Assembly: GCF_003569805.1 (NCBI RefSeq)
Contig: NZ_KZ984052.1
Span: forward strand, 364,494-428,493
Direction: 5' to 3'
DNA: 64,000 bases
DNA from: Microbacterium halotolerans
Lineage (GTDB): Bacteria > Actinomycetota > Actinomycetes > Actinomycetales > Microbacteriaceae
Shown here: one piece after another, positions 1 to 64,000 of the stretch
How positions within the stretch are numbered: the stretch's first letter is position 1
Layout: every line of letters starts with the position of its first letter
Position numbers and translations under genes: made by a program
The notes under the pieces: model-generated
Told to the model about the DNA's origin: nothing
Databases searched by the model: none
What the model saw: only the letters and a program-made list of their open reading frames with translations

Positions 1-970
1 ACGCGACGCGCACGTCGGCCGCACGATCGGCGAGACCGCGAGTGCGGGCGATGACCTCGTCAGAGACCTCGAAGGTCTTCTCCGGGTCGAAGCCGAGCGC
101 CTGCTTGGTCGCCGCGAGCTCTTCGGCGCCGAGCGCCGAACCGTGGATGCCGCCCGTGTTCTGCTTCTCGGGCGCAGGCCATCCGATGACCGTCTTGAGC
201 ACGATCAGCGACGGCTTGTCGGTCTCGGCCTTGGCCGCCTCGACTGCCGCGAACAGTTCGTGGACGTCCTCGACGTAGTCGCCGGTCTTCTTCCAGTCGA
301 CGGTCAGCACCTGCCAGCCGTACGCCTCGTAGCGTGCGGCCACATCCTCGGTGAACGCCACGTCGGTGTCGTCCTCGATGGAGATCTGGTTCGCATCGTA
401 GAGCGCGATCAGATTGCCGAGCTTCTGGTGCCCGGCGAGGGAGGAGGCCTCGCTCGTCACGCCCTCCTGCAGATCGCCGTCACTGGCGATGACATAGACG
501 AAGTGGTCGAACGGGCTCTCGCCCGCCGGAGCCTCCGGATCGAACAGACCGCGCTCGTAGCGGGCTGCATAGGCGAAGCCCACGGAGGACGCGAGGCCCT
601 GACCGAGCGGACCGGTCGTGATCTCGACGCCGTCGGTCTCGCCGTACTCAGGGTGTCCTGGTGTCTTCGAGCCCCAGGTGCGCAGTGCCTTGAGGTCGTC
701 GAGCTCGAGCCCGAAACCGCCGAGGTACAGCTGCACGTACTGGGTGAGCGAGGAGTGACCGGCCGACAGGATGAAGCGGTCGCGACCGATCCAGTGCGTG
801 TCAGTCGGGTCATGGTCCATGACCCGCTGGTACAGCAGGTAGGCCGCAGGCGCGAGGCTCATCGCGGTGCCGGGGTGGCCGTTGCCGACCTTCTCCACAG
901 CATCCGCCGCGAGCACGCGCGCCGTGTCAACGGCTCGCTCGTCAATCTCGTCCCAACGCAGTTCCGTCAC
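1..970 (-). CDS. tkt: Transketolase, N-terminal part (runs off window)
   Basis: Thiamine-diphosphate enzyme of the non-oxidative pentose phosphate pathway, moving two-carbon ketol units between sugar phosphates in the cytosol. About 323 codons are visible of a family length near 700, so the gene continues past the left edge. The N-terminal TPP domain shows GHPG (31-34), GPLGQG and GDLQEG, the usual cofactor and Mg-binding signatures. GTG at 970 is chosen because AAAGGCGG sits just upstream; an in-frame ATG at 985 would put that Shine-Dalgarno inside the gene. Divergent from ctaB, a common actinobacterial neighbour. Identity is secure; the start has two options. Confidence 0.95.
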   Translation of the reverse strand, partial: MTELRWDEIDERAVDTARVLAADAVEKVGNGHPGTAMSLAPAAYLLYQRVMDHDPTDTHWIGRDRFILSAGHSSLTQYVQLYLGGFGLELDDLKALRTWGSKTPGHPEYGETDGVEITTGPLGQGLASSVGFAYAARYERGLFDPEAPAGESPFDHFVYVIASDGDLQEGVTSEASSLAGHQKLGNLIALYDANQISIEDDTDVAFTEDVAARYEAYGWQVLTVDWKKTGDYVEDVHELFAAVEAAKAETDKPSLIVLKTVIGWPAPEKQNTGGIHGSALGAEELAATKQALGFDPEKTFEVSDEVIARTRGLADRAADVRVA

Positions 971-1109
971 CGGACCGCCTTTCATCCTGGGTTTAGCGCT
1001 CGGGCCGTCCGCAGGAACGGGTGGCATTCGAGCGCGCGTTCAACTCCATCCTAGTCATCGCGCTCCGCCGCAGGGAGCCCGCGCGTCACGCGGCGTATCC
1101 CCACAATCA

Positions 1110-1122
1110 TGAACGGCGTTCA
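1110..1122. promoter_or_regulatory. BioQ-type palindrome between tkt and ctaB
   Basis: TGAACGGCGTTCA, the same TGAAC-N3-GTTCA palindrome found at the TetR promoter (13087) and twice before bioY (19547, 19561). It lies 37 bases upstream of the putative ctaB -10 box and 140 bases upstream of the tkt start. No biotin gene is adjacent, so function here is inferred from motif identity only. Confidence 0.5.
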
Positions 1123-1158
1123 GTGAGCTCCGAGCCGACTCCCAGCATCCGGATGAAC

Positions 1159-1164
1159 TAGACT
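1159..1164 (+). promoter_or_regulatory. Putative -10 box of ctaB
   Basis: TAGACT fits the actinobacterial TANNNT -10 pattern and would start a transcript near 1171, giving a leader of about 35 bases that carries the AGAAGGGA ribosome site before the ATG at 1205. No convincing -35 element is seen. Confidence 0.45.
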
Positions 1165-1204
1165 GATGCGGGTTCTGCCGCAGCGAGTGAAGAAGGGACG
1201 TGCG

Positions 1205-2119
1205 ATGTCGACTGCCGTCTCCGACCGCCGCACAGGCAAGGACATCCGGCGCACAGTTCGCGCGTACGTGATGCTGACGAAGCCGCGGGTGCTCGAGCTG
1301 CTGCTCGTATCGACGGTTCCGGTCATGTTCCTCGCCGCGCAGGGACTGCCGAACCTCTGGCTCGTCGTGGCGACCGTGATCGGCGGTTCGGCCAGTGCGG
1401 GTTCCGCCGCGGCGTTCAACATGTACATCGACCGCGACATGGACGCGCACATGCAGCGCACCAAGAACCGGCCGCTCGTCACCGGCGAGGTCTCACCGCG
1501 TGGCGCGCTCGTGTTCGCATGGTCGCTGGCGATCGCGTCCACTGTCTGGTTCCTGCTCACGGCCAATCTGCTCACCGCCGCACTGTCGGCGGGGGCGATC
1601 TTCTTCTACGTGGTCATCTACACGCTGCTGCTCAAACGCCACACCGAGCAGAACATCGTGTGGGGCGGCATCGCAGGCTGCTTCCCCGTGCTGATCGGAT
1701 GGGCGGCGGTGACGAATTCACTGGACTGGCCGGCCTTCGTTCTGTTCGCCCTGGTGTTCCTGTGGACGCCGCCGCACTACTGGCCGCTGTCGATCAAGTA
1801 CGCCGCCGATTACTCCGAGGCGAATGTTCCGATGCTCGGCGCCACCCGCAACGGTGTGCAGGTCGGCCTGCAGATCATCCTCTACGCGTGGGCGACGATC
1901 GCCTGCTCGCTGCTGCTGATCCCCGTCGCGGGCATGGGGATCGTGTACTCCGCATCCGCCGTGGTGTTCGGCGGTTGGTTCCTGTTCGAGTCGCACAGGC
2001 TCTATAACCGTACGGTCAAGGGCGAGGGGGCGGGCCCGATGCGTGTGTTCCACGCGTCCATCACCTACCTGACCCTCGTATTCGTGGCGGTCGCGGTCGA
2101 TCCGCTGCTGCCGTTCTGA
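1205..2119 (+). CDS. ctaB: Protoheme IX farnesyltransferase (heme O synthase)
   Basis: UbiA-family membrane prenyltransferase that farnesylates heme B to heme O, the step before heme A for cytochrome c oxidase. The 304-residue protein has the first Asp-rich motif N72-x3-D76-x3-D80 followed by R-T-x-x-R-P, and a second motif around [13 protein letters not shown]; the rest is mostly hydrophobic helices. ATG 1205 is preceded by AGAAGGGA, which favours it over an in-frame ATG at 1166 that lies only one base after a -10-like TAGACT. CtaA, the next enzyme, lies 1.6 kb downstream on the other strand, and a SURF1 gene sits at 43.5 kb. Confidence 0.95.
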
Positions 2120-2132
2120 CCGATCGGACCCC

Positions 2133-3623
2133 GTGAGCTCAGCAGGAGATCCTCCGGCCACACGCTCCATCGTGCTCGACCACGGGCAGCGCTGGCGCGC
2201 GTTCTGGGTCTGCGTGGCTGTTGCCGCGTTCACCATCCTGGACATCTCGAAGGTGAATGTCGGACTGCCCTCGATCGAGGAGGCTCTCGGTGGCGGCTCG
2301 ACGGAGCTGCAGCTCGTCGTCTCCGGGTACATCCTGGCCTTCGGCCTCGGGCTCGTGCCGTTCGGGCGCATCGGCGACCAGCGCTCGAGGCGGACGCTGA
2401 TGATCGTCGGACTGTGCGCCTTCGCGGTCGCGAGCGTGCTGTGCGCCGTCGCTCCCAACATCTGGTGGCTCGTCATCGCGCGCTTCCTGCAGGGTGTGGC
2501 GGCCGGCGTGCAGATGCCGCAGGTGATGGGCACGATCCAGCAGCTGTTCACCGGGCGTGAGCGCGGTGTCGCCTTCGGTCTGTTCGGTGCGGCGGTCGGT
2601 CTCGCCACGGCATTCGGCCCGACCCTCGGCGGCCTGCTGATCGCACTCGGCGGACCGACCGACGGATGGCGCTGGATCTTCTGGCTCAACCTGCCGCTGT
2701 GCCTGGTCGTGGTGCTCGCCGCCGTCTTCGTGCTGCCAGAGGTGCGCAGGCCGTCTCCCGCGCGCCTCGAGCTCGATCCCATCGGGCTTGCGCTGTTCGG
2801 CATCGCCGTGATCTCGCTCATGACGCCGTTCCTGCTCACCACGGGTTCGCCGGACGACGCCCCGGCCCGATGGTGGCTGCTGGTGCCGTTCCTGCTGTTC
2901 TGCGCCGGTTTCGTCGCCTGGGAGCGCCGTTATGCTCAGCGTGGCAAGTCGCCGCTCGTGCCGCTGCGGCTGTTCCGCGTGGTGTCGTGGCGCAACGGGA
3001 ACCTGCTGCAGCTGCTGTACTTCGCCGGCCTGCCGACGGTGTTCCTGCTCACGGCGGTGTTCCTGCAGACCGGTCTCGGCATCGAGCCCGTGTATGCCGG
3101 CATGGTCACAATGGGCTTCGCGCTGCTGAGCGCATATACATCGTGGCTCGGCGGCAGGCTCGTCGACCGACTCGGTCGCAGCCTCGTGATCGCCGGGCTG
3201 ATCACAGTGCTGTCCGCGATCGTCGGCCTCGTCATCGTGGGCTACGTCGCGAGCGACGCCGTCACGCCGTGGCTCATGGCGGGCGTGCTGGCGGTCGGCG
3301 GCATCGGCGGAGGCTTCGTCATCTCGCCGAACCAGACCCTGACCCTGGCCGAGATCCCGCCCCGTGAGGGCGGGCTGGCCGGGTCGGTAGGGCAGCTCGG
3401 TCAACGAATCGGCACAGCGGTCGGCACGGCCGTCGGCCTGTCCCTGTTCTACTCGACCGTGTACCGCGAGTCCGATGGATCCGGCGATACGACGGTCTAC
3501 CACGACGCGTTCGGAACGGGCCTTCTCGCGACCGCTGTGTGCGTCGCCGGTGCACTGGCCGTGGCGTTCATCGACCTGGGCAGTCGTCGCAGAGCGGCCC
3601 GTGGCGGCTCCAGCGAGGCCTGA
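2133..3623 (+). CDS. MFS transporter, DHA2 (14-TM) drug/proton antiporter family
   Basis: Inner-membrane proton-driven exporter of 496 residues, the length expected for the 14-helix DHA2 branch (EmrB/QacA-like). Motif A appears as GRIGDQRSRR between helices 2 and 3, and the antiporter motif C as GAAVGLATAFGPTLGG in helix 5. GTG 2133 follows the ctaB stop by 13 bases, so it may be cotranscribed with ctaB, although no metabolic link is evident. The exported compound cannot be predicted. No regulator is adjacent. Downstream, about 140 non-coding bases separate it from the convergent ctaA; they contain a short hairpin (CGGCTgagAGCCG) but no T-tract. Confidence 0.85.
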   Translation: MSSAGDPPATRSIVLDHGQRWRAFWVCVAVAAFTILDISKVNVGLPSIEEALGGGSTELQLVVSGYILAFGLGLVPFGRIGDQRSRRTLMIVGLCAFAVASVLCAVAPNIWWLVIARFLQGVAAGVQMPQVMGTIQQLFTGRERGVAFGLFGAAVGLATAFGPTLGGLLIALGGPTDGWRWIFWLNLPLCLVVVLAAVFVLPEVRRPSPARLELDPIGLALFGIAVISLMTPFLLTTGSPDDAPARWWLLVPFLLFCAGFVAWERRYAQRGKSPLVPLRLFRVVSWRNGNLLQLLYFAGLPTVFLLTAVFLQTGLGIEPVYAGMVTMGFALLSAYTSWLGGRLVDRLGRSLVIAGLITVLSAIVGLVIVGYVASDAVTPWLMAGVLAVGGIGGGFVISPNQTLTLAEIPPREGGLAGSVGQLGQRIGTAVGTAVGLSLFYSTVYRESDGSGDTTVYHDAFGTGLLATAVCVAGALAVAFIDLGSRRRAARGGSSEA

Positions 3624-3763
3624 CCCACGGCTCTTCAGCTCTCCTGCATCTCATCAGCGGCGCAGCCCGGCCATCCTCGGCTTCAGGGGCCTCCACTCGC
3701 TCGCGCGCGGGATACTGATCGGCATGGGGAGCAGCGACGGCTGAGAGCCGACGGCTCGCCGGA

Positions 3764-4846
3764 TCAGCCGGCGTGGGGAAAGTGCTCGCCTCGAGGGAGC
3801 CGCGAGGCGACCGGCGCCTTCAGGCGGAGTACGACGGCCACATAGGCGGCCGCTGAGAGTGCGGCGAGCACCATGTGGATGCCGACCAGCAGCGGGGGCA
3901 GAGCGGCATTGGCCTGCCACACGCCGACACCGATCTGCACGATCAGCACGGCGAGGAAGACCGTCGCCCATGCACGTGTCGGAAGCCTCCTGATCCATGC
4001 GAGTGCGGTGATCACGAGAGCCAGCGCGAGCAGCGCGTACCCGGGCCACGAGTGCACGTGTGCGAGCAGCGTGGCGTCGAAGCCGTCTCGCTGCACGTAC
4101 CGGTCACCCGAGTGCGGTCCGTTCCCCGTCGTGAGCACGCCGAACGCGATCGTCACCGCGAGGACCAGCGACGTGACGTGCACGAGCACGGCGTAGCCGC
4201 GCGGCACGGCGAGTGCGCGGTCGCCCGGCTCGGCGTTCATCCTGACCAGGAACGCCGCTGTGACGCAGACAAGGGCGAGCGACGACGCGTAGTGGAAGCC
4301 GACGATGAACGGGTTCAGCTCGGTGAGAACGGCGCTTCCGCCGACGACTGCCTGCGCCATGACGCCGACCAGCACGACCCACGCCAGCACATGCAGGTCG
4401 CGGCGCACGCGGGTCTTCGCAAGCGAATAGGCCATGCCAGCGAGCACCGCGACGAGAAGGACCACCGACATCACCACAGAGCCGACATCGCTCCGACCCA
4501 GCGCGTTGAGGGCTGCATAGGCGCCGATGGCGACGACGACACCGCCGATCGCGAAGATCAGCGCGGGCGCGACCGCGCGCATCCGGCCGGCGGCGAACAG
4601 CACCAGGAACAGCACTGCCAGCGCGAAGATGCCGACGACGCCCGTCATCATGCGGTTGCCGTACTCGATGATGCCGTGGATGCCCTGCGCGGCCGTCGGC
4701 ACGAGGGAATCGGGGGTGCACAGCGGCCACTGGTCGCAGCCGAGACCGGAGCCGGTCAGACGCACGGCACCTCCCGTGCCGATGATGATCACCTCGGCGA
4801 GGAAGGAGAGCCAGGCGAAGAACCTCAGGGCGGGGGAGATGCGCAC
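3764..4846 (-). CDS. ctaA: Heme A synthase (COX15/CtaA family)
   Basis: Integral membrane oxygenase that converts heme O to heme A for aa3-type cytochrome oxidase. The 360 residues form eight predicted helices as two four-helix repeats. Conserved heme-ligating and catalytic residues are visible: H57 and E61 in HGIIEYGNR, then HYASS, HVHSW and GIHM histidines. The paired cysteines C37 and C43 (GLGCDQWPLC) in the first outer loop match the type with a redox disulfide. Convergent with the MFS gene. Family and length are typical; nothing is broken. Confidence 0.95.
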   Translation of the reverse strand: MRISPALRFFAWLSFLAEVIIIGTGGAVRLTGSGLGCDQWPLCTPDSLVPTAAQGIHGIIEYGNRMMTGVVGIFALAVLFLVLFAAGRMRAVAPALIFAIGGVVVAIGAYAALNALGRSDVGSVVMSVVLLVAVLAGMAYSLAKTRVRRDLHVLAWVVLVGVMAQAVVGGSAVLTELNPFIVGFHYASSLALVCVTAAFLVRMNAEPGDRALAVPRGYAVLVHVTSLVLAVTIAFGVLTTGNGPHSGDRYVQRDGFDATLLAHVHSWPGYALLALALVITALAWIRRLPTRAWATVFLAVLIVQIGVGVWQANAALPPLLVGIHMVLAALSAAAYVAVVLRLKAPVASRLPRGEHFPHAG

Positions 4847-4961
4847 TCCAGCAGTCTAGGAAGGCAACCTGCGTCGATGATGAGCGCGGGGCGCGTCACG
4901 ACCTGCCGGAACCGCACGGAGCGGATGCCGCTGAACCGGGCGCGTCGCCGCTGTGAGCCTG

Positions 4962-5085
4962 TAGACTTGAATGGTTGAGAACAAGCGCGGAATGCGCTGA
5001 AACCGGGTCCCCAACAGCGCCCCTTTCTCCGTAAGGGCGGGCCGGATGATACCGATTCGGGATCCACGAGGAGAGTAGAGACGTC
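4962..5085 (+). promoter_or_regulatory. suf promoter and about 110-base leader
   Basis: TAGACT at 4962-4967 is the best -10 candidate, giving a leader of about 110 bases before sufB. The leader can form AGCGC-ggaat-GCGCT and a second hairpin, CGCCCCTT pairing with AAGGGCG across one bulge. No sufR-like regulator gene precedes sufB, unlike many actinobacteria, so control may act at a promoter site or in this leader. GAGGAGAG before ATG 5086 is the ribosome site. The remaining upstream bases (4847-4961) show nothing distinctive. Confidence 0.4.
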
Positions 5086-6504
5086 ATGTCTGATGTGCTG
5101 ATCGACCGCCCAGAGCTGGAAGGCCTGGGGGTGTACGAGTTCGGCTGGCACGATGAGGATGCGGCTGGCGCGAGCGCGAAGCGCGGCCTCACCGAGTCGG
5201 TCGTGCGCGACATCTCACAGCTGAAGAGCGAACCGGAATGGATGCTCAAGACCCGCCTGAAGGGTCTGAAGCTGTTCGAGAAGAAGCCGATGCCCACCTG
5301 GGGCGCCGACCTCAGCGAGATCGACTTCGACAACATCAAGTACTTCGTGCGCTCGACCGAGAAGCAGGCCCAGAACTGGGAGGACCTGCCGGACGAGATC
5401 AAGAACACCTATGAGAAGCTGGGCATCCCCGAGGCCGAGCGCCAGCGACTCGTCGCGGGTGTCGCCGCCCAGTACGAGTCGGAGGTCGTGTACCACCAGA
5501 TCCGCGAGGACCTGGAGAGCCAGGGCGTGATCTTCATGGACACGGACACCGCCCTGCGCGAGCACCCGGAGTTCTTCGAGGAGTACTTCGGCACCGTCAT
5601 CCCGCCCGGCGACAACAAGTTCGCCGCGCTGAACACCTCCGTCTGGTCGGGCGGGTCGTTCGTGTACGTGCCGAAGGGCGTGCACGTCGAGATCCCTCTG
5701 CAGGCGTACTTCCGCATCAACACCGAGAACATGGGGCAGTTCGAGCGCACCCTGATCATCGCGGACGAGGGCAGCTACATCCACTACATCGAGGGCTGCA
5801 CGGCCCCGATCTACAAGAGCGATTCGCTGCACTCGGCCGTCGTCGAGATCATCGTGAAGAAGAACGCGCGGGTGCGGTACACGACCATCCAGAACTGGTC
5901 GAACAACGTGTACAACCTCGTCACCAAGCGCGCCGTCGCGCACGAGGGCGCGACGATGGAGTGGGTCGACGGCAACATCGGCTCGAAGGTGACGATGAAG
6001 TACCCGTCGATCTTCCTGATGGGCGAGCACGCCAAGGGCGAGACGCTTTCGGTCGCCTTCGCGGGCCCCGGTCAGCACCAGGACGCCGGCGCGAAGATGA
6101 TCCACATGGCGCCCTACACGCAGTCGTCGATCGTGTCGAAGTCGATCGCCCGCGGCGGTGGACGTGCGGGCTATCGCGGTGAGGTGCGCGTCGATGAGAA
6201 CGCGCACCACTCGGCGAACACCGTGAGGTGCGACGCGCTGCTGGTCGACACGATCTCGCGCAGCGACACCTACCCCGCCATCGACATCCGGGTCGACGAC
6301 GTCGAGCTCGGGCACGAGGCGACCGTCTCCAAGGTCAGCGCCGAGCAGCTGTTCTATCTGCAGAGCCGCGGCATGCCGGAGGACGAGGCGATGGCGATGA
6401 TCGTGCGCGGGTTCATCGAGCCGATCGCGCGCGAGCTCCCCATGGAGTACGCGCTCGAGTTGAACAAGCTCATCGAGATGGGCATGGAAGGATCCGTCGG
6501 CTGA
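5086..6504 (+). CDS. sufB: Fe-S cluster assembly scaffold SufB
   Basis: Cytosolic scaffold subunit of the SufBC2D complex on which Fe-S clusters are built before transfer to apoproteins. At 472 residues it has the full family length, with an N-terminal helical part and a long right-handed beta-helix. The conserved cysteine in TVRCDALLV near the C-terminus corresponds to the essential SufB cysteine; the C-terminal helical signature [21 protein letters not shown] is present. The GAGGAG ribosome site supports ATG 5086. First gene of sufB-sufD-Rieske-sufC-sufT, with gaps of 1 base or overlaps. SufS and SufU are not in this window. Confidence 0.97.
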
Positions 6505-6505
6505 T

Positions 6506-7720
6506 ATGGCAGACACGACTCAGGCGCCGGTCGCGGCGCAGGAAGAGCACGCCCATCGCGACCCCGCGACGGTGATCATCCCGCCACAGGACGACGTCAT
6601 GATTCCGGTCCAGACGCGTTCGGAGCGCCCTCGCTCGTTCGATCCGGCCGACTTCGGGACGCCGACCGGGCGCGAGGTGAACTGGCTGCACACACCGCTG
6701 AAGACCGTCTCGCCGCTGTTCGAGCAGGCGGACGCCGACGGCGGCGTCGTCCACGAGGTCATCTCGGGCGAGCAGTTCCTCGACCAGTCGCTGCCCGTGG
6801 GCGTCGCCCCGCGCGGTGAGTTCTTCGTGCCGGAGGACCTGCCGTCGGCGGTCGCATGGCAGTCGGCGACCGAGGCCCGCTTCGTCAGGATCCCGCGCGA
6901 GGAGATCGTCGAAGAGCCGATCACCATCCGCATCACGGGTCAGGGCGCCGAGCAGCGCGCCGATGACCATATCGTCATCGAAGCGGCAGAGCACTCCAAG
7001 GCCGTCGTCGTGCTGCGGCACTCCGGCTCGGCTCAGTACGCGCAGAACGTCGAGATCATCGTGCGCGACGGCGCAGACCTTACGGTCATCTCCGTGCAGC
7101 ACTGGGACGATGACGCCGTGCACACCGCCAGCCACCAGGCGCGTGTCGACAACGATGCGCGCCTGCGGCACTTCGTGGTCACCTTCGGCGGATCGCTCGT
7201 GCGGGTCAACCCGAACATCGAGCTCGCCGGCGCCGGCGCGGTCGGCGAGGGCTACGGCCTCAGCTTCGCCGACGCCGGCCAGCACTTCGAGAGCCAGGTG
7301 TTCCTGTTCCACAAGGGTCCGCACACCACGGGTGACGTGCTCTACAAGGGTGCGCTGCAGGGCGCGAGCGCGCACAGCGTGTGGATCGGCGATGTGCTGA
7401 TCGGCCCGGATGCCACCGGCACGAACTCCTACGAGGCCAACCGCAACCTGGTGCTCACGAACGGCGCGCGCGCCGACTCGATCCCCAACCTCGAGATCGA
7501 GACGGGCGACATCCTCGGTGCCGGGCACGCCTCGGCGACGGGCCGCTTCGACGACGAGCAGCTGTTCTATCTGCAGGCGCGCGGCATCTCCGAGGAGGAG
7601 GCACGCCGTCTGGTGGTCGTCGGCTTCCTGGCCGAGATCGTGCAGAAGCTGAACCTGCCGGATCTGGAGGCGGAGCTGTCGGAGGCGATCGAGCGCGAAC
7701 TCGCGGAGGGCGAGCAGTGA
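6506..7720 (+). CDS. sufD: Fe-S cluster assembly protein SufD
   Basis: SufB paralogue that completes the SufBC2D scaffold and is thought to help iron entry. It has 404 residues, begins one base after the sufB stop, and carries the beta-helix and the C-terminal FYLQARGISEEEARRLVV signature shared with SufB, but lacks the SufB cysteine (the matching stretch reads GTNSYEANRNLVL), as expected for SufD. The 3' end overlaps the Rieske gene by four bases, implying translational coupling. The N-terminal 25 residues look disordered and family-atypical, but ATG 6506 is the natural coupled start. Confidence 0.95.
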   Translation: MADTTQAPVAAQEEHAHRDPATVIIPPQDDVMIPVQTRSERPRSFDPADFGTPTGREVNWLHTPLKTVSPLFEQADADGGVVHEVISGEQFLDQSLPVGVAPRGEFFVPEDLPSAVAWQSATEARFVRIPREEIVEEPITIRITGQGAEQRADDHIVIEAAEHSKAVVVLRHSGSAQYAQNVEIIVRDGADLTVISVQHWDDDAVHTASHQARVDNDARLRHFVVTFGGSLVRVNPNIELAGAGAVGEGYGLSFADAGQHFESQVFLFHKGPHTTGDVLYKGALQGASAHSVWIGDVLIGPDATGTNSYEANRNLVLTNGARADSIPNLEIETGDILGAGHASATGRFDDEQLFYLQARGISEEEARRLVVVGFLAEIVQKLNLPDLEAELSEAIERELAEGEQ

Positions 7721-8043
7721 GCGCCGTCCGCGTCTGTGCGCTGAGCGAGCTCGTCCAGGACGAGGCGCTCCGCGTCGAGGCCGACGGCGTGCCGGTCGCG
7801 GTCGTCCTCGATTCCAACGGCGATGTGCACGCCATCGGCGACACCTGCACCCACGGCGAAGTCTCCCTCTCAGAGGGCTTCGTCGAGGACGACACCCTGG
7901 AGTGCTGGGCGCACGGATCCGCGTTCTCGCTGACGACCGGCAAGCCCTTGAACCTCCCCGCATACGAGCCCGTCCCGGTCTTCGCCGTCGAGATCGACGG
8001 CGACGACGTGCTCATCGATCCCAACGTGAAGAAGGAAGTCTGA
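7717..8043 (+). CDS. Rieske-type [2Fe-2S] ferredoxin inside the suf operon
   Basis: Small (108-residue) Rieske protein of the non-heme-oxygenase ferredoxin type. The cluster ligands are visible as C-T-H (CTHGEVSLSEG) and C-W-A-H about 19 residues later (ECWAHGSAF). It starts with GTG overlapping the sufD stop by four bases and ends one base before sufC, so it is embedded in the suf transcript. A role as electron donor to Suf assembly, or as an early client, is inferred from position; no oxygenase gene is nearby that would make it a dioxygenase component. Soluble: no signal peptide or membrane segment. Confidence 0.9.
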   Translation: MSAVRVCALSELVQDEALRVEADGVPVAVVLDSNGDVHAIGDTCTHGEVSLSEGFVEDDTLECWAHGSAFSLTTGKPLNLPAYEPVPVFAVEIDGDDVLIDPNVKKEV

Positions 8044-8044
8044 C

Positions 8045-8815
8045 ATGGCTGTTCTCGAGATCCGCGACCTGCACGTCACGGTCGAGACCGACGAGGGGAC
8101 CACGCCCATTCTCAACGGCGTGAACCTCACAGTGCGCTCCGGCGAGACGCACGCGATCATGGGCCCCAACGGGTCAGGCAAGTCGACGCTCGCGTCGACG
8201 ATCGCCGGCCACCCGAAGTACACCGTCACGAGCGGTTCGATCGCGCTCGACGGGGAGGACGTCCTCGAGATGAGCGTCGACGAGCGCGCTCGTGCCGGAC
8301 TGTTCCTCGCGATGCAGTACCCGGTCGAGATCCCGGGCGTGACCGTGACGAACTTCCTGCGCACGGCCAAGACCGCGCTGGACGGCGAGGCGCCGGCCAT
8401 CCGGACCTGGACGAAGGACATCAAGGAGGGCATGACGAACCTCCGGATGGACCCGAAGTTCGCCCAGCGCAACGTGAACGAGGGCTTCTCCGGAGGCGAG
8501 AAGAAGCGAAACGAGATCCTCCAGCTGGAGCTGCTTAAGCCGCAGCTGGCGATCCTCGATGAGACCGACTCCGGTCTCGACGTCGATGCGCTCAAGGTCG
8601 TCTCGGAGGGCGTCAACCGTGCGCGCGAGGCGACGGGGCTCGGTGTGCTGCTGATCACGCACTACACGCGCATCCTGCGCTACATCGCGCCGGACTACGT
8701 GCACGTGATGATCGGCGGCAGGATCGTCGAAGAGGGCGGCGCCGAGCTGGCCGACAAGCTCGAGGAGTCCGGCTACGCGGGCTACCTCCCCGACGACGCG
8801 ACGATCGAAGCGTAG
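8045..8815 (+). CDS. sufC: Fe-S assembly ATPase SufC
   Basis: ABC-type ATPase that binds SufB and SufD and drives the conformational change of the scaffold; it is cytosolic and has no permease partner. The 256 residues contain Walker A GPNGSGKST near residue 40, the signature FSGGEKKR, Walker B AILDETDSGLD and a switch histidine in LITHYTRIL. Full length for the family. Its last codons contain the TAGGCT -10 element of the next gene. Confidence 0.97.
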   Translation: MAVLEIRDLHVTVETDEGTTPILNGVNLTVRSGETHAIMGPNGSGKSTLASTIAGHPKYTVTSGSIALDGEDVLEMSVDERARAGLFLAMQYPVEIPGVTVTNFLRTAKTALDGEAPAIRTWTKDIKEGMTNLRMDPKFAQRNVNEGFSGGEKKRNEILQLELLKPQLAILDETDSGLDVDALKVVSEGVNRAREATGLGVLLITHYTRILRYIAPDYVHVMIGGRIVEEGGAELADKLEESGYAGYLPDDATIEA

Positions 8816-8818
8816 GCT
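8813..8818 (+). promoter_or_regulatory. Putative -10 box for a leaderless sufT transcript
   Basis: TAGGCT, overlapping the sufC stop codon, lies seven bases before the sufT ATG. A transcript from it would begin at or next to the start codon. There is no Shine-Dalgarno before sufT, which supports leaderless initiation and expression partly independent of the operon promoter. Confidence 0.5.
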
Positions 8819-8825
8819 GAGTCGT

Positions 8826-9155
8826 ATGGACGCCACGCTTGCCGACGGGAAGTTCGACGAGGTCACAGAAGCGCTCAAGGACGTCATGGACCCCGAGCTC
8901 GGGGTCAACATCGTCGACCTCGGACTGATCTACGACCTCAGCTGGGACGACGAGAACGACGCGCTGGTCATCCACATGACACTGACGAGCGCCGGATGTC
9001 CGCTCACCGACGTGCTCGAAGAGCAGACCGGTCAGGCGCTCGACGGCGTGGTCGAACGGTTCCGGATCAACTGGGTCTGGATGCCGCCGTGGGGGCCGGA
9101 GAAGATCTCCGAGGACGGGCGCGACATGATGCGCGCACTCGGCTTCTCTATCTGA
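8826..9155 (+). CDS. sufT: SufT-type Fe-S maturation factor (MIP18/DUF59 family)
   Basis: Small cytosolic protein of 109 residues that assists loading of Fe-S clusters into target proteins. The family hallmarks are DPELGVNIVDLGLIYDL near residues 22-38 and a cysteine in SAGCPLTD that is the conserved reactive residue of DUF59. Last gene of the suf cluster, 10 bases after sufC, followed at once by a strong hairpin. Name given by context and family; the exact target is unknown. Confidence 0.9.
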   Translation: MDATLADGKFDEVTEALKDVMDPELGVNIVDLGLIYDLSWDDENDALVIHMTLTSAGCPLTDVLEEQTGQALDGVVERFRINWVWMPPWGPEKISEDGRDMMRALGFSI

Positions 9156-9172
9156 CTCCGCTGCGCTGACCA

Positions 9173-9210
9173 CGCGCAATGCCCCGCCTTCGGACGGGGC
9201 ATTGCGCGTT
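9173..9210 (+). terminator. Hairpin ending the suf operon
   Basis: Perfect 14-base stem (9173-9186 with 9195-9208) whose loop contains C-TTCG-G, able to form a stable UUCG tetraloop. It lies 17 bases after the sufT stop. The T-tract is minimal (TT), so it may act with Rho or as an RNA 3'-end stabiliser. Confidence 0.75.
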
Positions 9211-9226
9211 CCGGCGCAGGCTCGGG

Positions 9227-9232
9227 CAGGAT
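9227..9232 (+). promoter_or_regulatory. Possible -10 box of the 9.2-12.5 kb cluster
   Basis: CAGGAT six bases before GTG 9239, one base off TANNNT, at the same spacing as other leaderless starts in the window. Confidence 0.3.
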
Positions 9233-9238
9233 GGGACC

Positions 9239-10522
9239 GTGGCAGACGAGGACAGGACAGCGGCGACTCGTGTCGGGTGGCGCGATGTCGTCGGCTCTGT
9301 CGGCACGGCGGGTCGGCTCATCGGACGTCACTGGCCGCGGATGCTCACGGCCGCACTGCTGGGGATCGCGTTCCGCAACGCGGTCATCTGGGGCGCTGTG
9401 GCGCTGAGCGCATCCGTGCCATGGCTGGCTCAGGTCGTGCTGGTGTTCGCGCCGCTCGGGTATCTCGTGCCGATCGTGTACATGCTGCGGCTCTGCGCCG
9501 AGGACCTCCCGCGGCTGCGCGCGGCGATCGCCGCTGAGGCACCCGACAGCCCAACGGAGGGGCGCCAGCAGCGGCTGATCGACGTATCGGTGTCGGTGCT
9601 GGTGCCGTTCCTCGCGGTGTACACGGCGTACAACCTGCTCGAGGAGGACCGCAATCGTTTCGTGAACGCGGCGGCGGCCGACGAGCTGTTCAACGGCTTC
9701 GCCGCACCTGAGGGCATCGACCTGCTGGGGCGGCTGCAGCTGAACAACCCGCTCTGGATGATCCTCTCCCTTGTCGCCGTGGCCCTCATCGTGCGCTGGC
9801 TGCTCGGTCGCGTCGAGCGGGTGTGGCGCTTCGTCGGCATCGCGTTCCTGGGTGCGTTCATCGAGCTGTTCTGGACGATCTACGTCTCCGAACAGCTGCA
9901 GGACGGGCTGCGCGGCGCGATGAACTGGCTGCTCGGCCGCACCTTCGTCGTGGCGATGATCGACTGGTGGGACGGCGTCGTCGACGCCCTCGGATGGCTC
10001 GGCATTCCGCTCGACGTCTCCGTGAGCTGGCTGGTCGGGCTGTTCGGCTCGATCGGGCCCGTGATCGTCGTCCCGATCGCCTGGCTGGTCGTCGCCTCGG
10101 TCGTGCTCGGCCACCGCCTGACGCCCCCGGAGCGAGTCGATCATCCGGCGCTGAATCGCGTCACACGCTCTGTGCCCGATCGTGTGAAGAAGGTGGGTGC
10201 CAGCCTCATCGCCGACATCGGCGGCCGTTGGGCGGCGTTCTTCGGCGGCGTCGGACTGGTGCTGCGCACGGGACTCGTGCCGATCCTGGCGTTCTGCATC
10301 GTCTTCCTGATTCCCAACCTCGTTCCCACGATCGTGAGCTGGTGCGCCAGATGGCTGATCGGACCGACCGATGCATGGACCTTCCTCGCATTCTCTCCGT
10401 GGGAGACGGCCATCGGCCTCGCCCTGCAGCTGGTGGCGACCGCGCCGATCGTCGCGGCGGCACTCGACCGGTTCCTCGTGCCCGTCGGCGCGCCGACCAT
10501 CCCCGCTGAGGCGATCCGATGA
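9239..10522 (+). CDS. Polytopic membrane protein of unknown function
   Basis: Unrecognised protein of 427 residues with several long hydrophobic segments (for example around residues 37-58, 62-84, 125-140, 175-190, 205-225, 265-300 and 335-420). No catalytic motif, transporter signature or cofactor site is apparent. The start is taken as GTG 9239: an upstream in-frame ATG at 9179 lies inside the suf hairpin, and GTG is preceded by a -10-like CAGGAT. Its stop overlaps the next gene by four bases, the first of three such overlaps in a four-gene unit. Possibly the membrane anchor or channel of a small envelope complex; this is inference from gene order only. Confidence 0.7.
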   Translation: MADEDRTAATRVGWRDVVGSVGTAGRLIGRHWPRMLTAALLGIAFRNAVIWGAVALSASVPWLAQVVLVFAPLGYLVPIVYMLRLCAEDLPRLRAAIAAEAPDSPTEGRQQRLIDVSVSVLVPFLAVYTAYNLLEEDRNRFVNAAAADELFNGFAAPEGIDLLGRLQLNNPLWMILSLVAVALIVRWLLGRVERVWRFVGIAFLGAFIELFWTIYVSEQLQDGLRGAMNWLLGRTFVVAMIDWWDGVVDALGWLGIPLDVSVSWLVGLFGSIGPVIVVPIAWLVVASVVLGHRLTPPERVDHPALNRVTRSVPDRVKKVGASLIADIGGRWAAFFGGVGLVLRTGLVPILAFCIVFLIPNLVPTIVSWCARWLIGPTDAWTFLAFSPWETAIGLALQLVATAPIVAAALDRFLVPVGAPTIPAEAIR

Positions 10523-11169
10523 GCACCGCGACGCCGATTCCCGCGGCCATGCGCCGTCGCGCCGCCGTGGTGATCGTCATCGGCTTCGGCGTCATCGTCG
10601 CTGTGTCGGTCGCCCTTGCCGTGGTGGGCTGGCTCCAGGACGCTCGCCCCGACGATCCGGAGCCCGTCACCGTGGGCGAGCCGTTCCGCATCGGTGACTT
10701 CGAGTTCGTGGTGACCGGTGCGCACATCGTCGATGATGCGGACGGCGTCTATCTGCCGCGCGACGATGACGGCGAAACAGATCCGGATGTGCGTGCGCTG
10801 ATCGCCTCAGTCGAGGTCACCAATGTCGGCGATGCTCCGTGGCTCGGCGTCACCGCGACATCCGCGGTGCACGCACCTGATGACGCGGGCATCGTCGGCG
10901 ACGCGAACGACGACACCGACGGTGCGGCGCTGTTCAGCGCCGATGGCCACCTCGTCGACGTTCTCAATCCCGGCGTCACCATCCGCGGCACGTACGGCTG
11001 GGCGCAGGATCGCGGATGGAGAGGCGATGAGATCACGCTTCGGTTCACGGAGCTGCGTTGGGTCGAGCACGATCCGCTCACCCTCGACGACCGCCGCTGG
11101 GCGGCCACGGATCGCCTCTCGCACACTGTGACTGTTCCCGTGGAGATGCTCGGGGGGCAGGCACCATGA
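10519..11169 (+). CDS. Secreted/membrane-anchored protein of unknown function
   Basis: A 216-residue protein with a basic N-terminus, one hydrophobic helix at about residues 14-35, and an outer domain of beta-strand-rich, Asp-rich sequence. The pattern (VGEPFRIGDFEFVVTGAHIV followed by a VEVTNVGDAPW strand) resembles immunoglobulin-like DUF4352 domains, but this is a visual impression only. ATG overlaps the preceding stop (ATGA) and the 3' end overlaps the next gene by four bases. Likely displayed outside the membrane as part of the same complex as its neighbours. Function unknown. Confidence 0.75.
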   Translation: MSTATPIPAAMRRRAAVVIVIGFGVIVAVSVALAVVGWLQDARPDDPEPVTVGEPFRIGDFEFVVTGAHIVDDADGVYLPRDDDGETDPDVRALIASVEVTNVGDAPWLGVTATSAVHAPDDAGIVGDANDDTDGAALFSADGHLVDVLNPGVTIRGTYGWAQDRGWRGDEITLRFTELRWVEHDPLTLDDRRWAATDRLSHTVTVPVEMLGGQAP

Positions 11170-11819
11170 GCGGAGCTTCGCATCGCAGCACGGCACGACG
11201 CCGCGTGCTCTCGACGCTGGCGGCTGCGGCACTGTTCGTGCTGGCGCTGTCGCTGGGCAGGGTTGTGAGCGATCAGCTCTCAGACAGCAGTGCATCAGCG
11301 GCGCCGTTCTCCGTTGCTGCAGCCGCGTCCGAAGGCACCGTCTCGCTCGACTACGTCGACGTCACGGTGAAGGGCGTGCGGGCGACCGACACGCTCGTCG
11401 ATCGCGAGGAGGTCGAGACCACGACGGCGACATTCCTCGTCGTCGATCTCGAGGTGCTCGCGCCCGCGCGCTCTCTGCACTTGGGCGGCCTGCGCCTGCG
11501 AGGAGCGGATGGCACGATCTACCGGCCTGCGGGTTCGAGTCGCACCGGGTGCTCCGATGCCACGTCGATCGCCACGGGACTGCCCACGTACTGGATGGCA
11601 TGCTTCGAGATACCCGACGACGCCGTGCGGGGGGCGACCATGCTCCTGGGGCGGGGAGACCCGGAGTCGGGCCTCGACCGCCGCGAGCAGCGCGCCGAGA
11701 TCGACCTCGAGCTCGACGAGGAGCGCGCCGAAGCGCTCACCGCGGCGAGCGACCCGCTGCCGACGAGCCTCGCGGACATGGAGCCGTACGACATCCAGCC
11801 TGTGGAGGTCGAGCAATGA
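11166..11819 (+). CDS. Secreted/membrane-anchored protein of unknown function
   Basis: A 217-residue protein with the same architecture as the preceding one: Arg-rich N-terminus, a single hydrophobic segment (about residues 15-30), then an extracytoplasmic domain. Two cysteines (TGCSDATS and WMACFEIP) could form a disulfide outside the cell, and the strand pattern TFLVVDLEVLAPARS recalls its upstream neighbour, suggesting an ancient duplication. Coupled by ATGA overlaps on both sides. The C-terminus is very acidic. No enzymatic motif; function not recognised. Confidence 0.75.
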   Translation: MSGASHRSTARRRVLSTLAAAALFVLALSLGRVVSDQLSDSSASAAPFSVAAAASEGTVSLDYVDVTVKGVRATDTLVDREEVETTTATFLVVDLEVLAPARSLHLGGLRLRGADGTIYRPAGSSRTGCSDATSIATGLPTYWMACFEIPDDAVRGATMLLGRGDPESGLDRREQRAEIDLELDEERAEALTAASDPLPTSLADMEPYDIQPVEVEQ

Positions 11820-12493
11820 CGTCGCCCGAGCCGCTCGCGCCGCCGTTGGACGATGGGCCCGCACCGCCGGCTGAACCCCCTCGCTCCCGCAGAAGCACGC
11901 GTGGGCACCAGTGGTGGCGACGAAATCGGTTCGGCGTGATCGCACTGCCGGTCGCGCTGGTGATCGCTCTGGGCGCCTCCTCTGATCGGCTCGCCGAGTA
12001 CTGGTGGCAGGAAGATCTGCGCATCCAGGTCGACCGTGCTGCCGAGGGAGGGACAGCGCAGCTCACCGGTGTCCCTGAGCACCGTGACGGCGATCCGGAG
12101 CCCGGCGATCCTGCGACGACAGCACTGACAGTCGGGCTCACCGAGATCGAGCGCCTCGCCGCCATCGACGACGGCTACTCCACCGAACCGATTCCCGATG
12201 GCGCCGACGCCTACGGCGTGCATCTGGCCTTCGACAGCGGCGTGCCGGTCGCGGCGGAATGCACCGTGATACTGGTCGGTGATGACGGTGCGCGATACGG
12301 CGACGGGTCGGATCCGCTGCACCAGTACCCGGCTTGCTCTTCTCGCGACGCCGAGGGCGACACCGACTATGGTCCGTCGGGCCAGTGGGAGAACACCTTC
12401 ACGATCCTCGCGGCTGAGGGGGCCGACATCGACCACGTAAGGGTCACATACGACGGTGTGCACTACGTTCGGCTCGATCTCCCGGCCGTGTAG
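11816..12493 (+). CDS. Membrane-anchored protein of unknown function
   Basis: Last of the four coupled genes: 225 residues with a Pro-rich cytoplasmic tail of about 38 residues, one transmembrane helix (around FGVIALPVALVIALGASS) and an outer domain with two cysteines (AECTVILVGDDG and QYPACSSRD). It ends 25 bases before the convergent TetR gene, with no clear terminator between. Shares the acidic, beta-rich outer-domain style of the two genes before it. No family recognised. Confidence 0.75.
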   Translation: MTSPEPLAPPLDDGPAPPAEPPRSRRSTRGHQWWRRNRFGVIALPVALVIALGASSDRLAEYWWQEDLRIQVDRAAEGGTAQLTGVPEHRDGDPEPGDPATTALTVGLTEIERLAAIDDGYSTEPIPDGADAYGVHLAFDSGVPVAAECTVILVGDDGARYGDGSDPLHQYPACSSRDAEGDTDYGPSGQWENTFTILAAEGADIDHVRVTYDGVHYVRLDLPAV

Positions 12494-12518
12494 ACCGAAG
12501 CTGGTCGTGCCGGAGAGC

Positions 12519-13073
12519 TCACCGTGCCGCGGCTGACGCGACGTTCAGGCCACGGGTGAGCGCGGCGATGCCCGCATCGAACTCCGCGGCGAAATCGCGC
12601 GCCACGGCATCGGGATCGGCATCGAACGCGCCGAGCTGGGCAGCCTGAATGCGCTGCTGAACGAGCGATGCATGCCCGAGCACGAACTGGGCGAGGACGT
12701 TCGCCCCCGTGTCGGCATCATCGGCTCCCGCCTCCGTGAGCGCCGCTCGCAGCCGCTCGACCACGGCGGAGCCGCCGAGCCCGAGAGCGGCCGAGCTGAG
12801 CACGACCTCCGCGCCGTCGCGCTGTGCGAGCAGCGCCTCCCGCAGCGACCGTGTTGTCGCGGCCACGCCATCAGCGGGCTTCGCGAGCGCTACGATCCGG
12901 TCGGCCACCGCTGCCAGCAGCGTCTGCTTGTTCTCCACGTGCCAGTACAGGGCGCTGGGCCGGATGCCCAGATCGTCGGCGAGCGAACGCATCGTCACCG
13001 AGGCGAGGCCATAGAGATCGAGCAGGTGCAGCGCACGGCCGACGATGTGGTCGAGATCGAGGGCGGGGCGCAT
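12519..13073 (-). CDS. bioQ: TetR-family repressor, BioQ-like biotin regulator
   Basis: A 184-residue one-component repressor. The N-terminal helix-turn-helix is clear (VTMRSLADDLGIRPSALYWH, residues 26-45), followed by a TetR-type ligand and dimer domain. BioQ of Corynebacterium and Mycobacterium is a TetR protein of this size that represses biotin genes at a TGAAC-N3-GTT palindrome. Here the same palindrome lies 14 bases before this gene's own start (13087-13099) and twice at the bioY promoter 6.5 kb away, which is the basis for the name. Assignment is therefore by motif plus fold, not by a search. Confidence 0.8.
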   Translation of the reverse strand: MRPALDLDHIVGRALHLLDLYGLASVTMRSLADDLGIRPSALYWHVENKQTLLAAVADRIVALAKPADGVAATTRSLREALLAQRDGAEVVLSSAALGLGGSAVVERLRAALTEAGADDADTGANVLAQFVLGHASLVQQRIQAAQLGAFDADPDAVARDFAAEFDAGIAALTRGLNVASAAAR

Positions 13074-13086
13074 GCGACCAGCCTAC

Positions 13087-13099
13087 TGAACGCCGTTCA
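13087..13099. promoter_or_regulatory. BioQ operator at the repressor's own promoter
   Basis: TGAACGCCGTTCA, a TGAAC-N3-GTTCA palindrome centred 20 bases upstream of the TetR start, in position to block its transcription (autoregulation). It lies in the 198-base divergent region that also carries an IclR-type site for the opposite gene. Confidence 0.75.
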
Positions 13100-13117
13100 T
13101 GCGGAAGGTTCGAGTCC

Positions 13118-13132
13118 TTCCACAGGGTGAAA
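13118..13132. promoter_or_regulatory. Candidate IclR operator, site A
   Basis: TTCCACAGGGTGAAA, an imperfect inverted repeat. It belongs to a set of four related 15-base sites (also 14177-14191, 31213-31227 and 40748-40762) found upstream of IclR-linked genes. It lies 139 bases before the IclR start and 45 bases before the divergent TetR gene. Confidence 0.45.
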
Positions 13133-13271
13133 ACCTCCGACGCGCAGCTGCCCTCGACGGACGACCATCAGGACAGGACCTCCGCTGCGGCGCACAGTCC
13201 GCGCGGACAGTGCGCCGACAGCGCATCACTCCGAGGCGCATCAGAGGTGCTGCGCCGGAACGGGCGGACTC

Positions 13272-14120
13272 ATGAGCGCAGGCATGACAACCATCGAGCA
13301 GTTCGCAACGGACGCGCGCGACAAGCGGACTGCGGCGGGGCGCGTACTGTCGCTGCTCGAGGCGTTCGCGCACGGCAACGGGGCACTGACGCTGACGGAG
13401 ATCAGCAGGGACGCGGATCTGCCGCTTTCGACCACGCACCGTCTCGTGCACGAGGTGATGGCGTGGGGCGGACTCGAACTCGATGACCAGGGCAGGTACC
13501 GGTTGAGCCGAAAGTTCGTCGATCTTGCTGCCGGGTCGACTCGCGCCCTGCGCCTGCGCGACTCCGCCATGCCCCACCTCATCGAGCTGCACAATGCCAC
13601 GGGGCTCACTGTGCACCTCGCCGCCCGCGACGGCGACGAGGTGCTGTATCTGGAGGCGCTGCGCGGCCATCCCAACTACACCGGACAGAACCGGATGGGC
13701 GGCAGGCTGTCGCTGCATCTGACGGCGACGGGGCTGGTGCTGCTCGCTTTCGCGGAGCCGCAGGTCGTCGACGACTACCTGACCAGGCCGCTGCGTCCGT
13801 TCGCATCGGGCACACCGACATCCGCAGCTGAAGTGCAGACCCGCCTCGCCGACATAAGGCGACGGCGCTATGCGCTCGCTGAGCGCTTCCTCGCCGAGGG
13901 CGCGGGGTCTCTGGCCGCCCCGATCGACGGGCTCGACGGCACGGTGCCCGCCGCCGTCGGCGTGACCTTCGATCTCGACTCCGGCAACCGACGTGAGCTC
14001 GCTGATCTCGTGCGCGTGACGGCGCGCCGCATCTCGGCTTCGCTGATGCCGAGTGAAGCGCGCCCGGATCGCCGCACCATCGAATACAACCGGCGGCGCG
14101 CAGGTCTCGGAAACGTCTGA
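13272..14120 (+). CDS. IclR-family transcriptional regulator
   Basis: A 282-residue regulator with an N-terminal winged helix-turn-helix (LTLTEISRDADLPLSTTHRLVHEV, in two helices, residues 39-62) and a C-terminal effector domain of the GAF-like IclR type. The next genes on the same strand encode a dipeptide-type importer, so it probably controls that operon in response to a small-molecule ligand. A candidate operator lies in its own upstream region and another in the 226-base leader of the importer. ATG 13272 is used; ATG 13284, with a weaker ribosome site, is the alternative. Ligand unknown. Confidence 0.9.
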   Translation: MSAGMTTIEQFATDARDKRTAAGRVLSLLEAFAHGNGALTLTEISRDADLPLSTTHRLVHEVMAWGGLELDDQGRYRLSRKFVDLAAGSTRALRLRDSAMPHLIELHNATGLTVHLAARDGDEVLYLEALRGHPNYTGQNRMGGRLSLHLTATGLVLLAFAEPQVVDDYLTRPLRPFASGTPTSAAEVQTRLADIRRRRYALAERFLAEGAGSLAAPIDGLDGTVPAAVGVTFDLDSGNRRELADLVRVTARRISASLMPSEARPDRRTIEYNRRRAGLGNV

Positions 14121-14346
14121 GTTCGGGGGCCTTCGCGCCGTTCTGCGCGCCGGCAGGGACGTGGCGCGACGCGGAGTTCCGTCGCGTGGAAGAGAAAGAT
14201 TCGCCGCCTCTGCGGCGAGGACAGCATGGTTCTCATCGCAGTCAGGGTGGACCGCGACACGGGCGCACGCATCGCGTGCACCGCTCAGACGCATCGAAGG
14301 AGATCGCGCCCATGCGCACATCCCCATCGGGACAGGAACGGCCGCT
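14121..14346 (+). promoter_or_regulatory. Leader of the dpp-type operon with a T-box-like element
   Basis: This 226-base gap holds (i) TTCCGTCGCGTGGAA at 14177-14191, an inverted copy of the IclR-type motif; (ii) AGGGTGGACCGCG at 14244-14256, which matches the T-box antiterminator core AGGGTGGNACCGCG except for one missing base; (iii) a hairpin GCACGC-atc-GCGTGC just after it; and (iv) a 12-codon open frame with a good AAGGAG site. A tRNA-sensing leader is possible, but the missing base weakens it and no stem I or specifier loop was worked out. Confidence 0.3.
14177..14191. promoter_or_regulatory. Candidate IclR operator, site B (dpp-type operon)
   Basis: Reads TTCCACGCGACGGAA on the minus strand, 13 of 15 identical to the site at 31213. 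It lies between the IclR gene and the importer operon it probably controls. Confidence 0.45.
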
Positions 14347-14350
14347 ATGA
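14312..14350 (+). CDS. Possible 12-residue leader peptide before the permease gene
   Basis: ATG 14312 follows AAGGAG by nine bases and opens a 12-codon frame (MRTSPSGQERPL) whose TGA overlaps the permease ATG as ATGA. The permease itself has only a weak ribosome site, so ribosomes ending here could restart there. The peptide has no run of one amino acid that would mark classical attenuation. It could equally be a fortuitous frame. Confidence 0.4.
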   Translation: MRTSPSGQERPL

Positions 14351-15330
14351 CGGCGGTCGTCCTCCACATCGCCAGGCTGCTGGTGAACTCCCTGCTCATC
14401 TTTCTCGCCGTGATCACGGTGCTGTTCTTCCTGCTCGAGATCGCCCCGGGAGATCCGGTGCAGACCCTCGTCGGCGACGTGCCGCTCTCCGACGAGTTCC
14501 GTGAGCGCATCACGGCCGCGTACGGCCTCGACGCACCTGTCGCGGAGCGGTACCTGCTGTACATCGGCAATGTGCTCACCGGCGACCTCGGGTACTCGTT
14601 CGGGACCAACAATGAGCCCGTCCTGAGCCTCATTCTGTCGCGGGCGGGGAACACGCTCGCCATCGCGCTGCCGTCGTTCGTGCTGTCGACCATCGGAGGC
14701 ATCGTGCTGGGCGCGATCGCCGCCCGCACTCGGAAGCGCTGGTTGGACGCCACGATCTCGGGGACGGCAGTCGGTCTGTTCTCCATCCCGAACTTCTGGT
14801 TCGGAATGGTGCTGATCCTGGTGTTCTCGATCGCGCTGGACTGGCTGCCGACGCAGGGCAAGAGCCCCTACGGGGAGTCGGGCATCGCGTTCGAGTATCT
14901 GATCCTGCCGGTCGTCGCGATGGCGACCACGGAACTCGCCTACAAGACCAGGATCATGCGGTCTTCGATGATCGAAGCGCTCGGTCAGGACTTCATCGAC
15001 ACCGCGCGTTCCAAGGGCCTGTCCAGCCGGGCGATCCTCTGGCGCCACGCACTCCCCAACGCGCTTCTCCCCATGGTCACCGTCGCCGGATACAGCCTCG
15101 GGTTCGTGCTGGCTGGGTCGGTGCTGGTGGAACGGGTGTTCGGATGGCCCGGCATGGGGCTGCTGTTCGTCGACGCGATCGAACGCCAGAACAACATGGT
15201 GATCCTCGGCGTCGTGATCGTGCTGACCGTTGTGATCATCATCGTCAACCTGCTCACCGATGTCCTCTACGGGGTCATCGATCCGCGTCTGCGCGCCCGA
15301 TTCTCGCCGCGACGGAAGGAATCCGCATGA
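14347..15330 (+). CDS. Dipeptide/oligopeptide ABC transporter permease, DppB type
   Basis: First membrane subunit of a peptide/nickel-family importer: 327 residues, about six helices, starting with one helix followed by the typical APGDPVQTLVG outer loop. The cytoplasmic EAA loop that docks the ATPases is seen as DTARSKGLSSRAILWRHALP. A longer open frame reaches upstream to 14053, but ATG 14347 gives the family's normal N-terminus. It overlaps the second permease by four bases. Operon order: permease, permease, ATPase, ATPase, binding protein. The substrate is not predictable; peptides, opines or sugar derivatives are known for the family. Confidence 0.9.
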   Translation: MTAVVLHIARLLVNSLLIFLAVITVLFFLLEIAPGDPVQTLVGDVPLSDEFRERITAAYGLDAPVAERYLLYIGNVLTGDLGYSFGTNNEPVLSLILSRAGNTLAIALPSFVLSTIGGIVLGAIAARTRKRWLDATISGTAVGLFSIPNFWFGMVLILVFSIALDWLPTQGKSPYGESGIAFEYLILPVVAMATTELAYKTRIMRSSMIEALGQDFIDTARSKGLSSRAILWRHALPNALLPMVTVAGYSLGFVLAGSVLVERVFGWPGMGLLFVDAIERQNNMVILGVVIVLTVVIIIVNLLTDVLYGVIDPRLRARFSPRRKESA

Positions 15331-16232
15331 GCAGCACGACACAGCTGCGATCCGCAGCCGGGCCCTCGATGGAGACCGTGCCTGTCCCGCTGCCAGGCGT
15401 GCGGCAGCGTTCACCGCTGCGCGCGATGCTCCGGCGTCCCTCGGTCATCGTGTTCGGAGGGGTGCTCGCCGCGTTCGCACTGGTCGCGGTGTTCGGTCCC
15501 CTCGTCGTCGCGGACCCGGTTGCCACGACCTCCCCGAAGCTGCTGCCACCGAGTGCGGAGCACCTGTTGGGCACCGACATGCTCGGCCGCGACTACCTGG
15601 CACGAGTCGTGCACGGCGGGCGCATCTCACTGCTGGTCGGCTTCACCGTGGCCGCACTGTGTCTCACTGTCGGGCTCGTCGTCGGCGGGATCGCCGGCTA
15701 CTTCGGCGGTGCGGCCGACACCGCGATGGTGAAGCTCGCCGAGTTCTTCCAGGTGCTGCCTGGCATCGTGCTGGCATTGGTGGCTGCCGCCCTGCTCGGC
15801 GCGAACATCTGGATCATCGTCGGCATCCTGGCGGTGACGATGTGGCCGGGCGTCGCCCGAATCGTCAGGGGCGAGGCCATGCGCATCGCGCAGCTCGGCT
15901 ACGTCGAGTCCCAGCGCGCCGCGGGCTTCACCGGCATGCGCATCCTGTGGAGCGACGTGATCCCGAACGCGATGCCGCCGGTGATGGTCGCCACCAGCAT
16001 GACGGTCGGGCGCGCGATCCTGATCGAGTCCGGTCTGGCCTACCTCGGCATCGGAGACCCCAGCAGCCCCAGCTGGGGCGCGCTGCTCAACTCCGCGCAG
16101 TCCTACATCCAGGACGGCTGGTGGCTGGCGCTGTTCCCCGGAGCCTGCATCTTCCTCGTCGTCCTCGCCGTGAACATTCTCGGCGATGCGATGAACGACG
16201 CGTACAACCCCACCATCGGGAGGGTGAAATGA
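15327..16232 (+). CDS. Dipeptide/oligopeptide ABC transporter permease, DppC type
   Basis: Second membrane subunit, 301 residues. It shows the DppC/OppC N-terminal pattern: a soluble tail, one helix, the LLGTDMLGRDYLARVVHGGRI segment before the core helices, and the EAA loop SQRAAGFTGMRILWSDVIPN. Translationally coupled on both sides by ATGA overlaps. Works with the preceding permease as the channel of the importer. Confidence 0.92.
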   Translation: MSSTTQLRSAAGPSMETVPVPLPGVRQRSPLRAMLRRPSVIVFGGVLAAFALVAVFGPLVVADPVATTSPKLLPPSAEHLLGTDMLGRDYLARVVHGGRISLLVGFTVAALCLTVGLVVGGIAGYFGGAADTAMVKLAEFFQVLPGIVLALVAAALLGANIWIIVGILAVTMWPGVARIVRGEAMRIAQLGYVESQRAAGFTGMRILWSDVIPNAMPPVMVATSMTVGRAILIESGLAYLGIGDPSSPSWGALLNSAQSYIQDGWWLALFPGACIFLVVLAVNILGDAMNDAYNPTIGRVK

Positions 16233-17128
16233 CTGTCCGCTACGAGCCGGACCACGCGACCGAACCGCTCATCGACATCAAGGATCTGAGAGTGAGCCTG
16301 CCGACGGGCGAACGGGACGAGATCGATGCCGTGCGCGGCCTGTCGTTGGTCGTCGCCGATGGCGAACGGGTCGGGCTGGTCGGCGAGTCGGGCTCGGGCA
16401 AGTCGGTGACGGGCCGGGCACTTGCCGGGCTGCTGCCGGAGTCGCCCCGCGTGCGTGTGCGCGGTTCCATTCGTGTGCGCGGGCACGAGATGGTCGGCGC
16501 CGGCGCCGAGGAATGGGCCACCATCCGGCGCCAGCGCGTCGGCATGGTGTTCCAGGATCCGCTCACGTTCCTCAACCCGACGATGAGGATCGGCACGCAG
16601 GTGGCCGAATCGCTGCCGAAAGCGGTGCGGCGCGACCGCGCAGCCAGGGACGGGGCCGTGCACGAGTTCCTGGAGCTGGCAGGCCTCGAGAACGCGGCTG
16701 CCGTGGCACGCGCGCACCCTCATGAGCTCTCCGGCGGCATGCGGCAGCGCGTCCTGATCGCGATCGCGATTGCGAAGCGGCCCGACCTGGTGCTCGCGGA
16801 CGAACCGACGACCGCCCTGGATGCGACGGTGCAGTCGAGGGTGCTGCGCACTCTCGACGACACGGTCTCCCGGATGGGGACGTCGCTGCTGCTGATCTCG
16901 CACGACCTGGCCGTGGTGGCGGGGATGACCGACAGGGTGTACGTGATGTACGCGGGCCGGATCGTCGAGCAGGGGCCGACGCGTCGCGTACTCGATGCGC
17001 CGGAGCACCCGTACACCGAGGCCCTGCTCCGCAGCGTGCGGAGCCTGAGCGACGACGGAAGCGAGCTCTACTCGATTCCGCCCGACCTCCGGGCCCGCCT
17101 GCGGGAGGAGGCAGACCATGCTGCTTGA
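16229..17128 (+). CDS. Peptide-type ABC transporter ATPase, DppD type
   Basis: First of two cytoplasmic ATPases of the importer, 299 residues. Walker A is GESGSGKSV, the signature is LSGGMRQR and Walker B is LVLADEPTTALD. The C-terminal oligopeptide-transporter extension is present (APEHPYTEALLRSV) but ends without the usual cysteine-rich Fe-S motif of many DppD proteins. Overlaps both neighbours (4 and 11 bases). Confidence 0.93.
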   Translation: MTVRYEPDHATEPLIDIKDLRVSLPTGERDEIDAVRGLSLVVADGERVGLVGESGSGKSVTGRALAGLLPESPRVRVRGSIRVRGHEMVGAGAEEWATIRRQRVGMVFQDPLTFLNPTMRIGTQVAESLPKAVRRDRAARDGAVHEFLELAGLENAAAVARAHPHELSGGMRQRVLIAIAIAKRPDLVLADEPTTALDATVQSRVLRTLDDTVSRMGTSLLLISHDLAVVAGMTDRVYVMYAGRIVEQGPTRRVLDAPEHPYTEALLRSVRSLSDDGSELYSIPPDLRARLREEADHAA

Positions 17129-17939
17129 GGCGGAGGCGGTGACGAAGGTGTTCGGAGGGCGCCGCGGCACTGCGAAGGTACGCGCCGTCGACGGCGTGAC
17201 GCTGAAGGCGGAACCCGGCAAGTTCGTGGCCATCGTCGGAGAGAGCGGCAGCGGCAAGAGCACGCTCGCGAGGATGATGCTCGACCTGATGCGGCCGACA
17301 TCCGGCCGAGTGCTGCTCGACGGTGAGCCGCTGGACTCCCTGCGCGGCGACGCTCACCGCTCGTTCCGACGCAGCGTGCAGGCGGTGCTGCAGGACCCGT
17401 CCGGCTCTCTCAATCCCCGCAAAACGGTGGAGCGCGCCATCGGCGAAGTCATCCGACTGCACGCGATGGCGCGCTCCGCCGCTGACGTGCGGCGGCGGGT
17501 GTGCGACGCGCTGGAGCAGGTCGGCATGAGCCCTGCCGAGCATTTCCTCGACCGGTACCCGCACGAGCTCAGCGGAGGACAGCGTCAACGGGTGCTGATC
17601 GCTCGAGCCCTGGCGCTCGAGCCGCGGATCATCATCGCCGACGAGGCCGTCTCCGCGCTCGACGCTTCGGTCAAAGCAGGAGTGCTGCGTGTGATGGTCG
17701 ACATCTCCCGGCGGCTCGGCATCGGGTACGTCTTCATCACGCACGACCTTCCCGTCGTGCGCAAAGTCGCCGACGAAGTCTGCGTTATGAAGGACGGCGC
17801 CGTCGTCGAGCACGGACCGAAGGATGCGATCGTGCATGACCCTCAGCACCCCTACACCCGAACACTGCTCGCGGCTGCGCCCGAGCTGGACGACGGAGGA
17901 GACTCCGATTCCACGGAAAGAGAGGCGAAGACGCCATGA
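17118..17939 (+). CDS. Peptide-type ABC transporter ATPase, DppF type
   Basis: Second ATPase of the importer, 273 residues, heterodimer partner of the preceding protein. Walker A GESGSGKST, signature LSGGQRQR and Walker B IIIADEAVSALD are visible; in the latter Ala-Val replaces the more common Pro-Thr after DE. The C-terminal PQHPYTRTLLAAAP extension is typical. Starts inside the preceding gene and overlaps the next by four bases. Confidence 0.93.
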   Translation: MLLEAEAVTKVFGGRRGTAKVRAVDGVTLKAEPGKFVAIVGESGSGKSTLARMMLDLMRPTSGRVLLDGEPLDSLRGDAHRSFRRSVQAVLQDPSGSLNPRKTVERAIGEVIRLHAMARSAADVRRRVCDALEQVGMSPAEHFLDRYPHELSGGQRQRVLIARALALEPRIIIADEAVSALDASVKAGVLRVMVDISRRLGIGYVFITHDLPVVRKVADEVCVMKDGAVVEHGPKDAIVHDPQHPYTRTLLAAAPELDDGGDSDSTEREAKTP

Positions 17940-19522
17940 GAGCACACAAGCGGCGCCTGAGCGGTGCGGTCGCGATCGCGGCCGCGTTCGGGCTGGCACT
18001 CACCGGATGCGCGGGCGGCGGGGGAGGAGAGGACGCGGAGCGCGTGTACGTGCGCGCCATCGGCGATGACCCGATGGGCCTGAACGGACAGCTGGTCAGC
18101 GGCGCGACGCCGACGATGTTCAGCGGGCAGATCATGGACACCCTCGTGCGGATGTCGGACCAGTACGAGCTGAACGCCGGGCTCGCGACCGAGTGGGAGC
18201 TCAGCGAGGACGGGCTCGAGCTGGATCTGACGCTGCGGGAAGGCGTGAGCTGGCACGACGGCGAGCCCTTCACCGCGGAGGATGTGAAGTTCAACCTCGA
18301 GGAGATCATCGCCCTGCAATCGTTCGGCGCTCCCCTCGCCGAACGGATCGACAGCACAGAGGTCACCGGCGAGCACAGCGTCACACTGCACCTCTCCGAA
18401 CCGTACGGGCCGCTGTTGGAGACGCTGGCCGTGCAGTTCATGATTCCGAAGCACATCTACGAGGGCACGGAATATGTGACGAACGAGGCCAATATGGCGC
18501 CGATCGGCACCGGTCCCCTGATGTTCGACTCGTACGACTCCGGCGAGCAGATCGTGCTCGTGAAGAACCCCGACTACTGGGAAGGCGAGGTGCAGGTCGA
18601 CAGAGTGGTCTATCCGATCATGGCGGATCCGAACAGCAGGGCGACCGCCCTGTTCGAAGGCGAGGTCGATCAGGCGGAGATCGCCGTGTCGCAGCAGGAA
18701 CGCGTCTCGGGCGATGACGATCTCGCCCTGATGGAGACCGGCGCGTTCACTCAGCTCGTGAGCATGATGTTCAACGCGAAGAGCGAATACCTGAGTGACC
18801 CCGAGGTGCGCAGAGCCGTGTTCGCCGCGATGGACCGCGACGAGATCGTCGGCACGGCGCTATCCGGCATCGGTGAGCCCGCGAACGGCTTCTTCCCCGA
18901 TGCGCTCGAGTGGGCGCAGGATGCGGACATCGACTTCGACAGGGACTATCCGCGCGACGTCGACGCCATCAACCGCACGCTCGACGAAGCCGGCTTCCCG
19001 CGCGACGCAGACGGCACCCGCTTCAGGCTCACCGTGCAGTACATCGCAGAGCTGACGGACGCGGCGGCTACAGCTGAGATGGCGCAGTCTATGCTGGGCG
19101 AGGTCGGTATCGAGCTCGAACTGGTCGCTTCCGCCGGCGCGGTGTTCACCGAGAACGTCTACACAGAGGCTGATTTCGATCTCGCGTTCCTGCGCTCCAC
19201 GGTGGGAGCCGATCCCAGCATCGGCATCACCCGCTGGTACGCCTGCAACGAGGAGAAGGCGGCAGCCGCGAATCCCTCCGGCATCTGCGACGACGTGATC
19301 GATGAGGCCGCGGCGGGAGCCGTCACGGCGCCTGACCGGGAGACCCGGGCAAAGCACTTCCGCGACCTGCAGCAGCGTGCGAACGAGCTGATGATCTACG
19401 CACCGCTGGCCTGGTTCAACGGCGCGTTTCCGACCGTGAACCAGTCCGAATGGCAGGGGCAGCTCGAGCCGCAGCAGACGACGAACCGGATGCCGTGGCT
19501 CACGATGTCGCACGCGGATTAG
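17936..19522 (+). CDS. Solute-binding lipoprotein, SBP family 5 (DppA/OppA type)
   Basis: Extracytoplasmic receptor of the importer, 528 residues. A lipoprotein signal ends at lipobox LTGC with the lipidated C25, followed by a Gly-rich linker. The mature part carries the family-5 pattern (LREGVSWHDGEPFTAEDVKFNLE and later VRRAVFAAMDRDEIV). Last gene of the operon. No terminator is visible before the bioY promoter, which begins about 20 bases downstream, so some readthrough into the biotin genes is possible. Confidence 0.93.
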   Translation: MRAHKRRLSGAVAIAAAFGLALTGCAGGGGGEDAERVYVRAIGDDPMGLNGQLVSGATPTMFSGQIMDTLVRMSDQYELNAGLATEWELSEDGLELDLTLREGVSWHDGEPFTAEDVKFNLEEIIALQSFGAPLAERIDSTEVTGEHSVTLHLSEPYGPLLETLAVQFMIPKHIYEGTEYVTNEANMAPIGTGPLMFDSYDSGEQIVLVKNPDYWEGEVQVDRVVYPIMADPNSRATALFEGEVDQAEIAVSQQERVSGDDDLALMETGAFTQLVSMMFNAKSEYLSDPEVRRAVFAAMDRDEIVGTALSGIGEPANGFFPDALEWAQDADIDFDRDYPRDVDAINRTLDEAGFPRDADGTRFRLTVQYIAELTDAAATAEMAQSMLGEVGIELELVASAGAVFTENVYTEADFDLAFLRSTVGADPSIGITRWYACNEEKAAAANPSGICDDVIDEAAAGAVTAPDRETRAKHFRDLQQRANELMIYAPLAWFNGAFPTVNQSEWQGQLEPQQTTNRMPWLTMSHAD

Positions 19523-19541
19523 GGGAGATCGCCTCTTCGCC

Positions 19542-19573
19542 TATACTGAACACCGTTCATTGAACACCGTTCA
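19542..19573 (+). promoter_or_regulatory. bioY promoter with tandem BioQ operators
   Basis: Two identical TGAACACCGTTCA palindromes (19547-19559 and 19561-19573) sit one base apart, spaced 14 bases centre to centre. The -10-like TATACT (19542-19547) shares its last base with the first palindrome, so bound repressor would cover the transcription start. The same palindrome family lies before the TetR gene at 12.5-13.1 kb. Confidence 0.8.
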
Positions 19574-19588
19574 AGAGAAGAGGACGCA

Positions 19589-20218
19589 GTGAAGGATGTC
19601 TGGGAGGCGCGTGACATCGCGCGCGTGGCCGTGTTCACGGCGATCATCGTGGTGCTCGGACTGATGGGCCCGATTCCGGTTCCCGGGCTCGTGCCCATCA
19701 CAGCGCAGACTCTGGGCGTGATGCTGGCAGGCGCGGTCCTGGGATGGAAGCGTGCAGCGGCATCCGTTCTTGTGCTCTACGGTCTCATCGCGATCGGTCT
19801 GCCCGTGCTCGCAGGCGGACACGGCGGTCTCGGCGTGTTCGTGGGCCCGAGCGTCGGGTACCTCATCGGCTGGCTTCCCGGTGTGATCGTGGTCGGACTG
19901 ATCGCGCAGTCGGGTCGCCTGACGTGGTGGCGCGTCGCGGTCGGCACGATCATCGGCGGCATCGTCGTGATCTACGCCATCGGCGTCCCTGTGCAGGCGT
20001 TCATCACACAGCTCCCGCTTGCCGGCGCCGCACTCGCATCGGTCGCCTTCCTGCCCGGCGACCTGATCAAGGTCGTGCTCGCCACGATCCTTGCGCTGGC
20101 TCTCTTCCGCGCGTATCCCGCCGCGTTCCCGGCGCGCGTCAGGGCCACGCGCGCCGCCAGCGCCGCGGTCGGCGCCGTCTCGGCGCACGGAGAGGGCACG
20201 GCGCGGGGCGAGGCGTGA
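19589..20218 (+). CDS. bioY: Biotin ECF transporter S component BioY
   Basis: Membrane protein that binds biotin and gives the ECF importer its specificity. 209 residues with about six helices; the family pattern PVPGLVPITAQTLGVMLAGAVLG-WKRAA and the Gly-rich GGHGGLGVFVGPSVGYLIGW are present. GTG 19589 is preceded by AGAAGAGGA. First gene of bioYMN, each overlapping the next by four bases. The tandem BioQ operator upstream predicts repression when biotin is plentiful. The C-terminal 25 residues are Ala-rich and probably loose. Confidence 0.93.
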   Translation: MKDVWEARDIARVAVFTAIIVVLGLMGPIPVPGLVPITAQTLGVMLAGAVLGWKRAAASVLVLYGLIAIGLPVLAGGHGGLGVFVGPSVGYLIGWLPGVIVVGLIAQSGRLTWWRVAVGTIIGGIVVIYAIGVPVQAFITQLPLAGAALASVAFLPGDLIKVVLATILALALFRAYPAAFPARVRATRAASAAVGAVSAHGEGTARGEA

Positions 20219-20916
20219 GCGGCGGCATCTCCGTCGCCGGGCTCGGTGTCGAGCTCGACGGCGCGCGAATCCTCACGGGCGTGACGACTGATCTTCCGCA
20301 GCAGCGCGTCGCGGTGATCGGCGCGAACGGGTCGGGGAAGTCGACCTTCGCCCGGGCGCTGAACGGGCTCGTCAGGCCGAGTGAGGGCAGCGTTCGTGTC
20401 GCGGGCATCGATGTCGGCCGCGAACCGCGCAGGGCACGTGAACGGGTCGGCTTCCTGTTCAGCAGTCCCGACGCGCAGATTCTGATGCCGACGCCCGCGG
20501 AGGACATCGTCCTCTCGCTGAAGGCAGCCGGCGTCGCCAGGGCGGACAGGGAGGAGCATGCACTCGCCGAGCTGGCGCGCTTCGGGCTCGCCGACCGCGC
20601 CGACCAGCCGGCCCACAGTCTGTCCGGCGGTCAGAAGCAGCTGCTCGCTCTGGCGGCGGTGCTCGCGAGCGGCCCGCGCGTGCTCGTCGCCGACGAGCCG
20701 ACGACGCTGCTCGACCTCGGCAACGCCCGCCACATGGGCGATCTGCTGATCGAGGGCGACGCACGCGGGCCGGTCGCCGATCAGATCGTCATCGTGACGC
20801 ACGACCTCGATCTGGCGGCCAGGTGCGACATCGTGCTGCGCTTCGCCGACGGCAGACTCGCCGAGCAGGGCGAACCAGGCACCGTCATCGACAGGTACAG
20901 GGCGGCGCACGCGTGA
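20215..20916 (+). CDS. bioM: ECF transporter ATPase BioM
   Basis: Energy-coupling ATPase for biotin import, 233 residues. Walker A GANGSGKST (36-44), the Q-loop region FSSPDAQILMPT with the ECF-type acidic groove, signature LSGGQKQ, Walker B VLVADEPTTLLD and switch histidine VTHDLD are all visible. GTG start overlaps the bioY stop; the stop overlaps bioN. A single A subunit, as in BioMNY, so it probably works as a homodimer. Confidence 0.95.
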   Translation: MSGGISVAGLGVELDGARILTGVTTDLPQQRVAVIGANGSGKSTFARALNGLVRPSEGSVRVAGIDVGREPRRARERVGFLFSSPDAQILMPTPAEDIVLSLKAAGVARADREEHALAELARFGLADRADQPAHSLSGGQKQLLALAAVLASGPRVLVADEPTTLLDLGNARHMGDLLIEGDARGPVADQIVIVTHDLDLAARCDIVLRFADGRLAEQGEPGTVIDRYRAAHA

Positions 20917-21524
20917 TCGCGCTGTACCGGCCGGGCTCCAGCCCGCTGCACCGGATGCCCGCGGGCTGGAAGCTCACGACGCTCGCCGTGCTGGCGCTCA
21001 TCGCCTCACTCTGGCCGCACACGATATGGACGGCGATCGGCGCACTGGGCGGCGCGTTCCTGCTGTTCCTGGTTGGAGGGCAGGGGCCGATGGTCTTCGT
21101 CCGTCAGCTCTGGGCAGCGAAGTGGATCGTGCTCATCCTGGTCGTCACGCAGATCCTCTTCGTGTCGTGGGATGCTGCCGTCACGGTGTCGGCGCGCGTG
21201 GTCGCCGTCGTCCTGATGGCCGGCCTGGTGACGCTGACGACTCGGATGAGCGAACTGCTCGACGCGCTCGAGCGCGCAATGGGCCCCCTGCGCGTATTCC
21301 GGGTCGACCCTGCTCGCGTGGCATTCGTGCTCTCCCTCACGATCGCGGCGATCCCGGTCATCGCCTCTCTGGCTCATCAGGTGGACGAGGCGCATCGTGC
21401 CAGGGGAGTGCGTCCCGGCCCGCGCGCGATCGTGACGCTGCTCGTGCTCGCGCTGCGCCATGCCGACGACCTCGGCGACGCGATCACGGCTCGTGCGGCG
21501 GCCGCCGAGATGCGCACCTATTGA
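20913..21524 (+). CDS. bioN: ECF transporter T component BioN
   Basis: Transmembrane coupling subunit (EcfT family) that links BioM to BioY, 203 residues with about four to five helices. Its coupling helices carry the expected Ala-Arg-Gly motifs: AHRARGVR near residue 165 and a second, ITARAAAAE, near the C-terminus. GTG start overlaps the bioM stop. The last codons form one arm of a 12-base inverted repeat with downstream sequence. Confidence 0.93.
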   Translation: MIALYRPGSSPLHRMPAGWKLTTLAVLALIASLWPHTIWTAIGALGGAFLLFLVGGQGPMVFVRQLWAAKWIVLILVVTQILFVSWDAAVTVSARVVAVVLMAGLVTLTTRMSELLDALERAMGPLRVFRVDPARVAFVLSLTIAAIPVIASLAHQVDEAHRARGVRPGPRAIVTLLVLALRHADDLGDAITARAAAAEMRTY

Positions 21525-21575
21525 ACAAACCGGCGACCAAAACGGCGCATCTCGGCGAGAAAGGCGCATCTCGGC
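21504..21575 (+). repeat. Three-arm repeat at the end of bioYMN
   Basis: GCCGAGATGCGC (21504-21515, inside bioN) is exactly complementary to GCGCATCTCGGC at 21545-21556 and again at 21564-21575. Either copy can form a 12-base stem with the first arm, so two alternative hairpins are possible. It probably acts as a terminator or 3'-end element for bioYMN; there is no T-tract. Confidence 0.6.
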
Positions 21576-21629
21576 AGCTGGTGGTCAGTGCTCTGAACGC
21601 TGTGCGGTCAGCACGCACACTGGGCGGTC

Positions 21630-21635
21630 TATCGT
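21630..21635 (+). promoter_or_regulatory. Putative -10 box, leaderless aldehyde dehydrogenase transcript
   Basis: TATCGT six bases before ATG 21642, with no Shine-Dalgarno in between. Confidence 0.45.
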
Positions 21636-21641
21636 GGCCGC

Positions 21642-23084
21642 ATGAGCAGCGTCGCGATCGAACAGGAAGCCGTCTTCGCGGGTGGGGAGTGGCTGACGCC
21701 GCACGCCGCCGCGCGCATAGAGCTGGAGAGCCCCGTCGACTTCAGCCGCACGGGCGGCGCGGTCGACGGAGACGAGCACGATGTCGATGCCGCGGTCCGC
21801 GCGGCGCGTGAAGCGTTCGACCACGGTCCGTGGCCGCGGATGAGTCCGGAGGAACGAGCGGGCTGGATCGAGAGGCTGGCCGACGAGATCGAGCGGCGAG
21901 CCGACGCCACAGTTTCGCTCGTGACGACCGAGATCGGCCAGCCGGTGAGCGTCGCCCGACCATGGGCCGGCATCCGGCCCATCGCGCACCTGCGGTTCTA
22001 CGCGCAGCTGCTCCGTCGCCCCGACGCGGTCGAAGAGGTGCGGGAGAACGCGATGAGGCCCGGCACCACGATCGTGCAGCACGAGCCGCTGGGCGTCGCC
22101 GCGCTGATCGTGCCGTGGAACCATCCGCAGGCCTCGACCACGCTGAAGCTGGCACCCGCGCTGGCGGCCGGGTCGACCGTCGTCATCAAACCCGCGCCGG
22201 AATCGCCGCTCGACATCTTCAACATGGCGGAGGCGAGCGTCGCGATCGGGATGCCACCTGGCGTGATCAACATCGTCACGGGCGGGCGCGAGACCGGCAG
22301 GGCACTGGTGCAGCACCCCGGTATAGACAAGGTCGGTTTCACCGGCTCATCGGCCGCGGGCCGCGACATCGCCGCGCAGGCGGGAGCGCAGCTCAAGCCG
22401 GCCACCCTGGAGCTGGGCGGGAAGTCCGCAGCGATCCTGCTCGACGACGCCGATCTCGACTCCGTGATGGGAGCCCTGCGGGTGTCGTCGTTCGAGAACA
22501 CCGGCCAGACCTGCGCGCTGATGGCGCGCGTGCTGGTGCCGCGTGCGATGCACGACGAGGTCGTCGACCGCCTCTTGGCGCTGGCCAGCGACCTGCGGGT
22601 CGGAGATCCGTCCGACCCTGCTACGGAGCTCGGCCCGCTCGTCTCGCGCCGTATCCACGACCGAGTTTCCGGGATGGCCTCCCGCGCCGAAGCAGACGGG
22701 GCGACGCTGCTGACGGGAGACAGCGTTCTGCCTGACACCGGATACTACTTCGCCCCGACGATCGTCACCGGTGCGGCTCCGAGCAGCGAGATCGCGCAGG
22801 AGGAGGTGTTCGGCCCCGTCGTGTCGGTGTTCGCCTACGACGATCTCGACGACGCGGTCGCACTGGCGAACGACTCGCGCTACGGCCTGGCCGGATCGGT
22901 GTTCGGCGATCCGGACGAAGCGCTCGACGTCGCGCGCCGGGTGCGCACGGGGTCGATCGGCATCAACGGCTACAAGCCCGATCTGAATACGCCGTACGGC
23001 GGATACGGCGACTCGGGTCTCGGCCGGGAGTTCGCGATCGAGGGACTGCGGAACTTCCAGGAGGTCAAATCGATCTGGCGCTGA
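21642..23084 (+). CDS. NAD(P)-dependent aldehyde dehydrogenase
   Basis: Cytosolic enzyme oxidising an aldehyde to its carboxylic acid. 480 residues, the normal length. Visible are the cofactor-site VPWNHPQ, the glutamate motif LELGGKSAAI and the catalytic cysteine in FENTGQTCALM, followed by the C-terminal EEVFGPVVSVF and GSIGINGY patterns. It opens the catabolic region and would fit downstream of the NDMA-dependent alcohol dehydrogenase 3.5 kb away (alcohol to aldehyde to acid). Convergent with, and only 16 bases from, an ABC ATPase gene. Substrate not predictable. Confidence 0.92.
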   Translation: MSSVAIEQEAVFAGGEWLTPHAAARIELESPVDFSRTGGAVDGDEHDVDAAVRAAREAFDHGPWPRMSPEERAGWIERLADEIERRADATVSLVTTEIGQPVSVARPWAGIRPIAHLRFYAQLLRRPDAVEEVRENAMRPGTTIVQHEPLGVAALIVPWNHPQASTTLKLAPALAAGSTVVIKPAPESPLDIFNMAEASVAIGMPPGVINIVTGGRETGRALVQHPGIDKVGFTGSSAAGRDIAAQAGAQLKPATLELGGKSAAILLDDADLDSVMGALRVSSFENTGQTCALMARVLVPRAMHDEVVDRLLALASDLRVGDPSDPATELGPLVSRRIHDRVSGMASRAEADGATLLTGDSVLPDTGYYFAPTIVTGAAPSSEIAQEEVFGPVVSVFAYDDLDDAVALANDSRYGLAGSVFGDPDEALDVARRVRTGSIGINGYKPDLNTPYGGYGDSGLGREFAIEGLRNFQEVKSIWR

Positions 23085-23100
23085 CTGCGATGCGCTGCGC

Positions 23101-23931
23101 CTACGGACTCACCGTGCGCACCGCATCCGTGTCGCCCGTATATGTCTTCGCGCGCTGTATCTGCTCGTAGACGTGGCGGCGCAGATCGACGAACTCCGGC
23201 AGCGAGCGCGTCTCCAGCTGGTCGCGTTCGGCCGGCAGGTCGACGGCCACATCGTCGAGCACGATCGTGGGCGAGCTGGAGAGAACGATCACCCGCTCGC
23301 CCAGGTACACCGACTCGTCGATGTCGTGCGTGACGAACAGCACCGTGAGCCCCAGCTCCTTCGCAGCACGACGCACCAGGTCCTCGAGGTCCGCGCGCGT
23401 CTGGGCGTCGACCGCGGCGAACGGCTCGTCCATCAGCAGGACCTCGGGCTGGTAGGCGATCGCACGGGCGATCGCGACCCGCTGCTGCATGCCTCCCGAG
23501 AGCTGCCAGGGGTACGACCTCGGCACGTGCGCGAGGCCGACGGCCTCGAGCGCCTCGGCGACGCGTCGGCGGCGCTCCGCCTTCGCCACGCCCGCGCCGA
23601 TGAGCGGCAGCTCGACGTTCTCATCGACCCTGTGCCACGGATACAGCGACCTGCCGTACTCCTGGAACACCAGCGCCATGCTGCGCGGGGGGCCGCTCAC
23701 GACCTCGCCGTCGAGCGCGACGGTGCCGCTTGTCGCCGGCATCAGCCCTGAGACCACCTTCAGCAGCGTCGTCTTTCCCGATCCGGACGGACCGACCAGG
23801 CAGGCGAATTCGCCGCGGCGCAGGTCGAACGTGAGATCTCGCACCGCCTCGACGTCTCCGTCCGGCGAGGAGTAGATCTTCTGCACGCCGCGCACGGACA
23901 GCAGGATGTCGTCTTCGTTCGCAGTCATCAT
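23101..23931 (-). CDS. ABC transporter ATPase, SsuB/TauB/NrtD family
   Basis: Cytoplasmic ATPase of a nitrate/sulfonate/taurine-type importer, 276 residues. Walker A GPSGSGKTT, Q-loop VFQEYGRSLYPW, signature LSGGMQQR, Walker B VLLMDEPFAAVD and switch VTHDIDE are clear. ATG 23931 overlaps the preceding permease stop by four bases. Last gene of a binding protein-permease-permease-ATPase operon. The family's substrates include sulfonates, pyrimidine precursors and aromatic acids; which one applies is unknown. Confidence 0.93.
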   Translation of the reverse strand: MMTANEDDILLSVRGVQKIYSSPDGDVEAVRDLTFDLRRGEFACLVGPSGSGKTTLLKVVSGLMPATSGTVALDGEVVSGPPRSMALVFQEYGRSLYPWHRVDENVELPLIGAGVAKAERRRRVAEALEAVGLAHVPRSYPWQLSGGMQQRVAIARAIAYQPEVLLMDEPFAAVDAQTRADLEDLVRRAAKELGLTVLFVTHDIDESVYLGERVIVLSSSPTIVLDDVAVDLPAERDQLETRSLPEFVDLRRHVYEQIQRAKTYTGDTDAVRTVSP

Positions 23932-24698
23932 TGCCTCTCCATCTCGCGCTGGCCCCGGTACCACCCGAGGACGCGCCCTTCCACAGCCGAGTACACGAAG
24001 GCCATCACGATGCCGATCAGGCCGATGATGAGGATGCCGGCCCACATCGCACCGGTCTCGAAGGTCTGTTTGAACAGCATCACCTGGTACCCGAGGCCGT
24101 CGAGTGCGGCGTACATCTCCGACACGACCATCAGGATGAGCGAGATGGGCAGAGCGAGCCTGACGCCCGTCATGATGCGCGGCAGTGCGGAGGGCAGCGT
24201 GAAGTGTCTGAACCTCACCCAGCCGCGCAGGCCGTACGAGACTGTCGTCGCGGCGAGGACGGAATCGGCCGATCTCGCCCCGTCGATGGTGTTCAGCAGG
24301 ATGGGCCAGAAGCAGCCGAGGAAGATCAGGAATATCTTCGAACGGTCGTCGATGCCCATCACCAGCAGCAGCACGGGCAGCAGCACGGGCGGCGGCACGG
24401 CTCTGATGAACTCGAAGATCGGGCCGGTGAGCTTGCGGGCGACGACGCTGGTGCCGATCATGAGGCCCAGGGCGACGCCGACGACGATCGCCGCCGCGAG
24501 CGCGATGCCGAGCCGGTACAGCGACGGCAGCACCTGCTGCGCCAACAGCGGGCCGAACCAGGTCTGGACCAGATCGACGATCATCAAGTCGGGCTTCGGC
24601 ACGAAGGGGTTGATGCTGCCGCGCGTCGCCGCCCACCAGACGACGACGATGACGACCGGCAGTGCAAGCGCGGTCGCGACCGGGCGGAGGAATCTCAT
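23928..24698 (-). CDS. ABC transporter permease, SsuC/TauC family
   Basis: Membrane subunit of 256 residues with about six helices and the EAA-like loop TTVSYGLRGWVRFRHFTLPSA (in parts). It overlaps both neighbours by four bases. It is the second of two non-identical permeases in this operon, so the channel is probably a heterodimer; single-permease homodimers are the rule in Ssu and Tau systems. Confidence 0.9.
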   Translation of the reverse strand: MRFLRPVATALALPVVIVVVWWAATRGSINPFVPKPDLMIVDLVQTWFGPLLAQQVLPSLYRLGIALAAAIVVGVALGLMIGTSVVARKLTGPIFEFIRAVPPPVLLPVLLLVMGIDDRSKIFLIFLGCFWPILLNTIDGARSADSVLAATTVSYGLRGWVRFRHFTLPSALPRIMTGVRLALPISLILMVVSEMYAALDGLGYQVMLFKQTFETGAMWAGILIIGLIGIVMAFVYSAVEGRVLGWYRGQREMERQ

Positions 24699-25519
24699 CC
24701 GTCATCGCCCTTCCGCATCGAGGGATGCCAACTGAGGAGACCGCGCTCGACGGCCTGCGCGGTGAGATTGATGACGAGGCCGAGTGCGCCGGCGAGAACG
24801 GCGAGCGCGTAGACGACGTCGACGTTGCCCGCCGACTGGTGCTGCGCGATCATCTTGCCGATGCCCGGCGCTCCGACGACGATCTCGATCGTGAGGGCCA
24901 CCACGAGCGCGACGGTGGCGGACAGGCGCACGCCGGTCATCAGATAGGGGAGTACCGTCGGCCACACGAGGTGCCTTGCGCGCATCAGGAATCGCAGGCC
25001 ATAGCTGCGGGCGGTCGCTTCGCCCACAGGGTCGATGTCGGCGACGCCTGAGACGACGTGCACCAGGACTATCCAGAAGCACGCCCACGCCACGATGAAC
25101 ACCGTGGCGGAGGGGCGCACGCCGAAGAGGATCACGGCGACCGGGATCAGGCCGACCGAGGGGATGGGCCGCAGGAACTCGATCGTCGACTCCGAGTACT
25201 CGCGCACGAGCCGCGAAGATCCGACCAGCACGCCGAGCAGGATGCCGAGCACGAGCGCGACGGCGAGTCCGACCGCCCAACCGGTGAGAGTCATCCCGAG
25301 TGCCTCCCAGAACTCGCCGGCCAGCGGCTGCGACGCCACGACCCGTCCTATCTGCGTCACGACGATCGAGAAGGGCGGCAGGTACTGCGACGGCACGACC
25401 TCGAGCCGCGATGCCCCCTCCCACAGCACGACGAACGCGGCGATGCCTGCGAGTCCGAGCATGACGGTCGCTGCGGTCGTGTGCGCGAACCGGCTCTCGC
25501 GAACAGTGGTCGGGCTCAT
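24695..25519 (-). CDS. ABC transporter permease, SsuC/TauC family
   Basis: First permease of the operon, 274 residues, with the family opening ASRLEVVPSQYLPPFS and EAA loop ATARSYGLRFLMRARHLVWP. Similar in fold to the next permease but clearly divergent in sequence. It starts four bases after the binding-protein stop. Confidence 0.9.
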   Translation of the reverse strand: MSPTTVRESRFAHTTAATVMLGLAGIAAFVVLWEGASRLEVVPSQYLPPFSIVVTQIGRVVASQPLAGEFWEALGMTLTGWAVGLAVALVLGILLGVLVGSSRLVREYSESTIEFLRPIPSVGLIPVAVILFGVRPSATVFIVAWACFWIVLVHVVSGVADIDPVGEATARSYGLRFLMRARHLVWPTVLPYLMTGVRLSATVALVVALTIEIVVGAPGIGKMIAQHQSAGNVDVVYALAVLAGALGLVINLTAQAVERGLLSWHPSMRKGDDG

Positions 25520-25523
25520 CGGA

Positions 25524-26513
25524 TCACGGCTCCCAGATCAGGGAGTCCATGTCGACCTCGTTCTCGATGTAGCTGAGCTCGTACGACCAGTCGGCCAGCG
25601 CCTGAAGATTCTCGGCAGTGAGCGGGAGCTTGCCGTAGGAGCCGAGCCGGATGCGTGCGGCGAGCTCGGGGTCGATCCTGGTGAACTCGGCGATGTTCTC
25701 GCGCAGCTCGTCGTCGTTGTCGAGTGCGTACTCATTCGCGCTCTCGATCGTGTCGGCGACGTTCGCGTAGTAGTCGGGGTTCGCCTCGACCTCGCTGCGC
25801 AGGGCGTACCAGACCCCGGCGACGACGGCCTCGTCCGACAGGTGCTCGAACGGGTTCGCGAGCGTGCGGAAGCCGTTCTCCTCACGCCCCAGGGTGCCGA
25901 ACGGCTCGCCGGCGACGAAGGCGTCGACCGCGCCGCTCTCCAGGGCCGCAGGCTGATCCGGGATGCCGATCTGAACATACTCGACCTTCGATGGGTCGCC
26001 GCCGTCGCCCTTCACCGCGAGGTCGCTGAGCAGCTGCGTGTAGCCGCCGGGTCCGTTGATCGCGACCTTCTTGCCCTCGAGGTCCTTCGCCGACTCCAGC
26101 GGACTGTCCGCGGTCACCAGCAGGTCGTTGATGCCCTCTGCTGGGTCGTCTGGAGTGGCGCTGGCGGCGGCGATCACGACCAGATCGATGCCGTTCTGCA
26201 CAGCCTGGAAGACGCTCGTCGTACCGCCATAGCCGACCTGCACCTGACCGGACTGCATCGCCTGGATGATCTCGGGCGATGAACCGGTCTGCTGCAGCGT
26301 CAGATTCAGCCCGGCGTCGTCGAAGACGCCGTTCTGCTGCGCCATGTAGACGGGGCCGATGTCGGTGACCGGGATGACCCCCAGAACGAGGTCCCCGCCC
26401 GGCTCGCCTGCGGTTCCGGTGCCGTCCTCGATGCCGGAACCGCAGGCGGTCAGGGTGAGGGCGAACGTCGCCGCTGCGGCGACGCCGATGCCGCGAAGAA
26501 ATGCACGATCCAT
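25524..26513 (-). CDS. Solute-binding lipoprotein, SsuA/NMT1 family
   Basis: Receptor of the importer, 329 residues. The signal peptide ends at lipobox LTAC (C24). The mature domain shows the NMT1/SsuA pattern: VTDIGPVYMAQQNGVFDDAGL, a loop ending in GYGGTTSVFQAVQNG, and PDQPAALESGAVDAFVAGEP. ATG 26513 is chosen because GGAGG lies five bases before it; an in-frame ATG at 26525 would include that site in the coding region. First gene of the minus-strand operon and divergent from the alcohol dehydrogenase. Confidence 0.92.
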   Translation of the reverse strand: MDRAFLRGIGVAAAATFALTLTACGSGIEDGTGTAGEPGGDLVLGVIPVTDIGPVYMAQQNGVFDDAGLNLTLQQTGSSPEIIQAMQSGQVQVGYGGTTSVFQAVQNGIDLVVIAAASATPDDPAEGINDLLVTADSPLESAKDLEGKKVAINGPGGYTQLLSDLAVKGDGGDPSKVEYVQIGIPDQPAALESGAVDAFVAGEPFGTLGREENGFRTLANPFEHLSDEAVVAGVWYALRSEVEANPDYYANVADTIESANEYALDNDDELRENIAEFTRIDPELAARIRLGSYGKLPLTAENLQALADWSYELSYIENEVDMDSLIWEP

Positions 26514-26659
26514 TACTGCCTCCATTGCCAGCGGGATTGTTCCGTCGAATCGCGACTAAAGCACATCCTGCGGTCGGTTCGTACGCTCTGCGTGCGTCTT
26601 GCCATCAGGCATCCCTAGCGTGTGGGACACGTGACAACGGCGTTAACGAAGGAGATCTG

Positions 26660-27790
26660 ATGCCAACACCGACGCGTGCTGCGATCATCCGCGAACAACC
26701 GGGCGAGTTCGAGATCGCCGACATCCTGCTCGACGACCCGCGCCAGGGCGAGATCCTCGTGAAGATGGCCGTCAGCGGCCTGTGCCACTCCGATCATCAT
26801 CTCGCCACGGGTGACAGCGTGCCCCAGATCATGCCGTTCATCGGCGGGCATGAAGGCACGGGCATCGTGCAGGCCGTCGGCCCGAGCACCTCCGGTTGGG
26901 AGATCGGCGACAAGGTGGTCTTCTCGTTCATCGCGAGCTGCGGCAGGTGCCGATGGTGCAACGAGGGGCAGAGCAACCTGTGCGACCTCGGTCGCTTCAT
27001 GATGGCGGGCAGCCGATTCACGGATCCGGACAGCTACCGCGCATCACTTCCCGACGGCACGCCCGTGGGCCAGATGTGCGGACTCGGCACCTTCTCGGAG
27101 CACACCGTCGTCGACGTGAACTCCGCGGTGAAGCTCCCGGCAGACGCGGATCTCGACCGGCTGTGGCTGCTCGGATGCGGCGTGGGGACCGGGTGGGGAT
27201 CCGCCGTGTACGCCGCCGAGGTCAAGCCTGGCCAGACCGTGATCGTGATCGGCACCGGCGGTGTCGGCGTCCACGCCGTGCAGGGCGCCTCACACGCGGG
27301 TGCGACAGCGGTGATCGCGGTGGACCCCGTGAAGCTCAAGCGCGAGAAGGCGCTGGAGGTCGGTGCGACGCATGCCTTCGCGACGATCGAGGAGGCGACG
27401 GTGTTCGCGCAGTCGATCACCAACGGCCAGGGCGCAGACGCCGCGATCCTCACCGTAGGCCTGCTCTCAGGCCAGGACATCGCCGATGCGTTCTACGCGA
27501 TCCGCAAGGCGGGCACCGTGGTGGTCACGGCGATCGCGCCGAGTTCGGAACGTGCCATCCCTATCCCGCCGCTCGATCTCACCCGCTTTCAGAAGCGACT
27601 GCAGGGCGCCGTCTACGGCGCGAGCAACCCGCACGCCGACATCCCTCGCCAGTACGAGATGTACCTCGCCGGCCAGTTGAAGCTCGACGAGGTGATCTCG
27701 CAGCTGTATGCGCTGGAGGACATCTCCCAGGGCTACCGCGACCTGCTCGACGGCAAGAACGTCCGCGGAGGCATCCTGCATCGGCACTGA
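26660..27790 (+). CDS. NDMA-dependent (mycofactocin-type) alcohol dehydrogenase
   Basis: Zinc-dependent medium-chain dehydrogenase of 376 residues. The opening TRAAIIREQPGEFEI, catalytic-zinc region GLCHSDHH with GHEGTG, and four structural-zinc cysteines in CGRCRWCNEGQSNLC match the subfamily that carries tightly bound nicotinamide and needs an artificial acceptor (NDMA) in vitro or mycofactocin in vivo. Rossmann motif GTGGVGVHA is present. GAAGGAG precedes ATG 26660. Mycofactocin genes are not in the window, so the redox partner is unresolved. Divergent from the SsuA-type gene across about 145 bases containing CACGTG. Confidence 0.88.
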   Translation: MPTPTRAAIIREQPGEFEIADILLDDPRQGEILVKMAVSGLCHSDHHLATGDSVPQIMPFIGGHEGTGIVQAVGPSTSGWEIGDKVVFSFIASCGRCRWCNEGQSNLCDLGRFMMAGSRFTDPDSYRASLPDGTPVGQMCGLGTFSEHTVVDVNSAVKLPADADLDRLWLLGCGVGTGWGSAVYAAEVKPGQTVIVIGTGGVGVHAVQGASHAGATAVIAVDPVKLKREKALEVGATHAFATIEEATVFAQSITNGQGADAAILTVGLLSGQDIADAFYAIRKAGTVVVTAIAPSSERAIPIPPLDLTRFQKRLQGAVYGASNPHADIPRQYEMYLAGQLKLDEVISQLYALEDISQGYRDLLDGKNVRGGILHRH

Positions 27791-27816
27791 TCCCCCCTTC
27801 GAGTGAGCGGGCGTCG

Positions 27817-29016
27817 TCACCGAGTGAAGGCGCTCAGCCCCGTGACGGCACGGCCGACGATGAGGGAGTTCATCTCGTGGGTGCCCTCGAAGGTGTACAC
27901 GGCCTCCGCGTCCGCGAAGAACCGCGCCAGGTTCCGATGCACGCGGATGCCCTCGGCGCCCGCGATCTCGCGCCCGAGTGCGACTGTCTCGCGCAGACGA
28001 TCAGCCGACCAGGTCTTTGCGAGCGCGGCGGTCGCATCGTCGAGGGCGCCGCGGTCCTTCAGAGTCGTCAGCCGCACGGCGAGCGCCAGCGTCGCCTCGG
28101 CGTTCCCGAGCATCCGGGTGAGCTTCTCCTGAACGAGCTGGAATCCCGCGATGGGTCTGCCGAACTGCTCGCGTGCCAGCGCGTATCGCAGAGCTGACTC
28201 ATATGCCCCGATCTGCAAGCCTGCGGCATTCCAGCCGATCACATACCGCAGCTGTGCCAGGATCGCCGAGAGATCCGAGAAGGAGCCGATGCCGGGAAGG
28301 CGCGCGTCGGCGGCGAGCGGGACATCGTCGAACCGGATGTCGCTGTTGCGCACCATGCGAAGGGCGATCTTCCCGTCCACGTCGCTCATCGTCACGCCTG
28401 GCGCATCGAGCGGCACGAGAAACGCATTCACGCGGCCGGTATCGGCGTTCCGCGCAGGCACGATCGCCAGCTGCGAGATCGGCGCGTTGCCGATCCAGCG
28501 CTTGTGTCCGCTCAGCCGCCACCCGTCTCCGTCAGGGGTTGCGAGCGTCGCCATGCCGCCCGCGACATCCGAACCGTGCTCCGGCTCCGTGAGGGCGAAG
28601 CATCCGGTGGTCTCGAAGCTCGGGATGCCGGGGTCGAGTGCGGCGATCTGCTCCGGCGATCCGCCGCCTCGCAGCACCGTGCGGAACATGCCGGTCTGTC
28701 CGCCGTAGATCGTGCCGATCGACGCGTCGACCCGTTGGAGCTCCAGGTGTTTGAAGCCGACGTAGTACGGGCTGAGGCTTCCGTCCTGGCGCAGCAGGAC
28801 CTCGTCGTCCTCCAACCGGAGGGCGGCCAGCTCTGCGCGCAGGTGCACGGGGCATTCCGCCTGCTCCCACCAATCGGCGAGGTGAGGCGTCGCCTGCTCG
28901 TCGAGCAGGCGACGCAGCTGCGCCAGCTTCGCGCGCTCGCCGACGGTGAGGAGGTCGTCCGCATAGCCGAGCCTGTCCGTCGGCTCGGCGAGCGGATCGG
29001 GTGGAGACGCGATCAC
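27817..29016 (-). CDS. Acyl-CoA dehydrogenase
   Basis: FAD enzyme that introduces a double bond into an acyl-CoA thioester. 399 residues with the three ACAD domains: N-terminal helical, beta-domain with ALTEPEHGSDVAG (FAD/substrate binding), and a C-terminal domain ending in TFEGTHEMNSLIVGRAVTG, where the Glu of FEGTHE is the likely catalytic base as in glutaryl-CoA-type members. GTG 29016 overlaps the ligase stop by four bases. Third gene of the operon maoC-ligase-dehydrogenase, so the three probably act on one acid. Confidence 0.92.
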   Translation of the reverse strand: MIASPPDPLAEPTDRLGYADDLLTVGERAKLAQLRRLLDEQATPHLADWWEQAECPVHLRAELAALRLEDDEVLLRQDGSLSPYYVGFKHLELQRVDASIGTIYGGQTGMFRTVLRGGGSPEQIAALDPGIPSFETTGCFALTEPEHGSDVAGGMATLATPDGDGWRLSGHKRWIGNAPISQLAIVPARNADTGRVNAFLVPLDAPGVTMSDVDGKIALRMVRNSDIRFDDVPLAADARLPGIGSFSDLSAILAQLRYVIGWNAAGLQIGAYESALRYALAREQFGRPIAGFQLVQEKLTRMLGNAEATLALAVRLTTLKDRGALDDATAALAKTWSADRLRETVALGREIAGAEGIRVHRNLARFFADAEAVYTFEGTHEMNSLIVGRAVTGLSAFTR

Positions 29017-30653
29017 GCGTGGGCTCCTTCGGCGCGCGCGGCGAGCTCCTCCGCCGCATCGGCCCTGATCCGCGCGAGCGGGACCTTGCCCGTCTGGGTG
29101 CGGTCGAGGCTCTGCCGCACGAACAGGTGCCGCGGCTTCTTGTAGCCGGCGACGCGCTCGCCGACGGAGGAGATCACTTCGTCGACGTCGACGGGCCCCG
29201 TCGCGGCGATCGTCGCACACACGACCTCGCCGAATCGCGGGTCGGGGAGGCCGAAGACGATCGCGTCATCGACCGACGGATGCTCGATCAGCGCCTCCTC
29301 GACTTCAGCCGGATACACCTTCTCACCGCCGGTGTTCACGACAGCGCTGAGCCTGCCCAGCAGATCGATCGTGCCGTCGCCGCGGGCGCGCGCCCAGTCG
29401 CCTGGCACCACATAGCGGTGGCCGTTCATCTCACGGAACGTCTCGGCGGTCTTCACCGGATCGCCGTAGTAACCGCGAGGGAGGATGCCGCGGAACGCGA
29501 CCAGCCCGAGTGTGCCGGCGCTCAGCGGGAGCTCCCGCCCCTTCTCGTCGAGCAGCGCCGCATCCGGCGTCAGCGTGAGCGGCGCGGGCAGATCGTCTGC
29601 CGAGCGCGACGTGCCGAGCGCGTACGGCCCTCCCTCGCTGGAGGCGAACATGTCGACGATCGTCATGTCGCCGAGTCGGTGCAGCCGCGCCTTCGCCTCG
29701 TCGCTGAAGCGCATACCGCTGCTGATCACGCTGGTCACGGTCGGAAGGCCGTTCGCCTTCTCCGCCGCCTCTGCCAGTGGCAGCGCCAGAACGTCCCCCG
29801 CGACGATCAGCCGGGTCACCCCGTAGCGGCCGATCAGCTCATACGCTGTGCCCACGTCCATCCGGGCAGCCGCGTGCATCACGATCGTTCCGCCGAGCGC
29901 CAGGGCGGCCATCGTCGCGGACTGGGCGGTGCCGTGCAGAAGGGGGCTCATGGGCAGGGTCACGACCCGGGGCCGCTCGGCATCCGCCGCGATGCGGACG
30001 GCTGCGGCGACGTCGGCAGGCGGTTCGGCGCCGATCAGCCCCCAGGTCGAGTGGCGTCGGGCGATCAGGAGCGTATCGAGATCCCACACCACCGCGCGGG
30101 GACGTCCCGTGGTGCCCCCGGTGTACAGCCGCATCTCCGCGCCGCGCGGTGCGGGAGGCAGAGCGGGGCCGTCGTCCGCGAGCAGCGCGCGGTAGTCCGT
30201 CGCCCCGTCCACGGCATCGCCGCCGTCGTCGACGGTGATCAGCTCGACATCGAGCCCGGCCGCCGCCTCAACGGCCAGGGCGGACATCGACGTCGGAATC
30301 AGGAGCACGCGCGAAGATGAGTCCACCAGCAGGTCGCGCACCTCGCCCGCGCGGTACCGGTAGTTGATCGCGACGGGGGCGACGCCGATCGCGAGGCACG
30401 CCCACAGGAACACGAGGAACTCCGTGCGGTTGTACAGGAGCGTCGCCGCCGCGTCTCCCGTGCTCAGGCCGCGGGAGCGCAGGTGGGCGGCGAGGGACGC
30501 CGCCTCGTCGCGGAAGCGGCCCCAGGTCATCTCGTCGTCCGCCGTCGCGGCTGCGAGGCGCTCGGGAACGGCCCGGGCGATGCCGTCCCACAGGTCGCTG
30601 TAGTGGATCGGGACGGTGGACGACGTCGAGGTCTCGGCCATTGCCTGCCTCAT
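29013..30653 (-). CDS. AMP-forming acyl-CoA synthetase
   Basis: Activates a carboxylic acid to its CoA thioester through an acyl-adenylate. 546 residues. The phosphate loop is LYTGGTTGRPRAV, unusual in having TGG in place of TSG; the later motifs FASSEGGPYA, GDWARARGDG, GGEKVYPAEVE and the terminal lysine QTGKVPL are intact. ATG 30653 overlaps the MaoC stop (ATGA); ATG 30641, after GAGGCAGG, is an alternative. Substrate class uncertain: fatty or aromatic/alicyclic acid. Confidence 0.9.
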   Translation of the reverse strand: MRQAMAETSTSSTVPIHYSDLWDGIARAVPERLAAATADDEMTWGRFRDEAASLAAHLRSRGLSTGDAAATLLYNRTEFLVFLWACLAIGVAPVAINYRYRAGEVRDLLVDSSSRVLLIPTSMSALAVEAAAGLDVELITVDDGGDAVDGATDYRALLADDGPALPPAPRGAEMRLYTGGTTGRPRAVVWDLDTLLIARRHSTWGLIGAEPPADVAAAVRIAADAERPRVVTLPMSPLLHGTAQSATMAALALGGTIVMHAAARMDVGTAYELIGRYGVTRLIVAGDVLALPLAEAAEKANGLPTVTSVISSGMRFSDEAKARLHRLGDMTIVDMFASSEGGPYALGTSRSADDLPAPLTLTPDAALLDEKGRELPLSAGTLGLVAFRGILPRGYYGDPVKTAETFREMNGHRYVVPGDWARARGDGTIDLLGRLSAVVNTGGEKVYPAEVEEALIEHPSVDDAIVFGLPDPRFGEVVCATIAATGPVDVDEVISSVGERVAGYKKPRHLFVRQSLDRTQTGKVPLARIRADAAEELAARAEGAHA

Positions 30654-31135
30654 TCGTAGTGCCTCAGCACGAGTTCGGCGACGACGGCGGGCTTCGGCGC
30701 GCCCTCCGTCTCGAAGACCAGCGCGAGGGCGACCTGCCAACCGCCGTCGACTCGAGCGACGTCCGCGACCGAGCCGCGGACCCGGATCTGAGCGCCGGAG
30801 CGCACGGGGTGGGGGAACCGGATCCTGTTGAAGCCGTACACGATGCCCGTGCTGGTGCCCTCGACGCGGTAGATCTCCCGCAGATGGGGCACCACCATCG
30901 ACAGCGTCAGCATGCCGTGTGCGATCCGCCCGCCGTAGGGCGAGGCGGCAGCGGCCTCCGCGTCGACGTGGATCGGGTTGTCATCGCCGGAGAGTGCGGC
31001 GTAGGCGTCGATGTCGCCCTGTGGGATCTCCCGCCAGGAGGATGGTCCGAATTCGCGGCCCCCGATCGCACCGACGTCCGCGATGTCGGTGATCAGGGCA
31101 TTCGCCTCGGCACGCTCGGTTGTGGTCTCGCTCAT
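30650..31135 (-). CDS. MaoC-like (R)-enoyl-CoA hydratase
   Basis: Single hot-dog domain protein of 161 residues. The hydratase-2 motif is intact: YAALSGDDNPIHVDAEAAA, with the catalytic Asp and His, followed by GRIAHGMLTLS. It would hydrate the enoyl-CoA made by the adjacent acyl-CoA dehydrogenase. First gene of its operon; divergent from a second SsuA-type importer, with a candidate IclR site (31213-31227) in the 237-base region between them. Confidence 0.9.
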   Translation of the reverse strand: MSETTTERAEANALITDIADVGAIGGREFGPSSWREIPQGDIDAYAALSGDDNPIHVDAEAAAASPYGGRIAHGMLTLSMVVPHLREIYRVEGTSTGIVYGFNRIRFPHPVRSGAQIRVRGSVADVARVDGGWQVALALVFETEGAPKPAVVAELVLRHYE

Positions 31136-31212
31136 CGTGGCCTTCCTTCATCCGGCGCCTCGTCGCGCCGTGCCGCCATTCTGACCGGGCGACGGCGCCC
31201 GTGCGGCACCGT

Positions 31213-31227
31213 TTCCACGCGGCGAAA
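31213..31227. promoter_or_regulatory. Candidate IclR operator, site C
   Basis: TTCCACGCGGCGAAA within GTTTCCACGCGGCGAAAGC. It is 78 bases from the maoC start and 146 bases from the binding-protein start, placed to regulate both divergent operons. Fourteen of 15 bases match the site at 40748. The rest of the 31136-31372 region shows no gene. Confidence 0.55.
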
Positions 31228-31372
31228 GCACGGTGTCCTCGGCGACCGCACTGGTATGACCGCCCGATTCCATCTGCTGAAAAGCACATGGAGCGCACCG
31301 GCCGTGATGGGCAGACTCGGGCCAGCCGTCGGCGTCGAAGCCGACGGGCCACGTTCCGACAAGGGAGTCGAC

Positions 31373-32464
31373 ATGATCAGTGCACGAAGCCCCAAGAGCG
31401 GGCGTTCACGCCTGCCCCGCGCCACCGCAGGTACGGCGCTCTTCGCCGCGGGTGCGCTCGCTCTCGCCGGATGCGGCGGTTCCGGACCGGCAGGAGGAGG
31501 CGAAGGAGAGCTGCAGGAGATGACGGCGGTGACGTTCCTGCCGATGGAATCGTTCACCTTCGCACCCGAGATGTACGCCTACGCAGGAGGCTACTTCGCG
31601 GACCACGGCCTCGACGTGACGCTCGAACCGGTGAAGGGCACGGCCGCTGCCGTGCAGGCGGTGCTCGGCGGAGCCGCAGACATCACACGGGTCAGCTCGA
31701 TCGACTCGATGCCGCCGCTGGAGGACGGCCAGTCCATCGTGCCGATCGGCACGATGGCGTACAAGTCGAACCTGCGGGTCGTATCGAGCGAGGGCAACCC
31801 GATCGAGTCGCCCGCTGACATGGCTGACCAGACGATGGGCATGGGATCCATCGGCGGCACGAGCGAGAAGATGCTGAACCTCGCACTCGATGCAGGAGGA
31901 GTCGATCGCGATTCCGTGACGCGCCAGGCCGTGCCGGTGACCGGAGCGACCTATCAGCTCGTCAAGCAGGAGCAGCTGGCGGGCTACATCGTCAGCCTCG
32001 ACACGTCCATTCAGCTGGGGCTGCAGAATCCGGATGCGGTCGTCACGGACGCCGGTCTCGCTGAGGCTCCTGACATCCAGACCTGGCTCGCCACACAGGA
32101 CTCCCTCGACGATGAGCAGTCGTCTCAGAACATCACGGCTTTCCTCGCGGCGATCGAGGACGCGGTGCAGGACATCATCGATGACGCGGACAACGACTTC
32201 GAGAATGTGATCGCCACTCTGCGTGACAGCGGCGACTTCGACTTCGCAGCCCTCGACGATGACGACGTCGCCGCTCAGGCGCTGGACTTCTATGTGAACA
32301 ACACCTGGGTCGACCCCGACGGTGACACACCACTGCTGGCGCACAACTCGGAAGCATGGACGCACGCGTATGACACCTACGTCGAGGCGGGCCTGCTCGA
32401 TGGCGGGCAGGACCCTGCCGCCTGGCTCGATTCCGACCATCTGCCAGCGGAGGACGCGGAATGA
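31373..32464 (+). CDS. Solute-binding lipoprotein, NMT1/ThiY-like family
   Basis: Receptor of a second Ssu/Tau/NMT1-type importer, 363 residues. The lipobox LAGC gives lipidated C34; FAPEMYAYAGGYFADHGLDVTLEPV and AVQAVLGGAADITRVSSID match the family. ATG 31373 follows AAGGGAG. The mature protein has an unusually acidic C-terminal half with several Asp runs. It overlaps the ATPase gene by four bases. Operon: receptor, ATPase, permease, then an IclR regulator. Confidence 0.9.
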   Translation: MISARSPKSGRSRLPRATAGTALFAAGALALAGCGGSGPAGGGEGELQEMTAVTFLPMESFTFAPEMYAYAGGYFADHGLDVTLEPVKGTAAAVQAVLGGAADITRVSSIDSMPPLEDGQSIVPIGTMAYKSNLRVVSSEGNPIESPADMADQTMGMGSIGGTSEKMLNLALDAGGVDRDSVTRQAVPVTGATYQLVKQEQLAGYIVSLDTSIQLGLQNPDAVVTDAGLAEAPDIQTWLATQDSLDDEQSSQNITAFLAAIEDAVQDIIDDADNDFENVIATLRDSGDFDFAALDDDDVAAQALDFYVNNTWVDPDGDTPLLAHNSEAWTHAYDTYVEAGLLDGGQDPAAWLDSDHLPAEDAE

Positions 32465-33306
32465 TGGCGAGAGAAGGAGCCGGAACCACGACGGGGGTTC
32501 TGAGCGCGAGCACCGCCGACGCGGGCATGCCTCGGCTGGCGATCCGCGGCCTGTCGCGCGACTTCCATACTCGCAACGGCGTCGTCCACGCGGTGCAGGG
32601 CATCGATCTGTCCATCGCGCACGGGGAGTTCGTCGCACTGATCGGCAGATCCGGGTGCGGCAAGACGACGCTGCTGCGGATGATCGGCGGTCTGCTCCCG
32701 CCGACCGACGGCAGCATCGAGGTCGACGGGCGCGCACTGTGGCGGGACGGCCAGATCGACCAGTCGGCCGTCGGCATGCTCGGCTTCGTGTTCCAGGAGA
32801 GCAACCTGTTCCCGTGGTTCTCGGTGCTCGACAACATAGCGCTGCCGATGAAGCTGCGCGGCGTGTCCAAACGCGTCCGCAGATCCAGGGCCGCGGAGTT
32901 CGCCGACCTCGTAGGCCTCGGCGATTTCACCGGGTCCTATCCGCGTGAGCTCTCCGGCGGCATGCGCCAGCGCGCCGCGATCGCGAGAGCCCTGTCCACC
33001 GAGCCGGAGCTGCTGCTGATGGACGAGCCGTTCGGCGCCCTCGACGCGCTCACCAGGGAGCGGATGAACCTGGAGCTGCAGCGCATCGTGCTGGAGACCA
33101 GTTCCACGGTCGTGTTCGTCACCCACGACATCCCAGAGGCGGTGTTCCTCGCAGATCGCGTCGTGCACATGACGCCGCGGCCCGGCCGAGTCCGCCAGAT
33201 CCTGCCGGCGGAGTTCGCCAAGCCGCGATCGGTCGATCTGCAGACCGAGACCGCGTTCAATGAGATCGTGCGTCGGCTCCGGCACGACATCGACGAGGAG
33301 GAGTGA
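32461..33306 (+). CDS. ABC transporter ATPase, SsuB/TauB/NrtD family
   Basis: ATPase of the second importer, 281 residues. Walker A GRSGCGKTT, Q-loop VFQESNLFPWFS, signature LSGGMRQR, Walker B LLLMDEPFGALD and VTHDIPEA are visible. ATG 32461 or 32464 could be used; the first overlaps the receptor stop. One base separates its stop from the permease start. The N-terminal 20 residues are extra compared with typical members. Confidence 0.93.
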   Translation: MMAREGAGTTTGVLSASTADAGMPRLAIRGLSRDFHTRNGVVHAVQGIDLSIAHGEFVALIGRSGCGKTTLLRMIGGLLPPTDGSIEVDGRALWRDGQIDQSAVGMLGFVFQESNLFPWFSVLDNIALPMKLRGVSKRVRRSRAAEFADLVGLGDFTGSYPRELSGGMRQRAAIARALSTEPELLLMDEPFGALDALTRERMNLELQRIVLETSSTVVFVTHDIPEAVFLADRVVHMTPRPGRVRQILPAEFAKPRSVDLQTETAFNEIVRRLRHDIDEEE

Positions 33307-33307
33307 G

Positions 33308-34105
33308 ATGTCGCGTTCTCGATTCCTGAGGGTCCTGCCGTGGATCGTCACGCCATCGCTCGTCGTGCTGATCGTGGTCTGCTGGCAGCTGGTGGTGACC
33401 CTGTTCGGGGTCAACCCGTTCATCTTCCCGCCTCCCGGCCAGGTGGGGAGGGCATTCGTCGGGCTGTTCACCGACTCGGCGACTTGGGAGGCGACGGGCA
33501 TCACCGTGCTCGAGATCGTCGTCGGCTTCCTGCTCGCCGTCGTGTTCGGACTGATCGTCGGCGTGCTGCTCGGCAAGATCCGGTGGCTCGAAGTCAGCCT
33601 GCGCCCGCTCATCGTGATCGCACAGGTCGCCCCGAAGGTCGCGTTCGTGCCGCTGTTCGTGATCTGGTTCGGCTTCGGCCTCACCTCGAAGGTCGTGCTC
33701 GCGACGCTTCTCGGCTTCTTCCCGATCATGCTCAACGTGCTCCTCGGCGTGCGCTCCGTCGAGCAGGGGCAGCGAGAGGTGATGCAGAGCCTGAACGCCT
33801 CTCGCTGGCAGACCTTCCTGCAGCTGGAGGCGCGCAGCCTGCTGCCGTATCTGTTCGCCGGCATGGAGGTTGCGATCGTGCTCTCCACCATCGGCGCGAT
33901 CGTCGGGGAGTACCTCGGCGGCAACGACGGGCTCGGCAACCTCGTGATCTCCGCGATGAACTCGCTCGACGCCGCCGGCACCTTCGCCCTCATCCTGTGG
34001 CTCTCGCTCATGGGACTGCTGCTGTACCTCGTGGTGAACGAGCTGAAGCGGTTCTTCATCCCGTGGCATGAGTCCGTGTACGGTCTGCGGGACATGGGGG
34101 CATAG
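33308..34105 (+). CDS. ABC transporter permease, SsuC/TauC family
   Basis: Only permease of the second importer, 265 residues, about six helices, so probably a homodimer. The pattern VNPFIFPPPGQV at the first loop, the central PLIVIAQVAPKVAFVPLFVIWFG and EAA loop SLNASRWQTFLQLEA are typical. ATG 33308 directly follows GAGGAGTGAG. Confidence 0.92.
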   Translation: MSRSRFLRVLPWIVTPSLVVLIVVCWQLVVTLFGVNPFIFPPPGQVGRAFVGLFTDSATWEATGITVLEIVVGFLLAVVFGLIVGVLLGKIRWLEVSLRPLIVIAQVAPKVAFVPLFVIWFGFGLTSKVVLATLLGFFPIMLNVLLGVRSVEQGQREVMQSLNASRWQTFLQLEARSLLPYLFAGMEVAIVLSTIGAIVGEYLGGNDGLGNLVISAMNSLDAAGTFALILWLSLMGLLLYLVVNELKRFFIPWHESVYGLRDMGA

Positions 34106-34113
34106 GCAGCGGC

Positions 34114-34920
34114 ATGCCGACGCAGTCGCGCGACCACATCCAGAGCCTGCAGCGGGGAGTCGAGGTTCTGCGGGCCTTCGACGGCTACGAGGCCGCGCTG
34201 TCCGTCGCGGAGGTCTCCGCTCGCGTCGAGTTCTCGAGGCCCGTCGTGCGGCGCATCCTGCTCACCTTCCAGGAGCTCGGCTATGCCGACTGCGTCGGCA
34301 GTCTCTGGAGCCTCACACCGCGCATCCTGGAGCTCGGGGCGGGGTACTTCGCCGCGTCCTCGCTGCCCGAGATCTCGTACCGCTATCTCCCGGTCGCGGT
34401 CGAGCGCACGGGGGAGACCTGCAGCGTCGGCGTGCTCAACGGCGACGACGTGATCCACGTCGCCCGTATCGAGGACCACAGGCCGCTGCCGGATGCCGTG
34501 CGCATCGGGCATCAGCTTCCCGTCCATGCGACGGCGCTGGGCAAGGTGCTGATGGCCGATCTCGAGGATGCCGCGTTCGACGGCCTGTTGGAGCGCCTCG
34601 AGCTGGAGCGGCACACGCCGCACACGGTCACCGACGTGCGCGCCCTGCGCGAGCGCGTCGCACGCGTGCGGGAGTCGGGCTTCGACGTGTCGATCGAGGA
34701 GCTCCATCCTGGCATGATCTCGGCGGCGGTGCCGATCCGAGTCGACGGCGCCGCCGTAGGCGCGCTCTCGGCGTCATCGACGACCGTCCGTGAGACGGGC
34801 GACTCCCTCGCGCGTCGGATCGTGCCGGTGCTGCGGCAGACCGCATCGAGCATCGCCTGTGCCTATCGGAATGCGAACCCGCAGCTGTTCCGGAAGATGT
34901 CCAGGACTGTGAGGCACTGA
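34114..34920 (+). CDS. IclR-family regulator (PcaR/PobR-like)
   Basis: A 268-residue regulator, eight bases after the permease and so probably in the importer operon. The N-terminal winged helix (LSVAEVSARVEFSRPVVRRI) and a complete effector domain with GHQLPVHATALGKVLMA and the SIEELHPGMISAAVPI signature resemble the PcaR/PobR group that senses aromatic-acid intermediates. That resemblance hints at an aromatic substrate but does not prove it. Candidate binder of the sites at 31213 and 40748. Confidence 0.9.
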   Translation: MPTQSRDHIQSLQRGVEVLRAFDGYEAALSVAEVSARVEFSRPVVRRILLTFQELGYADCVGSLWSLTPRILELGAGYFAASSLPEISYRYLPVAVERTGETCSVGVLNGDDVIHVARIEDHRPLPDAVRIGHQLPVHATALGKVLMADLEDAAFDGLLERLELERHTPHTVTDVRALRERVARVRESGFDVSIEELHPGMISAAVPIRVDGAAVGALSASSTTVRETGDSLARRIVPVLRQTASSIACAYRNANPQLFRKMSRTVRH

Positions 34921-34988
34921 CCGAGAAGCGCCTGTGAGAGCCGCCGTCGTTCTGGGTGAAGCCGGTCACGACTGCGGCGAGGACCCCA

Positions 34989-36347
34989 TCAGACGGGCAG
35001 CTCTCGGCCGAGGAAGGCGCCGTCGGCTTCGAGGCGGCGCTGCAGTTCGCCGACGTCGATGTCGGCGCCGCCCAGGCCGGTGCCGAGCGCGATGGCCGCC
35101 GCGGTACCCGCCGCCTGGCCCATGGCGAAGCAGGGGCCGGTCACGCGGCCGGACGACTGACCTCCCTGGGTCATCGATGCGCAGCGCCCGGCGACCAGGA
35201 GGTTCTCCACGCGCTGGGGCACGAGCATCCGGTAGGGGAGCTGGTTGTAGCCGCGCGAATCGACTGGGGCGAAGCGGAAGGCCACGTCGCCGGTCACATG
35301 AGCCTCGACGGGCCAGCCGTTCACGCCGATCGTGTCGTCGAAGTCGGCGCAGCCGAGCACGTCCTCCTCGGTGAGCTGGTATCCGCCCAGCACGCGGCGC
35401 GTCTCGCGGATTCCGACGGAGGGTGCGATGTCGACGATGTACGAGTCCTGGAAACCAGGGGTGTGATCTCTGATGAACTCGAACGCGTCCCAAGCCTGCC
35501 TGCGGCCCTGCAGCTCCCCCCTGGTGAGCTGGTGCACGTCGGTGCCGTCGACCGGCGAGCCGTCGGCATTGGACAGCTGTGTGAGATTGGAACGCCACTC
35601 CAGGGGGTTCCGCTGCGGACGCACGATCGGCTTCTTGCGCGGGAACGCGTGAGTGCCCGCCGCCTCGGCCTGTTCCATCTGCTCCCTGACCACGCGCCAG
35701 GCGTCGCCGGCTTCATCGGGGTCGACGCCGTTGATCCGGAACATCAGCGACGGGTACATCAGCTTCTCCGACCGCTCGAACGGCGCCCCAGCCCACGCAG
35801 AGATGTCGGCGTCACCGGAGCCGTCGATGAAGAAGCGACCCCGCACGGCGGCGCGGCCGGACTTCGATTCGACGAGTACCGTGTCGATGCGGTCGTCCGC
35901 CGAGCGTGTGACGCCGACGGCCCTGGCATGGAACAGGATCTCGCCGCCGCCGGAGGTGACCAGCTCGTCCGCCGCCAGCTTCAGCGCGGAGATATCGTAC
36001 GACAGCGCCTGGATGCGATCCGCGACCGACAGATGCGGCTCGTTGAGACCGTCGAGCGCGCGCATCCGGTCGAGCAGCTCATCCGCGTATCCGTGGATCG
36101 ACTGCACGTCGGTGCCGAACACCCGTGCGTGCATGCCGCAGAAGGTCGCGAGTCCGCCCATCGTGCCTGCGCCGCCGAGGAACCCGTACATCTCGATCAG
36201 GAGGGTCGACATGCCATGGCGGCTCGCCGCGGTCGCCGCCATGAGGCCGGCCGGGCCGCCGCCGATCACGACGACGTCGTACTCGCCGATGACGGGGGTG
36301 CTGCGCGCGGACTCCTGGACGGTCGACGTCGACATGATGCCGGTCAT
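34989..36347 (-). CDS. FAD-dependent oxidoreductase (FAD_oxidored family)
   Basis: Flavoprotein of 452 residues. The dinucleotide fold begins with VVVIGGGPAGL (G29-G34), followed by the FLGGAGTMGGLATFCG stretch typical of this family, a second GSGDADISAWAG segment, and a C-terminal VAGRCASMTQGGQSSGRVTGPC flavin-closing region seen in parts. ATG 36347 overlaps the dehydratase stop, so the two enzymes are made together. A role in oxidising a hydroxy- or unsaturated acid is plausible; the family is functionally diverse and the substrate is unknown. Convergent with the IclR gene, with no clear terminator in the 68-base gap. Confidence 0.85.
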   Translation of the reverse strand: MTGIMSTSTVQESARSTPVIGEYDVVVIGGGPAGLMAATAASRHGMSTLLIEMYGFLGGAGTMGGLATFCGMHARVFGTDVQSIHGYADELLDRMRALDGLNEPHLSVADRIQALSYDISALKLAADELVTSGGGEILFHARAVGVTRSADDRIDTVLVESKSGRAAVRGRFFIDGSGDADISAWAGAPFERSEKLMYPSLMFRINGVDPDEAGDAWRVVREQMEQAEAAGTHAFPRKKPIVRPQRNPLEWRSNLTQLSNADGSPVDGTDVHQLTRGELQGRRQAWDAFEFIRDHTPGFQDSYIVDIAPSVGIRETRRVLGGYQLTEEDVLGCADFDDTIGVNGWPVEAHVTGDVAFRFAPVDSRGYNQLPYRMLVPQRVENLLVAGRCASMTQGGQSSGRVTGPCFAMGQAAGTAAAIALGTGLGGADIDVGELQRRLEADGAFLGRELPV

Positions 36348-38071
36348 GCGGGGACTCCTGCGGCTGTGGGGGAGGACGGAGCCCTGTCGCAGGGTGCACC
36401 GCACAGCACGGCGCCGCAGCTGAGGGGCTGCACCAGCTGCTCGTACTGCTCGAGATAGCCCCCACCGGAATCGCGGTCGGCGATCGGGACGAAATCGGGC
36501 CTGTCGGCGAGAACGGCCTCGTCGACCAGCAGATCGACCGTGCCGGCCTTCAGGTCCATTCGGATGGGGTCACCGTCCTGCACTCGGCCGAGGGGCGATC
36601 CGGGAAGCGCCGCCTCAGGCGAGACCTCGCCGATCGTCATACCCTGGTTCACCAGGCCGGAGAACTGCCCGTCGGTGACGAGCGCGACGCTGTGTGCGAG
36701 CCCGCGGGCGTGCAGCGCGAAGATGAAGGCGCTGGTCAGACCGAGGCCGGGCGCGCCCGTCACGCCGATGCCGCGGATCACCGCGACGTCGCCCTCGCGG
36801 AGGCGGCCGCTGGAGATCCCCGCGATGGCGTCCTCCCGGTTGCGGAAGATGCGTGCTGGCCCTTCGAAGGTGTGGGGCCCTGGGTCGGGAACCGGCCTCT
36901 TCGCGACCGCGCCGCCCGGCGCGAGCGAGCCTTTGAGCACGCTGATCGCCGGGTCGGTGCCGAAGGCTTTCGCGAGGGACCTGATGACATCATCGTCGCC
37001 CGGCCGCGCCAGTGCGGCATTGTCAGCGACCGTCGCGCCGGAGACCGTCAGCACATCGCCGTCGAGGAGCGGCAGCAGTTCGCGAAGCGTCGTGGCGGCG
37101 CCTCCAGCGTCCTCGTACTCTTCCGTCAGGCGGGGCCCGTTGGGGCGCACCGAGCACAGCAGCGGCGTCTCTCGTCCGAGCGTGCGGAACAGCTCCCACA
37201 CATCGATGTCGAGCCCGGCTTCGATCGCAATCGCCTGCAGATGCTTGATCGTGTTGATCGAGCCGCCGACGGCGAGCATGGCGCGCACGCCGTTGCGCAC
37301 GGCGCCCGCCGTGATGATGTCTCGGGGCCGGATGTCGCGGGCGACCAGATCGGCGAGAGCGGCGGCGCTGCGGGCGACGTTGTGCCACATCCGCTCGCCC
37401 AGCGCGCGAACAGGGGCGGCACCCGGCAGCGCCATGCCGATCGCCTCGGCCAGGATGTGCATGGAGTTCGCGGTCGCGAGACCTGCGCAGACTCCCGGGC
37501 CGAGGATCGCATCCTGCGCCTGCTCTTCCAGCCCGTCCGTCGGCTCGCCCGTCACGGCCGCCTTCGACGCCTGCAGGAAGATCTCCTCGATGTCGGCCTC
37601 GCGGCCCTCTGCAAGCCCGGAATGTTGGTAGCCGCACGGAATGACGATGGTCGGGATGTTCAGGCGCCCCGCGGCCATCAGGTGTCCCGGCGTCGTCTTG
37701 TCGCACGAGCTCAGACAGATCATCGCGTCGAGCTTGGCACCTTCGACGGCCGCCTCGATGTCGTCGACGATCAGGTCACGGCTCGGCAGGATGTACCGGC
37801 CGGCACGGCCGGCGCTCGTGACGAAGTCGCTCGGTGCGGTCGTGCGGATCTCGAAGGGCAGGAGCCCGGCGTCGCGCAGATGTGTCTTCAGGCGGGCCGC
37901 GACCTCGTCGAGGTGCGAGAAGCAGGCGGCGAGCTCAGACGATGTGTTCACGATCGCGACCTTGGGGCGGTCCCAATGCTCGCGCGGGATGCCGAGCGCC
38001 GTGTAGTGCGCCTGCCTGGCGATCGCAAGCGCCGAGGTGCGGGGAAGGTTGCTGCGGAGCGGGGAGGACAT
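36344..38071 (-). CDS. IlvD/Edd-family dehydratase
   Basis: Fe-S dehydratase removing water from a 2,3-dihydroxy or sugar acid to give a 2-keto acid. 575 residues. The three cluster cysteines align: C50 (AACFSH), C123 (SSCDKTTPG, with the conserved Lys) and C195 (GPGVCAGLATANSM). Because it is linked to a FAD enzyme and IclR regulators rather than ilv genes, a catabolic sugar- or hydroxy-acid substrate is more likely than branched-chain synthesis. Near-complete family length. Upstream palindrome TGCGTACGCA at 38147-38156. Confidence 0.9.
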   Translation of the reverse strand: MSSPLRSNLPRTSALAIARQAHYTALGIPREHWDRPKVAIVNTSSELAACFSHLDEVAARLKTHLRDAGLLPFEIRTTAPSDFVTSAGRAGRYILPSRDLIVDDIEAAVEGAKLDAMICLSSCDKTTPGHLMAAGRLNIPTIVIPCGYQHSGLAEGREADIEEIFLQASKAAVTGEPTDGLEEQAQDAILGPGVCAGLATANSMHILAEAIGMALPGAAPVRALGERMWHNVARSAAALADLVARDIRPRDIITAGAVRNGVRAMLAVGGSINTIKHLQAIAIEAGLDIDVWELFRTLGRETPLLCSVRPNGPRLTEEYEDAGGAATTLRELLPLLDGDVLTVSGATVADNAALARPGDDDVIRSLAKAFGTDPAISVLKGSLAPGGAVAKRPVPDPGPHTFEGPARIFRNREDAIAGISSGRLREGDVAVIRGIGVTGAPGLGLTSAFIFALHARGLAHSVALVTDGQFSGLVNQGMTIGEVSPEAALPGSPLGRVQDGDPIRMDLKAGTVDLLVDEAVLADRPDFVPIADRDSGGGYLEQYEQLVQPLSCGAVLCGAPCDRAPSSPTAAGVPA

Positions 38072-38146
38072 CGTCGTCCTTTCTCATCGGCGTGCCGGAC
38101 TGTCGTGATTCCTTGATATCCCACGGGCGGATTCGTGTGCACGCTG

Positions 38147-38156
38147 TGCGTACGCA
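38147..38156. promoter_or_regulatory. Palindrome upstream of the dehydratase gene
   Basis: TGCGTACGCA, a perfect 10-base palindrome within GCTGTGCGTACGCAGC, 76 bases before the dehydratase start. It could bind the IclR encoded just downstream of it (38247-39008). Weak evidence: single copy. Confidence 0.3.
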
Positions 38157-38246
38157 GCGACCACCGAGCGTACGAGCAGGGGGCGCGCCGGAGCGCAGGG
38201 CTCTGGATGCTCTGCTGCACACCAGGGCCCCACAGGCGTGCGACCG

Positions 38247-39008
38247 TCAGCGCTTCGCTGACAGCGACCGTGAGATGCCTCCGGCCGCCACGCGCACCAG
38301 GTGGGCGGCGTTGCGCTCGTCGGCGTCCTCGTACCGCATGATCAGCGACAGGGCGGCCACCACCTGGCCGCCCGGCACCGTTACCGGGGCGGCGACCGCC
38401 ATGTACTCGGTGTTCAGGTCCCGCCCGCTGATGGCGTAGCCGCGGATGCGCACCTCGGCGAGCTCCCGTTTGAACGCATGGGCGTCGACTGTCGGCGGCA
38501 GCTGCTCGTCGAGCATCCGGTCACGCTCGTCCAACGGCGCGTAGGCGAGCAGAACCCGTCCGACGGCCGTCGTGTGCATGTCGTGTCTGCCGCCCACCCG
38601 CGGGCGCGTGAGCACCTGTGACGGGCTCTGGAACCGCTCGACGAACACCGTCTCGTTTCCCTCGCGGATGGCGAGATGGATCGAATAGTGGGTGATCTCG
38701 TAGAGGTCGTGCATGAACGGTCGAGCGATGCGCTGCATCGCCATGGAGCGCGGTGCGAGGGAGCCGACCTCCCACAGCCGGAGGCCCACGTGGTACCTGC
38801 CGTGGTCGTCGCGTTCGAGCGCGCCCCACTCGGCGAGCGAGTTCACCATCCGGTACGTCGTCGCAAGCGGCAGGTCGGCGTTGCGGCTGATCTCGCTGAG
38901 CGTCTGGCGCGCCCTGCCCTGCCGGAAGGTGCCGATGATCGACAGCGCTCGATCGACCGACCTCGGCAGCGCGGCTCTGGGCGGTGCTGGGCGCTCGGCG
39001 ATGACCAT
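38247..39008 (-). CDS. IclR-family transcriptional regulator
   Basis: A 253-residue regulator. Winged helix QTLSEISRNADLPLATTYRM (about residues 38-57), then an effector domain with LRLWEVGSLAPRSMAMQ and TRPRVGGRHDMHTTAVGRVLLAY. It is more like the IclR at 13.3 kb in its helix-turn-helix (both read ISR-ADLPL-TT-R) than the one at 34.1 kb. It lies between the UGSC pair and the dehydratase operon on the same strand and may control either. Confidence 0.9.
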   Translation of the reverse strand: MVIAERPAPPRAALPRSVDRALSIIGTFRQGRARQTLSEISRNADLPLATTYRMVNSLAEWGALERDDHGRYHVGLRLWEVGSLAPRSMAMQRIARPFMHDLYEITHYSIHLAIREGNETVFVERFQSPSQVLTRPRVGGRHDMHTTAVGRVLLAYAPLDERDRMLDEQLPPTVDAHAFKRELAEVRIRGYAISGRDLNTEYMAVAAPVTVPGGQVVAALSLIMRYEDADERNAAHLVRVAAGGISRSLSAKR

Positions 39009-39029
39009 ATCTGCTCCTTGACGTCGATG

Positions 39030-40139
39030 TCAGGCGTCGACGGCCTGCGTCGACAGCGGGATCTCCCGGGGCGGGTTCAGCGTGAAGACCTCCACGATCG
39101 CGGAGACGCCGGCATTGTTCGCCCCTGCGACCATGATCTGCACGGATGTCGGATAACTCAAGAGTGGCACGTCATCCGGTGCTGCGGACGAACTCGCCGT
39201 GTCCGGCATCGCATCCGGATGATCGGCAGGCAGGCGCCAGTGCGATTTGTGCGAGAGTGCATCCTTGCCCACGGCGGCGAGCTCGGAGCGATCGCGACGG
39301 GAATGCTCGAAGATGAAGCGCCTGAGGTCGTCCTTCGACCAGCCGGCATCGGCGAGCATCTGCGCGTGCTCGGGTGCGAGCACGACGAGCGCGCTGGTGT
39401 ACTCATGGATCAGAGCGCCGGTGCGCCGAATGCTGTCAGCCAGGTCGAGGGCGAGCTGCTCTGGGGCGGAGGTGTGCCTCGCCTCGATATGCATCACAGA
39501 CCGGACGACGAAGGCTGTCACGACGGACTCGTCGGCCGCGTGGCCCTGTTCGACCGCCAGGCTCGGCCACGGACTGAGCTCCTCGTTCTCTCCGATCACC
39601 GCCGTGTACTTCGACGGATTGCCCTGTGTCGCCTGGTCGAGCTCGTGGGGGCGCAGGCCGAACACGTTGATCAGGCCGAGCCTGATCGCCCGCCCGATCG
39701 TCGCATTGGCACGGTGGCCCGACCCGAAGACGTTGCCGGCGCTGTTCAGAGAGATCTCGTTCCTGATGGGGCCGTTCACGACCGTGAACGGGGCGGTTCC
39801 CGTCGTGCTCTGCCAGATGCCGCGGCGAGGGTGAGGTTCCTTCGCGATCGCCAGCCACGCAGCGATGACCACGGGGAGGTACGCAGGCATGCACCCTGCG
39901 AGTGCAGCGTTGATCGCGGCGAGGCGCACCGTGATCCGACGGTTCAGATGCGGGATCTCGAACAGCACATCATCTGGCTCGCGCCTCGTCATCGCGAGAA
40001 AGTCCGCCAGCAGCGATTCGGTGACGGGAGTGACGGGAAGTCCATCGGTCCAGCCGCGCCCGTCGTAGTACTCCTGGGCGAGGCGCACCGTCTCCGCATC
40101 GACGGCGGGGGGCGTGAGCGTATCGGCTGCGATGCTCAT
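39030..40139 (-). CDS. Uncharacterised protein paired with the UGSC-family protein
   Basis: Unrecognised 369-residue protein. It has no signal peptide or long hydrophobic helix. Notable stretches are YYDGRGWTDGLPVTPVTE near the N-terminus, the Gly/Asn/Ser-rich core TTGTAPFTVVNGPIRNEISL with NVFGSGHRANATIGRA, and a C-terminal VQIMVAGANNAG segment, which together look like a substrate- or cofactor-binding fold. Its start overlaps the CGSC-protein stop by four bases, so the two are translationally coupled and probably form one enzyme or complex. No function is proposed. Confidence 0.8.
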   Translation of the reverse strand: MSIAADTLTPPAVDAETVRLAQEYYDGRGWTDGLPVTPVTESLLADFLAMTRREPDDVLFEIPHLNRRITVRLAAINAALAGCMPAYLPVVIAAWLAIAKEPHPRRGIWQSTTGTAPFTVVNGPIRNEISLNSAGNVFGSGHRANATIGRAIRLGLINVFGLRPHELDQATQGNPSKYTAVIGENEELSPWPSLAVEQGHAADESVVTAFVVRSVMHIEARHTSAPEQLALDLADSIRRTGALIHEYTSALVVLAPEHAQMLADAGWSKDDLRRFIFEHSRRDRSELAAVGKDALSHKSHWRLPADHPDAMPDTASSSAAPDDVPLLSYPTSVQIMVAGANNAGVSAIVEVFTLNPPREIPLSTQAVDA

Positions 40140-40681
40140 TCCGCGTCACCGCCGGTCAGGATGCGCACGGCGACGGGAAGCGTGCTCGCGGCGTGCTCGC
40201 CGAGCTGGGCGTCGTCGAGGCTCGCGAACGGGTGAGGCACGGCGTGGAACTCGAAGCCGGGGAAGCCCTGCACTGCGGCCATGGCGCGTCCGGAAGGGTA
40301 GAACGCGTCGGAGACGATGCTCACGGTCGGCACGCCCGCACGCTCGAACAGAATGCCGTCGACGACGGTCGCTGCGCTGCACGAGCCGCAGTCTCCGACG
40401 CCGGTGATCACCACGTCGACTTCATCGACGATCCGCGCCAGCAGGTCGTCACCGGCCGGGGTGCCGAAGTAGTCCTTCGTGTAGAGCTTCGTCTCCGCCA
40501 CGCCCTCGGAGTCAGCCAGCAGCCCGCCGAGCTTCTCGAGGAACATCGTCGTGTTGGGCTTGGTGTTGTCGAGAAGGCCCACGGTGAGCCCCGTCAGCGT
40601 TGCGGGCCGCGGCGCAAGGGTCGCGTCGTCGGTCTGTTCGTCCATGCCGGTGGGGTCCAGCAGCAGTTCGGTCGTCGTCAT
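40136..40681 (-). CDS. UGSC-family protein, cysteine form (CGSC motif)
   Basis: A 181-residue protein whose core VITGVGDCGSCSAATVVDG (C98, C101) matches the UGSC family, in which some members have selenocysteine at the first position. Here that position is a TGC codon (40390-40388), so it is a plain Cys version of a CxxC-type redox pair. The strand-turn pattern GLTVGLLDNTKPNTTMFLEKL before it is also typical. Start chosen at ATG 40681, preceded by GAGAGGTG. Probably a redox or C-S chemistry protein; the reaction has not, to my knowledge, been defined. Divergent from an amidohydrolase with a shared IclR-type site. Confidence 0.8.
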   Translation of the reverse strand: MTTTELLLDPTGMDEQTDDATLAPRPATLTGLTVGLLDNTKPNTTMFLEKLGGLLADSEGVAETKLYTKDYFGTPAGDDLLARIVDEVDVVITGVGDCGSCSAATVVDGILFERAGVPTVSIVSDAFYPSGRAMAAVQGFPGFEFHAVPHPFASLDDAQLGEHAASTLPVAVRILTGGDAE

Positions 40682-40747
40682 CGTCGGCACCTCTCGATCA
40701 TCTCGTTGCTTCAGACAATCCGATTCGGCGCCGCGCGACCGGCCGGT

Positions 40748-40762
40748 TTCCACGCCGCGAAA
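40748..40762. promoter_or_regulatory. Candidate IclR operator, site D
   Basis: TTCCACGCCGCGAAA inside GGTTTCCACGCCGCGAAAAC, whose ends also form GTTTC...GAAAC. It lies 67 bases from the UGSC-protein start and 42 bases from the amidohydrolase start, in their divergent promoter region. Confidence 0.55.
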
Positions 40763-40803
40763 ACTCCCGCCGTGACGGCTTATGCGCGCGCGAGAGTGAG
40801 AGC

Positions 40804-41667
40804 ATGACACTCAGCCCCGAGATCGTGGCCATCGACGTCCACACCCACGTACAGCGCTCTGTGCGGGCGGACACCGCGCTCGACTCCGAGAAGAGCGAGG
40901 CGATGGCCGCCTACTTCCGCACCGACGTGCACCCCCCGACGGTCGTCGACCTCGCGGAGCTGTACCGCGCGAAGAAGATGATGTGCGTCGCCTTCTCTGT
41001 GGACGACAGCTGGCTCACCGGGGAGGACAACCCGGTGAGCAACGAGGAGGTCGTCGATCTCGCCGCAGAGCATGCCGACGCGGTCATCCCGTTCGTCACG
41101 GTCGACCCGCATGCGGGCGCGCGCGGCGCGCGGCAGCTCCGGCGGCTTGCGGAGCGGGGTGCACGCGGGGTGAAGCTCCATCCCAGCGCGCAGGCGTTCT
41201 TCCCCAACGATCGGGAGACCTATCCGCTGTACGAGGCGATGGAGGAGACCGGGCTGATCGGGCTGTTCCACAGCGGACACACCGGTGCGGGCGCCGGTCG
41301 GCGCGGAGGAGGCGGCATCCGACTGAAGTACGCGAGGCCGATGCTCGTCGACGATGTCGCCGTCGACTTCCCCGACCTGCCGATCATCCTGGCCCATCCG
41401 TCCTTCCCATGGCAGGACGAGGCGCTGTCGATGGCACTGCACAAGCCGAACGTGCACATCGACCTCTCCGGCTGGTCGCCGAAGTACTTCCCGCCGAACC
41501 TGGTTCAGTACGCACGCACGCTGCTCAAGCACAAGATGCTGTTCGGAACCGACTACCCCGTGATCACCCCCGAGCGCTGGATGAAGGACTTCACGGCTCT
41601 CGGATTCGACGATGCGGTCACTCGCCTGATTCTCCGAGACAACGCCGCCTACCTCCTCTCCCTGTAG
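40804..41667 (+). CDS. Amidohydrolase family 2 (ACMSD-like) enzyme
   Basis: Metal-dependent hydrolase or decarboxylase of 287 residues with a TIM-barrel pattern. Metal ligands are visible: H13-T-H15, the His of GVKLHP, the His residues of LFHSGH, the His of LAHPSFPW and Asp in GTDYPVITPE. The family includes aminocarboxymuconate-semialdehyde decarboxylase and resorcylate decarboxylases, which again hints at aromatic or cyclic acids. Start ATG 40804; its ribosome site is weak (GAGAG). No terminator is obvious after it. Confidence 0.88.
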   Translation: MTLSPEIVAIDVHTHVQRSVRADTALDSEKSEAMAAYFRTDVHPPTVVDLAELYRAKKMMCVAFSVDDSWLTGEDNPVSNEEVVDLAAEHADAVIPFVTVDPHAGARGARQLRRLAERGARGVKLHPSAQAFFPNDRETYPLYEAMEETGLIGLFHSGHTGAGAGRRGGGGIRLKYARPMLVDDVAVDFPDLPIILAHPSFPWQDEALSMALHKPNVHIDLSGWSPKYFPPNLVQYARTLLKHKMLFGTDYPVITPERWMKDFTALGFDDAVTRLILRDNAAYLLSL

Positions 41668-41725
41668 CGACCGCGCCGTGGATGCTCCGAGCGACCAGGA
41701 CGGAGTCCGCTCAGCCGGTGCGCGG

Positions 41726-41731
41726 TAGGGT
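41726..41731 (+). promoter_or_regulatory. Putative -10 box of the ABC-F gene
   Basis: TAGGGT about 50 bases before GTG 41783; no clear -35. Confidence 0.35.
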
Positions 41732-41782
41732 GGGAGGCTGGCGCAATCGCGCCGTCCTCACCCCAGACGAACGGATGCTGCT

Positions 41783-43381
41783 GTGCTTGCCGTGCACGAT
41801 CTCGAGATCCGCGTAGGTGCGCGCATGCTCATGTCCGACGTGAGCTTCCGCGTCGGCCCCGGCGACAAGATCGGCCTCGTCGGACGAAACGGCGCGGGGA
41901 AGACCACGCTGACCAAGGTGCTCGCCGGCGACAAGCCGCCGAGCAACGGCGGCGTCGACCTGCGCGGCGAACTCGGCTACCTGCCGCAGGACCCCCGGTC
42001 CGGCGACCCGGAGGAACTGGCGCGCACGCGCGTGCTCAATGCCAGAGGGCTGGGCGACCTCGCCGCCGGGATCGCGGAGGCATCCGCGCAGATGGCCAGC
42101 GACGATGCTGAGGTATCGGAGAAGGCGATCCGTCGCTACGGCAACCTGATGGAGCGCTTCGAAGCGCTCGGCGGCTACACGGCAGAGAGCGAGGCCGCGG
42201 TCATCGCGAACAACCTCTCACTGCCGGATCGCATCCTGGACCAGCCGCTCAAGACGCTGTCCGGCGGTCAGCGACGCCGCATCGAGCTGGCGCGCATCCT
42301 GTTCAGCGATGCCGACACCATGATCCTCGACGAGCCGACCAACCACCTCGATGCCGACAGCGTGGTGTGGCTGCGCGAGTTTCTCAGGTCGTACCGCGGA
42401 GGGCTGATCGTGATCAGCCATGACGTGGAGCTGGTGGGCGAGACGGTGAACCGCGTGTTCTACCTCGATGGCAACCGCCAGGCCATCGACATCTACAACA
42501 TGGGCTGGAAGCACTATCAGCGCCAGCGCGTCGCCGACGAGGAGCGCCGCAAGAAGGAACGCGCCAACGCGGAGAAGAAGGCGTCGTCACTGCAGCAGCA
42601 GGCGGCGAGATTCGGCGCCAAGGCCTCCAAGGCCGCCGCGGCGCACCAGATGCAGGCGCGCGCCGAGAAGCTGCTGTCCGGGCTGGACGAGGTGCGCCAG
42701 CAGGACCGCGTCGCGAGCATCCGGTTCCCGAAGCCCGCCGCGTGCGGAAAGACGCCGCTGATGGCTTCGAGCCTGTCGAAGTCGTACGGCGCGCTGGAGA
42801 TCTTCGCGGGCGTCGACCTCGCCATCGACCGAGGGTCGAAGGTCGTCGTACTCGGGCTGAACGGCGCGGGCAAGACGACTCTGCTGCGCATCCTCGCCGG
42901 TGTCGACGCCAGCGACACCGGGCAGATCGAACCGGGCCACGGCCTCAAGATCGGGTACTACGCGCAGGAGCACGAGAACCTCGACATCGACCGCTCCGTG
43001 CTGCAGAACATGATGTCATCCGCGCCCGACATCAACGAGACCGAAGCACGCAAGGTGCTCGGATCATTCCTGTTCACCGGCGACGACGTGCTCAAGCCTG
43101 CGGGTGTCCTCTCCGGCGGAGAGAAGACCCGGCTGTCGCTGGCGACGCTCGTGGTGTCGTCGGCGAACGTCCTGCTCCTCGACGAGCCGACCAACAACCT
43201 CGATCCGGCCTCGCGCGACGAGATCCTCGGCGCGCTCAGCCACTACGAGGGTGCGGTGGTCCTGGTCTCACACGACGAGGGGGCCGTCGAGGCGCTCAAC
43301 CCCGAGCGTGTGCTGCTGCTTCCGGACGGCGTCGAGGACATCTGGAACAAGGACTACGCCGACCTCATCTCCCTCGCCTGA
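41783..43381 (+). CDS. ABC-F family ATPase
   Basis: Soluble protein of 532 residues with two ABC domains and no membrane part, of the type that acts on ribosomes. Walker A sites GRNGAGKT and GLNGAGKT, signatures LSGGQRRR and LSGGEKTR, and Walker B boxes MILDEPTNHLD and LLLDEPTNNLD are all present. A charged, Lys/Ala-rich linker (about residues 245-305) separates the domains, as expected for the P-site tRNA interaction motif. Housekeeping translation factor or antibiotic-protection protein: cannot be told apart here. GTG start. Confidence 0.92.
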   Translation: MLAVHDLEIRVGARMLMSDVSFRVGPGDKIGLVGRNGAGKTTLTKVLAGDKPPSNGGVDLRGELGYLPQDPRSGDPEELARTRVLNARGLGDLAAGIAEASAQMASDDAEVSEKAIRRYGNLMERFEALGGYTAESEAAVIANNLSLPDRILDQPLKTLSGGQRRRIELARILFSDADTMILDEPTNHLDADSVVWLREFLRSYRGGLIVISHDVELVGETVNRVFYLDGNRQAIDIYNMGWKHYQRQRVADEERRKKERANAEKKASSLQQQAARFGAKASKAAAAHQMQARAEKLLSGLDEVRQQDRVASIRFPKPAACGKTPLMASSLSKSYGALEIFAGVDLAIDRGSKVVVLGLNGAGKTTLLRILAGVDASDTGQIEPGHGLKIGYYAQEHENLDIDRSVLQNMMSSAPDINETEARKVLGSFLFTGDDVLKPAGVLSGGEKTRLSLATLVVSSANVLLLDEPTNNLDPASRDEILGALSHYEGAVVLVSHDEGAVEALNPERVLLLPDGVEDIWNKDYADLISLA

Positions 43382-43456
43382 GACCGAGTCACCTCTTCAA
43401 GTCTCCCGCCGATCTTCAGCTGCCTGCAGAGGCGTTGCCGGAGACTCGAAGAACTG

Positions 43457-44332
43457 TCACTGCGCGTCGAGGAGGGCGTCCTCCTCCTCGGCGTCGCGGT
43501 CGCGGCGGCGGCGGGGGCGCTTCGGACGAGGCAGGTGGGCACTGCCCTCGGAGCTGCCCATGGCGTCGACATCGTCGATGTCATCCGGATCGTCGTCATC
43601 CTCCGCGGACGCGCGGATCTCGGTGCGGATCATGTAGCCGATGAAGACGAAGCCCATCACCGCGAACAGAATCCACTGCACGGCGTACGACAGGAACGGA
43701 CCGGGATCTTCGGCCGGATCCTCCAGAGCGTGCGGGGTGTCGGCGGCGGCCGGATCCTCCGAGACCAACGATCCGTACACGGTCGAAAGCGTGTCGTCGC
43801 CCGCGATCTCCGCAACCGACGGCACGTGCAGCGTCGGCAGCTGACCATCAGGGGCCGAGCGACCGGACGACGGCAGCTGCTCGGTCGGTCGCAGCCTGGC
43901 GACCACAGTGACCTCGCCGCTGGGAACGGCCGGCACGATGTCCGGAGCCTCGGCGCTCTCACCAGGCGGGATCCAGCCGCGGTCGACCACGAACACGCGA
44001 CCGTCGTCGGTCCGGATGGGAACGAGCACCTCGTACGCATTCGTGCCGCCGTGGGGGCGGTTGCGCACGAACGTCTGTGCGGACGCCACGTACTCGCCCG
44101 TCACCTCGACGGGGCGCCACTCGTCGCCGGCGTCGAAGCGCCCGTCATCGCCGATGAGATCGGCGAGGGGCACCGGATCGGCGTCGTAGTTGTTCTCGAT
44201 CAGGGCGAGATCGGTCGCACGCTCGGCGTTGCGGGAGAACTGCCAGTGCGAGAGGAACCCGCACGCCACCGCGAACAGGCAGGCGACGAGGGCGTACACC
44301 GTCCAGCGGACGGCGCGGGGACTGTTCTTCAC
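43457..44332 (-). CDS. SURF1-family cytochrome oxidase assembly protein
   Basis: Membrane protein of 291 residues that helps insert heme a into cytochrome c oxidase. Two helices frame an outer domain: one near residues 9-27 (VYALVACLFAVACGFLSHWQ, with the W-Q-F signature of SURF1) and one near 215-238 (WILFAVMGFVFIGYMIRTEI). The acidic and then Arg-rich C-terminal tail of about 50 residues lies inside the cell. Functionally linked to ctaA and ctaB at the left end. Its start overlaps the preceding 75-residue gene by four bases. Confidence 0.92.
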   Translation of the reverse strand: MKNSPRAVRWTVYALVACLFAVACGFLSHWQFSRNAERATDLALIENNYDADPVPLADLIGDDGRFDAGDEWRPVEVTGEYVASAQTFVRNRPHGGTNAYEVLVPIRTDDGRVFVVDRGWIPPGESAEAPDIVPAVPSGEVTVVARLRPTEQLPSSGRSAPDGQLPTLHVPSVAEIAGDDTLSTVYGSLVSEDPAAADTPHALEDPAEDPGPFLSYAVQWILFAVMGFVFIGYMIRTEIRASAEDDDDPDDIDDVDAMGSSEGSAHLPRPKRPRRRRDRDAEEEDALLDAQ

Positions 44333-44556
44333 GAGGCCCCCTGTGCGCCGTCCGTCACGCCCTCGACGACCTCGAGCGGAAAGCTGCGCGAGGCGAGGAA
44401 CTCCCGCAGGTAGGAGACGTGCTCATCGCACGCCAGCCACACCTTGCGACGGTCGGCGAAGTGGATCTTCGGGTTGCGCCACACCACGCTCCACGTAGCG
44501 GACGCCCTGCACCCGGCTCGCGCACAGGTCGGCGCGATGGGGTCCATGCCGATCAC
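44329..44556 (-). CDS. Small conserved-looking protein, possible metal binder
   Basis: A 75-residue protein with Cys at CARAGC and a later ACDEH, giving C-x4-C and C-x2-H spacing that could bind zinc. No membrane segment. GTG 44556 overlaps the DUF3099 stop as GTGA and the 3' end overlaps SURF1, so three genes are coupled. No named family recognised; a protein of this kind beside SURF1 suggests a link to oxidase assembly, by position only. Confidence 0.7.
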   Translation of the reverse strand: MIGMDPIAPTCARAGCRASATWSVVWRNPKIHFADRRKVWLACDEHVSYLREFLASRSFPLEVVEGVTDGAQGAS

Positions 44557-44939
44557 GTCGCCGCACCGCCGTTCCCGTACGGGCGTTCGTCGTCCGTCTC
44601 GGCGCCGCTCTCATCGATGCGCAGCACGCCGGGCTCGGCGTCGGGCGGCGACGGCGCGGACGGCGCCGCGAGCGAGTCCGACTCCGGCGGGACGGCGTGG
44701 TCGACGCGTCTGGACGAGCGCGCGTTGGCGCTGACAACGGCGATGTAGGGCAGGAAGATCGCGCCGATCGCGAAGACGAACGTGTACCAGCCGTAGGGCT
44801 GGATCGCGACCGCCAGGATCAGACACGCGATGCGGATGCCCATGGTGATCAGATACCGACGCTCGCGCGAGCGCGAGTCGTCCCGCGGCGAGACGTCGAG
44901 CGACGTCGCGGACTGGGCGGAGCGGCTGCGTTTGTTCAC
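44553..44939 (-). CDS. DUF3099-family membrane protein
   Basis: A 128-residue protein with two adjacent helices (YLITMGIRIACLILAVAI and YTFVFAIGAIFLPYIAVVSA), separated by a short QPYGW turn, typical of actinobacterial DUF3099. Function unknown. GTG 44939, preceded by GAAGGGA, is favoured over longer in-frame starts up to 45029, which would run into the fabG promoter. First gene of the DUF3099-small protein-SURF1 unit. Confidence 0.8.
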   Translation of the reverse strand: MNKRSRSAQSATSLDVSPRDDSRSRERRYLITMGIRIACLILAVAIQPYGWYTFVFAIGAIFLPYIAVVSANARSSRRVDHAVPPESDSLAAPSAPSPPDAEPGVLRIDESGAETDDERPYGNGGAAT

Positions 44940-45000
44940 GGTCCCTTCAGGGTATGCCCCCATCCGGTGAGCCGGCCCTGAGACCGCGCCGACTGCCGGA

Positions 45001-45006
45001 TAGGAT
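45001..45006 (+). promoter_or_regulatory. Putative -10 box of fabG
   Basis: TAGGAT 35 bases before GTG 45042, leaving a short leader with GGAG before the start. Confidence 0.4.
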
Positions 45007-45041
45007 GATGACTCACTTTCCGTCGACAATGGAGCAGCACC

Positions 45042-45764
45042 GTGAGCTCAGCTGACACTTCCGACCGCGTCGTCCTCGTCACCGGCGGCAACCGCGGCAT
45101 CGGCCGCGCCATCGCCGAACGCTTCGTACGCGACGGCTACCGGGTGGCCGTGACCGTGCGCAGCGGTGGGGGCCCCGACGGCACTCTCGCCGTGACGGCC
45201 GATGTCAACGACGGTGCATCGCTCGACGCGGCGGTCAAGGAGATCGAAGCCCGGCTCGGCCCCGTGACGACGGTGGTCGCCAACGCGGGCATCACCCGCG
45301 ATACGCTGCTGATGCGCATGAGCGACGACGACTTCGACGCGGTCGTCGGCACGAATCTCGGCGGCGCCTTCCGCACCGTCAAGCGGGCTATCAGGAGCAT
45401 GATCAAGGCGCGCCGCGGCCGGATCATCCTGATCTCCTCGGTCTCGGGCCTCCTGGGCGTCGCCGGCCAGGCGAACTACTCCTCGTCGAAGGCGGGCCTT
45501 GTCGGTTTCGCCCGCTCCGTCACGCGCGAGCTCGGCGGCCGCGGCATCACGGCGAACGTCGTCGCCCCCGGCTTCATCGACAGCGACATGACGGCAGAAC
45601 TCGATGACAAGACGCAGGCGGATTACAAGAAGCAGATTCCCGCAGCGCGGTTCGGTACGACGGACGAGATCGCCGGCGTCGTGTCATGGTTGGCCTCGGA
45701 TGACGCCGCGTACATCTCCGGGGCAGTCATCCCCGTAGACGGAGGCCTCGGCATGGGCCACTGA
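45042..45764 (+). CDS. fabG: 3-oxoacyl-ACP reductase (short-chain dehydrogenase)
   Basis: NADPH-dependent reductase of the fatty acid elongation cycle, 240 residues. Cofactor motif TGGNRGIGRA, VANAG, and the catalytic Ser-Tyr-Lys (ISSVSG, then YSSSK) are present; the C-terminus AAYISGAVIPVDGGLGMGH is typical of FabG. Some short-chain dehydrogenases outside fatty acid synthesis share these features, but the core location and close FabG pattern favour this name. GTG start with GGAG eight bases upstream. Confidence 0.88.
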   Translation: MSSADTSDRVVLVTGGNRGIGRAIAERFVRDGYRVAVTVRSGGGPDGTLAVTADVNDGASLDAAVKEIEARLGPVTTVVANAGITRDTLLMRMSDDDFDAVVGTNLGGAFRTVKRAIRSMIKARRGRIILISSVSGLLGVAGQANYSSSKAGLVGFARSVTRELGGRGITANVVAPGFIDSDMTAELDDKTQADYKKQIPAARFGTTDEIAGVVSWLASDDAAYISGAVIPVDGGLGMGH

Positions 45765-45804
45765 CGAGGCCCGGCGGCGCGCCTGGCGGCGTTGTCGGCG
45801 GTCA

Positions 45805-45830
45805 GGGCACTGTCGGTGCCCTTCCTTCCT
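45805..45830 (+). terminator. Hairpin after fabG
   Basis: GGGCAC-tgtcg-GTGCCC followed by TTCCTTCCT, about 40 bases after the fabG stop. Between here and the HIT gene (45831-45920) there is another small inverted repeat (GTGCCA/TGGCAC) and no gene. Confidence 0.5.
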
Positions 45831-45920
45831 CCGCCGTGCCATGAGCACCTCCGTGGCACCTCGTACTCGAGACCCTGCCGACTTGCGGCTTGCGGTCTCC
45901 GCGTTCGCAGGAGCGCACCA

Positions 45921-45948
45921 GGAGCCCCCACTCGCGCGGGGGGCTTTG
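45921..45948 (+). terminator. Hairpin immediately upstream of the HIT promoter
   Basis: AGCCCCC-n9-GGGGGCT followed by TTG. It ends five bases before the HIT -10 box, insulating that promoter from upstream transcription. Confidence 0.55.
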
Positions 45949-45952
45949 CCAG

Positions 45953-45958
45953 TAGGAT
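45953..45958 (+). promoter_or_regulatory. Putative -10 box, leaderless HIT-phoH operon
   Basis: TAGGAT six bases before ATG 45965, so the transcript would begin near the start codon. Confidence 0.5.
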
Positions 45959-45964
45959 CGGGGT

Positions 45965-46312
45965 ATGACCGAAGCGAGTATCTTCACGCGCATCCACAAC
46001 GGGGAGATTCCCGGCGAGATCGTCGCCGAGACGGATCGAGTGTTCGCGCTTCGCGACATCAACCCGCAGGCGCCGGTGCACCTGCTGGTGATCCCGAAGA
46101 CCGAGCAGTACCGTGACGTCACGGAACTCGCCGCGGGTGACCCTGCGCTGCTCGCCGAGATGGTCGCTCTCGCCAAGAGCCTCGCTTCCGAGCACGCGAA
46201 CGGCGAGTACCGCCTGATCTTCAACAACGGCGCGTCGGCGTCGCAGTCAGTCTTCCACGTGCACGCGCACGTGCTCGCGAACTTCGAGGAGAACGCACTC
46301 GTTGGATTCTGA
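45965..46312 (+). CDS. HIT-family nucleotide-binding protein (HinT-like)
   Basis: Small phosphoramidase-type protein, 115 residues, with the histidine triad HVHAHV near the C-terminus and the N-terminal FTRIHNGEIPGEIVAETDRV of the HinT group. Starts the HIT-phoH-ybeY series and overlaps phoH by 11 bases. Confidence 0.92.
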   Translation: MTEASIFTRIHNGEIPGEIVAETDRVFALRDINPQAPVHLLVIPKTEQYRDVTELAAGDPALLAEMVALAKSLASEHANGEYRLIFNNGASASQSVFHVHAHVLANFEENALVGF

Positions 46313-47384
46313 ATCCTCCCACCAGATCACCGACCGCATCCTGGCCGACGGCGTTGCGATGGTCCAGCTCCTCGGGCCGCAGGATCGGCTGCTCCGAATG
46401 GTCGAATCCGCCCATCCGGATGTCGACGTGCTCGTGCGGGGCAACGAGATCGCCCTCACGGGCGCGGAAGCGGATGTGCGCGCTGCGCGTCGCCTCGTGG
46501 ACGAACTCATCGCTCTCACGGCGAAAGGACACGATGTGGTCGAATCTGACGTGAACCGTTCGGCGCGCATGCTCGCGGACGAATCGGGCCCGCGTCCGAG
46601 CGAAGTGCTCGGTGAAGCGATCCTGTCCTCGCGCGGCAGAACCATCCGGCCCAAGACTCCTGGCCAGAAGGAGTACGTCGACGCGATCGACGAGAACACG
46701 ATCGTGTTCGGCATCGGCCCTGCGGGCACGGGCAAGACGTACCTCGCGATGGCGAAGGCGATCCAGGCGCTGCAGCGGCGCGAGGTCGAGCGCATCATCC
46801 TGACGCGACCGGCCGTCGAGGCGGGGGAGCGGCTCGGGTTCCTGCCCGGCAGCCTCACCGACAAGATCGACCCGTACCTGCGCCCCCTGTACGACGCCGT
46901 CAACGAGATGATGGATCCGGAGATCGTGCCCAAGCTCATCGCGAGCGGCACCATCGAGGTCGCACCGCTCGCGTACATGCGCGGCCGCACGCTGAACAAC
47001 TCGTTCATCGTCCTCGACGAGGCGCAGAACACCACGCCCGAGCAGATGAAGATGTTCCTCACGCGGCTGGGTTTCGGCACACAGATGGTCGTCACCGGCG
47101 ACATCACGCAGATCGATATCCCGGGCGGAACGAGCGGACTGCGCACGGTGACGCGCATCCTCGACGGCGTGGATGACATCCACTTCGCGCACCTGACCAG
47201 CGACGACGTCGTTCGGCACTCGCTGGTCGGCCGGATCGTCGACGCCTACACGGAATACGACGAGCAGCGCACGGCGCAGCGCTTCGAGCGCGCGGAGGCG
47301 CACGAGTTCGCGAACCGCGCCGAGCGGCGCTCGTCGGCGCGGCGCGGCGGCCCGCGCGACCACAAGGGGAGGCCCAGAGCATGA
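46302..47384 (+). CDS. PhoH-family ATPase
   Basis: Cytosolic P-loop protein, 360 residues, linked by gene order to ribosomal RNA maturation. Walker A GPAGTGKTYLA and Walker B FIVLDEAQN are present, with VTGDITQIDIP after them. The start is TTG 46302, with GGAG nine bases upstream and overlap with the HIT stop; ATG 46357 is a shorter option. It ends in a basic tail (GGPRDHKGRPRA) and overlaps ybeY by four bases. Confidence 0.92.
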   Translation: MDSESSHQITDRILADGVAMVQLLGPQDRLLRMVESAHPDVDVLVRGNEIALTGAEADVRAARRLVDELIALTAKGHDVVESDVNRSARMLADESGPRPSEVLGEAILSSRGRTIRPKTPGQKEYVDAIDENTIVFGIGPAGTGKTYLAMAKAIQALQRREVERIILTRPAVEAGERLGFLPGSLTDKIDPYLRPLYDAVNEMMDPEIVPKLIASGTIEVAPLAYMRGRTLNNSFIVLDEAQNTTPEQMKMFLTRLGFGTQMVVTGDITQIDIPGGTSGLRTVTRILDGVDDIHFAHLTSDDVVRHSLVGRIVDAYTEYDEQRTAQRFERAEAHEFANRAERRSSARRGGPRDHKGRPRA

Positions 47385-47842
47385 TCGAGATCAACAACGA
47401 GTCGACGATCGAGATCGACGAGTCGGTGCTGCTCAGGCTCGTCGAGCGGAACCTCGCAGAGCTCCGAGTGAGCCCCGACGCCGAACTCGCGATCGTGCTG
47501 ATCGACGAGGGCGCGATGGAGCAGCTGCACCTGCAGTGGATGGACGAACCGGGGCCGACCGACGTGCTGAGCTTCCCTATGGATGAGCTGCGGCCGGGCA
47601 CCGAGGACGTGCCGACGCCGCCCGGCCTGCTCGGCGACATCGTGCTCTGCCCGCAGGTCGCCGAGACACAGGCACAGGCGGCAGGGCACTCGACGACGGA
47701 CGAACTCATCCTGCTCACCACCCACGGTCTGCTGCATCTGCTCGGCTTCGATCACGCAGAGCCGGAAGAGCATCGTGAGATGTTCGGCCTGCAGAAGACG
47801 CTGATCGACGGCTTCGCCGCGGAGGAGCGCCGACGATCGTGA
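47381..47842 (+). CDS. ybeY: Endoribonuclease YbeY
   Basis: Zinc-dependent RNase for 16S rRNA 3' end maturation and ribosome quality control, 153 residues. The metal site HGLLHLLGFDH (three His) is intact, and GPTDVLSFPMDE is the usual upstream signature. Coupled to phoH and followed 34 bases later by the CBS-domain gene. Confidence 0.95.
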   Translation: MIEINNESTIEIDESVLLRLVERNLAELRVSPDAELAIVLIDEGAMEQLHLQWMDEPGPTDVLSFPMDELRPGTEDVPTPPGLLGDIVLCPQVAETQAQAAGHSTTDELILLTTHGLLHLLGFDHAEPEEHREMFGLQKTLIDGFAAEERRRS

Positions 47843-47876
47843 GACGCCGGCGACCTCCTCGATCTGAGAACCGCTC

Positions 47877-49253
47877 ATGACCCCCGCGCTGCTGTTCGTC
47901 GCCGCGGCACTTCTCGTCGCGCTCGGCGGCACGATGTCCGCCATCGATTCCGCGCTGTCGGTGACCTCGCGCGCGGAGATCGTCGACCTCGCCGCAAGCC
48001 AACGGGCGCGGCGCGCCAGAGCCCTCGCACACCTCGCAGACGACATCGACTCGCACGCCAACGTGGTCGCACTCGTCCGCGTGGTGTCGGAATCGACGGC
48101 CGCCGTCCTCGCGACGGTCGCGTTCACGCTCGTCTTCGACAACCTCTGGTGGGCGATGCTCGCGGCGGCCGTGCTGATGGCCGGCCTGTCGTTCGTCGCC
48201 GTGTTCTCCAGCCCGAGGGCGGTGGGCCGACGCCATTCCGACGCCTTCGTGCGCGCATCGGCGCCGCTCGTGCGCGCTCTGCGCATCGTGCTGGGGCCCA
48301 TCGCCGGTCTGCTCGTGCGCATCGGCGCCCGCGTCGCCCCCACCAGGGGCAGACAGAGCTTCGACTCGGAGGACCAGCTGCTCAGCATGGTCGACGAGGC
48401 CGCGTCCAACGATCTCATCGACGATGACGACCGCGACCTCGTGCACAGCGTGTTCGACTTCACCGATCAGGTCGTGCGGGCCGTGATGGTGCCGCGCACC
48501 GACATGATCTCCATCGACGCGACGGCGACCACGCGCGAGGCGATGCGCATCTTCCTCGACACCGGCATCTCCCGCATGCCGGTGATCGACGGCGAGGTCG
48601 ACGACGTCGTCGGCGTGCTCTACCTCAAGGACCTCGTGCAGTTCGGCTTCCGGGAGACGCCCGGATGGCACGACGCGACCGTGCGGGCGCTGGCTCGGCC
48701 TGCGTCGTTCGTGCCGGAGCAGATGCGTGCAGAGACGCTGCTGCAGCAGATGAAGCGCGATGCCGTGCACGTCTGTCTCGTCGTCGACGAGTACGGCGGC
48801 GTCGCAGGCATCGTCACGCTCGAGGACCTCATCGAGGAGCTCGTCGGTGAGATCGCCGACGAATACGACGCACCGTCCCACGAGATCGTGGAGCTGAGCG
48901 AGGGCAGCTACCGCGTCGCGGCCCGCCTCGCGCTCGACGAAGTCGGCGACCTGTTCGACTACGAGCTGGAGGACGAGGACGTCGACTCGATCGGCGGCCT
49001 GCTCGGCAAGGCTCTGGGGCATGTCCCGCGACCGGGCGAGACTGTCGAGTCGCACGGCCTGATCATCACCGGAGGCACCTCCCGCGGGCGCGGCAGGGGC
49101 CTCGCCACGGTGTTCGTCGAGCGCGGCGAGGGTCTGCGCGCTCTGCAGGAGGTCCGCTCGCGCCACCCGCAGACCGGCGAGATGCCGGTCCAGGACGACG
49201 CACACGGCACGACCCCGTCGAGTCGCGGCGAGCGAGAAGGAAGAGAGCGATGA
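47877..49253 (+). CDS. CNNM/CorC-type membrane protein with CBS pair
   Basis: A 458-residue protein of the hemolysin C/CorC family, often linked with Mg or cobalt handling. Order: DUF21 (CNNM) membrane domain of three to four helices (residues 1-145), a CBS-domain pair (about 200-330, starting [12 protein letters not shown]), and the C-terminal CorC/HlyC FAD-like domain (about 345-430). The transport role is inferred from family. It overlaps era by four bases. Confidence 0.9.
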
Positions 49254-50158
49254 TGAGTGATACGCCGGAGACTCGGAGCGGTTTCGTGACCTTCGTCGGT
49301 CGCCCGAACGTGGGCAAATCGACCCTGATGAACGCCCTCGTCGGGGAGAAGGTCGCGATCACGAGCGACAAGCCGCAGACGACCAGGCGCGCCATCCGGG
49401 GCATCATCAACCGACCTGCCGGCCAGCTCGTCGTCGTCGACACCCCTGGCGTGCACCGACCGAGAACGCTCCTCGGTCAGCGTCTGAACGACCTGGTCGA
49501 ACAGGTGCTCGGCGATGTCGACGTGATCGCGCTCTGCGTGCCGGCGAATGAGAAGGTCGGCCCGGGCGACCGCCGGATCGCGGCCTCCCTCGACGACTAC
49601 CCGAACGCGAAGAAGGTCGTGCTGGTGACCAAGACCGACGCCGCAGGCCGTGACGACATCGTGCAGCGGCTGATGGAGGCCGATTCGCTGCGCGAGGACT
49701 GGGCAGCCGTCATCCCGCTGTCGTCCGTATCGGGCGACCAGCTCGAGGTGCTCGCCGACGAGGTGCTCGCCCTGATGCCGGAGGGGCCTGCGCTGTATCC
49801 GGATGACGTGGTCACCGACGAGTCGACGGAGGATCGCGTCGCGGAGATCATCAGGGAGGCGGCTCTGGACGGCGTCCGCGACGAGCTGCCGCACTCGATC
49901 GCCGTGACGATCGACGACATCGCCGCCAGGGAGGGACGTGACGATCTCACCGACGTCTACGCCAACGTGGTGGTGGAGCGCGACAGCCAGAAGGCGATCA
50001 TCATCGGCCACAGGGGCTCCCGGCTGAGCGATGTCGGTGCCCGAGCGCGTGCCCAGCTGGAGCCGCTGCTCGGCACGAAGATCTATCTCGCTCTGCACGT
50101 GCGGGTGGCGAAGGAATGGCAGCGCGATGCCAAGCAGCTCGGACGTCTCGGCTTCTGA
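49250..50158 (+). CDS. era: GTPase Era
   Basis: Ribosome-assembly GTPase acting on 16S rRNA, 302 residues. G1 GRPNVGKST, G2 region PQTTRRAIRG, G3 DTPGVH and G4 TKTD (Thr in place of the common Asn) are visible, and a C-terminal KH domain carries VVVERDSQKAIIIGHRGSRL. Last gene of the phoH-ybeY-CBS-era series. Confidence 0.95.
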   Translation: MMSDTPETRSGFVTFVGRPNVGKSTLMNALVGEKVAITSDKPQTTRRAIRGIINRPAGQLVVVDTPGVHRPRTLLGQRLNDLVEQVLGDVDVIALCVPANEKVGPGDRRIAASLDDYPNAKKVVLVTKTDAAGRDDIVQRLMEADSLREDWAAVIPLSSVSGDQLEVLADEVLALMPEGPALYPDDVVTDESTEDRVAEIIREAALDGVRDELPHSIAVTIDDIAAREGRDDLTDVYANVVVERDSQKAIIIGHRGSRLSDVGARARAQLEPLLGTKIYLALHVRVAKEWQRDAKQLGRLGF

Positions 50159-50229
50159 TGAGCACTCTGCGCAATCCAGCGGCACGGGCGCCCCGTGCCG
50201 CTGAGCAGGATGAGTGTTATCGTGGAGAC

Positions 50230-52097
<1,868 letters not shown>

Positions 52098-52114
52098 GCA
52101 ACCGCGCCGACAAT

Positions 52115-52147
52115 CGCTCAGGTGCGGCGACTTGCCGCACCTGAGCG
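52115..52147 (+). terminator. Hairpin after leuA
   Basis: Perfect 14-base stem (52115-52128 with 52134-52147) around a GACTT loop, 18 bases past the leuA stop. No T-tract. It ends 25 bases before the recO -10 box. Confidence 0.65.
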
Positions 52148-52171
52148 GCGGGACCCGGTTCCGGTGCGGAT

Positions 52172-52177
52172 TAGGCT
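52172..52177 (+). promoter_or_regulatory. Putative -10 box, leaderless recO-uppS transcript
   Basis: TAGGCT six bases before GTG 52184. Confidence 0.5.
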
Positions 52178-52183
52178 GGAAGG

Positions 52184-52921
52184 GTGCCGACCTATCGAGA
52201 CGAAGCGGTCGTGCTTCGCACCCACAAACTGGGGGAGGCCGACCGCATCGTGACGCTCCTCTCGCGGCAGCACGGCAAGATCCGTGCCGTCGCGAAGGGG
52301 GTCAGGCGCACGTCGTCGAAGTTCGGTGCGCGGCTCGAGCCCTTCATGGTCGTGGACGCGCAGTTCTACGCCGGACGCAGCCTCGACATCGTGCAGCAGG
52401 CGGACTCGATCGGCTCCTACGGGGCCGCGATCGCGAACGACTACGACAGGTACACCGCGGCCAGCGCGATGGCGGAGGCCGCTGACCGCATCGCCGAAGC
52501 CGAGTCCGGCGCGCAGCAGTACTACCTGCTGGTCGGCGCCCTGCGCTCGCTCTCGCGCGGCGAGCACGCGCCCGCGGCGATCCAGACGTCCTACCTCCTC
52601 CGGGCGATGGCGCTGTCCGGATGGGCGCCCGCCCTCGACGACTGCGCACGGTGCGCCGCTCCCGGCCCGCACAGCGCGTTCGTCGCACAGCTGGGCGGCA
52701 GCGTCTGCGGCAGCTGCGCACCCGCAGGAAGCCCGAAGGCACAGGAGAAGTCCCTCGTGATGCTGCGGGCGCTGCTCGCAGGAGACTGGGGAACGGTCGA
52801 CGACGCACCCGAGGCAGATCTGCACAGCGCATCCGGTCTCGCGAACGCGTACGTGCAGCACCATCTCGAGCGGGGCATCCGCGCCTTCAGCCAGACGGGA
52901 CGCCGCGGAGGCACACGATGA
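52184..52921 (+). CDS. recO: DNA repair protein RecO
   Basis: Mediator that, with RecR, loads RecA onto SSB-coated DNA. 245 residues: N-terminal OB fold ([20 protein letters not shown]) and a helical C-terminal domain with a CARC...CGSC zinc site. Coupled to uppS by a four-base overlap, a standard actinobacterial arrangement. Confidence 0.94.
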
Positions 52922-53718
52922 CGAAGCCCTACACGCACCGCGACGCCGTCGCGTTCCGTCCGCTCGACTGGACGGGCGTGCATCCGACGCCCTTCGCCGG
53001 GCCTGTGCCGAACCACGTCGCCGTTGTGATGGACGGCAACGGTCGTTGGGCCAACAAACGTGGTCTGAACCGGATCGAGGGGCACCAGGCGGGGGAGGAG
53101 GTGCTGCTCGACGTCGTCGCTGGTGCCATCCAGGCAGGCGTGAAGCACCTGTCCGTGTACGCGTTCTCAACGGAGAACTGGCGCCGCTCGCCCGATGAGG
53201 TGCGCTTCCTGATGGGCTTCAACCGCGATGTGCTGCATCGGCGCCGCGACCAGCTCAACGAGTGGGGCGTGCGGGTGCGCTGGGCGGGGCGCGAGCCTCG
53301 CCTGTGGCGCAGCGTCATCAAGGAGCTGCGATACGCGGAGGAGCTCACACGCAGCAACGACGTGCTCACGCTGACGATGTGCGTCAACTACGGCGGACGC
53401 AACGAGATCGTCGATGCCGTCAGGCGGATCGCCGAGGATGTGGCGGCCGGCCGGATGAAGCCGTCGGGTGTGAGTGAGAAGGCGCTCCGGCGGCACACCT
53501 ACATCCCGGACATGCCGGATGTCGACCTGTTCGTGCGCTCCAGCGGCGAACAGCGCACATCGAACTTCCTGCTCTGGCAGGCGGCGTACGCCGAGATGGT
53601 CTTCCTCGACACGCTGTGGCCGGATTTTTCGCGCGAGAACCTGTGGGAGGCCATCCGGATCTTCCACTCGCGCGATCGTCGATTCGGCGGGGCGATCGAT
53701 GCGCCGAGCGACGGATAG
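52918..53718 (+). CDS. uppS: Isoprenyl (undecaprenyl/decaprenyl) diphosphate synthase
   Basis: Cis-prenyltransferase making the lipid carrier for peptidoglycan; membrane-associated. 266 residues. The catalytic MDGNGRWA with the key Asp, FSTENWRRS, and [20 protein letters not shown] motifs are intact. The product chain length cannot be read from sequence. ATG 52918 within the recO stop. Confidence 0.95.
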
Positions 53719-53818
53719 GCACATGAGGCCGAAACCAGGGACGAGCACTTTCGGGTTCGAAGCAGTCGTCCTGCGGATCGACGCTCAGCACTCGTATGTG
53801 CGCCGATATCGTGCACGG

Positions 53819-53824
53819 TAGCGT
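53819..53824 (+). promoter_or_regulatory. Putative -10 box of the esterase gene
   Basis: TAGCGT eight bases before ATG 53833, with no ribosome site, consistent with a leaderless transcript. Confidence 0.4.
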
Positions 53825-53832
53825 GAGGCGGT

Positions 53833-54759
53833 ATGAGAACAGATACGATCCCCCTCCGCGAGGGACGCGGCGACGTCACACTGACCACCTACGTCCTCGA
53901 CGATTCGGCGGCGATGCTCGGCGGTGCATCCCGTCCCGCCGTTCTCATCCTGCCGGGCGGCGGCTACCTGAGCTGCTCCGACCGCGAAGCGGAGCCGGTC
54001 GCCATGGCGTTCGCCTCGCTCGGCTATCACGCGTTCGTGCTGCGCTACTCGGTGTACGGCGATGCCGACCTGACGCAGCCGCTCGAGCCGCGCGAGCGCT
54101 CGCAGTTCCCGCACCCGCTCGTCGACGTGGGACTCGCTATGCGCGAGATCCGCGCGCGGGCGGGGGAGTGGCTCGTCGACGTCGACCGGATCGCGGTGTG
54201 CGGTTTCTCCGCTGGCGGCCACAATGCGGCCATGTACGCCACCCACTGGGACAAGCCGGTGATCACCGATGCCGTCGGCGAGGGCCTGCGCCCGGCGGCT
54301 CTCATCGCCGGCTACGCGATCACGGACTACATCGACGTCGCCGAGAGGATGCACGAGGCCGGTGAGATCGAACGGGCCGTGCGCGGTGCGGCGGCGGTCG
54401 CGTACCTCGGAACCGCCGAACCGTCGCCGGAGGCACTCGTCGCGGCCAGCCCCGCGCGCACGGCTGACGCGACCACGCCTCCATCCTTCATCTGGGGCAC
54501 CGCGGGCGATACCCTCGTTCCGGCGCGGCACAGCATGTACCTCGCGACGCGCTTGGCTGACGTGGGCGTGCCGTACGAGCTGCACGTGTACGAGGAGGGC
54601 CGCCACGGCCTGTCGCTGGCGACGCAGGCGACGGCCGGTTCTCGCGGCGACATGGATGTCAGGGCGGCCGACTGGTTCCGTCAGGCGTCGTCGTGGCTCG
54701 AGCGTCGGTTCGCCCTCGATGTGCCTGAGCTGTCCGCCAGGGAGCGCCCAGGCGCCTGA
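53833..54759 (+). CDS. Alpha/beta-hydrolase, esterase-lipase type
   Basis: A 308-residue hydrolase without signal peptide. The oxyanion region LPGGGYLSCSDREAEPVA, nucleophile elbow GFSAGGH, Asp in WGTAGDTLVP and His in EEGRHGLSLA give a full catalytic triad. It resembles carbohydrate acetyl-esterases of the BD-FAE type. Single gene with its own promoter; nearest downstream gene is convergent. Substrate unknown. Confidence 0.88.
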   Translation: MRTDTIPLREGRGDVTLTTYVLDDSAAMLGGASRPAVLILPGGGYLSCSDREAEPVAMAFASLGYHAFVLRYSVYGDADLTQPLEPRERSQFPHPLVDVGLAMREIRARAGEWLVDVDRIAVCGFSAGGHNAAMYATHWDKPVITDAVGEGLRPAALIAGYAITDYIDVAERMHEAGEIERAVRGAAAVAYLGTAEPSPEALVAASPARTADATTPPSFIWGTAGDTLVPARHSMYLATRLADVGVPYELHVYEEGRHGLSLATQATAGSRGDMDVRAADWFRQASSWLERRFALDVPELSARERPGA

Positions 54760-54811
54760 CCGCCTCTGCAATGCGCTGACGGGTGCCCGGTCGCTGCGGT
54801 CAGGCGGAGCA

Positions 54812-55309
54812 CTACTCGCGCAGCGCGCCCTCGATCGCAGTGATCACCGCGGGGTCGTCAGGGGTCGTGCGAGGGCGGAACCGGGTGACGGCGCCGTCGG
54901 GGGAGACGAGGAACTTCTCGAAGTTCCAGGTCACGCGGCCTGCCTTGCCCTCGGTGTCTTCGGTCTGCTTCAGCGCCTTGTAGAGGGGATGCGCGTTCCT
55001 GCCGTTGACCTTGACCTTGTCGGCGACCGGGAACGACACGCCCCACGTCGTCGCGCAGTAGTCGAGGATCTCCTCGATCGAGCCCGGCTCCTGACCCATG
55101 AACTGGTTGCACGGGAAGCCCAGCACGGTGAGTCCCTTCTCGCCGTATGTGCGCTGCAGCTGCTCCAGCTGCTCGTACTGCGGCGTGAGACCGCACTTCG
55201 ACGCGACGTTCACGATGAGTACGGGGCCGTCGGAGACCTCGCCGAGCGTCTTCGTCTCTCCCGTCGCGGTGTCGAAGGGAATGCTGCGCACATCGAGTAC
55301 TTCGCTCAT
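54812..55309 (-). CDS. Glutathione peroxidase-family thiol peroxidase
   Basis: Cysteine-type peroxidase, 165 residues, reducing hydroperoxides with a thioredoxin- or mycothiol-linked donor. Peroxidatic C39 in NVASKCGLTPQY, followed by FPCNQFMGQEPG (the Cys of which may be resolving, plus Gln) and the conserved Trp-Asn in VTWNFEKFLV. ATG 55309 gives the family N-terminus; the frame is open further upstream but unlike the family. Confidence 0.93.
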   Translation of the reverse strand: MSEVLDVRSIPFDTATGETKTLGEVSDGPVLIVNVASKCGLTPQYEQLEQLQRTYGEKGLTVLGFPCNQFMGQEPGSIEEILDYCATTWGVSFPVADKVKVNGRNAHPLYKALKQTEDTEGKAGRVTWNFEKFLVSPDGAVTRFRPRTTPDDPAVITAIEGALRE

Positions 55310-55430
55310 ACAGCCCAGCCTACGCCCGCCAGTCATCTTCGGCTCGGCGCGCTGTGGACCCGGTGAGGACGGAACGCCCCCCCATGGACAGCACGGTCGC
55401 CTCCCACGTCGACTCTGGAAGAATGGAAGG

Positions 55431-56615
55431 ATGACCTCTGCGCTGACCGAATCTCGAGCTGCGGGCTCGGCGAACCCGACTGGCGCACCGCTGAAGATCG
55501 GCCCGCTCACGATCGATGTGCCCGTCGTCCTCGCTCCGATGGCAGGCATCACCAATACGGCGTTCCGACGCCTGTGCCGCGAGTACGGTGCGGGCCTCTA
55601 CGTCAGCGAGATGATCACGACGCGTGCACTGGTCGAGCGCAACCCGGTCACGATGCGTCTCATCCAGCACCACGAGTCCGAGACGCCGCGTTCGATCCAG
55701 CTCTACGGCGTCGACCCCGAGTACACCGGCAAGGCGGCCCGCATCATCGCGGAGGAGAACCACGCCGACCACATCGACCTCAACTTCGGCTGCCCCGTCC
55801 CCAAGGTCACCCGCAAGGGCGGGGGAGCGGCGCTGCCGTGGAAGCTCGACCTGTTCCGCGACATCGTGGAAGCCGCAGTCGACGGCGCCGGCGAGCTTCC
55901 CGTGACGGTCAAGATGCGCAAGGGCATCGACGACGACCACCTCACCTTCCTCGACGCCGGGCGCATCGCGGAGGACGCCGGCGCGAAAGCCGTCGCCCTG
56001 CACGCTCGCACCGCAGGCGAGTTCTATTCGGGCCACGCAGACTGGTCCGCCATCGCCGAGCTGAAGCAGGCGGTCACGTCGATCCCCGTGCTCGGCAACG
56101 GCGACATCTGGAGCGCGGACGATGCCATCCGGATGGTCGAGGCGACCGGATGCGACGGTGTCGTCGTCGGGAGAGGATGCCTCGGTCGCCCGTGGCTGTT
56201 CGGCGATCTCGCACTGGCGTTCGGCGGGGAGGGCACGAGCGTCGATGCCACGCTCGCGTTCGTCGCGCAGGCGTTCAAGCGCCACGCCGAGCTCCTGGTC
56301 GAGTTCTTCGAGAGCGAGGACCGCGGCTGCCGCGACGTGCGCAAGCACGCATCGTGGTACTTCAAGGGGTACCCGATCGGCGGCGACCTGCGCGGACAGT
56401 TCTCGCAGGTGACATCGCTTGCGCACATCGACGAGCTCATCTCGCAGCTCGACCTCGACGCGCCGTACCCCGGCGCGCCCGCAGAGGGCCAGCGCGGGCG
56501 TTCGGGGCGGCCGAAGCGCCCCGTGCTGCCCCAGGGCTGGCTAGACTCGCGAGGGATGGCCGCAGACGCGACCAGCGAACTTCAGGAAGCGGAGCTGGAC
56601 ACCAGTGGGGGATGA
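55431..56615 (+). CDS. dusB: tRNA-dihydrouridine synthase
   Basis: FMN enzyme reducing uridines in tRNA D-loops. 394 residues: TIM barrel starting VVLAPMAGITNTAFRRLCRE, catalytic Cys in NFGCPVPKVTRKGGG, VKMRKGIDD, LHARTAGEFYSG and a C-terminal helical domain with FKGYPIGGDLRG. ATG 55431 is very close to GGAAGG; a -10-like AAGAAT six bases upstream suggests a leaderless start instead. It overlaps dgt by 11 bases. Confidence 0.94.
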   Translation: MTSALTESRAAGSANPTGAPLKIGPLTIDVPVVLAPMAGITNTAFRRLCREYGAGLYVSEMITTRALVERNPVTMRLIQHHESETPRSIQLYGVDPEYTGKAARIIAEENHADHIDLNFGCPVPKVTRKGGGAALPWKLDLFRDIVEAAVDGAGELPVTVKMRKGIDDDHLTFLDAGRIAEDAGAKAVALHARTAGEFYSGHADWSAIAELKQAVTSIPVLGNGDIWSADDAIRMVEATGCDGVVVGRGCLGRPWLFGDLALAFGGEGTSVDATLAFVAQAFKRHAELLVEFFESEDRGCRDVRKHASWYFKGYPIGGDLRGQFSQVTSLAHIDELISQLDLDAPYPGAPAEGQRGRSGRPKRPVLPQGWLDSRGMAADATSELQEAELDTSGG

Positions 56616-57945
56616 GCTGACCCGGACGAGGCCTGCCGGATACACGGACGAAGATGCAGAGCGCTTCCATCCGGAACAGCATCGTTCTCAGCGCGACAGC
56701 TTCGCGCGCGACCGCGCCAGAGTGCTCCACTCCGCGGGCCTTCGGCGATTGGCCGCGAAGACCCAGGTGCTGAGCCCCGCAAGCCCTGCGGATTTCGCGC
56801 GCAACCGGCTGACGCACTCGCTCGAGGTCGCGCAGGTCGGGCGCGAGATCGGCAGTTCGCTCGACATCGCTGCCGATGTCGTCGACACCGCGTGCCTCAG
56901 CCATGACCTCGGTCATCCGCCGTTCGGGCACAACGGAGAACGCGCCCTCAACGACTGGGCCAGCGACATCGGAGGCTTCGAGGGCAACGCTCAGAGCCTG
57001 CGCATTCTGACCCGTCTCGAGGCCAAGATCGTCGGCGACGGGCGATCCCACGGCCTCAATCTCACGCGCGCCTCGCTCGACGCGGTCTGCAAGTACCCGT
57101 GGACGGTCGAGGATCCCGTGCCCGATCCAGGCGGCCGCCTCAAGTTCGGGGTGTACCCCGAAGACGAAGACGTATTCGCGTGGATGCGGCAGGATGCCCC
57201 GTACCGCAAGCGCTGCATCGAGGCCGAGGTGATGGACCTCTGCGACGACATCGCGTACTCCGTGCACGACTTCGAAGATGCCCTGCTCAACGGCTACCTC
57301 GACCTCCGACTCATCAACGACCCGGTCGAGCACCACCCGATGGTGGGGCGCATCCAGCAGTGGGTCGGCTACGACTTCTCACGTGAGGAGCTCGCAGACG
57401 GCCTGTACCGCCTCACCCATCAGCCGATGTGGCTGAGAAGGTTCGACCGCTCGCGCTCGGACATCGGTCGGCTGAAGAATCTCACCAGCGACCTGATCGG
57501 GCGCTTCGCCACCGAGAGCGTGAAGGCCACCCGTGAGGCGTACCCGCAGGAGTCGCTCACGCGCTACCGTGCGAGCGTCATCGTGCCGCGCAACATCGAG
57601 GTGGAGATCGCCGTGCTCAAGGGGATCATGGGCGCCACGGTCGCCAGTCTCGACACTCGCCGCGGCATCTACGAGGAGCAGCGCCGCGTGTTGGAGCGTC
57701 TCGCGAACACGCTGCTGTCGACCGACACGCTGTTCTCATCCGGCGCCGACCAGCTCGATCCGGAGTTCGCCGCCGACTTCGCCGATGCGACCACCGATGC
57801 CGAGCGCAAGCGGGTCATCGTCGACCAGGTGGCCAGTCTGACCGACCAGACAGCCCTCTCGTGGCACAACCGGTTGGTGGGCCCGATCGACCCCGAGGAG
57901 GTCGGCATCTGGGCTCCTCGCCCCTCCGAGCTGGCGGAGGTGTAG
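56605..57945 (+). CDS. dgt: dGTP triphosphohydrolase-like HD protein
   Basis: Metal-dependent HD-domain enzyme releasing triphosphate from dNTPs, 446 residues. The HD site is visible as NRLTHSLEVAQVGREI, then CLSHDLGHPPFGHNGE, and a later CDDIAYSVHD. GTG 56605 lies within dusB. Between dusB and dnaG, three bases from the latter, a conserved actinobacterial order. Confidence 0.93.
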   Translation: MGDELTRTRPAGYTDEDAERFHPEQHRSQRDSFARDRARVLHSAGLRRLAAKTQVLSPASPADFARNRLTHSLEVAQVGREIGSSLDIAADVVDTACLSHDLGHPPFGHNGERALNDWASDIGGFEGNAQSLRILTRLEAKIVGDGRSHGLNLTRASLDAVCKYPWTVEDPVPDPGGRLKFGVYPEDEDVFAWMRQDAPYRKRCIEAEVMDLCDDIAYSVHDFEDALLNGYLDLRLINDPVEHHPMVGRIQQWVGYDFSREELADGLYRLTHQPMWLRRFDRSRSDIGRLKNLTSDLIGRFATESVKATREAYPQESLTRYRASVIVPRNIEVEIAVLKGIMGATVASLDTRRGIYEEQRRVLERLANTLLSTDTLFSSGADQLDPEFAADFADATTDAERKRVIVDQVASLTDQTALSWHNRLVGPIDPEEVGIWAPRPSELAEV

Positions 57946-57948
57946 CCC

Positions 57949-59817
57949 GTGCCTCGCATTCGACAGGCCGACGTGGAAGAGGTCAAGTCGCGCACGAACA
58001 TCGCCGACGTGATCGGTGACCGCGTCGCGCTGAAGCCGGCAGGCATCGGATCGTTGAAGGGACTGTGCCCGTTCCACGACGAGAAATCGCCCAGCTTTCA
58101 CGTGCGGCCGCAGCACGGCTACTACCACTGCTTCGGTTGCGGCGAGTCGGGCGACGTGTACAGCTTCCTGCGCGAGATGGACCACATGTCGTTCACCGAG
58201 GCCGTCGAGCGCCTTGCCGCGCGCATCGGCTTCCCCCTGCACTACGAGGAGGGCGGCGGCCCGGCACCCGAGACGAGCGCCAGGTCACGGCTGCTCGCGG
58301 TGAACAAGGCCGCTGCCGACTACTTCCGCTCGCAGCTCGGCTCGCCGGGTGCCGAGATCGCGCGCCGGTTCCTGGGGGAGCGGGGCTTCGATCCTGCCGC
58401 GGCCGCACACTTCGGCGTCGGCTTCGCACCTCAGGGGTGGGATCACATGCTGAAGGCGCTGGGCCAGCAGGGTTTCACACGCGACGAGATGATCGCCGCC
58501 GGCGTGGTCTCGCAGAATCAGCGAGGCGGTGTCTACGACCGATTCCGCGGGCGCGTCGTATGGCCCATACGAGACGTCACCGGTCAGACCATCGGGTTCG
58601 GCGCGCGCCGGCTCTTCGACGACGACAAGGGCCCGAAGTACCTGAATACGCCCGAGACCGCCGTGTACAAGAAGAATCAGGTGCTGTACGGGCTCGATCT
58701 GGCCAAACGCGACATCTCGCGCGGCGAACCCAAGCGCGTGGTCGTGGTCGAGGGATACACCGACGTGATGGCTTGCCACCTCGCGGGCGTCACCACTGCG
58801 ATCGCGACGTGCGGTACGGCATTCGGGCCGGACCACGTCACCGTGCTGCGACGCGTGATGGGCGACGACTCGGCCAACGGTGAGGTGATCTTCACCTTCG
58901 ATCCGGATGAGGCGGGCCAGAAGGCAGCCGTGCGCGCGTTCGCGGAGGAGAAGCGGTTCAACGCCCAGTCGTATGTGGCCGTGGCACCGGACGGCCTCGA
59001 CCCGTGCGACCTCCGCCTGCAGCGCGGTGACAGCGCCGTGAAGGGCCTCGTCGAGCAGAAGAAGCCGATGTTCGAGTTCATGATCGACCGGCGGATCTCC
59101 GGGTTCGACCTCGCGACTGTCGAGGGCAGGGTCGGCGCGCTGCGTTCCGGCGCTCCGATCGTCGCGGAGATCCGGGATCGGCTGCTGCGTCCCGGCTACG
59201 AGCGCGTGCTCGCGCTGCGCCTCGGCATGGACCCGGCCGACGTTCATCGCGAGGTCGAGGGCGCCGCGCACCAGGCGCGACGCAGCGCGTCCCAGCCGCA
59301 GCGCACCTACGGGGCGGATCAGGCGTCGGAGCATCAGGTGGCAGCCCCCGCGGTGACACTCGGCTCGCTCCCGCCCACACCGCAGAACGCGCGCGAGCGC
59401 GACGCACTCACCGGATTCCTGCAGTACGGCCACCGGGTCGATCCGGAGCTGTTCGTCAGGGCGCTCGCCGTGCCGTTCCATCATCCGGCTCTGGAGGGCG
59501 TGCGCGCCACGCTGGAGGGCACCGATCGGAGCAGGCCCGGATGGGCGCTGACGGTCGTGGAGAGCGCGCCGCCTGCATACGCGACGCTGGCCGGCGAGCT
59601 CTTGGCGCGGGACTTCCCCGCACGCGACGAAGAGCACGCAGTCAATTCGATAAACGACCTGGCCAGGCAGCTCATCATCGGAGCGCTCCTGGCGCAGAAG
59701 AATCAGCTTCTCGGTGCAATCCAGCGCGTGCCGGCCGATTCCGAGGAGGGCAGGGCGCTGCGCGTGCAGCTGCGCGACCTCGATGCGGAGAAGGCGCGCC
59801 TCACCCGTGATGACTGA
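57949..59817 (+). CDS. dnaG: DNA primase
   Basis: Makes RNA primers at the replication fork, working with DnaB helicase. 622 residues: N-terminal zinc-binding domain with C40, H43, C61 and C64 (CPFH...CFGC), catalytic core with TOPRIM motif VVVEGYTDVMA and FTFDPDEAGQKAA, and a C-terminal helicase-binding region. GTG start. Confidence 0.97.
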   Translation: MPRIRQADVEEVKSRTNIADVIGDRVALKPAGIGSLKGLCPFHDEKSPSFHVRPQHGYYHCFGCGESGDVYSFLREMDHMSFTEAVERLAARIGFPLHYEEGGGPAPETSARSRLLAVNKAAADYFRSQLGSPGAEIARRFLGERGFDPAAAAHFGVGFAPQGWDHMLKALGQQGFTRDEMIAAGVVSQNQRGGVYDRFRGRVVWPIRDVTGQTIGFGARRLFDDDKGPKYLNTPETAVYKKNQVLYGLDLAKRDISRGEPKRVVVVEGYTDVMACHLAGVTTAIATCGTAFGPDHVTVLRRVMGDDSANGEVIFTFDPDEAGQKAAVRAFAEEKRFNAQSYVAVAPDGLDPCDLRLQRGDSAVKGLVEQKKPMFEFMIDRRISGFDLATVEGRVGALRSGAPIVAEIRDRLLRPGYERVLALRLGMDPADVHREVEGAAHQARRSASQPQRTYGADQASEHQVAAPAVTLGSLPPTPQNARERDALTGFLQYGHRVDPELFVRALAVPFHHPALEGVRATLEGTDRSRPGWALTVVESAPPAYATLAGELLARDFPARDEEHAVNSINDLARQLIIGALLAQKNQLLGAIQRVPADSEEGRALRVQLRDLDAEKARLTRDD

Positions 59818-59828
59818 GAAGCTGCACG

Positions 59829-59860
59829 AGAAAGGCCCCCACCCGGAAGGGTGAGGGCCG
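59829..59860 (-). terminator. Terminator of tRNA-Asn
   Basis: On the minus strand: GGCCCTCACCC-ttcc-GGGTGGGGGCC (11 pairs, one G-U) followed by TTTCT. It lies five bases past the tRNA 3' end. The same stem follows dnaG on the plus strand but lacks a T-tract there. Confidence 0.8.
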
Positions 59861-59864
59861 TCTG

Positions 59865-59936
59865 CTCCCCGGGTTGGACTCGAACCAACAACCTATCGGT
59901 TAACAGCCGATTGCTCTGCCATTGAGCTACCGGGGA
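59865..59936 (-). tRNA. tRNA-Asn (anticodon GTT)
   Basis: Cloverleaf of 72 bases. Acceptor TCCCCGG pairs with CCGGGGA, D-arm AGCTCAATGGCAGAGC, anticodon loop CTGTTAAC with GTT, and T-arm GGTTCGAGTCC. Discriminator base G; CCA is not encoded. The gap to the ABC gene (59937-60030) holds only its promoter region, with no gene. Confidence 0.95.
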
Positions 59937-60030
59937 ATACTCCGTGGAGCGCGCCGCCGCGATCGCGACAACTCGTCCAGCTTAGCAAACGATCCGGAGG
60001 GAAATCGACTCCGGGCACGTCCCGGGCGCG

Positions 60031-60813
60031 TCACGAAATCGAGAGCGTCCCATCGACCTGGGCGTCCGGTGTCCACTGCACGTCATCGCTGGATCCGATC
60101 GCCACGACGTGTCCGCCGCGCAGCTGCATCCGGTCGGCGCGCAGCTCGCGCGCCAGGTAGGGGTCGTTGCTGACGATCAGCGACGCCATGTTCCACTCGG
60201 CGCGGCGCTTCACGATGGCGTCGAAGACGGTGTGGCGCACCTCGAGGTCGAGATTCGCCAGCGGCTCGTCGGCGACGAACAGCTGCGGGTCGAGGACGAG
60301 CGCGCGGGCGATCGCGACACGCTGCCGCATACCGGCGCTGAGCTCGTAGGGGAAACGGTCCGTGGCGCCCAGGGGGAGCTGCACCTCGTCGAGCAGCGCC
60401 GCGATGCGCAGGTCGAGTGCGCGTCCGGATGCGCGACGATCGCGGGAGAGAATCGGTTCGGCGATGATCTCGGCGACGTTGAGTCGCGGGGGCAGGTTCG
60501 CGCCAGCGCTCTGCGGCAGATATCCGGCGCGGTACGTCAGAACGCGGTGCCCGCGACCGGGCTTGCGGATGTTCACACCGCACACGGTGGCCTCACCGCC
60601 CGCGACCTTGCGGGTGTCGTCTCGTTCCCCTGCAAGCACCGAGACAAGACTCGACTTACCGGAGCCCGTCGGCCCGCTGATGCACATCGTCCCGGCCCAG
60701 TCGAGGGTGAATGAGACGCCGTCTACGGCTCTGATCGTCGGCCCTCGCCCCGCACGTCCGACGCTGAGATCGTGACACGTGATCGCAGCGTCCGGATGGT
60801 CTTCGATGCGCAT
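60031..60813 (-). CDS. Lone ABC transporter ATPase
   Basis: A 260-residue ATPase with no adjacent permease or binding protein. Walker A GPTGSGKSS, signature LSAGMRQR (Ala in place of the first Gly), Walker B LFVADEPLANLD and an H-loop region reading VSNDPY, where the usual switch His is replaced by Asn. That change suggests low or altered ATPase activity. ATG 60813 follows GGAGG closely; ATG 60840 is an alternative. Function unknown. Confidence 0.8.
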   Translation of the reverse strand: MRIEDHPDAAITCHDLSVGRAGRGPTIRAVDGVSFTLDWAGTMCISGPTGSGKSSLVSVLAGERDDTRKVAGGEATVCGVNIRKPGRGHRVLTYRAGYLPQSAGANLPPRLNVAEIIAEPILSRDRRASGRALDLRIAALLDEVQLPLGATDRFPYELSAGMRQRVAIARALVLDPQLFVADEPLANLDLEVRHTVFDAIVKRRAEWNMASLIVSNDPYLARELRADRMQLRGGHVVAIGSSDDVQWTPDAQVDGTLSIS

Positions 60814-60960
60814 TCCTCCATCCTGCCCCACGATGGGCATCCCGTGGTGGTCAGCGCCTGGTCGGGGTGTGTGAAAGTCGCTATGGACATCCGGGCACGG
60901 GCGTTGCAGACTAGCGGCAAGCGGCCGTTGAGCCGACCGTCGAGAGCAAGGGGGTTGTCT

Positions 60961-61143
60961 GTGGGAAGCGATGATATCGCTGGCAAGGCGAAGGACTTTC
61001 TCAACTCCGACAAGGCAGAAGAGATCAGCGACCAGGTACTCGATGGGGCTGAAGGCCTCGCAAACAAGGTCACAGGTGACAAGTTCGCCGACAAGGTCGA
61101 GGACGCACGCGATGCGGCTGACGACAAGATCGGCAACGAGTAA
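60961..61143 (+). CDS. Small MT0933-like (Rv0909-type) antitoxin family protein
   Basis: A 60-residue, highly charged helical protein: GKAKDFLNSDKAEEISDQVLDG, then ANKVTGDKFADKVEDARDA, in a Lys/Asp-rich pattern typical of the MT0933 antitoxin family. GTG 60961 follows AAGGGGG by six bases; upstream in-frame starts lack a ribosome site. No toxin gene (usually a START-like protein in this family) is adjacent, so an antitoxin role is doubtful and a general stress protein is possible. Confidence 0.7.
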   Translation: MGSDDIAGKAKDFLNSDKAEEISDQVLDGAEGLANKVTGDKFADKVEDARDAADDKIGNE

Positions 61144-61165
61144 CCTTCGCACTTGACGCGAACAG

Positions 61166-61201
61166 GTCCCTCGCTCGGTCTCCGAGCGAGGGACTCTTTC
61201 T
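61166..61201 (+). terminator. Terminator of the small MT0933-like gene
   Basis: Perfect 13-base stem GTCCCTCGCTCGG-tct-CCGAGCGAGGGAC followed by TCTTTCT, the clearest intrinsic terminator in the window. Confidence 0.85.
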
Positions 61202-61220
61202 GCCTGTCACCCTCCGGGGG

Positions 61221-61787
61221 TCAGCCCTCGAGGTCGTCGATGCCGGGCGTCCAGGCCTGTCCCGGCTTCCCCCAGCCGCGCTTCTTCGAGATCTTCTGCG
61301 CGGTCTTCCAGTCTCCGTCGGACACGCGGTCGATGTAGATGATGCCGTCGAGGTGGTCGAACTCGTGCTGCATGATGCGCGCGCGCCATCCGTCGACGTC
61401 GACGCGCACCGAGTCGCCGCGCACGTCGGTGCCCGTCACGATCACGCGATCGGAACGGCGCAGCGGGAACCTCTCACCGGGGAAGGACAGACATCCTTCT
61501 GACTCCTCGTCCTCATCCGGGTGACCGGGGGTCGGCGGCGTCATGAGCAGCTCTGGGTTCAGAATCTCCCCGCGCCAGGGTCTGCCGTCGTCGTCTTCGA
61601 AGGAATACACGTAGATGCGCAGGGCGACCCCCACCTGGGGGGCGGCGAGCCCGACACCGGGAGCGGCGTCCATGGTCTCGTACATGTCGGAGACGAGAGT
61701 GCGGATCTCGTCGGTGATCTCTGCGACCTCGGCGGCGGGTGCGTGGAGCACGGGATCGCCCCAGATGCGAATGGGAAGGACTGCCAT
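61221..61787 (-). CDS. def: Peptide deformylase
   Basis: Removes the formyl group from nascent proteins; metal enzyme, 188 residues. The three motifs are intact: GVGLAAPQVG (44-53), EGCLSFPG and QHEFDHLDG. ATG 61787 gives the family start (AVLPIRIWGDPVL). An insertion of acidic residues (PGHPDEDEESEG) before motif 2 is seen in actinobacterial forms. Confidence 0.96.
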   Translation of the reverse strand: MAVLPIRIWGDPVLHAPAAEVAEITDEIRTLVSDMYETMDAAPGVGLAAPQVGVALRIYVYSFEDDDGRPWRGEILNPELLMTPPTPGHPDEDEESEGCLSFPGERFPLRRSDRVIVTGTDVRGDSVRVDVDGWRARIMQHEFDHLDGIIYIDRVSDGDWKTAQKISKKRGWGKPGQAWTPGIDDLEG

Positions 61788-61923
61788 TCGTCCAGCGTAG
61801 ACGCGCCGATTCGGAGATCCGTGCATGCGTGGCATCGTCTCGATCCGGTCACGGTCGCGGGGGAGAACCCCCGTAATCCCGGTGTTCTCTGCGTGCTGGA
61901 CCGATCTGCGCAGGAGGGCCCAT

Positions 61924-61929
61924 TAGGCT
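61924..61929 (+). promoter_or_regulatory. Putative -10 box of the DMT-type gene
   Basis: TAGGCT eight bases before GTG 61938 and eleven before ATG 61941; no Shine-Dalgarno, consistent with a leaderless transcript starting at GTG or ATG. Confidence 0.45.
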
Positions 61930-61940
61930 CGGTTTCCGTG

Positions 61941-63173
61941 ATGTGGGGCATGGAAGTCGGCGACCCAGGCGAGCAGCTCGTCGGGTTTCTGCAGAACCCT
62001 GGGCTGCTGCTCGGCATTCCGCTGGCGCTGGCCGGTGCCGTGTTCATGTCGCTCGGCGCCCAGTACCAGAGCCGCGGCGTCCGCAAAGTCGAGCGGCTCT
62101 CCGGCGCGACGGGGGAGCAGGGCCTCGGCATGGCCCACTTCCTGCGCCTGCTGCGTCGCCCGTCGTGGATCGTCGGCACGCTGTTGTTGGGCGTAGCCGT
62201 CGTCTGCCAGCTCAGTGCGCTCTCCGTCGCTCCGCTCGTCGTCGTGCAGCCTCTCGGCGCGGTCTCCCTCGTGATCACGACCCTGCTGAATGCGCAGATG
62301 ACGGGCCACATGCCGACCAGACGGTCGATGACCGCGATCGGCCTGTGCGTCGGCGGCATCTTCGTCTTCGTCATCATCGCAGCGCTGTTCGCAACCGAGC
62401 GACCAGTCACCGACTACGAGCTGCTCACGGTACTCGCGATCCTGCTCATGGTGGCCATCGCCCTCGGAACGGCGTGGCTGGCGCTGCGGAAACGGCTGTC
62501 CGCGCTGTTCTACATCACCGCCGGCGGCATGCTCTACGGCTTCGTCGCCACCTTCGCGAAGATCATCATCCTCCGCGTGCAGAGCGGGAACTTCGGCTGG
62601 GTGACGATCACCTGCGCGATCGCGCTGATCGCCGCCGCCGTCGTCGGCGGATACTTCGTGCAGACCGCGTACTCGTCGGGACCGCCGGACCTCGTCATCG
62701 CCGGTCTGACCGTGATCGACCCGATCATCGCCGTGCTCATCGGTGCGCTGGTGCTGGGAGAGACTGCACACGCGCCGTTGTGGGCCGTTGTCGTGTTCAT
62801 ACTGATGGGCGCAGTCGCCGCCGTCGGGGTGTTCCTGCTCGCCAGGCACCATCCACAGGTGATCAGTGAGTCGCAGCAGCTGAACATCGCGCGCGGCGGC
62901 GACGCGCGCCTCGATCGCACCGCCACCGATGCGCAGCGAGGCGCGCCTCGTGCGTCCAGTGAACCGTTCGAACAGGATTCAGCGGTCATCCGCGATCAGC
63001 CCCTCACGCGCGATCCGGATTCTTCGCACTCGCCGTCGACGCCGCTCGACGACCTGCGCGCACTGCGCGACCCCGACGATCTGCTGGAGCGCCGTAACCC
63101 GCCGCAGGACGGATCGCCGAAGCGCGGTGACACCGCCCCGCCGCCGCGTGGCACCGACGACACGTCGCGGTAA
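61941..63173 (+). CDS. DMT/EamA-like multispan membrane protein (NIPA-like)
   Basis: A 410-residue membrane protein: nine to ten helices in the first 310 residues, followed by a hydrophilic tail of about 100 residues rich in Asp, Arg and Pro. The helix spacing and ALVLGETAHAPLW near the last helices resemble the drug/metabolite or NIPA-type Mg transporter superfamily. GTG 61938, ATG 61941 and ATG 61950 are all possible starts. Substrate unknown. Confidence 0.8.
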   Translation: MWGMEVGDPGEQLVGFLQNPGLLLGIPLALAGAVFMSLGAQYQSRGVRKVERLSGATGEQGLGMAHFLRLLRRPSWIVGTLLLGVAVVCQLSALSVAPLVVVQPLGAVSLVITTLLNAQMTGHMPTRRSMTAIGLCVGGIFVFVIIAALFATERPVTDYELLTVLAILLMVAIALGTAWLALRKRLSALFYITAGGMLYGFVATFAKIIILRVQSGNFGWVTITCAIALIAAAVVGGYFVQTAYSSGPPDLVIAGLTVIDPIIAVLIGALVLGETAHAPLWAVVVFILMGAVAAVGVFLLARHHPQVISESQQLNIARGGDARLDRTATDAQRGAPRASSEPFEQDSAVIRDQPLTRDPDSSHSPSTPLDDLRALRDPDDLLERRNPPQDGSPKRGDTAPPPRGTDDTSR

Positions 63174-63188
63174 GCTGTGAACCGAAAC

Positions 63189-63263
63189 GGGGCCGTAGCC
63201 AAGATGGTCAAGGCAGCGAGCTCATAACTCGACGATCCGTGGGTTCAAGTCCCACCGGCCCCA
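63189..63263 (+). tRNA. tRNA-Met (anticodon CAT), elongator-like
   Basis: Cloverleaf of 75 bases: acceptor GGGGCCG with CGGCCCC, anticodon loop CTCATAA, T-arm GTGGG-TTCAAGT-CCCAC, discriminator A, CCA not encoded. The first acceptor pair is G-C, unlike initiator tRNA. The D-arm is GCC...GGC and the top pair of the anticodon stem is a G-A mismatch. A CAT anticodon can also mark tRNA-Ile2 after lysidine modification; this was not excluded. Confidence 0.85.
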
Positions 63264-63488
63264 CCGTCTGACCCTCCTTCTGCCGCATGATTCCGCGGAA
63301 GTCGGAGTGAATCATGAACGTCGTGGAAACCGCAGATCGAGCGAAGTCGTCGTTCTATGGTCCTCAAAGGCGTGTCCGCCGCGCGGGACGAGCCAGCAAC
63401 GCCGCAGAAGACGATATGCCACTTTCAGAAGCGGAGAGGGCCGTCGCCACGGCACTGGCGGTCCACGGCGCGCCGAGCCATCAGCAGA
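63264..63488. other. Non-coding segment after tRNA-Met
   Basis: No gene is supported. A short plus-strand stretch (63418 onward: MPLSEAERAVATALAVHG) could be the start of a helix-turn-helix protein but breaks off within about 35 codons. Composition is visibly less G+C-rich than the rest of the window. Confidence 0.4.
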
Positions 63489-63590
63489 TCAGCCGGCCCG
63501 TTCTGTCTGGAGCTTGCGCAACCGGAGCTTGATCTTGTCGCGGTTGACGTCGGGGTCACCGACGAGGTCGAGCAGTTTGCCTTGTGAGAA
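63489..63590 (-). pseudogene. Serine-recombinase relic
   Basis: On the minus strand, 33 codons ending in TGA read FSQGKLLDLVGDPDVN then RDKIKLRLRKLQTERAG. This recalls the LDLVGDPD-x-x-x-x-K-I coiled-coil region of actinobacterial large serine recombinases. No catalytic domain is nearby and the frame is cut short, so it looks like a decayed fragment. The match is from memory of the family, not a search. Confidence 0.5.
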
Positions 63591-63643
63591 TCCTCGTGCA
63601 GGTCTGCCTGTGGGGCTTCGCACAGCTGTGTCACGATGAAGGC

Positions 63644-64000
63644 ATGAAAGCCGTCTTCACCGCGTGCGTTGTGCTTGCTGGCACGCTGTGTCTCGTCGCA
63701 TGCAGCCCGTCCGCGCCACCTGTGGGTCAGGTTGTGAAGGGCCTTCCGGAGGGCTGGGAAGGGCCGGAACCGGACTTGCTTGCTGCAGAGACTACGGTCG
63801 GTTGGGCCGATGGTGGTACTTCATTCGGCGTCGTGACCATCGGCAGTAGCTCTTGCCCGGTGGTCGCTAGGTCACTTACCACCGAGCCACCGGACGAAAT
63901 CACGATCACCTTCGAAGCAGCGGCACACGAAGAGTGCACTGCAGACTCCGCGGTGACGACTCACGTCTTCGACTTGCCATCCGAGATCGTTGAAAGCCCC
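63644..64000 (+). CDS. Putative lipoprotein, partial (runs off window)
   Basis: An open frame of 119 codons continuing past the right edge. The signal peptide MKAVFTACVVLAGTLCLVAC ends in lipobox LVAC with C20, then SPSAPPVGQVVKGLPEGW. Two further cysteines (SSSCPVV and HEECTAD) may form a disulfide. Codon use is less G+C-biased than in the rest of the window (many third-position T and A). A weak ATGAAGG precedes the start. No family recognised; probably cargo of an integrated element. Confidence 0.6.
   Translation, partial: MKAVFTACVVLAGTLCLVACSPSAPPVGQVVKGLPEGWEGPEPDLLAAETTVGWADGGTSFGVVTIGSSSCPVVARSLTTEPPDEITITFEAAAHEECTADSAVTTHVFDLPSEIVESP

Follow-up and report, generated by a model that had tools for sequence, protein, structure and literature searches.

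A description of the UGSC selenoprotein family with its UxxC motif dates from 2008 (PMC2398784), and the family, its motif and its abundance are covered in PMC2398784, PMC13188914, PMC9312934, PMC5029168, and PMC5330540. The 2008 paper already contained a fusion of UGSC to an unknown domain ("Unknown_1"), possibly but not necessarily the same as the partner protein considered here, as well as a guess that the family adopts a thioredoxin-like fold. In the sections available, PMC13188914 refers to the functions of this selenoprotein group as largely uncharacterised; likewise, in the accessible text of the open literature on UGSC we found no reaction for the family, no partner gene and no relation to GrdB or PrdB. 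The first-pass annotation of the DNA studied here had considered a UGSC-family gene and its neighbour as the best candidate for a new system, which was too strong, since the family, the UxxC motif and a fusion were all present in the 2008 paper (PMC2398784).

The window (the whole stretch of 64,000 nucleotides that was analysed) carries on its minus strand a UGSC-family gene (40136..40681, with ATG at 40681) coding for a protein of 181 amino acids in the Cys form, which matched PF24696 (E 3.5e-63, 213.2 bits, cut-off 25) and NF041046 (138.7 bits, curated cut-off 125). The [U/C]xxC motif of the family is present as C98-G-S-C101, encoded by codons 98-101 (40379..40390, minus strand), Cys98 being the Sec position of most relatives and Cys101 the second cysteine. 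The adjacent gene (39030..40139, minus strand) encodes a partner of 369 amino acids, for which we use the working name BIG, and the frames of UGSC and BIG share the bases ATGA (40136-40139, minus strand). BIG stayed below cut-off in Pfam (a sole row of 13.9 bits vs. 27) and was matched neither in NCBIfam (up to E 0.1) nor among PDB sequences (up to E 1); the codon of its Cys83, within a conserved AGC.P motif, lies at 39891..39893 on the minus strand. Beyond BIG, the same strand bears in this order an IclR-type regulator (38247..39008; PF01614 4.7e-27, PF09339 4e-15), which starts 21 bases downstream of BIG, an IlvD/Edd-type dehydratase (36344..38071; PF00920 3.1e-89), and a FAD-dependent oxidoreductase of family PF12831 (34989..36404; 1.1e-106), for which a GTG start is listed at 36404 and the start at 36347 was used in the scan. 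A divergent gene on the plus strand (40804..41667) codes for an amidohydrolase of 287 amino acids (PF04909, E 3.8e-48), with 122 bases between its start and that of UGSC. The arrangement described in the first-pass annotation was thus confirmed as regards the minus-strand pair with DCGSC at 97-101 and a four-base overlap, the lack of a recognisable family for the larger protein, and the divergent amidohydrolase. A second UGSC/BIG pair occurs on another contig of the same genome, each subunit being 46% identical to the first.

The operator that had been proposed to be shared across the divergent intergenic region (40682..40803, 122 bases, between the UGSC and amidohydrolase starts) found no support. 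A single inverted repeat was detected within 40660-40830, with arms of 11 nt that are 82% complementary and 102 nt apart. The corresponding segment in the only near relative (L005) was 95% conserved over 211 columns; as conservation extends throughout, the comparison cannot reveal an operator.

The association of both genes was analyzed in 396 Actinomycetota genomes, searched for UGSC with PF24696 and for BIG with the alignment A1, the best eight (UGSC) or best five (BIG) candidates per genome being scored. With UGSC counted over cut-off, both genes were present in 27 genomes, UGSC alone in none, BIG alone in two and neither in 367 (Fisher p 8e-40, a value not corrected for relatedness). BIG was thus found in 29 of the 396 genomes, including a fragment of 30 positions in G351 which, along with G183, makes up the BIG-only class; two further genomes presented UGSC rows below threshold only, resembling the N-termini of flavoproteins. 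BIG was located within 1 kb and on the same strand for 40 out of 46 UGSC rows, in the order UGSC-BIG in 11 of these adjacent pairs and BIG-UGSC in 29; the occurrence of both orders indicated that the link is more than one inherited operon. Considering only UGSC matches over cut-off, 41 of 44 had an adjacent BIG, among them G362:C251, whose BIG was absent from the best-five scan and was recovered afterwards. The three exceptions were G102:C23 (at a contig end), G156:C68 (a short fragment), and G046:C612, which lies near a contig start and had no BIG within the 6 kb examined. In named genomes, 21 of the 25 loci found independently by BIG displayed an adjacent pair, the others being L017, L018, L022 (which begins near a contig end), and L029 (a partial match). 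The nearest relative with a name was Frigoribacterium sp. JB110. Both genes were missing from three genomes of the window's own genus, reflecting a patchy distribution of the pair, and BIG was present in 24 plasmid records from Actinomycetota, Proteobacteria, Bacillota, and haloarchaea. The strong coupling proposed for the two proteins was therefore upheld, with BIG in all 27 UGSC genomes and next to 41 of 44 matches, and separate occurrence in most genomes, named beforehand as the outcome that would speak against it, was not what we observed among the genomes searched. Viral carriage was dropped, as no UGSC relative was found on viral contigs by a search sensitive to close relatives only; a defence role was also dropped, there being no PADLOC match.

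A search for fused versions yielded seven natural UGSC-BIG fusion genes, in one frame and with no stop between the domains: two in L028 and one each in L054 (= L189), L055 (= L188), L063, L064, and L179. The order of domains was UGSC-BIG in all seven. The fusions of L028 (Thermacetogenium) are 584 and 586 codons long, and the single TGA of each falls on the Sec position; both carry at the N-terminus a stretch, ending in LSGCG, that from its sequence resembles a lipoprotein signal. An in-frame TGA (Sec) was found in four of the fusions (both of L028, L054, and L179). The three without a Sec codon, in L055 (= L188), L063 (plasmid of Vibrio europaeus), and L064 (plasmid of Sporomusa termitida), carry Met98 and Ser101, so that their reaction cannot use the dithiol of these positions.

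Conservation of UGSC was evaluated on 62 rows, corresponding to 61 genes (L055 = L188 was counted twice), after exclusion of UGSC and BIG rows under 50 bits. Position 98 was encoded by TGA in 37 rows and by TAG in seven, and was occupied by Cys in 14 and by Met in four. Sec-containing homologues were thus readily found (44 of 62 rows with TGA or TAG), Sec and Cys replacing each other at this position; Cys or Sec at 98 and Cys at 101 were each present in 58 of 62 rows. All rows with Met98 were fusions with Ser101, and all those with TAG came from records named Geodermatophilus, Blastococcus, or Geodermatophilaceae. Sec encoded by TAG in Geodermatophilaceae has already been published: a Sec tRNA for UAG is reported in three of these genomes, with UGSC-motif selenoproteins among the examples, in PMC5330540, which cites Mukai 2016 for the finding of this tRNA. 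In the UGSC gene of the window, codon 98 is TGC and there is no in-frame Sec codon. No SelB over cut-off was found in its genome (the best candidate reached 197.7 of 242.25 bits over 262 of 581 positions), in line with the Cys form. A CxxC-type active site, as proposed in the first-pass annotation, is likely for most members of the family, whose motif aligns with the Sec of GrdB and PrdB (see below), but does not hold for the three Met/Ser fusions, which lack both redox residues and speak against the motif being required in every member. In BIG, Cys83 was kept in 72 of 74 aligned rows and replaced by Ala in L054, a UxxC fusion, and in L190, from a genome without UGSC. Asn145 (73 rows), Arg150 (72), and Glu184 (73) were similarly conserved among the 74 rows, whereas Asn122 appeared in only 57 despite being invariant among the first 30 sequences.

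Searches of NCBIfam with UGSC gave weak matches to GrdB, GrdF, and PrdB (E 0.006 to 0.07), far below the cut-offs (15.5 bits vs. 602 for TIGR01917 and 12.5 vs. 300 for TIGR04483), and no row for PF07355 up to E 0.1. Profiles were compared with GrdB, PrdB, and GrdE/PrdA genes taken from genomes of the phylum of L028. These profiles contained 18 sequences for GrdB, 11 for PrdB (two of them below the PrdB cut-off), 20 for GrdE, and seven for PrdA; the GrdB genes of L101 (truncated) and L111 (no frame) and the PrdB genes of L131 (no frame) and L133-L140 (GrdB-like) were left out. In hhalign, UGSC reached a score of 66.8 with GrdB (96%, 94 columns) and of 38.9 with PrdB (73%, 65 columns), as compared to maxima of 22.7 and 20.9, respectively, for UGSC controls with shuffled columns, none of 60 attaining the real score in either case. 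The CGSC of UGSC was placed on the UGTC of GrdB and PrdB, the Sec columns coinciding. UGSC is thus distantly related, by profile comparison, to the region of GrdB and PrdB that bears Sec, but judged by their curated cut-offs it is a member of neither family. A relation of BIG to GrdE or PrdA was also tried and not borne out, since its profile scores were no better than those of shuffled columns (9 of 60 shuffles scored as high with GrdE and 39 of 60 with PrdA). Without a detectable relation of BIG to these proteins, their pyruvoyl chemistry cannot be carried over to it.

A sequence-profile search of the PDB returned no relative of UGSC or BIG (best E 0.44 and 1.1, respectively, the BIG profile comprising 30 sequences), and structure models were compared with known folds. 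The model of BIG (30 sequences) had a mean pLDDT of 83.1 and a pTM of 0.86. In comparisons for the class I fumarase/tartrate dehydratase fold, its C-terminal part matched a class I fumarase subunit with a best Z of 7.0 over 89 residues, a range that unrelated folds also reach, and the best Foldseek match had E 2e-3 and TM 0.25; weak matches to Toblerone-fold hydrolases also appeared. Assignment of BIG to a known PDB fold was not borne out, as only middling matches were obtained (fumarase-type proteins, Toblerone hydrolases, encapsulins, chorismate mutase, and others). In the model of the L028 fusion (43 sequences; mean pLDDT 80.9, pTM 0.78), strands and helices alternate in the UGSC half, where residue 102, corresponding to Sec, is located between a strand (94-98) and a helix (103-118). 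This half matched flavodoxin-like and Rossmann-like chains, with no thioredoxin among the best 50 matches of each list, and the predicted fold does not support the thioredoxin-like one guessed in 2008. The top match was a chain of 8s7v (Z 10.0, 131 residues, rmsd 3.0, 18% identity), which contains McrC-like domain proteins of the methyl-coenzyme M reductase activation complex and whose chain H we take, from its length, to be Mmp7. The next rows, unrelated, had Z 9.6 and 9.3; the match to 8s7v, not clearly above them, may serve as a lead only. The McrC-like proteins of the activation complex bind nitrogenase-like FeS clusters (PMC12176620).

Copy numbers of the two genes were compared in eight genomes, picked because the genes were present. 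With all candidates scored, the proportions of BIG to UGSC were 6:2 (G397), 3:1 (G398), 5:5 (G399), 3:3 plus a BIG fragment (G400), 5:4 (G401), 2:2 (G396), 4:0 (G183), and 6:5 (G362), UGSC never exceeding BIG. For genomes chosen in this way, such numbers fit a common redox subunit with interchangeable partners. BIG without UGSC was found in G183 (four copies) and at loci L017, L018, and L022. The distance matrices of 59 UGSC-BIG pairs were correlated (Mantel r 0.897 vs. a maximum of 0.189 in 2000 permutations, shared species history being included), as expected for units that are inherited together. The nearest neighbour was the same in both matrices for 30 of the 59 pairs, again with shared species history included; partners may have been exchanged between pairs, or the data may be too noisy.

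Genes surrounding the pair, called in these analyses with custom heuristics, were mostly catabolic: dehydrogenases, aldehyde dehydrogenases, CoA-transferases and ligases, hydrolases, dehydratases, and TRAP, TTT, or ABC uptake systems. The tally covered 117 of 154 frames (32 from annotated plasmid loci and five short ones were excluded), and the commonest Pfam families had five members each among these 117 neighbour proteins; the neighbouring enzymes differ so widely that no single pathway is indicated. Occurrences were counted in 44 locus groups, which derive from our own homologue searches without a background control, differ in the length of their flanks, and are in part interdependent, since several come from one genome. 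Near the pair, a Zn-alcohol dehydrogenase was found in 12 groups, an aldehyde dehydrogenase in 11, CaiB in nine, AcnX in five (the L018 copy being common to the Geodermatophilus group), an amidohydrolase in five, and IlvD in four; the contig stretch of L012 is overlapped by L018, whose AcnX, one IlvD, and one flavoprotein are the same genes as in that group. A PF12831 flavoprotein was present in nine of the 44 groups (weak in L220). It lies directly 3' of the fusion in L064 (18 bases) and L188 (about 60 bases), follows BIG in L008, adjoins the pair in L216, apparently overlaps the lone BIG in L018, and also belongs to the cluster of the window. Strong trxB matches were obtained in four groups (L025, at about 7 kb, L059, L060, and L062) and a weak one in another, the gene order being trxB-trxA-BIG-UGSC in L060 and BIG-UGSC-trxB in L059. 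Five pairs occur in genome G399, four of them inside a span of about 35 kb, and their cluster also encodes a LigB-type ring-opening dioxygenase, an F420-type oxidoreductase, and an oligopeptide-type ABC system. A sulfonate pathway, considered for the phosphosulfolactate-synthase-like neighbours of L058 and L060, was discarded, as the L060 protein was found only in L060 among the 44 groups.

The near-obligate pairing, the fusions, the use of Sec, the kinship with GrdB and PrdB, and the trxB neighbours at some loci are most simply accounted for by a two-subunit selenol/thiol reductase composed of UGSC and BIG and working like PrdB or GrdB. We give this reading about an even chance; its two-subunit complex, reductive direction, electron donor, and sharing of subunits are what we infer from the data. 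UGSC would act as the redox subunit, a flavodoxin-like alpha/beta domain with a distant kinship to the part of GrdB and PrdB that carries out catalysis, in which Sec or Cys98, at the start of a helix, would be the nucleophile and Cys101 the resolving residue. BIG would contribute most of the substrate site through its conserved glycines, Asn145, Arg150, Glu184, and Cys83. The reduced selenol or thiol would attack a carbonyl compound bound to BIG, at an activated carbon or heteroatom; the product would be released in reduced form, and thioredoxin or a flavoprotein encoded nearby would then return the Cys98-Cys101 disulfide (or selenenyl sulfide) to its reduced state. Paralogous pairs, or extra BIGs around one UGSC, would handle different substrates in catabolic clusters, the pair being probably a reductase that serves the catabolism of organic acids or aromatics. 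The interpretation given in the first-pass annotation is supported in part: the coupling, the fusions, and the Sec-containing homologues were borne out, the CxxC-type site is likely for most members but gone from three fusions, and the shared operator found no support. As these Met/Ser proteins show, the two domains can persist without the dithiol, so that a different chemistry in this branch may depend partly or wholly on BIG, and BIG occurring without UGSC may also have a chemistry of its own. Catalysis could also reside in BIG itself, as a lyase, hydratase, or reductase acting on catabolic intermediates, with UGSC as an accessory of redox or structural kind that would shield, reduce, or complete it; this would agree with BIG existing without UGSC in G183 (four copies), L017, L018, and L022, with UGSC never outnumbering it in the eight genomes counted, with the retention of its Cys83 in the three fusions that lost Cys98 and Cys101, and with the class I fumarases that its modelled C-terminal domain weakly resembles (Z 7.0, 89 residues). 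That resemblance is, however, within the range of unrelated folds, and Sec at position 98 in 44 of 62 UGSC rows would be costly for a mere accessory; we regard this alternative as rather doubtful.

Another possibility is a three-part enzyme in which UGSC and BIG are joined by the PF12831 flavoprotein as electron donor or acceptor. A homologue of this flavoprotein near the pair in nine of 44 groups (weak in L220), adjoining the fusion or BIG in L064, L188, L008, and L018 and the pair in L216, points in this direction, but the family is missing from the other 35 groups within the stretches examined and may simply serve the same pathway; we consider the three-part enzyme improbable. The chances of a general oxidoreductase of thioredoxin type appear slimmer still: the UxxC/CxxC motif, the guess made in 2008 (PMC2398784), and the trxB neighbours at some loci are in its favour, whereas the flavodoxin- or Rossmann-like model of UGSC, with no thioredoxin among the best 50 matches per list, and neighbours that are mainly catabolic enzymes and transporters speak against it, and a near-obligate partner of 369 amino acids would be unexpected for such a protein. 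Returning to the two-subunit reductase, a broader proposal, tentative and in our judgement somewhat unlikely, is that the pair represents an uncharacterised modular class of selenoenzymes within a wider GrdB/PrdB superfamily, in which a shared selenol subunit and interchangeable, substrate-specific BIGs, sometimes with PF12831, would reductively cleave activated carbonyl intermediates when organic acids and aromatics are degraded. If this were true, chemistry like that of glycine reductase would extend from fermenting anaerobes to aerobes, haloarchaea, and the cell surface (lipoproteins). With its near-obligate partner and its kinship to GrdB and PrdB recognised, what was an "unknown redox protein" becomes a two-subunit reductase that is open to testing, and the Cys-form pair of the window can be produced in Escherichia coli without selenium machinery.

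Compared with the known systems, the protein of the window is a member of the UGSC family (PF24696/NF041046) that keeps the C/U-G-S-C motif with Cys in place of Sec; the accessible descriptions of the family make no mention of a partner gene or of a near-obligate linkage. What appears to be new here is the distant kinship of UGSC to GrdB and PrdB on profile comparison, with Sec aligned on Sec, together with the lack of a detectable relation of BIG to GrdE or PrdA, BIG copy numbers at least equal to those of UGSC in the eight genomes counted, and the PF12831 flavoprotein or thioredoxin reductase close to some pairs (nine and four of 44 groups). Like UGSC, GrdB and PrdB present the UxxC motif followed by a similar E..GIP/GVP stretch, whereas GrdB is much longer, and GrdE and PrdA, their partners of the pyruvoyl type (PF09338), have no detectable similarity to BIG. 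GrdB and PrdB are usually at home in amino-acid fermenters. Unlike them, UGSC and BIG are not confined to such organisms and are found among the catabolic genes of actinobacteria, proteobacteria, and haloarchaea.

Single-frame fusions of UGSC with its 369-residue partner (BIG) occurred in two types. In three loci, namely a Vibrio europaeus plasmid (L063, 8347-10032), a Sporomusa termitida plasmid (L064, 8311-10035) and the single gene that bears both labels L055 and L188, the fusion carried Met at the Sec/Cys98 position and Ser at that of Cys101. AcnX/DUF126 genes lay close to the fusions of the two plasmids, and a PF12831 flavoprotein gene was found immediately downstream in L064 and L188. 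Thermacetogenium (L028) presented two Sec-type fusions in tandem (3962-5713 and 7704-9461), both with an N-terminus resembling that of lipoproteins, which possibly represent an extracytoplasmic version of UGSC-BIG. Each was preceded by a gene from one common family, whose sole tested member (2546-3667) contained a Cache domain.

Four separate UGSC-BIG pairs were located within about 35 kb of a single catabolic island (L215-L217; genome G399, contig C108, about 62-97 kb), together with a LigB-type dioxygenase. On a Paracoccus ferrooxidans plasmid (L065), Sec-form UGSC adjoined BIG, with selA and selB at most about 10 kb away; in the annotation of this plasmid, the UGSC region appears as a pair of small hypothetical proteins.

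Tandem BIG copies without an adjoining UGSC appeared in L017 and L190 (genome G183, contig C272), and a search of the G183 genome for UGSC found none. In Geodermatophilus sabuli (L018), a lone BIG, 61% identical to that of the window, apparently overlapped a PF12831 flavoprotein gene (7959-9119 and 9107-10450), and a UGSC-BIG pair lay about 12 kb away. In L200 (genome G156, contig C68), UGSC was present as a C-terminal fragment, perhaps a remnant, and the 6.5 kb examined there contained no BIG.

Codon 98 of UGSC was TAG, replacing TGA at the Sec position, in seven Geodermatophilaceae loci (L011, L012, L013, L014, L016, L026, and L027). Genome G401 contained TAG-type copies along with stop-free ones, presumably of the Cys form. 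The occurrence of TAG at the Sec position in Geodermatophilaceae is already in print (PMC5330540).
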